The translations under genes and the position numbers were made by a program. The notes below the pieces were generated by a model. The model was not told where the DNA came from, searched no databases, and was given only the letters and a program-made list of their open reading frames with translations. Positions 1 to 35,800 of a DNA stretch of 35,800 nucleotides are shown here, piece by piece (the stretch's first letter is position 1; every line of letters begins with the position of its first letter). This DNA comes from Anaerolineae bacterium (GTDB taxonomy: Bacteria > Chloroflexota > Anaerolineae > Epilineales > JAHCIE01), in contig JAHCIP010000022.1 of the NCBI GenBank assembly GCA_026129165.1, positions 1 to 35,800 of the forward strand, read 5' to 3'.

Positions 1-42
1 CCAGCGTCGCCAGAGCAGATCCCTCACTGCGTTCGGGATGAC
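1..42. repeat. Dispersed intergenic repeat A, partial copy
   Basis: Positions 9-41 read, on the minus strand, as a GTCATCCCGAACGCAGTGAG segment followed by GGATCTGCTC. The same segment recurs almost exactly at about 26285-26315 and in weaker form near 26165. The copy is cut by the window edge, so its full extent is unknown. It contains no reading frame. In the fuller copies GATCTGCTC faces GAGCAGAT, which forms a hairpin. Confidence 0.6.
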
Positions 43-93
43 CTTCGACGGGGGCGCCGCGAAACTCCCTCGCTATGTCTCCTCGATGACGCC

Positions 94-204
94 CTAGAGC
101 ACCGATGCAGAGGATTCACGTATCAGGCCGCTCTGCACTACCCGCAGGCTGCCACCGTCTCAGGGCCAGGCCCAATCCGTCCATCCTCCTTATCCGTGCT
201 CTAG
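94..204. mobile_element. MITE-like element, family C copy 1
   Basis: This is a 111-bp segment bounded by CTAG at both ends. The left end (CTAGAGCACCGATGCAGAGG) and the reverse complement of the right end (CTAGAGCACGGATAAGGAGG) are imperfect terminal inverted repeats. The same ends bound segments at 9171-9382 and 13949-14060, while the interiors differ. There is no transposase, so it would be non-autonomous. This copy is the most diverged at its left end. Confidence 0.5.
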
Positions 205-239
205 CGCGGGCGACGTCAGCGCCGTTCTGCTTAGGGCCG

Positions 240-271
240 CCTTCCCCTCTCGCAGGCCGAAGAGGGGAAGG
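240..271 (-). terminator. Strong hairpin downstream of the small peptide gene
   Basis: The arms CCTTCCCCTCT (240-250) and AGAGGGGAAGG (261-271) are perfectly complementary over 11 bp with a 10-base loop. It lies 34 bases beyond the stop codon of the minus-strand 46-residue peptide gene. No T-run follows on either strand, so it may be a transcript-end stabiliser rather than a classic intrinsic terminator. Confidence 0.4.
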
Positions 272-304
272 TGGTTAGAAGGTAGAGGTGAGGTCAGCCG
301 ACGC

Positions 305-445
305 CTACGGGCAGGTGGTGCCACCACCGCATTCGATGATAGGCGCGGGCGGCTTGAGGGGCGGCTTGTCAGGCTTCGCCAGGGCCGGGGCGGTGGCGGC
401 GAGGGCCAGCGCCAGGACGAGGATCAAACGATAGATGTGCTTCAT
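305..445 (-). CDS. Small secreted peptide, 46 aa, with Cys pair
   Basis: The reading frame starts at ATG 445 and is preceded by AAGGA about 10 bases upstream, a good ribosome binding site. Residues 1-23 form a textbook Sec signal peptide: basic start MKHIYR, a Leu/Ala-rich core, and a cleavage site after APALA. The predicted mature peptide is only about 23 residues. It is Lys/Pro-rich at first and ends in ECGGGTTCP, so two cysteines five residues apart could form a disulfide. I recognise no family. The gene is divergent from nosZ, with about 400 bases between the two starts, and is followed by a strong hairpin. It could be a secreted metal-binding or signalling peptide, but nothing in the sequence proves a function. 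The support is the signal peptide, the ribosome binding site and the trailing hairpin; a chance frame is still possible at this length. Confidence 0.55.
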   Translation of the reverse strand: MKHIYRLILVLALALAATAPALAKPDKPPLKPPAPIIECGGGTTCP

Positions 446-691
446 GGTCAAGTTTCCTTTCTGTGCCTCTCCGTGTAGTTAAAATTACAATAGATATATT
501 GATAGAGGCCCCATCATCGGCGCGCACGACACGCGGCCTCGCATCAACCCTCTCATGTGTTATTAGCCCTATGACCCCATTAAACCGTCGTCTTGCCGTC
601 ACATTTCGACAACAGGTTGAGAATGGAGGGACAATTCATTGAGAAAAGAGGACAGCGAGGCGCTAAACTTTGCAGAGGGGGCAAAAAAGCG

Positions 692-723
692 ACGGGGCGA
701 AGGCTGATCAGCCTTCGCCCCGT
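692..723 (-). terminator. Perfect 32-nt palindrome with minus-strand T-run
   Basis: Sixteen-base arms centred between 707 and 708 (ACGGGGCGAAGGCTGA and its exact complement) form a perfect palindrome. On the minus strand it is followed within three bases by TTTTTT (complement of 684-689), the layout of an intrinsic terminator for leftward transcription. No minus-strand gene lies just upstream, so it may instead insulate the peptide gene from readthrough. The core CGAAGGCT-ATCA-CCTTCG recurs in the hairpin at 19974-20006. Confidence 0.45.
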
Positions 724-760
724 GTGGTAGGGTGGATACTATGGGCCGGGTGGTCGTGGT

Positions 761-780
761 TCTTTGCGCTAGCGCAAAGA
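761..780. promoter_or_regulatory. Perfect 20-nt palindrome upstream of nosZ
   Basis: TCTTTGCGCTAGCGCAAAGA is a perfect palindrome 73 bases before the nosZ start codon. Its right edge overlaps the possible -35 element AAGACA (777-782). The position and dyad symmetry suit an operator for a dimeric regulator of the nos operon. It does not match the FNR/Crp half-site TTGAT. An RNA hairpin is the alternative, but no T-run follows on the plus strand. Confidence 0.4.
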
Positions 781-853
781 CACAGCTTGAGGGTGGGGTT
801 ATGCTAGGCAGTAAGTCTTCGCCCTGAGGCAGGTTCCACGAAGGAGGGCCACC

Positions 854-2908
854 ATGAGCGTCGCCACCGAGAAGAGGACCGGTGAACACTGGTCAGATCG
901 CTACGCGGGCTTACTCGCCGTCGGCTTTACCACCCTCGTCATCTTCGCGCTGGTCGTCTGGCCGGGCATCTGGCGCAGCGCGGGGAGCAGTGTCCAGAAG
1001 CCTGGCGTCGGGCTGCCGGCGGACGCGGCGACGCTGGCCGGTGAGCGGGGTCTGACCAGCGACGACATCTATGCCGCGCTCAAAACCTACATGCCCACCG
1101 GCCAGTTGGACCCCTACATCATGATCGCCTCGGGGGGACAGTCGGGCCAGATGCTCGTCATCGGCATCCCCTCCATGCGTATCCTGCGCTTGATCGCTGT
1201 ATTCACGCCCGAACCCTGGCAGGGGTATGGCTTTGGCGGCGAGGGCGACAAGGTGCTGAAGGCGGGCTTTGTCAACGACAAGCAGCCGCTCACCTGGGGT
1301 GATACCCACCACCCCGGCCTGTCTGAGACCAAAGGCGAGTATGACGGCCAGTTTGTCTTTATTAACGATAAGGCCAATGCCCGCATCGCCGTCATTGACC
1401 TGCGCGATTTCGAGACCAAGCAGATCATCAAGACCCCCAACGCCATCAATGATCACGGCGGCACGTTTGTGACGCCCAACACCGAGTACGTCGTCGAGGG
1501 GCCGCAGTATGCCGCGCCTATTGGGTATGGCTACGCCCCTCTTGACCAGTACAAGGATAAGTATCGCGGCCTGATCACATTCTGGGCGTTCGACCGCGTC
1601 CAGGGACGCATTGACCCGGCCAGGTCCTTCCAGATCGAATTGCCGCCCTACTGGCAGGACCTGTGCGATGCGGGCAAGGGCGTGAGCGAGGGCTGGGCCT
1701 TCTGCAACTCCTTCAACACCGAGCTAGCCACCGGCGGCATCGAGTTGGGCAACCCGCCCTTCGAGGCGGGCACGACCAAGAACGACACGGACTTCCTGCA
1801 CATCTTCAACTGGAAGAAGGCCGAGGAGGTGTTCAAGGCGGGCAAGGTGGAGAAGATCGGCGGTATCGCCGTGATTCGCCTCCAGACGGCCATTGACGAG
1901 GGCATCCTCTACTTTACGCCCGAGCCGAAGAGTCCCCACGGCGCGGATGTCACGCCCGGCGGGGAGTACGTGGTCGTCGGCGGCAAGCTGGACCCGCATG
2001 TGACTATCTACTCGTACCAGAAGATCCAGGACGCCCTCAAGGCGGGCGGCTTCGACAAGGACGCCTACGGCGTGCCGATTATCCCGCTGGATAAGACGAT
2101 GGAGGCGCAGGTCGAGCTGGGCCTGGGGCCCCTGCACACTGTCTACGATGACAAGGGCTACGCCTACACGTCGCTGTTCCTGGATTCGGCGGTGGCGCGC
2201 TGGGCGCTGGGCGGCCCCTACGCCAGCAAGCACCCGGAGCCGGGCTGGACGCTGGTCCAGAAGCTCCCCGTCCACTACAACATCGGCCATATCGCGGCGG
2301 CTGAGGGTGATACCGCGTCGCCGGACGGCCAATACGTCGTCGCCCTCAACAAGTGGAGTATTGACCGCTTCGCCAACGTCGGCCCGCTGCTGCCGCAGAA
2401 CTTCCAACTGGTGGACATCGCCAAGACCGGCGACCAGATGAAGCTGCTGTATGACATGCCCATTGGCATGGCCGAGCCGCACTACGCCCAGATCATCAAG
2501 GCCGACAAGCTCAAGGCGTTTGAGGTCTACCCCGAAGTCGGTTGGGACCCTGGCAAGATGGCGGTGGACCCCAAGGCCGTCACCGCGCCGGAGAACGCGC
2601 GGGTCGAGCGCAAGGGGAACACGGTGGAAGTCTGGATGACGGTGGTGCGCTCGCACTTCACCCCTGAACGGGTGGAGATCAACAAGGGTGATCACGTCAT
2701 CTGGCACCTGACGAACCTCGAGCGCACGCGCGACGCAACGCACGGCTTCGCCCTGTCGGGGTACAACATCAACCTGAGCCTGGAGCCGGGCGAGAACCAG
2801 ACCATCGAGTTCGATGCGACGCAGTCCGGTGTGTTCACCTATTACTGCACGGAGTTCTGTTCGGCGCTGCACCTGGAGATGGTGGGCTACTTCCTGGTGA
2901 AGCCGTAG
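854..2908 (+). CDS. nosZ: Nitrous oxide reductase, clade II, membrane-anchored
   Basis: NosZ reduces N2O to N2 at a tetranuclear CuZ site fed by a binuclear CuA site, on the outer face of the membrane. The 684-residue protein shows the CuZ region: DTHHP (about 150-154) with INDKANARIAVID downstream, SPHGADV, GPLHTVYD and EPHYAQII. The C-terminal CuA domain has CTEFCSALHLEM (C665, C669, H673, M676) with an upstream HGF histidine. The N-terminus has no twin-arginine motif. It carries one hydrophobic helix (about 19-41) after a charged 18-residue start and has no obvious cleavage site, so the enzyme is probably Sec-exported and stays anchored. That fits clade II ('atypical') NosZ. AAGGAGGG five bases before ATG 854 fixes the start. 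It is the first gene of the nos operon; the next gene starts 32 bases after its stop. All expected copper ligands that I can recognise are present. Confidence 0.97.
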   Translation: MSVATEKRTGEHWSDRYAGLLAVGFTTLVIFALVVWPGIWRSAGSSVQKPGVGLPADAATLAGERGLTSDDIYAALKTYMPTGQLDPYIMIASGGQSGQMLVIGIPSMRILRLIAVFTPEPWQGYGFGGEGDKVLKAGFVNDKQPLTWGDTHHPGLSETKGEYDGQFVFINDKANARIAVIDLRDFETKQIIKTPNAINDHGGTFVTPNTEYVVEGPQYAAPIGYGYAPLDQYKDKYRGLITFWAFDRVQGRIDPARSFQIELPPYWQDLCDAGKGVSEGWAFCNSFNTELATGGIELGNPPFEAGTTKNDTDFLHIFNWKKAEEVFKAGKVEKIGGIAVIRLQTAIDEGILYFTPEPKSPHGADVTPGGEYVVVGGKLDPHVTIYSYQKIQDALKAGGFDKDAYGVPIIPLDKTMEAQVELGLGPLHTVYDDKGYAYTSLFLDSAVARWALGGPYASKHPEPGWTLVQKLPVHYNIGHIAAAEGDTASPDGQYVVALNKWSIDRFANVGPLLPQNFQLVDIAKTGDQMKLLYDMPIGMAEPHYAQIIKADKLKAFEVYPEVGWDPGKMAVDPKAVTAPENARVERKGNTVEVWMTVVRSHFTPERVEINKGDHVIWHLTNLERTRDATHGFALSGYNINLSLEPGENQTIEFDATQSGVFTYYCTEFCSALHLEMVGYFLVKP

Positions 2909-2940
2909 CAACATCGTCGGGGATGGCTGAGGAGGTTAGG

Positions 2941-3630
2941 ATGAAGACTGGATGGACACTGGATCGTGACGTGCAAGTGGTGCTGCCGGATGGCAGCACG
3001 CACTCCTTGACGGATTACCTGGTACCCAGCGCGCTGCTGATGCTGGCGGCCTTGCTCCTCATTTCATCCATCTTCCTGCCCTACTGGAGCCTGACCCTGA
3101 AAGCGCCGCAGTACCCCAAGGGCTTGAAGGTGTCGGTCTACGTCAATCACCTGGACGGCGATGTGCGCGAGGTGGATGCCCTCAACCACTACCTGGGCAT
3201 GCCGCCGCTGGACGAGGGCGGCCGGCTGGAGCGTTCGATGTCTATGGTGGCGATTGTGGCGCTGGGGCTGCTGCTCGTGGCGGGCGTCTTCGTCCACAAC
3301 CAGTGGGCGGCCATCCTGGCCCTGCCCGTAGTCGCCTTTCCGCTGATTTTCCTGGCCGACCTGGGGCTGATTCTGTATCGCTATGGCCACAGTATTGACC
3401 CTAAGTCGGCGCTGGGAGGCGCCATCCAACCCTTTACCCCGCCGCTGTTTGGCGAGGGCAAGATTGGTCAGTTTGGCTCGGTGGCGCGCCCTGAACTGGG
3501 ACTGGGGCTGGCGTTCGCCGCCGTCATCGTCGTCCTGATGGGCCTATGGTATCACCGTGCGGCCTACAAGCCGCTGGTGGATGCGCGCAAGCGGGTCAGG
3601 AACCTGGCCGCCGTGCAGCAGGTGGCGTAG
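2941..3630 (+). CDS. NosB-like nos-locus integral membrane protein
   Basis: A 229-residue membrane protein of the kind that sits beside clade II nosZ genes. Hydrophobic segments lie at about 28-48, 104-122, 125-147 and 190-208. The first extracellular loop holds LKAPQYPKGL and VDALNHYLGMPPL, a conserved-looking pair of motifs I associate with nos-locus membrane proteins. The family's biochemical role is not established. Its position directly after nosZ matches NosB in other clade II clusters, but I cannot prove orthology by eye. ATG 2941 is preferred because GGAGG (2931-2935) lies five bases upstream; an in-frame ATG at 2923 has no such site. It ends two bases before nosD, so the genes are probably translationally coupled. 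A role in electron transfer to, or assembly of, NosZ is inference. Confidence 0.75.
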   Translation: MKTGWTLDRDVQVVLPDGSTHSLTDYLVPSALLMLAALLLISSIFLPYWSLTLKAPQYPKGLKVSVYVNHLDGDVREVDALNHYLGMPPLDEGGRLERSMSMVAIVALGLLLVAGVFVHNQWAAILALPVVAFPLIFLADLGLILYRYGHSIDPKSALGGAIQPFTPPLFGEGKIGQFGSVARPELGLGLAFAAVIVVLMGLWYHRAAYKPLVDARKRVRNLAAVQQVA

Positions 3631-3632
3631 CC

Positions 3633-5804
3633 ATGCGCCGCCGTCTCGTCGCCCTGCTGGGCCTGGTCCTGGGGCTGGCGGCCGGACTGCCGACCGTCGT
3701 TGGGGCGGCCCCGTCCGCCGCGCTGACGACGGTCCTGGTCGTCTCGCCGCAGGGGCCGTTCACCACCCTCGCGGCCGCGGTCCAGGCGGCCCGCGAGGGC
3801 GATACGGTCGAGGTTCGTGGCGGCGTGTATCGCGGGTCGCTGACCGTCGCCAAGACGGTGCGTCTGGAAGGGGTGGGCTGGCCGGTTCTCGACGGGGGCG
3901 GTCAGGGGACGGTGGTAACGCTCGCCGCGCCCGACATCGTCTTCCGAGGCTTCGAGGTACGCGGGAGTGGGTCGGAGCCGCACCTCGACCATGCCGGCAT
4001 TACTGTGACCGCGCCCCGCGTCGTGGTCGAGGGCAACCGCCTGCGCGACGTGCTGTTTGGCATCTTTGTCGCCCAGGCCGAGAGCGCCGTCATCCGGGGC
4101 AACACGGTGACGAGTAAAGACGAGTACGACCTGGGGCGCAAGGGCGACGGCCTGCGCCTGTGGTACAGCCCGCGCGTCCTTATCGAGGGTAACACGGTAT
4201 CCGCGACGCGGGATGTGGTTATCTGGTACTCGTCGGATGTCACCCTGCGCGACAATCTCGTCCAGGATGGCCGCTATGGCGTCCACCTGATGTACTGCGA
4301 CCGCGTCACCATTGAGCGCAACCGGCTGGTGAACAACTCGGTCGGTATCTATACCATGTACTCGTCGGGCACCTGGGTGCGCGAGAACGTCATCCGGGGC
4401 CAGCGCGGGCCGAGTGGCTACGCGCTCGGCTTCAAGGACGCCGACAACGTCGAGGTGACCCACAACGCGCTGGTGGACAACCGCGTGGGCGTGTTTCTGG
4501 ACGGCACGCCGTTCACCCCGCAGAGCTACAGCCGCTTTGAAGCGAACGTGCTGGCCTTCAACGATGTCGGCGTCATCCTGCAACCGGCCGTCCACAACAA
4601 TACCTTCGCGGGCAATGCCTTCTGGGAAAACGTGGAGCAGGTGGGAGTACAAGGCGGCGGCCAACTGGAGCGCAACCAGTGGCAGGGCAACTACTGGAGC
4701 GACTATACGGGCTTCGACGCCAATGAGGATGGGCGGGGCGATACGCCTTATCATGCCGAACGGACCTTTGAGCACCTGACCGACCGCGAGCCGCGCCTGC
4801 GCGCTCTGCTCTACAGCCCGACCGTGCAGGCCATCGAGTTCGCGGCGGCGGCGTTCCCCATTGTGCGGCCCCAGCCCAAGCTGACCGACGCGACGCCGCT
4901 CGTGCAGCCACCCGACGTGGCGGCCTTTGTACAGCCTACGCCGGGGGGCGAGCGCCTGGGGCTGGTCGGCGCGGGCTTGGTGGCGCTGGGCCTGCTGGCT
5001 GGCGGCCTGGCCGTCTGGCGGAGGACCAGTCCAGGGCAGGAGGGACACGCGACCATGTTGAACTGTCTACCACGCGACACAGCGGCGGCGGTGGCGGTCC
5101 GAGGGCGAGGCATCACCAAGACCTATGGCGAGACCCAGGCGTTGACGGATGTCTCGTTTGAGGTCCGCCACGGGGAAGCGGTGGCCTTGTGGGGGGCGAA
5201 TGGCGCGGGCAAAACGACCCTCATCAAAGCCCTGCTCGGCCTGATTGAGACGGACGGCGTCATCGAGGTGGAGGGACAGCCGGTCGGCCAGGCGGGCAAA
5301 GCGGTGCGCGCCTGTATCGGCTACGTGCCCCAGGAAACCGCCTTCTACGACCTGACGGTTGACGGGACGCTGGCGTTTTACGGCCGGCTGAAGAAAGTCG
5401 GCGCGGCCCGCCGCGGCGACCTGCTGGCGCGGCTGGGGTTGAGCGAGCATCGCCGCAAGCCGGTGGCGGCGCTGTCGGGCGGTCTCAAACAGCGGCTGGC
5501 CCTGGCCCTGGCGCTGCTGGCGAACCCGCCCATCTTGCTCCTGGACGAGCCGACGGCCAGCCTGGATGTGGCCGGCCGACGCGACTACTTGGCCCTGCTG
5601 GCGGAACTGCGTCGCGAGGGGAAAACGCTCCTCTTCGCGTCGCATCGGCTGGACGAGGTGGAGACGCTGGCCGACCGGGTGCTGATCCTGGACGAGGGGG
5701 AGGTGATGGCCGAGGTCACGCCGGCCGAACTACGCCGACAACTGACCAGCCCGGTGACGTTGAGCGAGTGGCTGACGCCCGCGCTCGATTTTGAAGTGGA
5801 GTAA
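3633..5804 (+). CDS. nosDF: NosD-NosF fusion: copper-site maturation protein plus ABC ATPase
   Basis: One uninterrupted 723-residue frame joins two proteins that are normally separate. Residues 1-25 are a signal peptide. About 35-420 are a NosD right-handed beta-helix with repeated 'VIRGNTV' and 'VTIERNRLVNNSVGIYT' type coils. A helix at about 443-462 is followed by RR, which places what follows in the cytoplasm. From residue 475 comes a complete NosF ATPase: Walker A GANGAGKT (521-528), signature LSGGLKQR, Walker B ILLLDEPTASLD, and H-loop SHR. NosD is an exported protein and NosFY an ABC transporter, all needed to build CuZ, so the topology is consistent with a working fusion. An internal ATG at 5055 with AGGAGGG (5038-5044) ten bases upstream could also give a free 249-residue NosF. 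No stop codon separates the parts. The start at 3633 follows the previous stop by two bases; nosY follows after four. Confidence 0.9.
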   Translation: MRRRLVALLGLVLGLAAGLPTVVGAAPSAALTTVLVVSPQGPFTTLAAAVQAAREGDTVEVRGGVYRGSLTVAKTVRLEGVGWPVLDGGGQGTVVTLAAPDIVFRGFEVRGSGSEPHLDHAGITVTAPRVVVEGNRLRDVLFGIFVAQAESAVIRGNTVTSKDEYDLGRKGDGLRLWYSPRVLIEGNTVSATRDVVIWYSSDVTLRDNLVQDGRYGVHLMYCDRVTIERNRLVNNSVGIYTMYSSGTWVRENVIRGQRGPSGYALGFKDADNVEVTHNALVDNRVGVFLDGTPFTPQSYSRFEANVLAFNDVGVILQPAVHNNTFAGNAFWENVEQVGVQGGGQLERNQWQGNYWSDYTGFDANEDGRGDTPYHAERTFEHLTDREPRLRALLYSPTVQAIEFAAAAFPIVRPQPKLTDATPLVQPPDVAAFVQPTPGGERLGLVGAGLVALGLLAGGLAVWRRTSPGQEGHATMLNCLPRDTAAAVAVRGRGITKTYGETQALTDVSFEVRHGEAVALWGANGAGKTTLIKALLGLIETDGVIEVEGQPVGQAGKAVRACIGYVPQETAFYDLTVDGTLAFYGRLKKVGAARRGDLLARLGLSEHRRKPVAALSGGLKQRLALALALLANPPILLLDEPTASLDVAGRRDYLALLAELRREGKTLLFASHRLDEVETLADRVLILDEGEVMAEVTPAELRRQLTSPVTLSEWLTPALDFEVE

Positions 5805-5808
5805 CGCC

Positions 5809-6648
5809 ATGCCACACCGCACCCTGGAGTGGAGCAGCCTGTGGACGATTGCCCAGCGCGAGTTGGGCGAGGCTCTGCGCAACAAATGGTTGTGGTTCTA
5901 TGCGGTCGCCTTTGGCGGGCTGGCCCTGGCCTTGTCTCAAGCCGGTGTGGCCTCGGCGGGCTACGCGGGCTTGGGCGGCTTTGGCCGCACCGCCGCCAGT
6001 CTGATCAATGCCCTGTTGCTGTTTGTGCCGCTGATGGGGCTGAGCGTCGGGGCCGGGGCGTTGGCCGCCGACCGCGAGCGCGGGACGCTGCTCTACCTGC
6101 TGGCGCAACCCGTCAGCCGCGCCGAGGTGTTCTGGGGCAAGGCGCTGGGCGCGGCCCTGGCGGTCCTGACGGCCCTGGCGCTGGGCTTTGGCCTGGCCGG
6201 CCTGGGCCTCGCCCCTACCGCCGCTGGCAACGTGGCCCCGTTCTTGGGCCTGGCCGCCTATAGCCTCTTGCTGGCGTTCGTGTCGCTGGGGCTGGGCTTT
6301 ATCCTGAGCGCCTTGACCAAACGGGCGGCGACGGCCTCCGGGGCCGCGCTGCTGCTCTGGCTGGGGCTGGTGTTCGCGGGCGACCTGGGCCTTATTGGTA
6401 CGGCGCTGACGCTGCGGCCCACGCCGGCAGTCCTGCTCACGCTATTGCTGGCCAACCCGCTCCAGGTGTTCAAGCTGGCCGCCATCTACAGCCTGCGGGC
6501 GACCCTGGACACCCTCGGTGCGGTCGGGCAGTATGCCACCTATCGCTTCGCGGACCAGTTGCCCCTGGTCTTGTTGGCCCTGCTCCTGGCGTGGATTGTG
6601 GTAAGTTTTGGCCTGGCGGCTCTGCTGTTCCAGCGCCGCGCGCTGTAG
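5809..6648 (+). CDS. nosY: NosY, ABC transporter permease for NosZ copper-site assembly
   Basis: A 279-residue ABC-2 type membrane protein with about six hydrophobic helices (near 30-48, 65-87, 105-128, 143-165, 172-195 and 250-272). The cytoplasmic motif AADRERGTLLYLLAQPVSRAEVFWGK after the second helix is typical of the NosY/ABC-2 family. NosY pairs with NosF and works with NosD in CuZ maturation; the exported substrate, probably a sulfur species, is known only from work on other systems. ATG 5809 is chosen over the in-frame ATG 5791, which would overlap the nosDF stop; GGAG lies seven bases upstream. The gene is translationally coupled to nosDF. It is followed by a structured repeat before nosL. 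Confidence 0.93.
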   Translation: MPHRTLEWSSLWTIAQRELGEALRNKWLWFYAVAFGGLALALSQAGVASAGYAGLGGFGRTAASLINALLLFVPLMGLSVGAGALAADRERGTLLYLLAQPVSRAEVFWGKALGAALAVLTALALGFGLAGLGLAPTAAGNVAPFLGLAAYSLLLAFVSLGLGFILSALTKRAATASGAALLLWLGLVFAGDLGLIGTALTLRPTPAVLLTLLLANPLQVFKLAAIYSLRATLDTLGAVGQYATYRFADQLPLVLLALLLAWIVVSFGLAALLFQRRAL

Positions 6649-6660
6649 GGTCTGATCAAG

Positions 6661-6806
6661 GCTAGAGAGGGGCGCCGACTAGAAGTCGGGCCTGGGGAGC
6701 CTACGGCTGGCCGTCGACCTACGTCGACGGGGAAGATGCGTCCTCGCAGGAGGACGCCCGGCGCGGCGCGCCTTTCAGCCCCGACTTGAGTCGGCGGCTA
6801 TTCTAG
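6661..6806. repeat. Structured multi-hairpin repeat B, copy 1, inside the nos operon
   Basis: This 146-bp repeat has complementary ends: CCGACTAGAAGTCGG near the left and CCGACTTGAGTCGG near the right, each also a small hairpin. Between them sit GTCGAC-CTAC-GTCGAC (about 6713-6728) and GTCCTC-GCAG-GAGGAC (about 6740-6755). Copies at 21514-21640 (inverted) and 35341-35468 keep the same layout with compensating base changes in the stems. It separates nosY from nosL and could stabilise or attenuate the operon mRNA. Confidence 0.75.
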
Positions 6807-6822
6807 GGCGAGGTGGGGTGTG

Positions 6823-7311
6823 ATGAGGCAGAATAAGGTCATGAGGGCCTGGCGTTGGCGGGGTTGGGTGGTGATGGTCCTGGCGGCGCTGGCGCTGGCC
6901 GGCTGTAGCCCGCGCCAGGCGGGCGAGCCGCAGCCGCCGGAGATTGTCTATGGGCGGGACGTGTGCGACCGCTGCGGAATGATCATGGATGAACCGCGCT
7001 TTGCCGCCGCCGTGGTCCTGGCTGACGGCCAGACGCTCAAATACGACGACCTGGGCGAGATGCTGCTACAGCACGGGACGGCGGCGCGGGAGACGGTACG
7101 CGCCTGGTTTGTACATGACTATCATTCGGAGCAGTGGGTGCGCGGCGAGAAGGCGTTGTATGTGATCAGCCCGAAGCTGCGCACGCCCATGGGCTTTGGC
7201 GTGGCGGCGTTTGCCGAGCGGCCGGACGCGGAGGCGTTTGCCGCGACCATGAGTGGGACGGTGCTGAGTCTGGAGGAGGCGCGGGGGAAGGTCAAAGGCG
7301 GCCACCCATAA
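6823..7311 (+). CDS. nosL: NosL, copper(I)-binding lipoprotein
   Basis: NosL is an outer-face lipoprotein that carries Cu(I) for NosZ maturation. The frame has a lipoprotein signal ending LALAGC, with lipidated Cys28 counted from ATG 6823. Next comes the NosL copper motif VCDRCGMIMDEPRFA (C48, C51, M53, M55), then the conserved KYDDLGEML, VHDY and MGFGVAAF segments. The length (162 aa) is normal for the family. GAGGTG lies nine bases before ATG 6823; GTG 6820 and ATG 6841 are alternatives, and the last gives the most typical lipoprotein signal length. It follows nosY after a 174-base gap filled by repeat B, so transcription from the nosZ promoter may be attenuated here or restarted. Confidence 0.93.
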   Translation: MRQNKVMRAWRWRGWVVMVLAALALAGCSPRQAGEPQPPEIVYGRDVCDRCGMIMDEPRFAAAVVLADGQTLKYDDLGEMLLQHGTAARETVRAWFVHDYHSEQWVRGEKALYVISPKLRTPMGFGVAAFAERPDAEAFAATMSGTVLSLEEARGKVKGGHP

Positions 7312-7345
7312 GCCCGCGTCGAGCCAGCGTTCAGGAGGTGTCAGC

Positions 7346-7825
7346 ATGAGAAACCCGTGGGTCTACCTGGCGATTGGCGTCTACATCGCCGCGCTCGCCT
7401 CGATTACCTTCTTTATCCAGCAGGCGGCGTATACGACACAGGCGCGCCAACGCGCCGCCCCGGCCGTATCCAACCCGGCCGCCGCTAAGACGAGCGCCCC
7501 GGCCGCCAGTAAGGCCGCGTCGGGGGCGAGCGGCGCCAGCCAGGGCGACGCGGCGAAGGGGCAGACGGTGTTCGCGGGCACCTGCGTGGCATGCCACGGG
7601 CCGCAGGCCAAGGGCGTGACGGGCCTGGGCAAGGACCTGACCACCAGCGCGTTTGCCAAGAGCCAGACCAATCCACAGTTGGTCAGCTTCATCAAGCAGG
7701 GCCGGCCGTCATCGGACCCGGCCAACACAACCAAGGTGGATATGCCGCCGAGAGGGGGCAACCCGTCGTTGAGCGACGCTCAACTGGCCGACGTGGTGGC
7801 CTATCTTCGGACCCTCCAGAAGTAG
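7346..7825 (+). CDS. Membrane-anchored monohaem cytochrome c
   Basis: The 159-residue protein has an N-terminal helix (about 6-26), an Ala/Pro/Ser-rich tether (about 35-68) and a class I cytochrome c domain. The haem site is CVACH (80-84). The likely distal ligand is Met133 in VDMPPRGGNPSL, followed by the usual C-terminal helix LADVVAYLRTLQK. AGGAGGTGTC just before ATG 7346 is a strong ribosome binding site. It is the last gene of the nos cluster, 34 bases after nosL. Clade II nos clusters often carry c-type cytochromes thought to pass electrons from the quinol or bc/ACIII complex to NosZ; that role is inferred here from context. The anchor and long tether suit electron delivery to the anchored NosZ. 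Confidence 0.9.
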   Translation: MRNPWVYLAIGVYIAALASITFFIQQAAYTTQARQRAAPAVSNPAAAKTSAPAASKAASGASGASQGDAAKGQTVFAGTCVACHGPQAKGVTGLGKDLTTSAFAKSQTNPQLVSFIKQGRPSSDPANTTKVDMPPRGGNPSLSDAQLADVVAYLRTLQK

Positions 7826-7840
7826 GCCCGCCAGTACTTG

Positions 7841-7873
7841 ACCCGTCACCGGCTTTAAGGCATACTGACGGGT
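7841..7873 (+). terminator. Weak hairpin after the nos cluster
   Basis: ACCCGTCA (7841-7848) pairs with TGACGGGT (7866-7873) across a 17-base loop. It lies 16 bases after the cytochrome stop codon and 12 bases before the LysM gene. No T-run follows, so termination would be partial at best. Confidence 0.3.
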
Positions 7874-7884
7874 GAGGATATTGG

Positions 7885-9174
7885 ATGCTCACCCGTCTCT
7901 TGTTGCCCCTGGGTCTGATATGTCTGTTGCTCTGGCTGGTCGGCCGCGCCGCGCTGATGCTTGCCACACCGCCGGCGGCTGACCTGCGCTTTACCGTGCC
8001 CGGCGAGGCACTCCTGGCCGGCCTGGACGCGGCGGATGTGACAGTGAGGACAGCGGCCGGCGCGGTCCCCGCGCTGACCCCGCTCCCTACCGTCCCGCTG
8101 ACCGCGCTGGCGGAACGCGCCATCACCGTCACCCCTCTCCCCCTCGCCACCCCGACGACCGGCTGCTTCACCTACACGGTGCGGGCGGGCGACACGCTGT
8201 CGGCCCTCGCCCAGCGGTTCGACACCGGCGTTGTGACCATCCTGCGCGACAACCAGTTGACCGCCGCGCCGCGCGTCCGCGCCGGCCAGCGCCTCGCCAT
8301 TTGCGCCGGGCCGTCTGCCCTGCCCCTCACCGCCCTGCCGCGCTACCGGGTCTACCAGGTCCAGCCAGGCGACACGCTGCCAGGGGTGGCGCTGCGCTTT
8401 GGGCTGCCGGTCTATACAGTGGCCCAGGCCAACAATCTGCCCCTCTCGGCGCGTCTCTACCGAGGCCAACTCGTGCGCCTGCCCGATGACGGGCTGGTCC
8501 CGCTTGGAACCATCCTGCTCCCGGCTAACCCCACCGACAGCGCCAGCGCTGCCCAGGCGTCTGCGCCCAATACGCCCGCCCCCGCCTCCGGGCCTGCGCC
8601 GCGCCGCGTGCCGGTGCCGCAGGCGACCGAGGTGGTTCACCTGGCGTGGCCGCGCCAGGCGCCGCTGGACCAGCCGGCTACGATACGCCTGGGCTTTGGG
8701 CGGACAGCCCCGCTGCCCGAAGGGGGACCACTGGCGGGCCTGGGCCAGCCAACGGCGACGCCCCTGCCTATCTTTCGGGCGGATCGGGCGGTGCTGGCCG
8801 CTTACGAGGGGGAAGTTGTGGCGCGGCTGGCGGTGGTGAGCGCCGAGGTGAGTCTCCTCACCCCCGACGCCCAGCCGTTGACACAGGCAGACATGGGCTG
8901 GACCTGGCGTTTGTCGCCCCGCCAGACGGGGCGTTACCCCGCGCAGGTCAGCCTCGAGACGCGCTGGACGCCGCGCGATGGCGGCTCGCCCATTGTCCAC
9001 ACCGTGTGGCAGCAGCCGCTCGAGATTGAGATAGTCCAGCCGCCTCTGCCCGGCTGGCTGTCAAACCTGCTCGGTGTAGGCGGGGCGGTCTTGACCATCC
9101 TGGGCGCGGCGCTGGGCCGCTGGCAGCCGCCGGCAAATCAGACGCCGATGAAGACGACGATACGGCGGTTCTAA
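7885..9174 (+). CDS. Secreted or membrane-anchored protein with two LysM domains
   Basis: The 429-residue protein starts with a hydrophobic helix (about 5-26) that may be a signal anchor. Two LysM modules follow: YTVRAGDTLSALAQRFDTGV...LRDNQL (about 95-138) and YQVQPGDTLPGVALRFGLPVYTVAQANNL (about 155-198). LysM binds N-acetylglucosamine polymers such as peptidoglycan. A Pro/Ala-rich linker (about 215-245) leads to a beta-rich region that I cannot assign, then a second hydrophobic helix at about 388-408. The two helices suggest the middle faces the cell wall. It follows the nos cluster by 59 bases but shows no functional tie to it. The last codon and the TAA stop lie in the terminal repeat of a MITE-like element, so the original C-terminus may have been altered by insertion. 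Confidence 0.8.
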   Translation: MLTRLLLPLGLICLLLWLVGRAALMLATPPAADLRFTVPGEALLAGLDAADVTVRTAAGAVPALTPLPTVPLTALAERAITVTPLPLATPTTGCFTYTVRAGDTLSALAQRFDTGVVTILRDNQLTAAPRVRAGQRLAICAGPSALPLTALPRYRVYQVQPGDTLPGVALRFGLPVYTVAQANNLPLSARLYRGQLVRLPDDGLVPLGTILLPANPTDSASAAQASAPNTPAPASGPAPRRVPVPQATEVVHLAWPRQAPLDQPATIRLGFGRTAPLPEGGPLAGLGQPTATPLPIFRADRAVLAAYEGEVVARLAVVSAEVSLLTPDAQPLTQADMGWTWRLSPRQTGRYPAQVSLETRWTPRDGGSPIVHTVWQQPLEIEIVQPPLPGWLSNLLGVGGAVLTILGAALGRWQPPANQTPMKTTIRRF

Positions 9175-9382
9175 GCACGGATGGGGAGGATGGACGGATT
9201 GGGGCCTAAACTGATTCCACGATGGAATTGCTGGCGCGGGGGCCTACCCCCCTCTGGCTCCCCCCGCATGCGGGGGGATGGGGGGTAATCTCACCTTGGA
9301 CTAAGTTTAGTCGTGGCGACGGTGGCATCCAACCATTAGGGCCGAGTGGCTTGATCCGTCTATCCTCTTGATCCGTGTTCTA
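9171..9382. mobile_element. MITE-like element, family C copy 2
   Basis: A 212-bp segment with imperfect terminal inverted repeats. The left end is CTAAGCACGGATGGGGAGGA; the reverse complement of the right end is TAGAACACGGATCAAGAGGA, and GACGGAT follows in both. The inside has an extended hairpin with CCCCCGCATGCGGGGG at its centre and a second nested pairing (CTAAACT near 9208 with AGTTTAG near 9305). It contains no reading frame. The left end overlaps the stop codon of the LysM gene. The right end lies 43 bases before the -35 of the next promoter. Confidence 0.6.
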
Positions 9383-9425
9383 CACCTCGGACTTGGCAGC
9401 AGTCCAGAAAATTCACACCGGAGCA

Positions 9426-9454
9426 TTGACAAGCTCACCTGGACAGGCTATACT
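9426..9454 (+). promoter_or_regulatory. Near-consensus sigma70 promoter
   Basis: TTGACA (9426-9431, perfect -35) and TATACT (9449-9454, 5 of 6 matches to TATAAT) are separated by exactly 17 bases. Transcription should start near 9461, about 30 bases before ATG 9492. This is the best promoter match I found in the window. Confidence 0.85.
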
Positions 9455-9463
9455 TCTCCTATC

Positions 9464-9477
9464 AGAACATAAGTTCT
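9464..9477. promoter_or_regulatory. LexA-type operator (SOS box)
   Basis: AGAACATAAGTTCT matches the Gram-positive-type LexA core GAAC-N4-GTTC, a class also reported for the Chloroflexota genus Dehalococcoides. It begins about 10 bases after the -10 element, so a bound repressor would block initiation or clearance. A ribosome binding site (AGGAGAG, 9480-9486) follows at once. Confidence 0.7.
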
Positions 9478-9491
9478 ACAGGAGAGTGTGT

Positions 9492-10487
9492 ATGCCACCC
9501 CGTAATCCCTTTCAGTCGGCGGCCCTGGTCCAGAAAAAGGCCAAAATCCTCGTCTACGGTGAGCCGGGCACCGGCAAGACCGTCTTCGCCATCGGCAAGC
9601 CCGGCGTCCTGCCCGGCTGGCCGCACGTCGCCCTGATTGACACCGAGGGCGGCGCGGACCTGTACGGCGGCAGCGTGCCCTTCGACATCCTCCGCACCAA
9701 GAGCTTTGGCGACATCCTCGACGCCATTGAGGTGGTCAAGGCGGACCACGGGCGGACCTGGCACACCCTGGTCATTGACCCCATCTCGGTGGTGTGGCAG
9801 GTGCTCCAGGACGCGGGCCAGCAGGCGGCCGAGGCGCGCGCCCAACGTTACGGGCGGGCGGCCGAGGACGTGCTGCTCACCCAGCGCGATTGGGGTCTGA
9901 TCAAGCGCCGCCTCTACTCGGCCATGACCGAACTGGTCAACCTACCCGTCAACGTCATCCTGACGGCCCATCTGCGCGACGTGATGGAGACACGGCGCGA
10001 CGGTCGAGGGCAGGAGGTGGCGGTTAAGGTGGGCGAGCGGCCCGACGCTGAGAAGAAGACGGGCTATTGGCCGGATGTGATTATCAAGCTGAGTGTGGTC
10101 AAGGGGGAACACGTCGGGACGATTGAGAAGGACCGCAGCGGGCTGTTTCGCGTCGGCCAGCAGGTACCGAATATCAGCTACGCCCATTTCGCGCCGCTGC
10201 TGGAGCAACACGCCCAGGGCGAGGCCGTCGCCCATCCCACCGAGGCGGTGGCGGCGGCGCGTGATGTGGCGGTCATTGACGAGAGCCTGGCCCCGGTGGA
10301 AGCGGCGACGGTGGCGGCGATTCTCAAGCTGGCGCAATTGCTGGGGGTGACGCGGGATCGGCTGGACGAGACGCTGGAACGCGACTATGGCGCGGCCGAG
10401 CTAGAGGGGCTGACGCGCGGCCAGGCGCAGGCGCTCCACGCCCGGCTGCTCAAGGCCCACCGCGAACGACCTACACGAGCGGCGTAA
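9492..10487 (+). CDS. Sak4/AAA_24-like recombination ATPase
   Basis: A 331-residue P-loop ATPase of the phage-related AAA_24 type, resembling Sak4 single-strand annealing proteins, which are short RecA-fold relatives. Walker A is GEPGTGKT (23-30), followed by VALIDTEGGADLY (about 46-58). Walker B-like HTLVIDPIS has Asp96, and VILTAHLRDV (about 155-164) fits the sensor region. The family acts with single-strand binding protein in annealing or recombination, usually in phages; chromosomal copies are often solitary. The start at ATG 9492 is set by AGGAGAG just upstream; an in-frame extension to 9375 would run through the promoter. The gene stands alone, behind a strong promoter and a LexA-type box, so induction by DNA damage is likely. 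It converges with the EamA gene, only four bases apart. The C-terminal 100 residues are less typical and could bind a partner. Confidence 0.75.
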   Translation: MPPRNPFQSAALVQKKAKILVYGEPGTGKTVFAIGKPGVLPGWPHVALIDTEGGADLYGGSVPFDILRTKSFGDILDAIEVVKADHGRTWHTLVIDPISVVWQVLQDAGQQAAEARAQRYGRAAEDVLLTQRDWGLIKRRLYSAMTELVNLPVNVILTAHLRDVMETRRDGRGQEVAVKVGERPDAEKKTGYWPDVIIKLSVVKGEHVGTIEKDRSGLFRVGQQVPNISYAHFAPLLEQHAQGEAVAHPTEAVAAARDVAVIDESLAPVEAATVAAILKLAQLLGVTRDRLDETLERDYGAAELEGLTRGQAQALHARLLKAHRERPTRAA

Positions 10488-10491
10488 GCGG

Positions 10492-11334
10492 CTAGCGGCG
10501 GGTTTGGAGGAGGGTGACAGCCAGGAGGACCAGGCCCGACCCGATGGCCTGGGTTGGCGTGAGGCGCTCGCCCAGCAGGGCGACGGCCAGAACGACGGTA
10601 CACACCGGTTCGAAGGTGCTCAGGATGGCGGTGCGGGCGGGGCCGAGGCGCTGCAAGCCGGCCAGGAAGGCGACGATGGGGATGACCGTCGCCAGCAGCA
10701 CCATGCCCAGCATGGCGAGCGTCCCGTCGGGTTGGGTGAAGGTGAAGCGGATCTGGCCGAGCAACAGGCCCACGACGGTGAAGCTGGTCATAGCGCCGAC
10801 GGCCACCCACGCGCTGCCGACGAGGGGCGGCACGCCGGCCACGACGCGGTTGCCCAGCACGATATAGCCCGAATACCAGACGCCCGAAGCGAGGGCCAGC
10901 GCCAGACCGAGGGGGTGCAACTGGCCGTCGGGGCTGCCGGCAATAAGGGTGGTGCCGGCCAGGGCGAGGGCCAGGGCCGTCCAACGGCGGCGGTCGGGGC
11001 GGTCGCCGTCCAGGCGCCAGGCCAGCAGCGTGACCCAGGCGGGGTAGGTGTAGAGGAGCATGCCCGTCACGGCGGCGGGAATAAAGGCCACCGCGCCCAG
11101 GAACAGGGCCGATTGGACGGCGTAGCCGATGCCGCCCATGAGCAGCAGACGGCCGATGACGCCGCGACCCAGGCGGAGACCGCCCGCTTCCCGCCGGCTC
11201 AGGAGCAGCGCCCCGAACAAGAGCGCCGCGCCGCTGAAGCGCAGGGCCAGCATGGTGGGCAGGGTCATGCCAGCGGCGAGGGCCAGCTTGCCGAAGATGG
11301 CCAGGGTGGCGAAGCCGGCCGCCGAGAGTGTCAC
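10492..11334 (-). CDS. EamA/DMT-family metabolite exporter
   Basis: About 280 residues with ten predicted hydrophobic helices arranged as two EamA repeats. The first begins SAAGFATLAIFGKLALAAG and the second LALALASGVWYSGYIVLGNRV. The family exports or imports metabolites such as amino acids; the substrate cannot be told from sequence. The start is uncertain. GTG 11334 gives the normal family length, but its ribosome binding site is poor, and the frame stays open back into the end of the upstream histidinol phosphatase gene. It is the last gene of a minus-strand set that begins with the HAD gene. Confidence 0.85.
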   Translation of the reverse strand: MTLSAAGFATLAIFGKLALAAGMTLPTMLALRFSGAALLFGALLLSRREAGGLRLGRGVIGRLLLMGGIGYAVQSALFLGAVAFIPAAVTGMLLYTYPAWVTLLAWRLDGDRPDRRRWTALALALAGTTLIAGSPDGQLHPLGLALALASGVWYSGYIVLGNRVVAGVPPLVGSAWVAVGAMTSFTVVGLLLGQIRFTFTQPDGTLAMLGMVLLATVIPIVAFLAGLQRLGPARTAILSTFEPVCTVVLAVALLGERLTPTQAIGSGLVLLAVTLLQTRR

Positions 11335-11369
11335 CAGCCCCAGCCCGCCCCAGTCCCTGGAAGGCGAGG

Positions 11370-12212
11370 CTAGGGATTGAGAGGGGTGGGTGTCCACTGG
11401 CCGTCCTGGAGGAGGGTGACATAACGGTGGCCGGCGGCGCGCAGGAGATCCAGCCCGGCCGCGTACTGGAAGGCGATTTGCTCGGCGCGGTGGGCGTCGG
11501 GGGTGAGGCACATGGGGATGCCGCGCTCGGCGCAGCGGCGCACAATCCACGGGCTGGGGTTGGGGCCGGGGTTGGTCTTGCGCCAGCCAGCCGTGTTGAG
11601 TTCGACCAGCTTGCCCGACTGCTGTACCGCGTCGAGCACGTCCTCCACCAGGTCCACGTACCACGAAGCCTCTTCCGAGAAGAAGGCCTCGCCGGCGTTG
11701 TGGACGCGAATGCGGTCGAGGTGGCCGAGGATGCCCACTTCGGGCCAGGCGACGGTCTGGCGCACCAGGGCATAGTAGTCGGTCAGCAGGCTGCGGGCGT
11801 CGCCGCTGTAGCGTTCGGCGATGACCTGGATGAAGCTGGATAGGCGGCCCTCGAACGACCACGGCTGCCCGTTGAGCTCGCCGACGAGGTGGACCGAGCC
11901 GATGAAGTAGTCGAAGCCGTGGGGGAAGAGGTGCTGCTGGTAGAAGGGGTAGAGGTCGGGGCGGAAGTCGAGTTCCAACCCCAGGTAGACTTCGATTTGC
12001 CCCTGGTACGCGTCGCGCAGGCGGCGGGCCTCGGCCACGTAGCGGGGGATGTCGGCCAGGGCCATGGAGTAGTTGTTTGACCAGGGGACGGGCGAGTGGG
12101 ACGAGGGGCCGTAGGCGGTCAGGCCGTGGCGCAGGGCGGCTTGGAGGTAGTCCTCCATGGCGCCCTGGCCGTCGCAGAAATGGCTGTGGGTGTGTAAACT
12201 CTGGAGTTCCAT
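11370..12212 (-). CDS. hisJ: PHP-family histidinol-phosphatase
   Basis: A 280-residue PHP-domain phosphatase. It opens with the metal-binding HTHSHFCDG motif (7-15), then YGPSSHSP, GLELDF, IGSVHLV and GHLDRIRVH. Late motifs are LVELNTAGWRK and LTPDAHR. This order is that of the HisJ/HisK histidinol-phosphatases, which remove phosphate from L-histidinol phosphate in histidine synthesis and use a trinuclear metal site. The length is normal. Related PHP proteins can have other phosphoester substrates, and no other his gene is in the window. The start at 12212 lies eight bases after the rsgA stop, so the genes are probably co-transcribed. Confidence 0.85.
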   Translation of the reverse strand: MELQSLHTHSHFCDGQGAMEDYLQAALRHGLTAYGPSSHSPVPWSNNYSMALADIPRYVAEARRLRDAYQGQIEVYLGLELDFRPDLYPFYQQHLFPHGFDYFIGSVHLVGELNGQPWSFEGRLSSFIQVIAERYSGDARSLLTDYYALVRQTVAWPEVGILGHLDRIRVHNAGEAFFSEEASWYVDLVEDVLDAVQQSGKLVELNTAGWRKTNPGPNPSPWIVRRCAERGIPMCLTPDAHRAEQIAFQYAAGLDLLRAAGHRYVTLLQDGQWTPTPLNP

Positions 12213-12220
12213 ACGCGGGT

Positions 12221-13192
12221 CTAGCGTTCCCAGGGGTCTTTGTAGGTATCCTCTTCGAGGAGGCGCAGGTAGCTGTCGTAGCGTTGGGGGGCGATGTCGC
12301 CCCGCTCCACGGCGGCGCGCACGGCGCAGCCCGGCTCGTGGCGGTGGGTGCAGCCGCTAAACTTGCAGTCGGGGGTGAAGGGGCGGAACTCGCGGAAGCC
12401 TACGGCAATCTCGCCCTCGTCCATCTCCCACAGGCCGATCTCGCGGATGCCAGCGGTGTCGGCGATATAGCCGCCGCCAGCCATGGGGAAGAGTTCGGCG
12501 GCTGAGGTGGTATGGCGGCCCTTGCCTGTGGCCTCGCTGATGTCGCTGACGGCCTGGCCGAGGCCGGGCTGGATGCGGTTGAGCAGGCTCGACTTGCCGA
12601 CGCCCGATGGCCCGGCGAAGGCGCTGATCTTGCCCACCAGGGCGTCGCTTAGCTCCTCTAACCCTTGCCCTGTCTTGACGCTGGTGTAGATGACGGGGTA
12701 GCCAATCTGGCGGTAGAGGTCAAAGACTTCTTCCGGGACACCCGGTTCCAGGAGATCAATTTTATTGACGACAATGAGGGCGGGCAGTTGATTGTGTTCG
12801 GCGATGACGAGGAACCGGTCGAGGCCGCGCAGGCGGGGGGGCGGTTGGGCGGCGGCGAGGACAATGGCGAGTTGGTCCAGGTTGGCGATGATGACGTGTT
12901 CTTTGTCCTCGAAGGCGGCCTTGCGGGCCAGCTTGGAGTGGCGTTCGGCGACGGCGGTGATGAAGCCTCGGCCATCCGCGCCGATGATATACGTCACTGC
13001 GTCGCCAACGACGACCAGGGTCTTGCTGGTAATGCGCTGGCCGCCGCGCATCAGTTTCAATTTGCCCCGCGCCGAGGCTTCGACCACCTGGTCGTCGGGG
13101 GTACGGATGAAGTAGAATCCGCCTTGGGCGCGGACGACGGTGCCTGTATGGGCGGTCGGGGAAGTGGGGTCGAGTACTGCCGGTGAGCGCAA
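12221..13192 (-). CDS. rsgA: RsgA, ribosome small-subunit-dependent GTPase
   Basis: RsgA hydrolyses GTP in late 30S subunit assembly. The 323-residue protein has an N-terminal OB-fold (about 15-85), then the circularly permuted GTPase order typical of the family: G4 NKID (143-146), G1 GPSGVGKSS (194-202), G2 region KGRHTTS, G3 DTAG (245-248). The C-terminal zinc knuckle is present (C276, C281, H283, C289). The start is TTG 13192, chosen because AAGGAGG (complement of 13200-13206) sits seven bases upstream and no better ATG or GTG exists. It lies between the HAD and histidinol-phosphatase genes in the same orientation. Confidence 0.95.
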   Translation of the reverse strand: MRSPAVLDPTSPTAHTGTVVRAQGGFYFIRTPDDQVVEASARGKLKLMRGGQRITSKTLVVVGDAVTYIIGADGRGFITAVAERHSKLARKAAFEDKEHVIIANLDQLAIVLAAAQPPPRLRGLDRFLVIAEHNQLPALIVVNKIDLLEPGVPEEVFDLYRQIGYPVIYTSVKTGQGLEELSDALVGKISAFAGPSGVGKSSLLNRIQPGLGQAVSDISEATGKGRHTTSAAELFPMAGGGYIADTAGIREIGLWEMDEGEIAVGFREFRPFTPDCKFSGCTHRHEPGCAVRAAVERGDIAPQRYDSYLRLLEEDTYKDPWER

Positions 13193-13234
13193 GCGGTGGC
13201 CTCCTTGGACGGATGATGGATGACGAAGGGCGAT

Positions 13235-13870
13235 TTACTGACGACTGGCGACTGACGACTGTTCCAGGATTCCCATTCGGGCCAGGTCGGCTTCGAGGGC
13301 GGTGGGCGTCGTAAAGACGAGGCTGGCGATGCCGAGGGCTTCGGCGGCGAGGGTGTTGCGCGGCTTGTCGTCAATGAACAGGCACTCGGCGGGCTGGCGG
13401 CCCAGGCGTTGCAGGGCCAGGTGGTAGATTTCGGGGTCGGGCTTGGCCAGCCCGACGGCGGCCGAGTTGATGATGACGTCGAACAGGTCGTAGAGGCCGA
13501 AGTTGAGCCAGCGCGTCTCGTAGGCGGGGGTGGCGTTGCTGAGCAGGGCGACCTGGTAGCGGCCGCGCAGCCGTTGGACCAGCCCGACCATGAGCGGGTC
13601 GAGGGTTTCCTGGACCAGGAAGGCCAGGGGGCCGGTCGGCCAGTCGTCGGCGTCGAGGCCGAACACGGGCAACATGCCGCGCCAGAAGTCCCTATCGGTG
13701 ATCTGGCCGCGTTTCACCTGCTGCCACCCTTCCGACTCCCACAGACGTTGGTACAATTCCTCGACCGTCAGGCCCAACGCGGCGGCGGCGGCCTCGTACT
13801 GCTGGACCCGATCCGCCGACGCTGTCATGACGCCGTCGTAGTCGAAGATGAGGGCTTGGATGGTGGTCAT
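13235..13870 (-). CDS. HAD-superfamily phosphatase, subfamily IA
   Basis: The 211-residue protein has the four HAD motifs: FDYDGV with Asp10 and Asp12 (I), LLSNAT (II), Lys in GLAKPDP (III) and IDDKPRN (IV). A helical cap lies between motifs I and II. HAD-IA members are phosphatases or dehalogenases of small metabolites; the substrate is unknown. The last residues, about SSVASRQ, are encoded by a degenerate heptamer repeat (13237-13261), so the C-terminus seems to have run into a repeat tract. It begins the minus-strand set HAD-rsgA-hisJ-EamA. Its start codon is 80 bases from MITE-like copy 3. Confidence 0.9.
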   Translation of the reverse strand: MTTIQALIFDYDGVMTASADRVQQYEAAAAALGLTVEELYQRLWESEGWQQVKRGQITDRDFWRGMLPVFGLDADDWPTGPLAFLVQETLDPLMVGLVQRLRGRYQVALLSNATPAYETRWLNFGLYDLFDVIINSAAVGLAKPDPEIYHLALQRLGRQPAECLFIDDKPRNTLAAEALGIASLVFTTPTALEADLARMGILEQSSVASRQ

Positions 13871-13929
13871 GCGTTAACTGTACACCTGTTTACGACGGAA
13901 GGCAAGATGGACGTCATGGCCCCAGGGCT

Positions 13930-14078
13930 GTGTCAAAGTCGCCCGTGGTAGAGCACGGATGGGGAGAATGAACGGATAAGACGTCTGACTGGGGACGCGG
14001 CGTCCTCAGCGAGGTAAGCGGGGAGGCTGGATCCGTCCATCCTCTTCATCTGTGTTCTAGACGGGGGGACTTTGACAC
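13930..14078. mobile_element. MITE-like element, family C copy 3, nested in an outer inverted repeat
   Basis: The element proper is 13949-14060: TAGAGCACGGATGGGGAG at the left and CTAGAACACAGATGAAGAGG as the reverse complement of the right end. Outside it lie further arms, GTGTCAAAGTCGCCCGT (13930-13946) and its near-complement ACGGGGGGACTTTGACAC (14061-14078). Either the element inserted into an existing hairpin loop, or this copy has longer ends. It lies between the HAD and GNAT genes. Confidence 0.6.
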
Positions 14079-14087
14079 CGTCCTCCG

Positions 14088-15113
14088 TCATGCCCCCACG
14101 TACTCCGCTACCCTGTCCGTCGGTATCTGCCAGATCGTCTCGATCTGGTAGGGCTTGAAGCCCAACGCGATGTTGATGTCGAGCATGGGGGCGTTGGCGA
14201 CGGCATTGCCGGTGCGGATATGGGTGACCTGGGGCAGGTCGCGCAAGACTTGCTCCAGCATGGCGGCTTTCATCCAGCGGCCCAGGTTCAGCCCGCGATA
14301 CTCCGGCAGGACGCCCGTCCCCAATTGGATGAGCAGCGTCGGGCGGCGCGGGTTGTAGAGGACTTCGGTCCAGCCAGCCAGCGTGCCTGTCGCTACCTCG
14401 CGGGCGAAGATGGTCCAGCGGTCGAAGCCGCGCTTGACATTGTTGTCGTGCCACTCGTGCAGTTTTTCGGGCGTGTGCCGCCAATCCTCCATGTCCAGGT
14501 CGCCGCGCGGGGCATCGTTGAGGGCATCGAAGACGCGGCAGATGGCGGGTAGGTCGCGCTCCGGGTAGGCGCCGTGGACTCGCTCGAGGGTGAAGCCAGC
14601 GGCTTTGGCCTGGGCCTGGCGCTGCCACTCGGTAAGCTGGTCGCGGTCCACCTCGGCGAGCAGCAGTTGGCTCTCGCGCGATTGGAGGGCGGGTTGGGCT
14701 GCCAGGTGGGCCAGGAAGCCTTCGCCGTCGGGGACGCGGTTGGTGGTGCCGCTTTGGAGGAGAACCCGGTTAGCCTGGCGGGCCGGCTCGACCACCCGCG
14801 CCAGCAGCGCGCGGCCCAGCCCCTGGCGGCGGTAGGCGGGCAGGACGTACAGGTGGAAGTAGGCGAGGTGCTGGTTGGTTTCCTCGGTCCAGATCCAGAT
14901 CCCGCCGCGTCCGATGATGTCGCGGCCGTTCCAGATGGCCCAGTGGTGGACGGCGAGGGAGGCCGGCTGGTTGCGCCAGGCCAGTTCGATGTCGGCGCGG
15001 GGCGGCGGCTCGTCGTCGGGGTGGTATTCGCGTTCCATCGCGACGGTGAGGCGGTGGAGGGCGTCCCACTCGGCGTCGGTGGCGGTGTGCGGGTCGAAGC
15101 GCTGGATGTCCAT
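14088..15113 (-). CDS. Two-domain GNAT acetyltransferase
   Basis: A 341-residue protein with two GNAT folds in tandem. The first domain shows LYVLPAYRRQGLGRALLARVV (about 95-115), the acetyl-CoA-binding Q/RxxGxG/A motif. The second has GVLPEYRGLNLGRWMKAAML and the following N-A-x-x-N-x-x-M-L-D-I-N-I-A-L-G-F segment typical of the C-terminal strand. Both pyrophosphate-binding loops look intact. Similar double GNATs include mycothiol synthase-like proteins, but I cannot assign a substrate. ATG 15113 is chosen because AGGAGA lies six bases upstream; an upstream in-frame extension lacks such a site. It is monocistronic by spacing, with repeats on both sides. Confidence 0.85.
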   Translation of the reverse strand: MDIQRFDPHTATDAEWDALHRLTVAMEREYHPDDEPPPRADIELAWRNQPASLAVHHWAIWNGRDIIGRGGIWIWTEETNQHLAYFHLYVLPAYRRQGLGRALLARVVEPARQANRVLLQSGTTNRVPDGEGFLAHLAAQPALQSRESQLLLAEVDRDQLTEWQRQAQAKAAGFTLERVHGAYPERDLPAICRVFDALNDAPRGDLDMEDWRHTPEKLHEWHDNNVKRGFDRWTIFAREVATGTLAGWTEVLYNPRRPTLLIQLGTGVLPEYRGLNLGRWMKAAMLEQVLRDLPQVTHIRTGNAVANAPMLDINIALGFKPYQIETIWQIPTDRVAEYVGA

Positions 15114-15196
15114 GACAAGTCTCCTGCGAACGGGGGGTGGCAAGTTCTGTACCTCTATACGCTCGCCGGCGGCAAAAGGTTGCCGAAAGGGTCAGG

Positions 15197-15295
15197 CTGT
15201 CAACGGATTCGGGGAACGAATTGAACGGATTAACGTCACCCTGTCCGTTCCATCCGCCTGCCCTCCAACGGAGGGTTCCTCAAATCCGTTGACAG
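15197..15295. repeat. 99-bp cruciform-forming inverted repeat
   Basis: The outer arms are 21 bases each (15197-15217 and 15275-15295) and match with two mismatches; both begin CTGTCAACGGATT when read inward. Inside are two more hairpins: GAACGGA/TCCGTTC (15223-15229, 15244-15250) and CCCTCC/GGAGGG (about 15260-15275). The last motif recurs near 26196 and 28378. It has the shape of a MITE-like or structured intergenic repeat, without coding capacity. Confidence 0.55.
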
Positions 15296-15338
15296 CGCGT
15301 AGCCATCCCTTAGACAGTGGACTGTGTAAGAAGCCTGG

Positions 15339-15758
15339 TTAGGGGAGGGGACGGGGGAGAGGGTCGCGCCGGGTCGCCGGCTCGGCCTGGGCCTCGCGGC
15401 CTAGCAGGATGTAGGCGGCCACGAAGAGCGCGCCGAAGACGATGTCAATCGTTCCCATGCCGATCTGGAGGGCGGCGACGCGGCCCTGGCTGTAGAGCCA
15501 GAGCACGGCAGGCAGGTAGTGCACCTTCTCCAGGACGGCCGCGATCATCAACGGGCGATAGCGGCGCGGGTCGCGGGACAGGAGCAGGAAGAGGACCTGC
15601 CAGGCCAGGGTGACGCCGAGGAAGCCGTAGTAGAATTCGGGGTGGGTGATGGCGGGCGGGTAGTCGCGGCCCATCTGGGCCTCCATGAAGTACAGCGGGA
15701 TGATGATGAGCAGCCCCCAGAGGCCGGCGATGCGAAACGTCCACTTAGCGAAGTTCAT
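15339..15758 (-). CDS. Small four-helix membrane protein, unknown function
   Basis: A 139-residue integral membrane protein. Hydrophobic segments lie at about 8-26, 45-64, 70-90 and 100-122. Motifs that look conserved are HPEFYYGFLGVTLAWQVLFL and VLEKVHYLPAVLWLY. I have seen similar small membrane proteins in environmental bacteria but cannot name a function. ATG 15758 has AGGAGG five bases upstream; the longer in-frame extension to 15857 lacks one. It is isolated, and diverges from the structured RNA region that starts about 120 bases away. Confidence 0.75.
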   Translation of the reverse strand: MNFAKWTFRIAGLWGLLIIIPLYFMEAQMGRDYPPAITHPEFYYGFLGVTLAWQVLFLLLSRDPRRYRPLMIAAVLEKVHYLPAVLWLYSQGRVAALQIGMGTIDIVFGALFVAAYILLGREAQAEPATRRDPLPRPLP

Positions 15759-15874
15759 TGGGTCCTCCTGTGCGGTGTTGTTGGCCCCAGTATACATCAC
15801 CCCGAGGAGCCTGTCAGTATCCAAAAGGAGTATTGCTCCCTCAACATTTTCACGCAACTTCCACGCTTACCCCC

Positions 15875-15903
15875 TAGACAACTTAGAACATATGTGCTAA
15901 ACT
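15875..15903 (+). promoter_or_regulatory. Promoter with operator-like palindrome between -35 and -10
   Basis: TAGACA (15875-15880, 5 of 6 to TTGACA) and TAAACT (15898-15903, 4 of 6) are 17 bases apart. Between them TTAGAACATATGTGCTAA (15883-15900) is an 18-base palindrome with one mismatched pair. Its core GAACATATGTGC differs by one base from the LexA core GAAC-N4-GTTC and shares AGAACATA with the operator at 9464-9477. A repressor bound here would block RNA polymerase. It would drive the structured RNA and perhaps the two genes after it. Confidence 0.55.
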
Positions 15904-15909
15904 GGGTAT

Positions 15910-16181
15910 GTAACACCCGCGCTGGCCCAATGCCACGGGAGGCGCACCGGGTGAGCGAGAGCTGACCCGTCCTACAATTGAAGAGCGGCGCGGCCCAGGG
16001 CAACCTGGCCGGCGTCGGCGGGCCCAGGAACAACTGCATACCGCGCCGACCCTGACACAAGGGAGGCGCACTATCTGAGCGACGCGAAGGGCGCGCTGCC
16101 CCGTCGTCGAGACGCGAGTCTATCACGTCTTGACGACGGGCAGCCAGCCTGAGCCGAGGCCAGCATAGTGCGCCTTTTTTT
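15910..16181 (+). ncRNA. Structured RNA or attenuator leader with intrinsic terminator
   Basis: The region has no good reading frame but dense pairing. In order: CGGGT-AGC-GAGA-GCT-ACCCG hairpin (15949-15968); GGCGCGG (15987-15993) with CCGCGCC (16041-16047) enclosing CCAGG-GCAA-CCTGG (15995-16008); a 13-bp stem (16095-16108 with 16132-16144); and a terminal stem AGGCGCACTAT (16064-16074) with ATAGTGCGCCT (16165-16175) running into seven Ts (16175-16181). That end is an intrinsic terminator. GGGAGGCGCAC occurs twice (15937-15947 and 16061-16071), each followed by TGAGCGA. The first copy could also pair with the terminator's 3' arm over 8 bases, which would unmake the terminator. I could not match it to 6S, SRP, tmRNA, RNase P or a known riboswitch. 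Ends are estimated from the promoter and terminator. Confidence 0.6.
16165..16181 (+). terminator. Intrinsic terminator, 3' arm and T-run
   Basis: This is the 3' half of an 11-bp perfect stem with 16064-16074, followed by seven Ts. The stem encloses a further long hairpin, so it is unusually large for a terminator. It ends 78 bases before the next possible start codon. Confidence 0.75.
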
Positions 16182-16259
16182 GTTGACGGCCTCAGCCACC
16201 CCGTCCCCTCGCTCCTGCGCCGGCCAGGACGAGACGAGGGGACACCCGCCTAAGGAGAC

Positions 16260-17108
16260 TTGCCATGCTGCCGACCAACCAGACCCAGTGACCAAGACCC
16301 ACCCCAACCAGACCCAGCGGCGGGGGGGGGTGTCCCTCGGGTGGGGGGGGAGGGAGAAGAGGACGGAGGACGCCCAGCCCTCAGCCCTCAGCCCTCCAGC
16401 GAGGAGCCATCCCTAGTCGAAGTGGTCCGTGCCGCGCTGAGCCAGTGGCAAGCGGAGTCGGAGGCGGCGGCCCGCAGACCTCAGCCCCCCAGCGAGAGGC
16501 CGTCCATACTCGACATGCACCGCGCGTTCGTGAACCAGTGGATGGCGTCTGAGGCGGCGGCCCTCAGCCAGGCGCCTGCCAATGAGGACTCACCCGACTT
16601 CCAAAGGCGGCGCGCGTTCGTGAACCGGTGGCTGGCGTCTCAGGCGCCGGCCACCGCCCCTCAGCCCGCACCCGTCAGCCCTCAGCCCTCGGCCCTCCCC
16701 CCTCAGCCCTCCCACGAGTGCGACCGGGCCGTAGACGACTGGGAGGTCCGGCTCCAGGCGGCCGGCGTCGAGCACCCGCGCGTCCTGAGTGAGGTCGCCC
16801 ACACGGCGCGCTGGCTGGAGCGCCTGGGCCGCGTGTCCGAGGTCGAGGGCATCCTGAGCCAGGCGCGCCTCTCCAAGCTGGGGGGCGGCTGGATTGTGGC
16901 CCGCTTGCGCGAGGCGGGCACGGCCTCCATCCACGCCCCGCGCCCGGCCGGCTGGCGCTCGCCCCTCCGCCCGAACCTGCCCCCCCGCCCTGACGCCGAC
17001 GCCGACGAATATGAACGGATTCGGCGCGACTATGGCGGCTATCTGAAATACACCCCTCAATCCCAACTCCCTGGAGGACCAGACCATGACCGAGATCACG
17101 CTGCTTGA
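16260..17108 (+). CDS. Unrecognised Pro/Ala-rich protein with internal repeats; start uncertain
   Basis: The open frame is 282 residues, but only the part after about residue 45 looks convincing. It has three degenerate repeats built on RAxxNQWxASEAA: VRAALSQWQAESEAA, HRAFVNQWMASEAA and RRAFVNRWLASQAP. Pro-rich linkers between them are encoded by CAGCCCT heptamers. The C-terminal third (about 150-240) is a denser, probably helical domain: DDWEVRLQAAGVEHPRVLSEVAHTARWLERLGR. The start is unclear. TTG 16260 is only two bases from AAGGAG; ATG 16265, better spaced from it, gives an eight-residue frame MLPTNQTQ and a stop; GTG 16341 lies between two poly-G tracts (16322-16330 and 16343-16350). It overlaps the next gene by 23 bases, which suggests coupling. 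I do not recognise a family or function. The structured RNA just upstream may control it. Confidence 0.5.
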   Translation: MPCCRPTRPSDQDPPQPDPAAGGGVPRVGGEGEEDGGRPALSPQPSSEEPSLVEVVRAALSQWQAESEAAARRPQPPSERPSILDMHRAFVNQWMASEAAALSQAPANEDSPDFQRRRAFVNRWLASQAPATAPQPAPVSPQPSALPPQPSHECDRAVDDWEVRLQAAGVEHPRVLSEVAHTARWLERLGRVSEVEGILSQARLSKLGGGWIVARLREAGTASIHAPRPAGWRSPLRPNLPPRPDADADEYERIRRDYGGYLKYTPQSQLPGGPDHDRDHAA

Positions 17109-17367
17109 CCACATTCAGGAGTGCTGGGCCATCTGCCGCTTTCCCAGCGACCCCGACCACTACTTCCTGGCGGAGGCCCGCCGCGACGGCCAGGGCCAGT
17201 GCTTCGGCCCCTACGACACCTACGCGACCGCCCTGGCCGGCCTGTTCGAACGCCTCTGGCAGTTGACCCACCTGGCCCTGGGCGAGGCCGACGCCGCCCC
17301 CGCTGAGACGGGACCCCAGCGCGAACGGCTCATCGTCCTGCGCGAACTGGACCAGCCGATGGACTGA
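17086..17367 (+). CDS. Unrecognised 93-aa acidic protein
   Basis: A 93-residue protein of unknown family, with no signal peptide or membrane helix. It starts at ATG 17086 with GGAGG about eight bases upstream and overlaps the preceding gene by 23 bases, so the two are probably coupled. Segments QECWAICRFPSDPDHYFLAEARRDGQGQCFGPYDTYATALAGLFERLW suggest a small alpha/beta fold with the look of a DNA-mimic or single-domain accessory protein, but this is only an impression. Three cysteines are present. A heptamer inverted repeat directly after the stop may end transcription. Confidence 0.65.
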   Translation: MTEITLLDHIQECWAICRFPSDPDHYFLAEARRDGQGQCFGPYDTYATALAGLFERLWQLTHLALGEADAAPAETGPQRERLIVLRELDQPMD

Positions 17368-17368
17368 G

Positions 17369-17460
17369 ACGGGACGGAGGACGAAGGACGGAGGACGGAC
17401 GACCGTGCCCACCCACTAGCCACGCCCCACTACCCTCCGTCCTCCGTCTTCCGTCTTTGG
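17369..17460. repeat. Heptamer repeats in inverted arrangement (class D)
   Basis: The left half carries units like GGACGGA and GGACGAA (about 17373-17397). The right half carries CCGTCCT and CCGTCTT (about 17433-17456). The halves are complementary and would fold into a long hairpin about 10 bases after the preceding stop codon, so they may act as a transcript terminator. The rest of the gap to 17541 holds AGGGGAGGG (17530-17538) as the next ribosome binding site. Confidence 0.6.
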
Positions 17461-17541
17461 TCGTACTCCCGGTTGACAGGCTCGCCTGACGGGGGTATTA
17501 TCCAGCCCCGTGAATACACAGACACTTGCAGGGGAGGGAAT

Positions 17542-19878
17542 ATGACGCCGCGTCGTGTCCGTGGTCAGTGGCTAGCAGCCGTTGTCGCGCTCGTGGGCCT
17601 GCTTTGGCTGGCGCAGAGCGTGGTAGCCGCCAGGGACGGGTGTTGGGGGGCGGGGGGCGGGTGTCGAGATGCAGAGGCAGCGGGCCGGGGGGCGGCGAGT
17701 GTCCAAACGGTCAACACGTTCAGCGCGCTGGGTAGCGGGACGGTCGGGACCAGCGGGACGGTCTACGCGGTGGCCGCGCTGGGCGGCGATGTCTATGTGG
17801 GCGGCAGTTTCGCCACCGCCGGCGGCGTGACAGTCAACAACATCGCCCGCTACAACCCGGCCACCAACAGCTTCAGTCCTCTCGGCACGGGCACGGTGGG
17901 TGTCACCAGTACCTCAGGCCCCTCGGTCCGAGTGTTGCTCGTGGTGAACGGCGAGCTATACCTGGGCGGCGACTTTGACACGGCGGGCGGCGTGACGGTC
18001 AACAACGTCGCCCGCTACAACCCGACGACCAACACCTTCAGCGCGCTCGGCACGGGCACGGTGGGCGTGGATAGCCGCGTGCTGGCCCTGGCCAGCCTGG
18101 GCAGCGATATCTACCTGGGCGGCTTCTTCTTTGATGCGGGTGGAATTCACGCGAAGCACGTCGCCCGCTACAACCCCACGGCCAACAGCTTTAGCACCCT
18201 CGGCAGCGGCGTCCTCGGCAACATCGGCACGAATGCCGAAGTGGATAGCTTGCTGGGGCTGGGCAGCGACCTCTACGTCGGCGGCGCCTTTAGCACGGCG
18301 GGCGGCACATCGGTCAGCTATCTCGCCCGCTACAACCCCACGGCCGACAGCTTCAGCCCCGTCGGAACCAGCCCGAACTTCGGGGTAGACGCGCCCGTCG
18401 CCGCCATGGCCGCCCTGTCGGGCGACCTCTACCTGGGCGGCTCGTTTCTGAATGCCGGGGGCACGAGTGTCAACTGGATCACGCGCTACAACGTGACGGG
18501 CAACAGCTTCAGCGCGTTGGGCGGCGGGACGGTCGGGACGAATGGCCAGGTGTACGCCCTGACGGTGCTGGGCGGGGAGGTCTTCCTGGGTGGGTTGTTC
18601 ACCCAGGCGGGGGGCACGACGGTCAACAAGATCGCCCGCTACAGCGTGGCGGGCGACAGCTTTAGCGCGCTGGGCAGCGGGACCGTCGGGACGGATGGGA
18701 CGGTGCTGGCCCTGGCCGCGCTGGCCGGCGATGTCTACCTGGGCGGCGAATTCACCGCCGCCGGTGGGACCACCGTCAACAAGGTGGCCCGCTTCACCGC
18801 CGACGAAACAGCTACCACCACCCCGACGCCGACCAGTACCGGCGCGACGGCGACACCGACGGCGACGGCGACCCGGACTGTGACGCCCACCGGGAGCGTC
18901 ACGCCTACGCCGACGGCGACGGCGACCCGCACGGCCACCCTGCCGAGCGCGGCCACGGGGACGGCCACGACGACCGTCACGCCCACCCGCACGCCCACCC
19001 CCCGCCGCAACCAGACCGACTTCGACGGCGACGGCAAGGCCGATGTCCTATGGAACCAGGCCAGCAGCGGCCAGAATGTGGCCTGGCTGATGAATGGCTT
19101 TACGGTCAACTGGCAAGTCGTCAACTCGGTCCCCGTCGGCTGGCAGGCCGTCGCCCTCGGCGACTTCAACGCCGACGGCAAGACCGACGTGCTGTGGCAC
19201 AATCCCTCCAGCGGGCAAAACGTCGTCTGGCTGATGAACGGCTTCACCGTCACCTGGCAGGTGGTGGACAGCGTGCCCACGGGCTGGAACGTCGTGGCGG
19301 TGGGCGACTTCAACGCCGACGGCAAGACCGATGTCCTCTGGAACAACAGCTCGACCGGGCAGAACGTCGTCTGGCTGATGAACGGCTTCACCGTCACCTG
19401 GCAGGTGGTGGACAGCGTGCCGGCCGGCTGGGCGGTCGTGGCGGTGGGCGACTTCAACGCCGACGGCAAGACCGACGTGCTGTGGAACTTCAATTCCAGC
19501 GGCCAGAATGTGGTGTGGCTGATGAACGGCTTCACCGTCACCTGGCAGGTGGTCAGCGCGGTGCCGGCTGGCTGGACGGTGGTGGCGGCGGGCGACTTCG
19601 ACAACGACGGCAAGACCGATGTCCTCTGGAACCACAGTTCGACCGGGCAGAATGTCGTCTGGCTGATGAACGGCTTTACGGTCAACTGGCAGGTGGTCAG
19701 CTCGGTGCCGGTGGGCTGGCAGGCGGTGCGCGTGGGCGACTTCGACGGCAATGGCACGGCGGATGTCCTCTGGAACCAGGCCAGCAGCGGCCAGAACGTG
19801 GTGTGGCTGATGAACGGCTTTACGGTCAACTGGCAAGTCGTCAACTCCGTTCCCGTCGGGTGGGGCGTCGTGCCGTAG
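17542..19878 (+). CDS. Secreted seven-bladed propeller with Thr/Pro linker and six VCBS repeats
   Basis: A 778-residue exported protein. Signal peptide about 1-30 (VVALVGLLWLAQSVVAA). Residues about 50-410 hold seven repeats of about 55 aa, each with (V/L)Y(L/V)GG.F..AGG...N.(I/V)ARYN, a count that suits a closed seven-bladed beta-propeller. A Thr/Pro/Ala linker (about 415-490) follows. The C-terminal half has six VCBS/FG-GAP-like repeats of about 46 aa, each with a calcium-binding loop DFNADGKTDVLW and then SSGQNVVWLMNGFTV. Such proteins are cell-surface adhesion or scaffold modules; ligands are unknown. ATG 17542 has a GGGGAGGG ribosome binding site. Repeats are nearly identical at the DNA level, a sign of recent internal duplication or gene conversion. 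There is no sorting motif at the C-terminus. Linker style matches the giant gene at 28711-34362. Confidence 0.88.
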   Translation: MTPRRVRGQWLAAVVALVGLLWLAQSVVAARDGCWGAGGGCRDAEAAGRGAASVQTVNTFSALGSGTVGTSGTVYAVAALGGDVYVGGSFATAGGVTVNNIARYNPATNSFSPLGTGTVGVTSTSGPSVRVLLVVNGELYLGGDFDTAGGVTVNNVARYNPTTNTFSALGTGTVGVDSRVLALASLGSDIYLGGFFFDAGGIHAKHVARYNPTANSFSTLGSGVLGNIGTNAEVDSLLGLGSDLYVGGAFSTAGGTSVSYLARYNPTADSFSPVGTSPNFGVDAPVAAMAALSGDLYLGGSFLNAGGTSVNWITRYNVTGNSFSALGGGTVGTNGQVYALTVLGGEVFLGGLFTQAGGTTVNKIARYSVAGDSFSALGSGTVGTDGTVLALAALAGDVYLGGEFTAAGGTTVNKVARFTADETATTTPTPTSTGATATPTATATRTVTPTGSVTPTPTATATRTATLPSAATGTATTTVTPTRTPTPRRNQTDFDGDGKADVLWNQASSGQNVAWLMNGFTVNWQVVNSVPVGWQAVALGDFNADGKTDVLWHNPSSGQNVVWLMNGFTVTWQVVDSVPTGWNVVAVGDFNADGKTDVLWNNSSTGQNVVWLMNGFTVTWQVVDSVPAGWAVVAVGDFNADGKTDVLWNFNSSGQNVVWLMNGFTVTWQVVSAVPAGWTVVAAGDFDNDGKTDVLWNHSSTGQNVVWLMNGFTVNWQVVSSVPVGWQAVRVGDFDGNGTADVLWNQASSGQNVVWLMNGFTVNWQVVNSVPVGWGVVP

Positions 19879-19879
19879 G

Positions 19880-19962
19880 CTGCTGTCAGCCGTCAGCCGT
19901 CGGCTGTCTGCGGTCTGCCGTCGGCTGTCGTCCGTCCCCCGTCCTCCGTCTTCGGTCGTGCT
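19880..19962. repeat. Heptamer tandem repeats (class D)
   Basis: Degenerate units such as TCAGCCG, TCGGCTG, TCTGCGG and TCCTCCG begin right after the stop codon of the propeller/VCBS gene. The unit drifts along the tract while the period stays at about seven bases. Confidence 0.55.
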
Positions 19963-19973
19963 CGCCAACGACA

Positions 19974-20006
19974 ACCCTCCCGAAGGCTATCAACCTTCGG
20001 GAGGGT
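19974..20006. terminator. 13-bp perfect hairpin between convergent genes
   Basis: ACCCTCCCGAAGG (19974-19986) pairs perfectly with CCTTCGGGAGGGT (19994-20006) around a seven-base loop. It lies between the ends of the plus-strand VCBS gene and the minus-strand gene at 20075. Only short T/A runs flank it (GAATTTCTCC on the plus side). It shares the core CGAAGG-CTATCA-CCTTCG with the palindrome at 692-723. Confidence 0.5.
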
Positions 20007-20017
20007 GAATTTCTCCA

Positions 20018-20078
20018 ACTACCGACTACCGACTACTGACTACCGACTACTGACTACCGCCTACCGCCTACCGCCTAC
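20018..20078. repeat. Heptamer tandem repeats (class D)
   Basis: About eight units of ACTACCG, ACTACTG and CCTACCG in direct tandem. The tract overlaps the stop codon of the minus-strand gene that ends at 20075. Confidence 0.75.
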
Positions 20079-20641
20079 ATCAGTCCAAACTGGCTCAGCG
20101 CGCCGGCCGAGGTCTCCGCCACCCAGGGCAGGCCGTAGAAGGCGGCGAAGGGGTCCAGCTCGTAGTCGGGCGTCGTGCGGGGGACACGGATGGCCACCAG
20201 CCCGCCATCGTGGGCCAGGTCTAGCTCGCCATCGGCCTCGATGACATAGGCCACCTCGTCCTCGGCATAGGGGTCCCAGTTGCGCACATAGACATAGCCG
20301 ATGCCATTTTCCTGGGTGATATTGTCGCACGCCTTGAACGGCCGCAAGGCCCGCGCCACATCCAACTCGTGATGCCGATCCGTCGGCGCCAGGCTCGTCG
20401 TCAACTGCATCCCGATCATCATCCCCTCCTCATCGAAATCCATGATGAGCGGGGTGATAATGGTGCGGGCGATATGGCGGCGGCGGGCCGGCTGAGTGAT
20501 CACCGTCACCTCGTCCTCGGGCAGGTTGTACACCAGGCGCAAGTCACAATGCCGTTCGTGTTCGACTTCAAAACCGTCCTGCCGCGTTTGCTTCCGGTTC
20601 TCTGTAGGCTGAGGTCGCAATGCTCCTCCGATAACCACCAA
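20075..20641 (-). CDS. DUF2283-like protein, unknown function
   Basis: Up to 188 residues. Two segments resemble the small DUF2283 fold: VTVITQPARRRHIARTI...LIMDFDEEGMMIGMQL and DEVAYVIEADGELDLAHDGGLVAIRVP, each with the ARTI/LDFDEEG.(V/I)G pattern. The assignment is by eye and moderate. It has no signal peptide or membrane helix, and the family has no established role. The start is unsettled: TTG 20641, GTG 20638 and TTG 20620 are in frame; GGAGGA lies near the last but only three bases away. The stop codon lies in a heptamer repeat tract. The gene ends opposite the VCBS gene and starts 110 bases from the SDR gene end, with further heptamers between. Confidence 0.6.
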   Translation of the reverse strand: MVVIGGALRPQPTENRKQTRQDGFEVEHERHCDLRLVYNLPEDEVTVITQPARRRHIARTIITPLIMDFDEEGMMIGMQLTTSLAPTDRHHELDVARALRPFKACDNITQENGIGYVYVRNWDPYAEDEVAYVIEADGELDLAHDGGLVAIRVPRTTPDYELDPFAAFYGLPWVAETSAGALSQFGLM

Positions 20642-20648
20642 TCTCTGA

Positions 20649-20757
20649 AACTTCAGTCATCTGTCATCAGTCATTAGTTATCAATCATAATATAGACCCC
20701 GTCTAAAATCAATTCTTACGCAGTCAGCCGTCAGCCGTCAGCCGTCAGTCATCAATC
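20649..20757. repeat. Two heptamer tracts (class D) flanking an AT-rich gap
   Basis: Units CAGTCAT, CTGTCAT, TAGTTAT and CAATCAT run from about 20651 to 20690. A second tract, CAGCCGT repeated three times then CAGTCAT, runs from about 20721 to 20750. The second enters the stop codon of the SDR gene (ends 20752). The gap between is AT-rich and could hold the promoter of the DUF2283-like gene. Confidence 0.65.
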
Positions 20758-21492
20758 TTTAATCCCTACTCCCCCATCCACCGTCACCACCTGGCCGGTG
20801 ATGAAGTCGTTTGTCAGCAGGAAGAGGACGGTCTGGACCACGTCGTCGGGCGTCCCGATGTGGCCGACCAGCGTCCTGGCCGCCGCGCGTTCGACCCGCG
20901 CCGCGTCCCAGTGGGCGGGCGGCAGCACGACGCCTGGAGCCACCGCGTTGACGCGCACGTGGGGGGCGAGGGCACGAGCCAGCGCGACGGTCAGCGCTTC
21001 CAGGCCGGCCTTGGCGACCGAGTGGGGGATAAAGCTCGGGAAGGGGCGGCGGGCCGCGATGTCCGACAGGAACACGACCGCGCCGTGGGCCTCGGCCAGC
21101 GCCGGCGCGGCAGCCTGGGCGACAAAGAAGCCGCCCTTGAGCGTCGTGTCCAGCGCCCGGTCCCACACGTCTTCCGTCACCTGGGCCAAGGGGGCCGCCT
21201 CGAACGGGCTGGCCGCGTGGACCAGATAGTCCAGCCGCCCTAACGTGTCCAGGCCAGCGGCCACCAGCCCCCGTGCCTCCTCCACCTGGCCCAGGTCGGC
21301 CCGCACGGCGACGGCCCGCCGGCCGAGCGCCTGCGCCTGCGTCACGACGGCCTCGGCGTCCGCCTCCGACTGGTGGTAGTGGACGGCCACGTCGGCCCCG
21401 GCCCGCGCCAGCCCCAGGCTGATGGCCCCGCCCAGCCGCCGCGCCCCGCCCGTCACCAGCGCGACCCGGCCTTGCAGCGGAAGGAGGGTCAT
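20752..21492 (-). CDS. Short-chain dehydrogenase/reductase lacking the catalytic Tyr
   Basis: About 246 residues with an SDR Rossmann fold. The cofactor motif TGGARRLG is near the N-terminus; VRADLG, AASPF and VNAVAPGVVLPP follow, and the family end ITGQVVTVDGG is intact. RR in the glycine motif suggests NADPH preference, as in pteridine reductase-like SDRs. The active-site stretch reads FPSFIPHSVAKAG: the Lys is present, but the Tyr expected four residues earlier (YxxxK) is His, encoded CAC, and the position seven before Lys is Phe. It may be inactive, divergent, or use another residue. ATG 21492 is preferred over 21498, since GGGAG lies six bases upstream. Repeat B copy 2 lies just upstream. 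Confidence 0.85.
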   Translation of the reverse strand: MTLLPLQGRVALVTGGARRLGGAISLGLARAGADVAVHYHQSEADAEAVVTQAQALGRRAVAVRADLGQVEEARGLVAAGLDTLGRLDYLVHAASPFEAAPLAQVTEDVWDRALDTTLKGGFFVAQAAAPALAEAHGAVVFLSDIAARRPFPSFIPHSVAKAGLEALTVALARALAPHVRVNAVAPGVVLPPAHWDAARVERAAARTLVGHIGTPDDVVQTVLFLLTNDFITGQVVTVDGGVGIKD

Positions 21493-21513
21493 TGTCATCT
21501 CCCATCAACTGAA

Positions 21514-21640
21514 CCCGCCGATTGAAATCGGGGCTACTGGGCGCGCCGCGCCGAGCGTCCACCTGCGTGGACGCCATCCCCGTCGGCGTAGGCCGACGTT
21601 CAGCCGCAGGCTCCATAGCCCCGACCTCGGTCGGCGGCTA
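21514..21640. repeat. Structured multi-hairpin repeat B, copy 2, inverted
   Basis: Compared with the other copies this one is reversed. Its ends pair (CCGATTGAAATCGG at the left, CCGACCTCGGTCGG at the right). Inside are GTCCAC-CTGC-GTGGAC and GTCGGC-GTAG-GCCGAC, with loops that are the complements of those in copies 1 and 3. It fills the gap between the SDR and DUF1499-like genes. Confidence 0.75.
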
Positions 21641-21666
21641 ACGTCGGCGGCGCGTTGAGCCAGCGG

Positions 21667-22230
21667 TTACTGCCCCAGCGCCGCGACCCGCGCGTCGAGG
21701 GCGGCCAGGAATTGCGCCACGTGGCGGCGCGGCGCGCCCAGCGCCAGGAGGCCCGCTGGCGAGCGCGCCGTCACATCCACCTGGACGCCCTGCTCCTCGG
21801 GCCGGATGTTGGCGATGAGCGTATCATCCCAGACCCAGCCCGCGATCTGGACCTGGATTTGCCCGCCGGCGATGGGCGTCTGGTCGCGCCGAACCACGCG
21901 CCAGGGGCGGAACCAGCTCCGCTGCGCTTCAGCCGCCAGGATGCCCTCGCGCAGGATGTCATTGGCCGGCGCGGCCGTATACACCCGCGTCCGCAGGGGG
22001 GGAATGGCGGCGGGGCTGGTCTGGACCGTGTCCGCCATCAGGGCCGGGGTCGCCTCCACCAGCAGCCCCCCCACCAGCAGGACGGCCCCCACCGCCCCAC
22101 AGCCGATGGCCGCCTGGCGGAAGGCGCGGGCGTCAGTGGCCCGACGTTGGGCCAACGACAGCAGGGCCAGCAGCAGGCCCAGCGGCAGCAGCAGGAGATA
22201 GAGTTCCCACGGGATGAGAAAGAGGTTCAT
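21667..22230 (-). CDS. DUF1499-like membrane protein
   Basis: A 187-residue protein with two N-terminal hydrophobic helices (about 8-26 and 40-58), then a soluble domain. The domain ends DVTARSPAGLLALGAPRRHVAQFLAALD, which resembles the DUF1499 signature, where RS(R/A)xG..DlG.NrxR...fl..L is conserved. Family function is unknown. It starts nine bases after the stop of the KimA-like gene and is probably the third gene of that operon. Its ribosome binding site would lie in the upstream gene's last codons. A role linked to the transporters is only suggested by position. Confidence 0.75.
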   Translation of the reverse strand: MNLFLIPWELYLLLLPLGLLLALLSLAQRRATDARAFRQAAIGCGAVGAVLLVGGLLVEATPALMADTVQTSPAAIPPLRTRVYTAAPANDILREGILAAEAQRSWFRPWRVVRRDQTPIAGGQIQVQIAGWVWDDTLIANIRPEEQGVQVDVTARSPAGLLALGAPRRHVAQFLAALDARVAALGQ

Positions 22231-22239
22231 GGCCGGCCT

Positions 22240-24285
22240 CTACTTCCGCCGCCGCCGGCCGTTGGCCCGCGTCTCGCTGACGTGGGCGTGGCCGTTATGC
22301 AGCGGCGCGGGCGGTTGGGGCAGGTCCACCTCCAGGATCTCACGCGGCGCCTCCGCGACGGGTTTGTTCCGCAGGCTGCTGATGTGGTACGGCACGTCCA
22401 CCACCACAATGTCCTCGTGGGCGCGCAGGCGGAAGCGGATGATATTGGCCGTCTGGTTGTGGAGCAGGTGCTCGCCCGCCGTGCGCGGCACAAACTCAGG
22501 CAGCACCACCGTCGTCAACAGGTTCGGGTACTCCTCGTGGTGAACCCGCTCGATATACTCCACCAGCGGCGTCAGAATGTCGCGGTACTCGTAGTCAATA
22601 AAGACCAGGTCCACGTCATCCGTAATCTCAGGGAAGCGCCGCCAGCGTTCGAGCACCATGTCCTTGTCGGTGTCGGCCGTCGCCACCATCATCGCCCGCA
22701 CATGGCGCGACATGCGTTTGGCATACTTGATGGCCCGCAGCGTGCCCCTGTGCACGTCGCCAATAGGCACCAGCACAATGTCGGCAATCTCGGTCAGGTC
22801 GGCGGTGGTTATCCCCTTCGTGCGCAGGGCTTGCGCCACCCCGACATAATGCTTCTTGATGCTGCGGAACAGGAACACCAGGGCCGGCAGGGCCAGGGCG
22901 ATAATCCAGGCCCCGTCTACGAACTTGGTCACCAGCAGGACGACCAGCACGACCCCCGTCGTCACCGCGCCGACCCCGTTGACCAGCCGCTTCCAGCCCA
23001 GCTCTGTCTCGGGGTGCAGGACCGTCGCCGGCGTGACCAACTCGCCGCCGGGGCGGATGCGGGCAATCTTGCCCCACAGCCGCACCATGCCCGCCTGCGA
23101 CACGGTAAAGCTAATCATCACCCCCAGCGCATACAGCGGCAGCATGGCGATTTCATCCGCGTGGAAGGCGATGACGACGAGCGAGGCGGTGACGGCCAGC
23201 ACGCCGATGCCCGACGAGTAGACCAGCCGCGAGCCGAGGTTGGTCATCCAGCGCGGCATAAAGCCGTCGCGCGCCAGGAAGTAGCTCAGGCGCGGGAAGT
23301 CCTGGAAGGCCGTGTTGGCCGCCAGGACCAGGATGAGCATGGTGAACAACTGGACCCAGTAGTACAGCGGCCCGCCGCCCGTCACCGCGCGCGTCATCTG
23401 CGACAGGATACTGTCGTTGGGGTGCGGCACCAGGTTCAGGTGGGTCGCCAGGAAGGAGATGCCCAGGAACAGGGTCATCGCCGTCCCCGCCATCATCACC
23501 ATCGTCGTCGCCGCGTTCTTGGACTCGGGGGCCTGGAAGGCCGGCACGCCGTCGCTGATGGCCTCGATGCCGGTGAGCGCGGTGCAGCCAGCGGCGAACG
23601 CCCGCATGACCAGCCAGACAAAGGCGAAAGCGGTCACAGGCGGAGCCGACTCGATGACCGGCGCGGGCGACACCATCGGCGGCGCGCCAAACAGGCCAAA
23701 GTAGCGCACCAGCCCAATGACGACGACCAGGAACACGCCGCCGATGAAGGCGTAGGTCGGCAAGGCGAACACCGTCCCCGACTCGCGCACCCCGCGCAGG
23801 TTGAGCCAGGTCAGTATCACAATCGCCGCCAGGGCCATCTCGACTTCATAGTCGTGCAAGGGCAGTTCGGGGAAGGCCGACACAATGGCGCGGATGCCCG
23901 CCGACACCGACACCGCCACCGTCAGGACATAGTCCGTCAGCAGGGCGGCCCCCGCGATGAGCGACGGCGTCGTGCCCAGGTTATCCTTGGCGACGATGTA
24001 GGCGCCGCCGCCGCGCGGGTAGTGCAGGATGGTCTGGGTGTAGCTAAAGACCACCAGCAGCACCAGGGCCGCGATGCCCAGCGCGATGGGCAGGGTCAGC
24101 CCTAGCGCGGCGCTGCCGAGCACAATCAGGATGCTCATGATGGCTTCAGTCGCGTAGGCGTTGCTGCTGATGGGGTCGGACGCGAAGACGGCCAGGGCGC
24201 GGAATTTGTCGAGGCGTTCGTGGTGTTGGGCGCTGCTGGGGAAGGGTTTCCCAATCAGCGCGTGTTTGACATTCGGCAAGTGCAT
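22240..24285 (-). CDS. KimA-like APC-superfamily potassium transporter, second copy
   Basis: A 681-residue transporter. It opens with FRALAVFASDPISSNAYATEAIM and has about 12 membrane helices up to residue about 480. Conserved segments include YPRGGGAYIVAKDNLG, DYVLTVAVSVSAG and CTALTGIEAISDGVPAF. A cytoplasmic C-terminal domain (about 490-640) has VLVPIGDVHRGTLRAIKYA and VVLPEFVPR...LLHNQTANIIRF. This layout matches KimA/YdaO-type proton-coupled potassium importers, which in Bacillus are controlled by cyclic di-AMP. The last about 40 residues are a Pro/Arg-rich tail absent from the neighbour. It starts six bases after its paralogue's stop, and the two clearly arose by tandem duplication. Confidence 0.88.
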   Translation of the reverse strand: MHLPNVKHALIGKPFPSSAQHHERLDKFRALAVFASDPISSNAYATEAIMSILIVLGSAALGLTLPIALGIAALVLLVVFSYTQTILHYPRGGGAYIVAKDNLGTTPSLIAGAALLTDYVLTVAVSVSAGIRAIVSAFPELPLHDYEVEMALAAIVILTWLNLRGVRESGTVFALPTYAFIGGVFLVVVIGLVRYFGLFGAPPMVSPAPVIESAPPVTAFAFVWLVMRAFAAGCTALTGIEAISDGVPAFQAPESKNAATTMVMMAGTAMTLFLGISFLATHLNLVPHPNDSILSQMTRAVTGGGPLYYWVQLFTMLILVLAANTAFQDFPRLSYFLARDGFMPRWMTNLGSRLVYSSGIGVLAVTASLVVIAFHADEIAMLPLYALGVMISFTVSQAGMVRLWGKIARIRPGGELVTPATVLHPETELGWKRLVNGVGAVTTGVVLVVLLVTKFVDGAWIIALALPALVFLFRSIKKHYVGVAQALRTKGITTADLTEIADIVLVPIGDVHRGTLRAIKYAKRMSRHVRAMMVATADTDKDMVLERWRRFPEITDDVDLVFIDYEYRDILTPLVEYIERVHHEEYPNLLTTVVLPEFVPRTAGEHLLHNQTANIIRFRLRAHEDIVVVDVPYHISSLRNKPVAEAPREILEVDLPQPPAPLHNGHAHVSETRANGRRRRK

Positions 24286-24291
24286 GAACTC

Positions 24292-26130
24292 TTACTCATC
24301 TAGTTGGTAGCGCACCGCGACAACGACCTTGTTGCGTTGGAAACGCAGGGCGGTATTAAGAATCCACGACGTCTGGTTGTGGAGCAAGTTCTCCCACCAG
24401 TGGCGCGGCACAAACTCAGGCAAGACCACCGTAATGACGTCGTCGTCGCGCTCTGTGTCTACTTCGTGTAAATACTGAATCAATGTCGAAAGGGTGGACC
24501 GGTAGGGCGAGGGAACGAGGATGAGCTTGACGCCCTGCCCCCACTCCCCCCAGCGCGACCGCAGCCGTTCCGTGCGCGCCGGGTCCACCTCGATGTGGAT
24601 GGCCCGCACATCGTTGGACAGCAGGGAGGCATAGCGCAGCGCCTGGACCACGCCGCGATGGATGTCGCCCACCGGCACGATAACCGTGTTGTGCGTCGCC
24701 GGCGCGGGGGGCGTCCAGCCCTTGAGCCGCAGTTGCTCCGCGACATGGACATAGTGGCCGTGGATCCTCAAGAACATCAAGACAAATGTCGGAATGAGGA
24801 GGATGACGATCCACGCGCCGAGCAAGAACTTGGTCGCGGCAATGACGACCAGGACAATGCCTGTCGCCGTCGCCCCAATGGCGTTAATGGCGATAAAGTG
24901 CCGCCAGCCTGGCTCGCGCCGCCGCCACCAGCGCACCACCATGCCCGCCTGGGACAGGGTGAACGAGATAAACACGCCGACCGCGTAGAGCGGGATGAGG
25001 CTGTGGGTGTAGCCCTGGAAGACCACAATCAGCAGCGACGATAGCAGTCCCAGCACGAGGATGCCGTTGGAGAAGGCAAGCCGGTGGCCGATATTGGTAA
25101 ACTGGCGCGGCAAGAAGCGGTCGCGGGCGATAATCGAACTCAGGCGCGGGAAGTCGGCATACGCCGTGTTGGCCGCCAGGACCAGGATGAGCGCCGTCGA
25201 CGCCTGGATGACATAGTAGATGGGGCCGACGCCAAAGACGGCCCGCGCAATCTGCGACACGACGGTCTGGTAGCCCGGCTCCTCAGGGTGCAGCGGGTGG
25301 ATGGCGTAGTGCGTCGCCAGGTAGGTGATGCCCAGGAAGAGCGTGACCAGAATGGTGACCATCCAGGTCAGCGTCGTGGCGGCATTGTTGGCCTCAGGCT
25401 TCTTAAACGCCGGCACGCCATCGCTAATCGCCTCGATGCCCGTCAGCGCGGTACAGCCCGAAGCAAAGGCGCGCAGAATCAGAAACAGGGACAATGCCTG
25501 GGTGGGCATCACCGCCTCAATCGGCGCCGTTTCCACTGCTCCGACCCCGCTGACCATGCGGTAGATACCCATCAGCATCAGCGCGGCCATACTGACAATA
25601 AACATGTACGTTGGCAGGGCAAAGATGGACCCCGACTCGCGGATGCCGCGCATATTCGCCAGGGTAATCAACAGCACAAAGGTCAGGCAGAGGGACACGC
25701 GGTAGGGCTGCAAGTCTGGCACGGCCGAGGTCAACGCCGCCACCCCGGCCGAGACACTCACCGCTACCGTCAGGACATAGTCAATCAGCAGCGCCGAGCC
25801 GGCCACGAGGCCGGGGAACTGGCCGAGATTGTCCTTGGCGACGATGTACGAGCCGCCGCCCGTTGGGTAGGCGTGGATGGTCTGGCGGTAGGAGATCGAG
25901 ACGATGACGAGCAGGATGGCGATGCCGATGGCAATGGGCCACGATAGGCCCAGCACCCCACTGCCCGCCACCAGCAGCGCCAGGATGATTTCCTCGGTCG
26001 CGTAGGCCGTAGACGACAGCGCGTCCGACGAGAACACGGCCAGCGCCTTGACCTTGGTCAGACGTTCGTGGATGGCCGCCGAGGTGGGCAGCGGCCGGCC
26101 CAGCAGGAAGTCCACCAGTTGCCCGATCAT
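24292..26130 (-). CDS. KimA-like APC-superfamily potassium transporter, first copy
   Basis: A 612-residue paralogue of the next gene with the same order of segments: VKALAVFSSDALSSTAYATEEI, YPTGGGSYIVAKDNLG, DYVLTVAVSVSAG, CTALTGIEAISDGVPAF, then a cytoplasmic domain with VIVPVGDIHRGVVQALRYA and VVLPEFVPRHWWENLLHNQT. It is likely a potassium importer; keeping two diverged copies suggests different affinity or regulation. ATG 26130 is chosen because GGAG lies eight bases upstream; the frame stays open to 26208, but that part is encoded by intergenic repeat. It is the first gene of the operon KimA-KimA-DUF1499. I see no ydaO (cyclic di-AMP) riboswitch in the leader, which holds repeats instead. 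Confidence 0.88.
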   Translation of the reverse strand: MIGQLVDFLLGRPLPTSAAIHERLTKVKALAVFSSDALSSTAYATEEIILALLVAGSGVLGLSWPIAIGIAILLVIVSISYRQTIHAYPTGGGSYIVAKDNLGQFPGLVAGSALLIDYVLTVAVSVSAGVAALTSAVPDLQPYRVSLCLTFVLLITLANMRGIRESGSIFALPTYMFIVSMAALMLMGIYRMVSGVGAVETAPIEAVMPTQALSLFLILRAFASGCTALTGIEAISDGVPAFKKPEANNAATTLTWMVTILVTLFLGITYLATHYAIHPLHPEEPGYQTVVSQIARAVFGVGPIYYVIQASTALILVLAANTAYADFPRLSSIIARDRFLPRQFTNIGHRLAFSNGILVLGLLSSLLIVVFQGYTHSLIPLYAVGVFISFTLSQAGMVVRWWRRREPGWRHFIAINAIGATATGIVLVVIAATKFLLGAWIVILLIPTFVLMFLRIHGHYVHVAEQLRLKGWTPPAPATHNTVIVPVGDIHRGVVQALRYASLLSNDVRAIHIEVDPARTERLRSRWGEWGQGVKLILVPSPYRSTLSTLIQYLHEVDTERDDDVITVVLPEFVPRHWWENLLHNQTSWILNTALRFQRNKVVVAVRYQLDE

Positions 26131-26428
26131 ACCGTTAACTCCGATGCGAACACAACCCTCGATTGTCATCCCGAACGGAGTGACCTGTGCCCTGCCTGCC
26201 CTCCGCATGGAGGGTACTCAGGGTAGGCATCTGCTCCGCGAACGCCCCAGAGCAGCTGCCTCGCTTTGCTCCTCAGAATCTTTGAATGTCATCCCGAACA
26301 GAGTGAGGGATCTGCTCCGACAACACCGCCAGAGCAGATGCCTCCTTCGTCGGCATGACAGTCGCGAGGTTCTAGCCCGGTCGCAGGTCGGAACCGACCT
26401 GGCGTTCTCGGCATGACAGTCGCAACGT
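26131..26428. repeat. Intergenic region with dispersed repeat A copies
   Basis: GTCATCCCGAAC(G/A)GAGTGA occurs at about 26165-26185 and 26288-26308. Hairpins GCATCTGCTC...GAGCAGCTGC (about 26228-26264) and GATCTGCTC...GAGCAGATGC (about 26310-26343) follow. GGCATGACAGTCGC is repeated at about 26352 and 26411. A CCCTCC-GGAGGG hairpin lies near 26199. I see no gene or riboswitch here. The promoter for the KimA pair should lie in this region on the minus strand. Confidence 0.6.
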
Positions 26429-27463
26429 TTACTCCACGCGGATGACAATCTTCCCGAACTGCTCTCCTGCTTCAAGCAAGCGGTGTGCCTCGCGGATCTG
26501 GTCCAGCGGCAGCACGCGGTCCACCACCGGCTTGAGCTGGCCCTGGAAAATCAGCCGCATCACCGTATTGAACTCCGCGCGCGTCGCCATGGTCGAGCCG
26601 ATAATGTGGAGTTGCTTCCAGAACAGGATGCGAATGTCCGTCTCGCCTATCGGTCCCGTCGTCGCGCCGTAGGACACAATGCGCCCGCCGCGCCGCGCTG
26701 CCCGCAGGCTGCCCTTCCACGTCGCCGCGCCCGTGTTCTCCAGCACCAGGTCCACCCCACGCTTGCCCGTCCGCTGGAACACCTCGCGGCTGAAGTCGCT
26801 GGTGGTGCGGTCAATCGTCTCGTCCGCGCCCAGCGCCCGCGCCGCCGCCGCCTTCGCCTCCGACGAGGTCACGGCATAGACATACCCGCCGGCCAGTTTG
26901 GCGATCTGGATGGCCGCCGTCGCCGCTCCGCCGCTGGCGCCTAGTATCAATACGCTCTCCCCCGCCTGAAGTTGCCCCTGCGTGATAAGCGCGCGCCAGG
27001 CCGTCTGGAACACCAGCGGGACCGACGCGATGGCCGTCAGGTCCACGCCGTCGGGCACGGGCAGGATATTGCGCTCAGGCACAGCGACATACTCGGCCAG
27101 GCCGCCGGGCCGGTGCTCGCCGATAATCGAAAAGCTGGGGGCCAGGGGATGCTCGGCGCGGATGACCTCCTCGCTGCCATCCTCCAGCCAGAACGTCGGG
27201 TTGACCACCACGCGCTGGCCGGCCTGCACCGTCGTCACGTCCGAGCCGACCTCGGCCACCACGCCCGAAATGTCCGACCCGCCGATGTGGGGATAGGTCA
27301 GCTTCAGGCCAGGGATGCCCCGCCGCACGTGCAGGTCCAGGTGGTTGAGCGCGGCCGCGTGGACACGGACCAGCACGTCGCCCCGGCCCACCTGGGGTTG
27401 CGGCACATCCGCGATGACCAGTTTATCAATATCCCCGTGTTCGTAAAACACCGCCGCGCGCAT
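26429..27463 (-). CDS. Zinc-independent MDR-family oxidoreductase
   Basis: A 344-residue medium-chain dehydrogenase/reductase. The N-terminal GroES-like domain has ALNHLDLHVRRG and YPHIGGSDISGVV. The Rossmann part has VLILGASGGAATAAIQIAKLAGGYVYAVTSS and ends GEQFGKIVIRV. The structural-zinc lobe (about 95-115), which normally holds four Cys, has none here, so it probably resembles quinone oxidoreductase or crotonyl-CoA reductase-like members rather than classic alcohol dehydrogenase. The substrate is unknown. It lies downstream of fabL in the same orientation, with a heptamer hairpin between, and may be co-expressed with it. Confidence 0.88.
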   Translation of the reverse strand: MRAAVFYEHGDIDKLVIADVPQPQVGRGDVLVRVHAAALNHLDLHVRRGIPGLKLTYPHIGGSDISGVVAEVGSDVTTVQAGQRVVVNPTFWLEDGSEEVIRAEHPLAPSFSIIGEHRPGGLAEYVAVPERNILPVPDGVDLTAIASVPLVFQTAWRALITQGQLQAGESVLILGASGGAATAAIQIAKLAGGYVYAVTSSEAKAAAARALGADETIDRTTSDFSREVFQRTGKRGVDLVLENTGAATWKGSLRAARRGGRIVSYGATTGPIGETDIRILFWKQLHIIGSTMATRAEFNTVMRLIFQGQLKPVVDRVLPLDQIREAHRLLEAGEQFGKIVIRVE

Positions 27464-27473
27464 AACTCCTCCA

Positions 27474-27568
27474 GTAGACAGTAGTCGGTAGTCGGTAGAC
27501 AGTAGACAGTACCCAGTAGCCGGTAGTTGGTACTGACTACTGTCTACTGTCTACTGACTACTGGGTAC
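27474..27568. repeat. Heptamer repeats forming a long hairpin (class D)
   Basis: The left half has units such as AGTAGAC, AGTAGTC and GGTAGTC; the right half has their complements ACTACTG and TCTACTG. The two halves can pair over most of their length. The tract lies between two co-directional minus-strand genes, touching the stop of fabL (27568) and ending 11 bases before the MDR start. Confidence 0.75.
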
Positions 27569-28335
27569 TATGCCAGTATCGAATATCCCCCGTCAATCGT
27601 AATCGTCTGCCCGACAATCATCCGCGCGTCGTCGGAGCACAGGAAGGCCACCAGCTTCGCCACGTCCTCCGGCTCCACCAGACGGCCCGCCGGGGTGCGC
27701 TGCTTGCCATAGCCAATGATTTGGTCTTTCGAGGGGAAGAAGTTGAGGGCCTCGGTCTCGACCACGCCGGGCGACACCGCGTTGACGATGATGTTGCGGC
27801 TCGCCAGTTCGACGGCCAAATAGCGCGTCAGCGTCTCAATGGCCGACTTGGATACCCCGACAATGGCGTAGTCGGGATAGACCCGCGTCGAGCCAATGCT
27901 GGTAATGGTAATGATGCGACCCCAGCCGTGGCGCTCCATCAGCGGGACGGCCCGCTGCGCCCCCCATAGAATCGACTGGGCATTGATGCCCACCGTCCAG
28001 TCCCAATCCTTAGGCAAGACCTGCGTGACGGGCTTCTGGACGCCCGACGCCGCGTTGCCGACGAAGATGTCCAGCCGGCCCATCTCCCGCTCGACGGCAT
28101 CGAACATTTCGTCTACTTTGTCTTTATGCCCGACATGGGCCTTGACCACCAGGGCGCGCCGGCCCCGCCGTTCAATCTCGGCCGCCGTCTCCTGCGCGGC
28201 CTGGCGGTGGCGCAGGTAGTTGACGACAATGTCGGCCCCTCGGTCGGCCAACTCCAGGGCAATGGCCCGCCCAATCCCTCGGCTGCCGCCCGTCACCAGG
28301 GCGACCCGTCCCCCCAGGCTCAACAGTTCAGTCAC
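27568..28335 (-). CDS. fabL: Enoyl-ACP reductase FabL-like SDR
   Basis: FabL reduces enoyl-ACP in fatty acid elongation using NADPH. The 255-residue protein carries [13 protein letters not shown], then the FabL-type stretch [10 protein letters not shown]...[11 protein letters not shown], then [33 protein letters not shown]. The active site has Tyr-x6-Lys (YAIVGVSK), the enoyl-reductase spacing, rather than the Tyr-x3-Lys of ordinary SDRs. [38 protein letters not shown] matches FabL of Bacillus closely as I recall it. GTG 28335 is preferred (GGAG eight bases upstream); ATG 28356 adds seven residues. The stop lies at the edge of a heptamer tract. Confidence 0.85.
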
Positions 28336-28356
28336 GCGGCGGTCTCCATCGGCCAT

Positions 28357-28710
28357 AGGTAGGGGCGACGCTGTGCCTGCCCTCCGCCTGGAGGGTGGTC
28401 GCCCTGTGCCGACATATCCCTATTGTAGCCGACTCGGCCCCGCTAGTCTAACAGCAAGACAGGGCAACCCGGCCAGCCGAGTTCCCCAGTCTTGCCCCGC
28501 GCCGTCAGCTATCAGCTAGCAGCCTCTATTGGCACAGCCCCGTGGCCTGAACGCCACGGCTAGCGGCTACCTGGGTAGCCACGGGGGGCTACCCCTACGC
28601 CGCCTCTGTCTCCGTCGTCGGTCGTCCGTCCTCCATCTGACTACCGACTACCGACTACCGACTACTGTCTACCGACTACTGACTACCGACTACTGTCTAC
28701 TGTCTACTGT
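28357..28710. other. Intergenic region upstream of fabL, repeat-rich
   Basis: No gene is seen in these 354 bases. They hold a CCCTCC-GGAGGG hairpin (about 28378-28396) and an imperfect stem CAAGAC (about 28455) with GTCTTG (about 28490). Heptamer tracts lie at about 28504-28525 and 28638-28712, the latter with units GACTACC, GTCTACT and GACTACT. On the minus strand TACAAT near 28422-28427 could be the fabL -10 element. Confidence 0.5.
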
Positions 28711-31700
28711 CTATCGCCACACGAGCATGGTATCCGTCGGCGCGCCGTACTGGAACACCACATCGGCGCTCCCCGCCGTGTTGCTGTTCCTCAGATACCA
28801 CAGGTTGCCTCGCTTGATGCCCACCGTGTCTACTCCATCTCCGTTCCAGTCCCCCACCAGCGGCCAGTCGCCTATCCCTAGCCCATACAGGAACACCGTG
28901 TCGGCATTGCCGCTGCTCGTGCTGTTCCGCAGGTAGAACGCCCCGCCTCGGAAGACGCCCGGCGTGTCGGTGGTGTTGCCATCCCAATCCCCCACCAGGG
29001 GCACATCCCCCGGCTCGCCGTAGAGGAAGGTCACGTCGGCCACGCCGCTGGTATTGCTGTTACGCAGGTACCAGGCTTTCCCGCCCCGCACGACGCCCAC
29101 CGTCTCCACCCCGTCGCCGTCCCAGTCGCCGCAGATGGGCGTATCGCCGGGGAGGCCGTAGGCCAGGCTGATGTCCGAGACGCCAGTGGAGTTGGAGTTG
29201 CGCAGGAACCAGGCGCCGTTGCGGAAGACGCCCGGCGTGCGCGAGCCATTGCCGTCCCAGTCGCACATCAAGGGCACATCACTACTGAAGCCATAGAGGA
29301 AGACCGTGTCGGCGGGGCCGCCGCTGAGGGAGTTCCTGAGGTACCAGGTGCCACTCCGCCAGGCGGCGGGCCGGACCGGACCGACGACAGGGGTGCGGGT
29401 CGGCGTGGGGGTGATGGTGGATGTAGTGGTCGGCGTCGGGGTACGCGTGGCGGTCGCCGTACTGGTCGAGGTCGGCGTGCTGGTGGATGTGCTCGTCGCC
29501 GTCGGCGTGCTGGTGGATGTGCTCGTCGCCGTCGGCGTGCTGGTGGCCGTCGCCGTACTCGTCGCCGTGCTCGTTGGCGTGCTCGTGGCCGTCGGCGTAC
29601 TCGTCGGCGTACTGGTGGCCGTACTCGTGGCGGTCGCCGCACTCGTGGCGGTCGCTGTACTCGTTGGAGTACTGGTGGCCGTACTCGTGGCGGTCGGCGT
29701 ACTCGTCCCGGTGGCTGTGCTGGTCGCCGTACTCGTCGGCGTGTTGGTAGGCATGGGCGTGGCAGTCGCCGTGCTCGTCGGCGTCACCGTACTGGTAGGT
29801 ATGGGCGTGGCAGTCGCCGTGCTCGTCGCGGTCGCCGTGCTGGTGGGCGTACTCGTTGCAGTCGGGGTACTCGTGGACGTATTCGCGGCGGTTGCCGTAC
29901 TCGTCGGGGTAGTCGTAGCGGTTGCCGGACTGGTCGAAGTGCTCGTCGCGGTGGCTGTACTCGTTGGCGTACTCGTGGATGTACTCGTGGCGGTCGCCGT
30001 ACTCGTCGGGGTACTCGTGGCGGTCGTCGTACTCGTCGGCGTCACCGTACTGGTGGGCGTCGGCGTCTCAGTCGGCGTACTGGTCGCGGTTGCGGTCCCC
30101 GTCTCGGTGGGCGTCGCCGTACTGGTGGGCGTCGGCGTGGCCGTCGCCATCGAAGTCACGGTCGGCGTGGGGGTGGTGGTCGGCGGGAGGGTCTGAACCT
30201 CGTAGGGGCCCATGTCGATCCGGCCCCCCACGATGCGCGGGGCGCCGTCGAGGTCGGTGGTGGGCAGGGGGGGCGCCGTGTCGGCGGGGTCGCCGGTGTT
30301 GATGGCGGGCGAGCCGGCCTGCAGGCGCAGGTCGCCGCTGGTCGTTGGCGCGGACTCCGTGATGGGTGTGACGAACAGCGGATCGTCGCTGCGGTTGCCC
30401 GTGCCCGCGTAGCCGCCCTCCACGATGCTGTAGGTCACCGAGGTGGCGCCGCCGCTGTTGTTGATTTCGGGGCCGTCAGAGGCGGTGTCGCCCCACAGGA
30501 TGCTGTTGCGGATCGTCACATTGTCGCCGAAGTTGGACAGCCCGCCGCCGAATAAGGCGTCGTTGCCGCTGAAGACCGCGTTGGTCAGCGTCGGGCTGCC
30601 GCCGTCGTTGAACATCCCCCCGCCCTCGAATTGGACGGAGTTACCGCTGAAGACCGCGTTGATCAGCGTCGGGCTGCCGCCGAAGTTGTACAGCCCGCCG
30701 CCAAATTCGGCTCTGTTGCCGCTGAAGACCACGTTGGTTAGCGGTGGGTTACCGCTGGCGTTGAATAGCCCGCCGCCTCCGGTTGCGCTATAGTTGGCAC
30801 GGAAGACCACGTTGGTCAGCGTGGGGCTGCCGCCGAAGTTGTACAGCCCGCCGCCGATGCCGCCAGCGCCGCCGCCAGGGTTGAAGGCGGCGTTATCACG
30901 GAAGACCACATGGGTCAGCGTCGGGCTGCCGCCGTCGTTGTACAGCCCGCTGCCCTTGTCCTTGGCGAAGTTGCTGCTGAAGACCAGGTTGGTCAGCGTG
31001 GGGCTGCCGCTGGCGTTGTACAGCCCGCCGCCGTGGTCGTTGGTCCCACCTCCATTGGCGCTACTGTCGCTGACCGTGAAGCCGTCGAGGATGGCGGTGC
31101 TGTCCGTCCCGCTGCCCGTCACGACGTGGTAGCTGTTCTCGTCGCGGTGGGCGAAGTTTGCCCCGTCGTCCCCGTTCAGGTCGCCGCTCAGGGTCGTCCC
31201 GTTCGTCGCCGGGTCGGCGTTGCGCTGGTCGCGCTGCGCCTCCACCCCGGCGAACCCGCCGTAGACGGCGACGCCGCTCTTGAGCGCGAACGTCGCGGTC
31301 CGGTTCCCGTTGGGTCCGGCCGGCTTGTACACCCCGGCCTTGACCCACAGCTCGTCGCCGCTGACGGCTCCGGCCAGGGCGGGGATCAGGTCCAGGGCGT
31401 TGGCCCACGAGCTGCCGTCCTGCGTCCCCGCCCCGCCCACCACGACGTAGCGCACGCCCGGTGTCCGTGTCGCTGTCGGGGTGACCGTCACCGTCGGGGT
31501 GGCGGTGTTGGTCGGCGTGGCGGTCGGCGTGGCGGTCGGCGTGGCCGTGCTGGTCGAAGTGACGGTCGGCGTCTGGGTCGCCGTCGGGGTACTTGTGGTT
31601 GTCGGAGTCGGGGGGGAGACTGGGTTGATGGGTGGATTGCTGGGCGCCTGGCCGGCCCCGTCGTTGCCCCAGCAGGTCGCCAGCCCTGTGGACGTCACGG

Positions 31701-32676
31701 CACAGGTGTGGATGCTGCCCACGCCTGTGCTGACCTGGACAAACGTCCCGCTGGGAATCCCCTGCAGCTGGCCGAAAGAGTCGTCACCCCAGCAGGCCAG
31801 CGTCCCGTCGCTCCTGATGCCGCAGGTATGGTTCTGGCCCGCGCTGACCTGGACAAACGTCCCGCTCGGCGGGTTCGCCTGGCCCTCATTCGTCCCATCG
31901 TTGAGGTCACTGGTCCCCGCCCCCCAGCAGGCCAGCGTCCTGTTGCTCTTGACCCCGCAGGTGTGGTTGTCGCCCGCGCTGATCTGCACATACGGCCCAT
32001 CGGCCCGGCTGGCCGGCGCCTGGCCGTAGCCGTTGTCCCCCCAGCAGACCACCGTCCCGTCGCTCTTGAGGCCGCAGGTGTGGAGGAAGCCCGCGCTGAC
32101 CTGGACAAACGTCCCACTGGGCGTGCTCGCCTGGCCGAAGTTGTTATAGCCCCAGCAGGCCACCGTCCCGTCGCTCTTGACCCCGCAGGTATGGAGCCCG
32201 CCGGCGCTGATCTGGACAAAGGCGCCACCGGGAGGGTTCGCCTGGCCTTCGTTGAAGTTGTCGTTCAAATCGCTGGTTCCCGCGCCCCAGCAAGCCACCG
32301 TCCCGTCGCTCTTGAGGCCGCAGGTATGGGCGCTGCCCGCGCTGACCTGGACATACGGTCCATCGGCCCGGCTGGCTGGCGCCTCGCCGGAGCCGTTGTC
32401 GCCCCAGCAGACCACCATCCCGTCGTTCTTAATCCCGCAGGTGTGGTTACCCCCCACCTCGACGGCCAGGAAGTCGGCCACCGGCACGGTGGGGATGCCA
32501 TTCAACTGGTCGGTGCTGTTGCTGCCCCAGCAAGCCAGCGTCCCGTCGCTCTTGATGGCGCAGGTGTGGTAGCGCCCCGCGCTGACCTGGACGAACGTCC
32601 CGCTGGGGACCCCGTCAACTGGCCCTGGCCGTTGTAGCCCCAGCAGGCCAGCGTCCCGTCGCTCTTGAGCGCGCAT
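28711..32676 (-). CDS. Giant secreted RCC1/beta-helix protein, C-terminal open part
   Basis: A continuous frame of up to 1321 residues that forms the C-terminal two-thirds of a larger gene. The sense frame begins at about 32610; the codons above that are out of register. Order: eight RCC1-like repeats (HTC..KSDGT.ACWG, about 38 aa each); a Thr/Pro linker; a right-handed beta-helix of about 400 aa with SPTLTNVVFSGN...GGGLYN coils; a choice-of-anchor-like end (SPAINTGDP...DLDGAPRIVGGRIDMGPYE); a 270-residue Thr/Ser/Pro/Ala linker; and five C-terminal repeats of about 46 aa (WYLRNSNTSG.AD..FLYG.PGD.PLVGDWDGDG.DTVGV.R). It is probably exported and surface-bound. The stop codon lies in a heptamer tract. 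With the upstream part it would reach about 1880 residues. No independent ribosome binding site was found, so this piece alone is unlikely to be exported. Confidence 0.8.
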   Translation of the reverse strand: MRAQERRDAGLLGLQRPGPVDGVPSGTFVQVSAGRYHTCAIKSDGTLACWGSNSTDQLNGIPTVPVADFLAVEVGGNHTCGIKNDGMVVCWGDNGSGEAPASRADGPYVQVSAGSAHTCGLKSDGTVACWGAGTSDLNDNFNEGQANPPGGAFVQISAGGLHTCGVKSDGTVACWGYNNFGQASTPSGTFVQVSAGFLHTCGLKSDGTVVCWGDNGYGQAPASRADGPYVQISAGDNHTCGVKSNRTLACWGAGTSDLNDGTNEGQANPPSGTFVQVSAGQNHTCGIRSDGTLACWGDDSFGQLQGIPSGTFVQVSTGVGSIHTCAVTSTGLATCWGNDGAGQAPSNPPINPVSPPTPTTTSTPTATQTPTVTSTSTATPTATPTATPTNTATPTVTVTPTATRTPGVRYVVVGGAGTQDGSSWANALDLIPALAGAVSGDELWVKAGVYKPAGPNGNRTATFALKSGVAVYGGFAGVEAQRDQRNADPATNGTTLSGDLNGDDGANFAHRDENSYHVVTGSGTDSTAILDGFTVSDSSANGGGTNDHGGGLYNASGSPTLTNLVFSSNFAKDKGSGLYNDGGSPTLTHVVFRDNAAFNPGGGAGGIGGGLYNFGGSPTLTNVVFRANYSATGGGGLFNASGNPPLTNVVFSGNRAEFGGGLYNFGGSPTLINAVFSGNSVQFEGGGMFNDGGSPTLTNAVFSGNDALFGGGLSNFGDNVTIRNSILWGDTASDGPEINNSGGATSVTYSIVEGGYAGTGNRSDDPLFVTPITESAPTTSGDLRLQAGSPAINTGDPADTAPPLPTTDLDGAPRIVGGRIDMGPYEVQTLPPTTTPTPTVTSMATATPTPTSTATPTETGTATATSTPTETPTPTSTVTPTSTTTATSTPTSTATATSTSTSTPTSTATATSTSTSPATATTTPTSTATAANTSTSTPTATSTPTSTATATSTATATPIPTSTVTPTSTATATPMPTNTPTSTATSTATGTSTPTATSTATSTPTSTATATSAATATSTATSTPTSTPTATSTPTSTATSTATATSTPTATSTSTSTPTATSTSTSTPTSTSTATATRTPTPTTTSTITPTPTRTPVVGPVRPAAWRSGTWYLRNSLSGGPADTVFLYGFSSDVPLMCDWDGNGSRTPGVFRNGAWFLRNSNSTGVSDISLAYGLPGDTPICGDWDGDGVETVGVVRGGKAWYLRNSNTSGVADVTFLYGEPGDVPLVGDWDGNTTDTPGVFRGGAFYLRNSTSSGNADTVFLYGLGIGDWPLVGDWNGDGVDTVGIKRGNLWYLRNSNTAGSADVVFQYGAPTDTMLVWR
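29380..30190 (-). repeat. Low-complexity Thr/Ser/Pro/Ala linker-coding repeat
   Basis: About 810 bases of degenerate six-base-type repetition on the plus strand (GTACTCGTGGCGGTCGCC and variants). It encodes alternating T-P-T-x-T-A-T units in one minus-strand frame. It codes for a long flexible, probably glycosylated linker. Recombination between units would change linker length without shifting the frame. Confidence 0.85.
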
Positions 32677-34120
32677 GTGTGGAAGCCGCCCGCACTCACC
32701 TGGACGAATGTCCCGCTGGGGATGCCATTCAACTGGCCGACCTGGTGCCGGATTCCAGCAGCTGTCCCGTCGCTCTTGAGGGCACAGCTGTGGAAGCTGC
32801 CCGCGCCCACCTGGACAAACGTCCCGCTGGGGATGCCATTCAACTGGCCTTGGCTGTTATCGCCCCAGCAGGCCAGCGTCCCGTCGCTCTTGACGCCGCA
32901 GGTGTGGTAGAGACCCGCGCTGACGTGGACAAACGTCCCGCTCGGCGGGGCCGCCTGGCCGTAGTCGGGAAAATCGCCCGTATTGGTCGTCCCCGCGCCC
33001 CAGCAAGCCAGCGTCCCGTCGCTCCGTATCGCGCAGGTGTGGTAGAGACCCGCGCTGACCTGGACGAACGTCCCGCTCGGCGGGGCCGCCTGACTGTAGG
33101 AGGTGGCCCCCCAGCAGGCCAGCGTCCCGTCGCTCCGTATCGCGCAGGTGTGGCCGTAGCCCGCGCTGACCTGGACGAATGTCCCGCTGGGGATGTTGTC
33201 CAACTGGCCGTCGGCGTTGGAAAGCCCCAGCAGGCCAGCGTGCCGTCGCTCTTGACCGCGCAGGTGTGGAAGCTGCCCGCGCCCACCTGGACGAACGTCG
33301 CCGTGGGCACCCCAGTCAACTGGCCGTCGCCGTTGTAGCCCCAGCAGGCCAGCCTCCCATTGCTCTTGAGCGCGCAGGTGTGGTAGGTGCCCGCGCTGAC
33401 CTGGACGAACGTCCCGCTGGGGATGCCAGTCAACTGGCCCTGGTAGTTGCTGCCCCAGCAGGCCAGCGTCCCGTCGCTCTTGACCGCGCACGTGTGGCTG
33501 TCGCCCCCGCTGACCTGGACGAAGGTTCCTGTGGGGATGCCATCCAACTGGCCGTTGCCGTTGTCGCCCCAGCAGGCCAGCGTGCCATCGCTCCGTATCG
33601 CGCAGGTGTAGTAGTAGCCCGCGCTGACCTGGACGAACGTTCCCGTGGGAACCCCGTTCAATTGGCCGCTGCTGTTGTCGCCCCAGCAGGCCAGCGTCCC
33701 GTCGCTCTTGAGGGCGCAGGCGTGGTAGGCCCGCGCTGACCTGGACGAACGTCCCGCTGGGGATGCCATTCAACTGGCCGAAGCTGTTGTCGCCCCAGCA
33801 GGCCAGCGTGCCATCGCTCCGTATCGCGCACGTGTGCGCGTACCCCCCACTCACCTGGACGAATGTCCCGCTCGGCGGGACCGCCTGGCCTTCGTTAATG
33901 TTGTCGTTCAAATCGCTGGTTCCCGCGCCCCAGCAGGCCAGCGTGCCGTCGCTCTTGACCGCGCAGGTGTGGTAATAGCCCGCGCCCACCTGGACGAACG
34001 TCCCGCTGGGTGGCGTCGCCTGGCCGGAAACGTTATAGCCCCAGCAGGCCAGCGTCCCGTCGCTCTTGATGACGCAGGTGTGGTAGCCGCCCGCGCTGAC
34101 CGAGGCCAGCCGCGCTCCCT
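31640..34120 (-). repeat. Array of 21 RCC1-like repeats
   Basis: Counting HTC...ACWG units through the frameshifts gives 21, which equals three seven-bladed RCC1-type propellers. Units are about 38 codons: GTFVQVSAG.YHTCA.KSDGTLACWGDN..GQLNGIPS. Each carries two Cys about 13 residues apart. DNA identity between units is very high, especially the plus-strand CCCCAGCAGGCCAGCGTCCC block. Unit 12 is damaged (KSDGTAAGIRHQ in place of KSDGTLACWG). Confidence 0.8.
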
Positions 34121-34362
34121 CCACGGGCGGCCCGCCGTCGTCTCCGCCCATCCCACCCCGGTTCGGGGCCGGCGCGGGAGCCGTCTGACCGCCAACCGCC
34201 GGGAAAAGCCGCTGCTGACCGCTGACCGCTGACCGCTCGCGGCTGAGAGCCATCCACCCTCCACCCTCCACTCGCGCTCGCCGTCTGGGCCAGCCCGAGC
34301 AAGATGACCAGAACGATGACCAGCCGAACCCATGGCCCCCGAACACGTGGCGGTGTCAACAT
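32502..34362 (-). pseudogene. N-terminal part of the giant RCC1 gene, frameshifted
   Basis: ATG 34362 begins a clear signal peptide (RLVIVLVILLGLAQTASA) but runs to a stop at 34033 in the wrong frame. The RCC1 repeats just below are in another frame, open from 34346 and lacking a signal. The frame changes again near 33735 (two bases missing compared with sister units: GTGGTAGGCCCG against GTGGTAGAGACCCG), near 33222, and near 32610 (one base missing: GGACCCCGTCAACTGG against GGATGCCATTCAACTGG). So the full protein cannot be made without frameshifting or repair. The first shift coincides with a GCTGACC heptamer repeat. These may be real decay, a reversible switch at the first site, or assembly errors in a repetitive gene. 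No other long gene in the window is broken, which argues against generally poor sequence. Confidence 0.7.
34214..34234. repeat. Three GCTGACC heptamers in the N-terminal coding region
   Basis: GCTGACC occurs three times in direct tandem (34214-34220, 34221-34227, 34228-34234), between the signal peptide and the first RCC1 repeat. Seven is not a multiple of three, so each gain or loss shifts the frame. Removing one unit joins the signal-peptide frame to the RCC1 frame with no stop between. Confidence 0.85.
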
Positions 34363-34435
34363 AGTCCCCCCGGATATGAGATGGCCGTCTATGCGAGCCT
34401 ACATCATACACGCGGTGGGGGAAGCGGTCAAATGA

Positions 34436-34470
34436 GTCCGCCAGCCCTCAGCCCTCAGCCCTCAGCCCTA
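34436..34470. repeat. CAGCCCT heptamers (class D)
   Basis: Four units of CAGCCCT lie between the signal-peptide start of the giant gene and the end of the SDR gene at 34468. The same unit appears inside the coding region at 16375-16399 and at about 16655-16712. Confidence 0.7.
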
Positions 34471-35262
34471 CCCCACAATGTCCTCGCCGCCGTCAATGCC
34501 CAGCACATTGCCCGTCATCCAATGGCTGTCCACGGAGCTAAACAGGACAATGTGATTCGCCACGTCCTCGGGCGTCGTCAGCCGGCCCGACGGGTTGCGC
34601 GCCAGCGCGCCCGCCGCCAGCTTGTCGTTGCCGGGAATCTTGCGCAGCGCCGGCGTATCCGTCACGCCCGCTCGAATGCTATTGGCCGCGACGCCCAGCG
34701 GCGCGAGTTCCATCGCCAGTTGGCGGATATTCGACTCCAGCGCCGCCTTGGCCGCCGACACCACGCCGTACATCGGCACGACGCGCGTCCCGCCCGCGCT
34801 CGTCATCGCGTAAATCTTGCTGCCCTGGCCGAGCAGCCCATTCGCCGCTAGTTCCTGCACCCAGTAGATCAGGCTGTTCGCCATCACGTCCAGCGTCATC
34901 GCCACCTGGGCCTGCGAGACAGGGGCTGTCCCCTCCTGCGGCACAAACGGCAGCAGCGTCCCAAACGCCAGCGAGTGCATAAACACGCGAATCTTGCCGT
35001 CCGGGCCAAGCCGCTCGCGCACCGCGCGGATGACCTCCGCCCGCTTCTCTGGATCCGCCGCGTTCACATTAAAGAAAATCGCCTCCTGCCCCGCCGCCCG
35101 AATCGCCGCCTGGACCTCTTCGACCAGCGGCATCGTCGCCCGACGGTCCAGGTGGACGCCAAATATCCCATACCCCGCGCGGGCCAGCGCCTGACCGGTC
35201 GCCGCGCCAAACCCGCTGGACGCCCCCAGAATCAGCGCCCAGCGTCCTGTCTGCTCTGCCAT
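34468..35262 (-). CDS. Enoyl-ACP reductase-like SDR
   Basis: A 264-residue SDR. The cofactor loop is LGASSGFG; FMHSLAFGTLLPF and TSAGGTRVVPMYGVVSAAKAALESNIRQLAMELAPLGVAANSIRAGVTDT follow. The active site is Tyr-x6-Lys (YGVVSAAK), the spacing of FabI-type enoyl reductases. HSLAF parallels the HSIAF/HSIGF stretch of FabI. TPEDVANHIVLFSSVDSHWMTGNVLGIDGG is the usual C-terminal cofactor-side segment. It may be a second enoyl reductase beside FabL or a related reductase. ATG 35262 has AAGGAGG six bases upstream; the frame remains open to 35319 without a better site. Repeat B copy 3 lies upstream. Confidence 0.85.
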   Translation of the reverse strand: MAEQTGRWALILGASSGFGAATGQALARAGYGIFGVHLDRRATMPLVEEVQAAIRAAGQEAIFFNVNAADPEKRAEVIRAVRERLGPDGKIRVFMHSLAFGTLLPFVPQEGTAPVSQAQVAMTLDVMANSLIYWVQELAANGLLGQGSKIYAMTSAGGTRVVPMYGVVSAAKAALESNIRQLAMELAPLGVAANSIRAGVTDTPALRKIPGNDKLAAGALARNPSGRLTTPEDVANHIVLFSSVDSHWMTGNVLGIDGGEDIVG

Positions 35263-35340
35263 GACCTGCCTCCTTGCGTGGTTGCGATGTCCGCCATTAT
35301 AACACCAACCGCGCCGCAAGGATACGTTGGGCCAACCAGA

Positions 35341-35468
35341 CCCGCCGATTGAAATCGGGGCTAGAGAGCCTTCGGCTGGTCGTCGGCCTACGCCGACGCC
35401 TCGTCCGCGAAGGCGGACGCTCGGCGCAGCGCGCCCCTTAGCACCGATTTCAATCGGTGGGTTTCTAG
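35341..35468. repeat. Structured multi-hairpin repeat B, copy 3
   Basis: The ends CCGATTGAAATCGG and CCGATTTCAATCGG are complementary and each also folds on itself. Inside are GTCGGC-CTAC-GCCGAC and GTCCGC-GAAG-GCGGAC, then CTCGGCGCAGCGCGCC. The orientation is as in copy 1. It lies between the SDR gene start and the end of the gene at 35480. Confidence 0.8.
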
Positions 35469-35479
35469 TCAGCGGCAGT

Positions 35480-35800
35480 TTATCCCGAACACCCCTCGCA
35501 CCCGAATAGCTCAGGCACGGCCAGCCGCGCCTCGGTCAGCTCCACCAGGCGGTCGAGGCCGCCCTCGTCCAGCGCCTGCCGCCCCTGCTCCATATGCCAC
35601 TCGAAGTCGGGCTGGTCGTCGGGCAGCGCCCCGCCCAGCTCGACCAGGTCCGCCGCCAGATGGGCGTAGACCGCCATGAGCCGGTCCGGGTCGGACAGTT
35701 GACCGAGTATCTGGCGCAGGCGGAGCAGGACCTCCGTCCTCAGGGTCTCGACGCTCTCGTACTCGGCCCACTCCACATGGTCAGGATACTCCAGGCTGCC
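35480..35800 (-). CDS. Unrecognised acidic helical protein, cut by the window edge
   Basis: The frame is open from the window edge to the stop at 35480, giving at least 106 residues, so the true start may lie outside. GTG 35776 is an internal candidate start without a clear ribosome binding site. The sequence is acidic and looks helical (TLRTEVLLRLRQILGQLSDPDRLMAVYAHLAADLVEL), ending LAVPELFGCEGCSG with a CxxC pair. I do not recognise the family. The CxxC end could bind metal or form a disulfide. Confidence 0.6.
   Translation of the reverse strand, partial: GSLEYPDHVEWAEYESVETLRTEVLLRLRQILGQLSDPDRLMAVYAHLAADLVELGGALPDDQPDFEWHMEQGRQALDEGGLDRLVELTEARLAVPELFGCEGCSG

Follow-up and report, generated by a model that had tools for sequence, protein, structure and literature searches.

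Bacteria that reduce nitrous oxide (N2O) act as a sink for this greenhouse gas, and their N2O reductase depends on the transporter NosDFY. NosDFY hands copper from NosL to NosZ, and ATP hydrolysis reshapes NosD (PMC12747935, PMC13068155). The NosDFY of Pseudomonas stutzeri (PDB 7o0y and the rest of its series) has the same three components as the locus described here, and in its PDB entries a single NosD chain is accompanied by two chains each of NosF and NosY. NosD is a separate chain of 436 residues in that complex and our match to it extends as far as residue 424, too close to the end for a membrane helix to follow, while NosF has 308 aa and includes a C-terminal domain. In Bacillus azotoformans, NosD has a C-terminal transmembrane helix, but nosD and nosF are separate genes (PMC3475470). 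Within the Chloroflexota, a full nosZDYL system is reported for Thermoflexus hugenholtzii; nosF is not in the list, and the accessible part of the account does not mention a fusion (PMC8129789). No published description of a NosD-NosF fusion was found in the open literature, with most subscription journals outside the search.

The window, a 35,800-nucleotide stretch of an Anaerolineae bacterium, carries both proteins in a single gene. This gene, nosDF (3633-5804, plus strand), has 723 codons without a stop and a predicted product of 77.7 kDa. Homology to the P. stutzeri proteins is clear for NosD (E = 2.6e-32), NosF (E = 2e-34) and the neighbouring NosY (E = 3.8e-23). Unlike its P. stutzeri counterpart, the NosD of the window is fused and membrane-anchored, and NosF is also fused and keeps little of its C-terminal domain. 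The membrane anchor is shared with B. azotoformans NosD. The parts and the pathway are thus already known; the joined architecture and the internal start described below are the variant.

The initial annotation, made from the sequence alone, had proposed that NosD and NosF are read through in one frame, with one membrane helix at about residues 443-462 followed by RR, a full ATPase and each domain on its proper side of the membrane. Profile searches and an AlphaFold model (built on a 46-sequence alignment, mean pLDDT 88.7) agree with this description. The product begins with a putative Sec-type signal peptide (3633-3710, residues 1 to about 26, MRRRLVALLGLVLGLAAGLPTVVGAA), a hydrophobic helix after a basic start (modeled at residues 2-17) with the beta-helix behind it, so that export is predicted. 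The NosD beta-helix domain and its C-terminal extension follow (3732-4907, residues 34-425 approximately; model strands at about 34-351). The NosD profile TIGR04247 matches residues 46-425 with 396 bits against a curated cut-off of 300, and PF05048 matches residues 163-360 with 138.5 bits against a cut-off of 23.6. A single transmembrane helix (4950-5012, residues 440-460) lies between the two domains in the model and is followed by WRR. The cytoplasmic linker (5013-5090, residues 461-486) is disordered, with pLDDT below 50 at residues 463-482, and differs in length and sequence among relatives. The ATPase domain (5091-5747, residues 487-705), whose fold begins at residue 487, matches PF00005 at residues 504-642 with 103.8 bits and has Walker A (GANGAGKTT), signature (LSGGLKQR) and Walker B (ILLLDEPT) motifs. 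In a fold search the top hits were all ABC ATPases, since the score is governed mainly by the ATPase domain. The NosF part is 47-60% identical to NosF from other nos loci, and on sequence grounds it qualifies as a NosF ortholog rather than some other ABC ATPase. The in-frame join is confirmed, and a topology with the beta-helix outside and the ATPase inside is supported for the full-length product.

The genes adjoining the fusion identify the locus as a nos cluster. All on the plus strand, they are nosZ for nitrous oxide reductase (854-2908; PF18764 nos_propeller and cupredoxin), an ORF for a membrane protein without a family (2923-3630), the fusion itself, the permease gene nosY (5809-6648; PF12679, with 7o0y_D as the NosY matched) and the copper chaperone gene nosL (6826-7311; PF05573), in that order; a cytochrome c gene is also among the neighbours. 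The fusion therefore has the NosY partner of a NosDFY transporter, with nosZ and nosL nearby. The membrane ORF had no match in a Pfam profile search, and its position between nosZ and nosDF is common to several relatives (L003, L007 and L008). No second NosF-grade ATPase was found in the genome, where the best match scored 502 bits and the next 141 bits (43% identity), and none was found in any of the 12 fused genomes tested.

The initial annotation treated the fusion as a departure from the norm and suggested a search of other Chloroflexota nos clusters. The implied rarity did not hold. Among 60 relatives, a single match spanned both domains in five other genomes, and in others two neighbouring genes were matched. 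A class-wide survey of 396 genomes found NosD in 83, and the 82 loci examined comprised 50 fused, 28 split and 4 whose readable sequence stopped short of the NosF part, making the fused state the commoner one in the class (50/78 readable loci). From the GTDB collection, 80 named loci were retained, with 37 fused and 42 split (fused in 37/79). The fusion also occurs in other groups of Chloroflexota, and the complete chromosome of Candidatus Lucifugimonas marina carries it. Outside the phylum, it is found on MAG contigs labeled Tectomicrobia (L153), Planctomycetota (L169 and L181), Calditrichota (L175), Gemmatimonadota (L183) and Armatimonadota (L184); such labels may hide mis-binning, and L153, L181 and L184 lie on contigs longer than 100 kb. 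The fusion is recurrent in dozens of Chloroflexota and in some other bacteria, and is not a one-off. Separately, ambiguous bases in one genome (G036; loci L136/L006) give an apparent frame of 1232 residues spanning the upstream ORF, nosD, nosF and nosY; apart from the nosD-nosF join, this long frame is likely an artefact of sequence quality.

Trees were built from 140 non-redundant loci, 79 of them fused. FastTree gave 14 changes between the fused and split states, at least 11 of which are forced by strongly supported branches, and a quick IQ-TREE tree gave 15, with 11 forced; these counts do not give the direction of each change. In the window's own clade (99-100% support), 22 of the 23 members are fused, the opposite of the state in which all close relatives would keep separate genes. 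In the lone split member (L074), nosF starts 57 nt after nosD, and this is best read as an apparent later re-separation of a fused gene. Linkers in the clade have 16 distinct lengths from 21 to 50 codons, all in frame. In a comparison of 13 pairs of close fused relatives, of which three belong to the window's clade, linker substitutions fall 100:84:129 at codon positions 1, 2 and 3. Therefore, the linker sequence is nearly free to change while the frame is held. Split NosD proteins of this group also have a C-terminal membrane helix, followed in most cases by a basic tail, so the end of NosD was already intracellular and beside NosF. The join would have been made through this existing anchor. 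At 27 of 61 split loci, nosD and nosF overlap as ATGA in different frames, and fusing such genes would therefore need a frame change.

The linker of the window contains an in-frame ATG (5055-5057, codon 475), a candidate start for a free NosF of 249 aa and 26.8 kDa (predicted). The initial annotation had estimated about 75 and 27 kDa for the two possible products. As the initial annotation had pointed out, an AGGAGG ribosome-binding-like site lies upstream (5038-5043). Its spacing of 11 nt exceeds the usual, and its duplex energy is -10.8 kcal/mol. In the control set, made up of 697 further internal ATGs from the fused ORFs, only 4 are as strong. The pairing is stronger than at the starts of nosDF and nosY (-5.9 each) and weaker than at the nosZ start (-12.2). 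The idea that the old NosF start is preserved holds roughly, but the ATG is 13 codons upstream of the commonest start of split NosF proteins.

Linker ATGs are enriched across the fused proteins, although related sequences enter the statistics as if they were partly independent. An in-frame ATG is present in 58 of 76 fused linkers compared to 28 expected, and in 55 compared to 25.8 expected under a stricter definition of the linker and per-ORF Met frequencies. In the window's clade, 18 of 22 linkers have one (6.8 expected; 18-21 of 22 across counts), as do 13 of the 15 deep lineages to which the clade collapses (4.6 expected). Mean ribosome-site energies are -5.4 for linker ATGs, -3.1 for other ATGs and -2.8 for non-ATG codons of the same linkers. 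Pairing is thus stronger at linker ATGs in both comparisons, with other ATGs (p = 7e-11) and with these non-ATG codons (p = 4e-13); neither p value accounts for shared ancestry. These comparative data support a candidate internal start that has been maintained. The remaining 18 of 76 fused proteins have no linker ATG, and Candidatus Lucifugimonas marina is a fused species without one. In members of families f14 and f102, the former start codon is ATC or GTT and there is no ribosome site. The start has thus disappeared from some fused lineages and is not a universal requirement. Replacement of ATG by GTG was rejected as a general account of ATG-less linkers, as it covers few of them, mainly L222.

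We favor the reading that the locus holds a recurring fused form of NosDFY, with two proteins probably made from one gene (probability about 0.6). NosD and NosF of the transporter for N2O-reductase maturation would be supplied in one chain, the full-length product placing the ATPase inside and the beta-helix outside, tethered to NosY. The AGGAGG site and ATG 5055 would probably yield free NosF from the same mRNA too. A strict fusion would force two NosD per complex, and free NosF would restore a 1:2 ratio. A complex of one NosD-NosF, one NosF and two NosY would then have the 1:2:2 stoichiometry, which is taken from PDB chain counts of the P. stutzeri complex only. ATP hydrolysis would make NosD swap its partner from NosL to NosZ, as for NosDFY. 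We consider the odds about even that internal initiation produces a transporter in which one ATPase is tethered and the other free, the ratio being set at translation. Given the PDB counts and the lack of a second NosF-grade ATPase in the 12 fused genomes, two products are judged most likely in the window. The initial suggestion of a tethered and a free ATPase from one gene thereby gains comparative support through the maintained start, limited by the lineages that lost it; expression of both products, their stoichiometry and their function we infer.

The main rival is a complex built from the full-length fusion only, (NosD-NosF)2 NosY2, with the internal ATG and its purine-rich stretch being relics of the gene boundary or chance. 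This is probably the case in lineages without the start, since some have neither an internal start nor another nosF and the fusion alone evidently suffices there. Also, many ATGs outside the window's clade lie exactly at the split start, as a relic would (26 of 76 fused overall). For the window, this explanation is possible but doubtful: the clade keeps its ATG despite shifting position and near-free linker evolution, linker ATGs pair better than non-ATG codons within their linkers (p = 1.7e-5), and the solved complex contains one NosD. Another explanation is that cleavage after translation frees NosF or NosD and that the join merely equalises their synthesis. A disordered, unconserved linker is compatible with cleavage, but the linkers show no conserved cleavage motif and the membrane anchor is retained, making this quite improbable. 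The window's assembly does consist of 598 contigs, but a sequencing or assembly error that joined two genes is ruled out for the family by the 79 fused loci, single-contig genomes and the complete chromosome among them, and would need to have happened repeatedly, in many assemblies, since split relatives so often overlap out of frame, leaving it a negligible chance in the window.

The window also lacks most of the NosF C-terminal domain, a loss absent from the initial annotation. Instead of the usual domain of about 80 residues, only short flanks are retained, and 5748-5801 (plus strand) is the remnant left by an in-frame shortening. The domain is missing in 14 fused loci and 1 split locus and kept in 108. 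By independent pairs, the association between this loss and fusion was not significant, so a tie between the two is suggestive only.

The fusion explains the apparent absence of nosF from some clusters, and a nosF hidden in nosD would fit the nosF-less list in the accessible part of the Thermoflexus account. Whether the NosD:NosF ratio and the C-terminal domain of NosF are important can also be tested on this natural variant. A covalent tie between an ABC ATPase and its partner on the far side of the membrane, combined with a retained internal start, is an unusual arrangement that lends itself to direct testing.

Elsewhere, an Rfam search of the window gave no matches. On the minus strand at 28711-34346, two long ORFs (1321 and 614 aa) with an abundance of RCC1 repeats overlap in different frames and are possibly one frameshifted gene.
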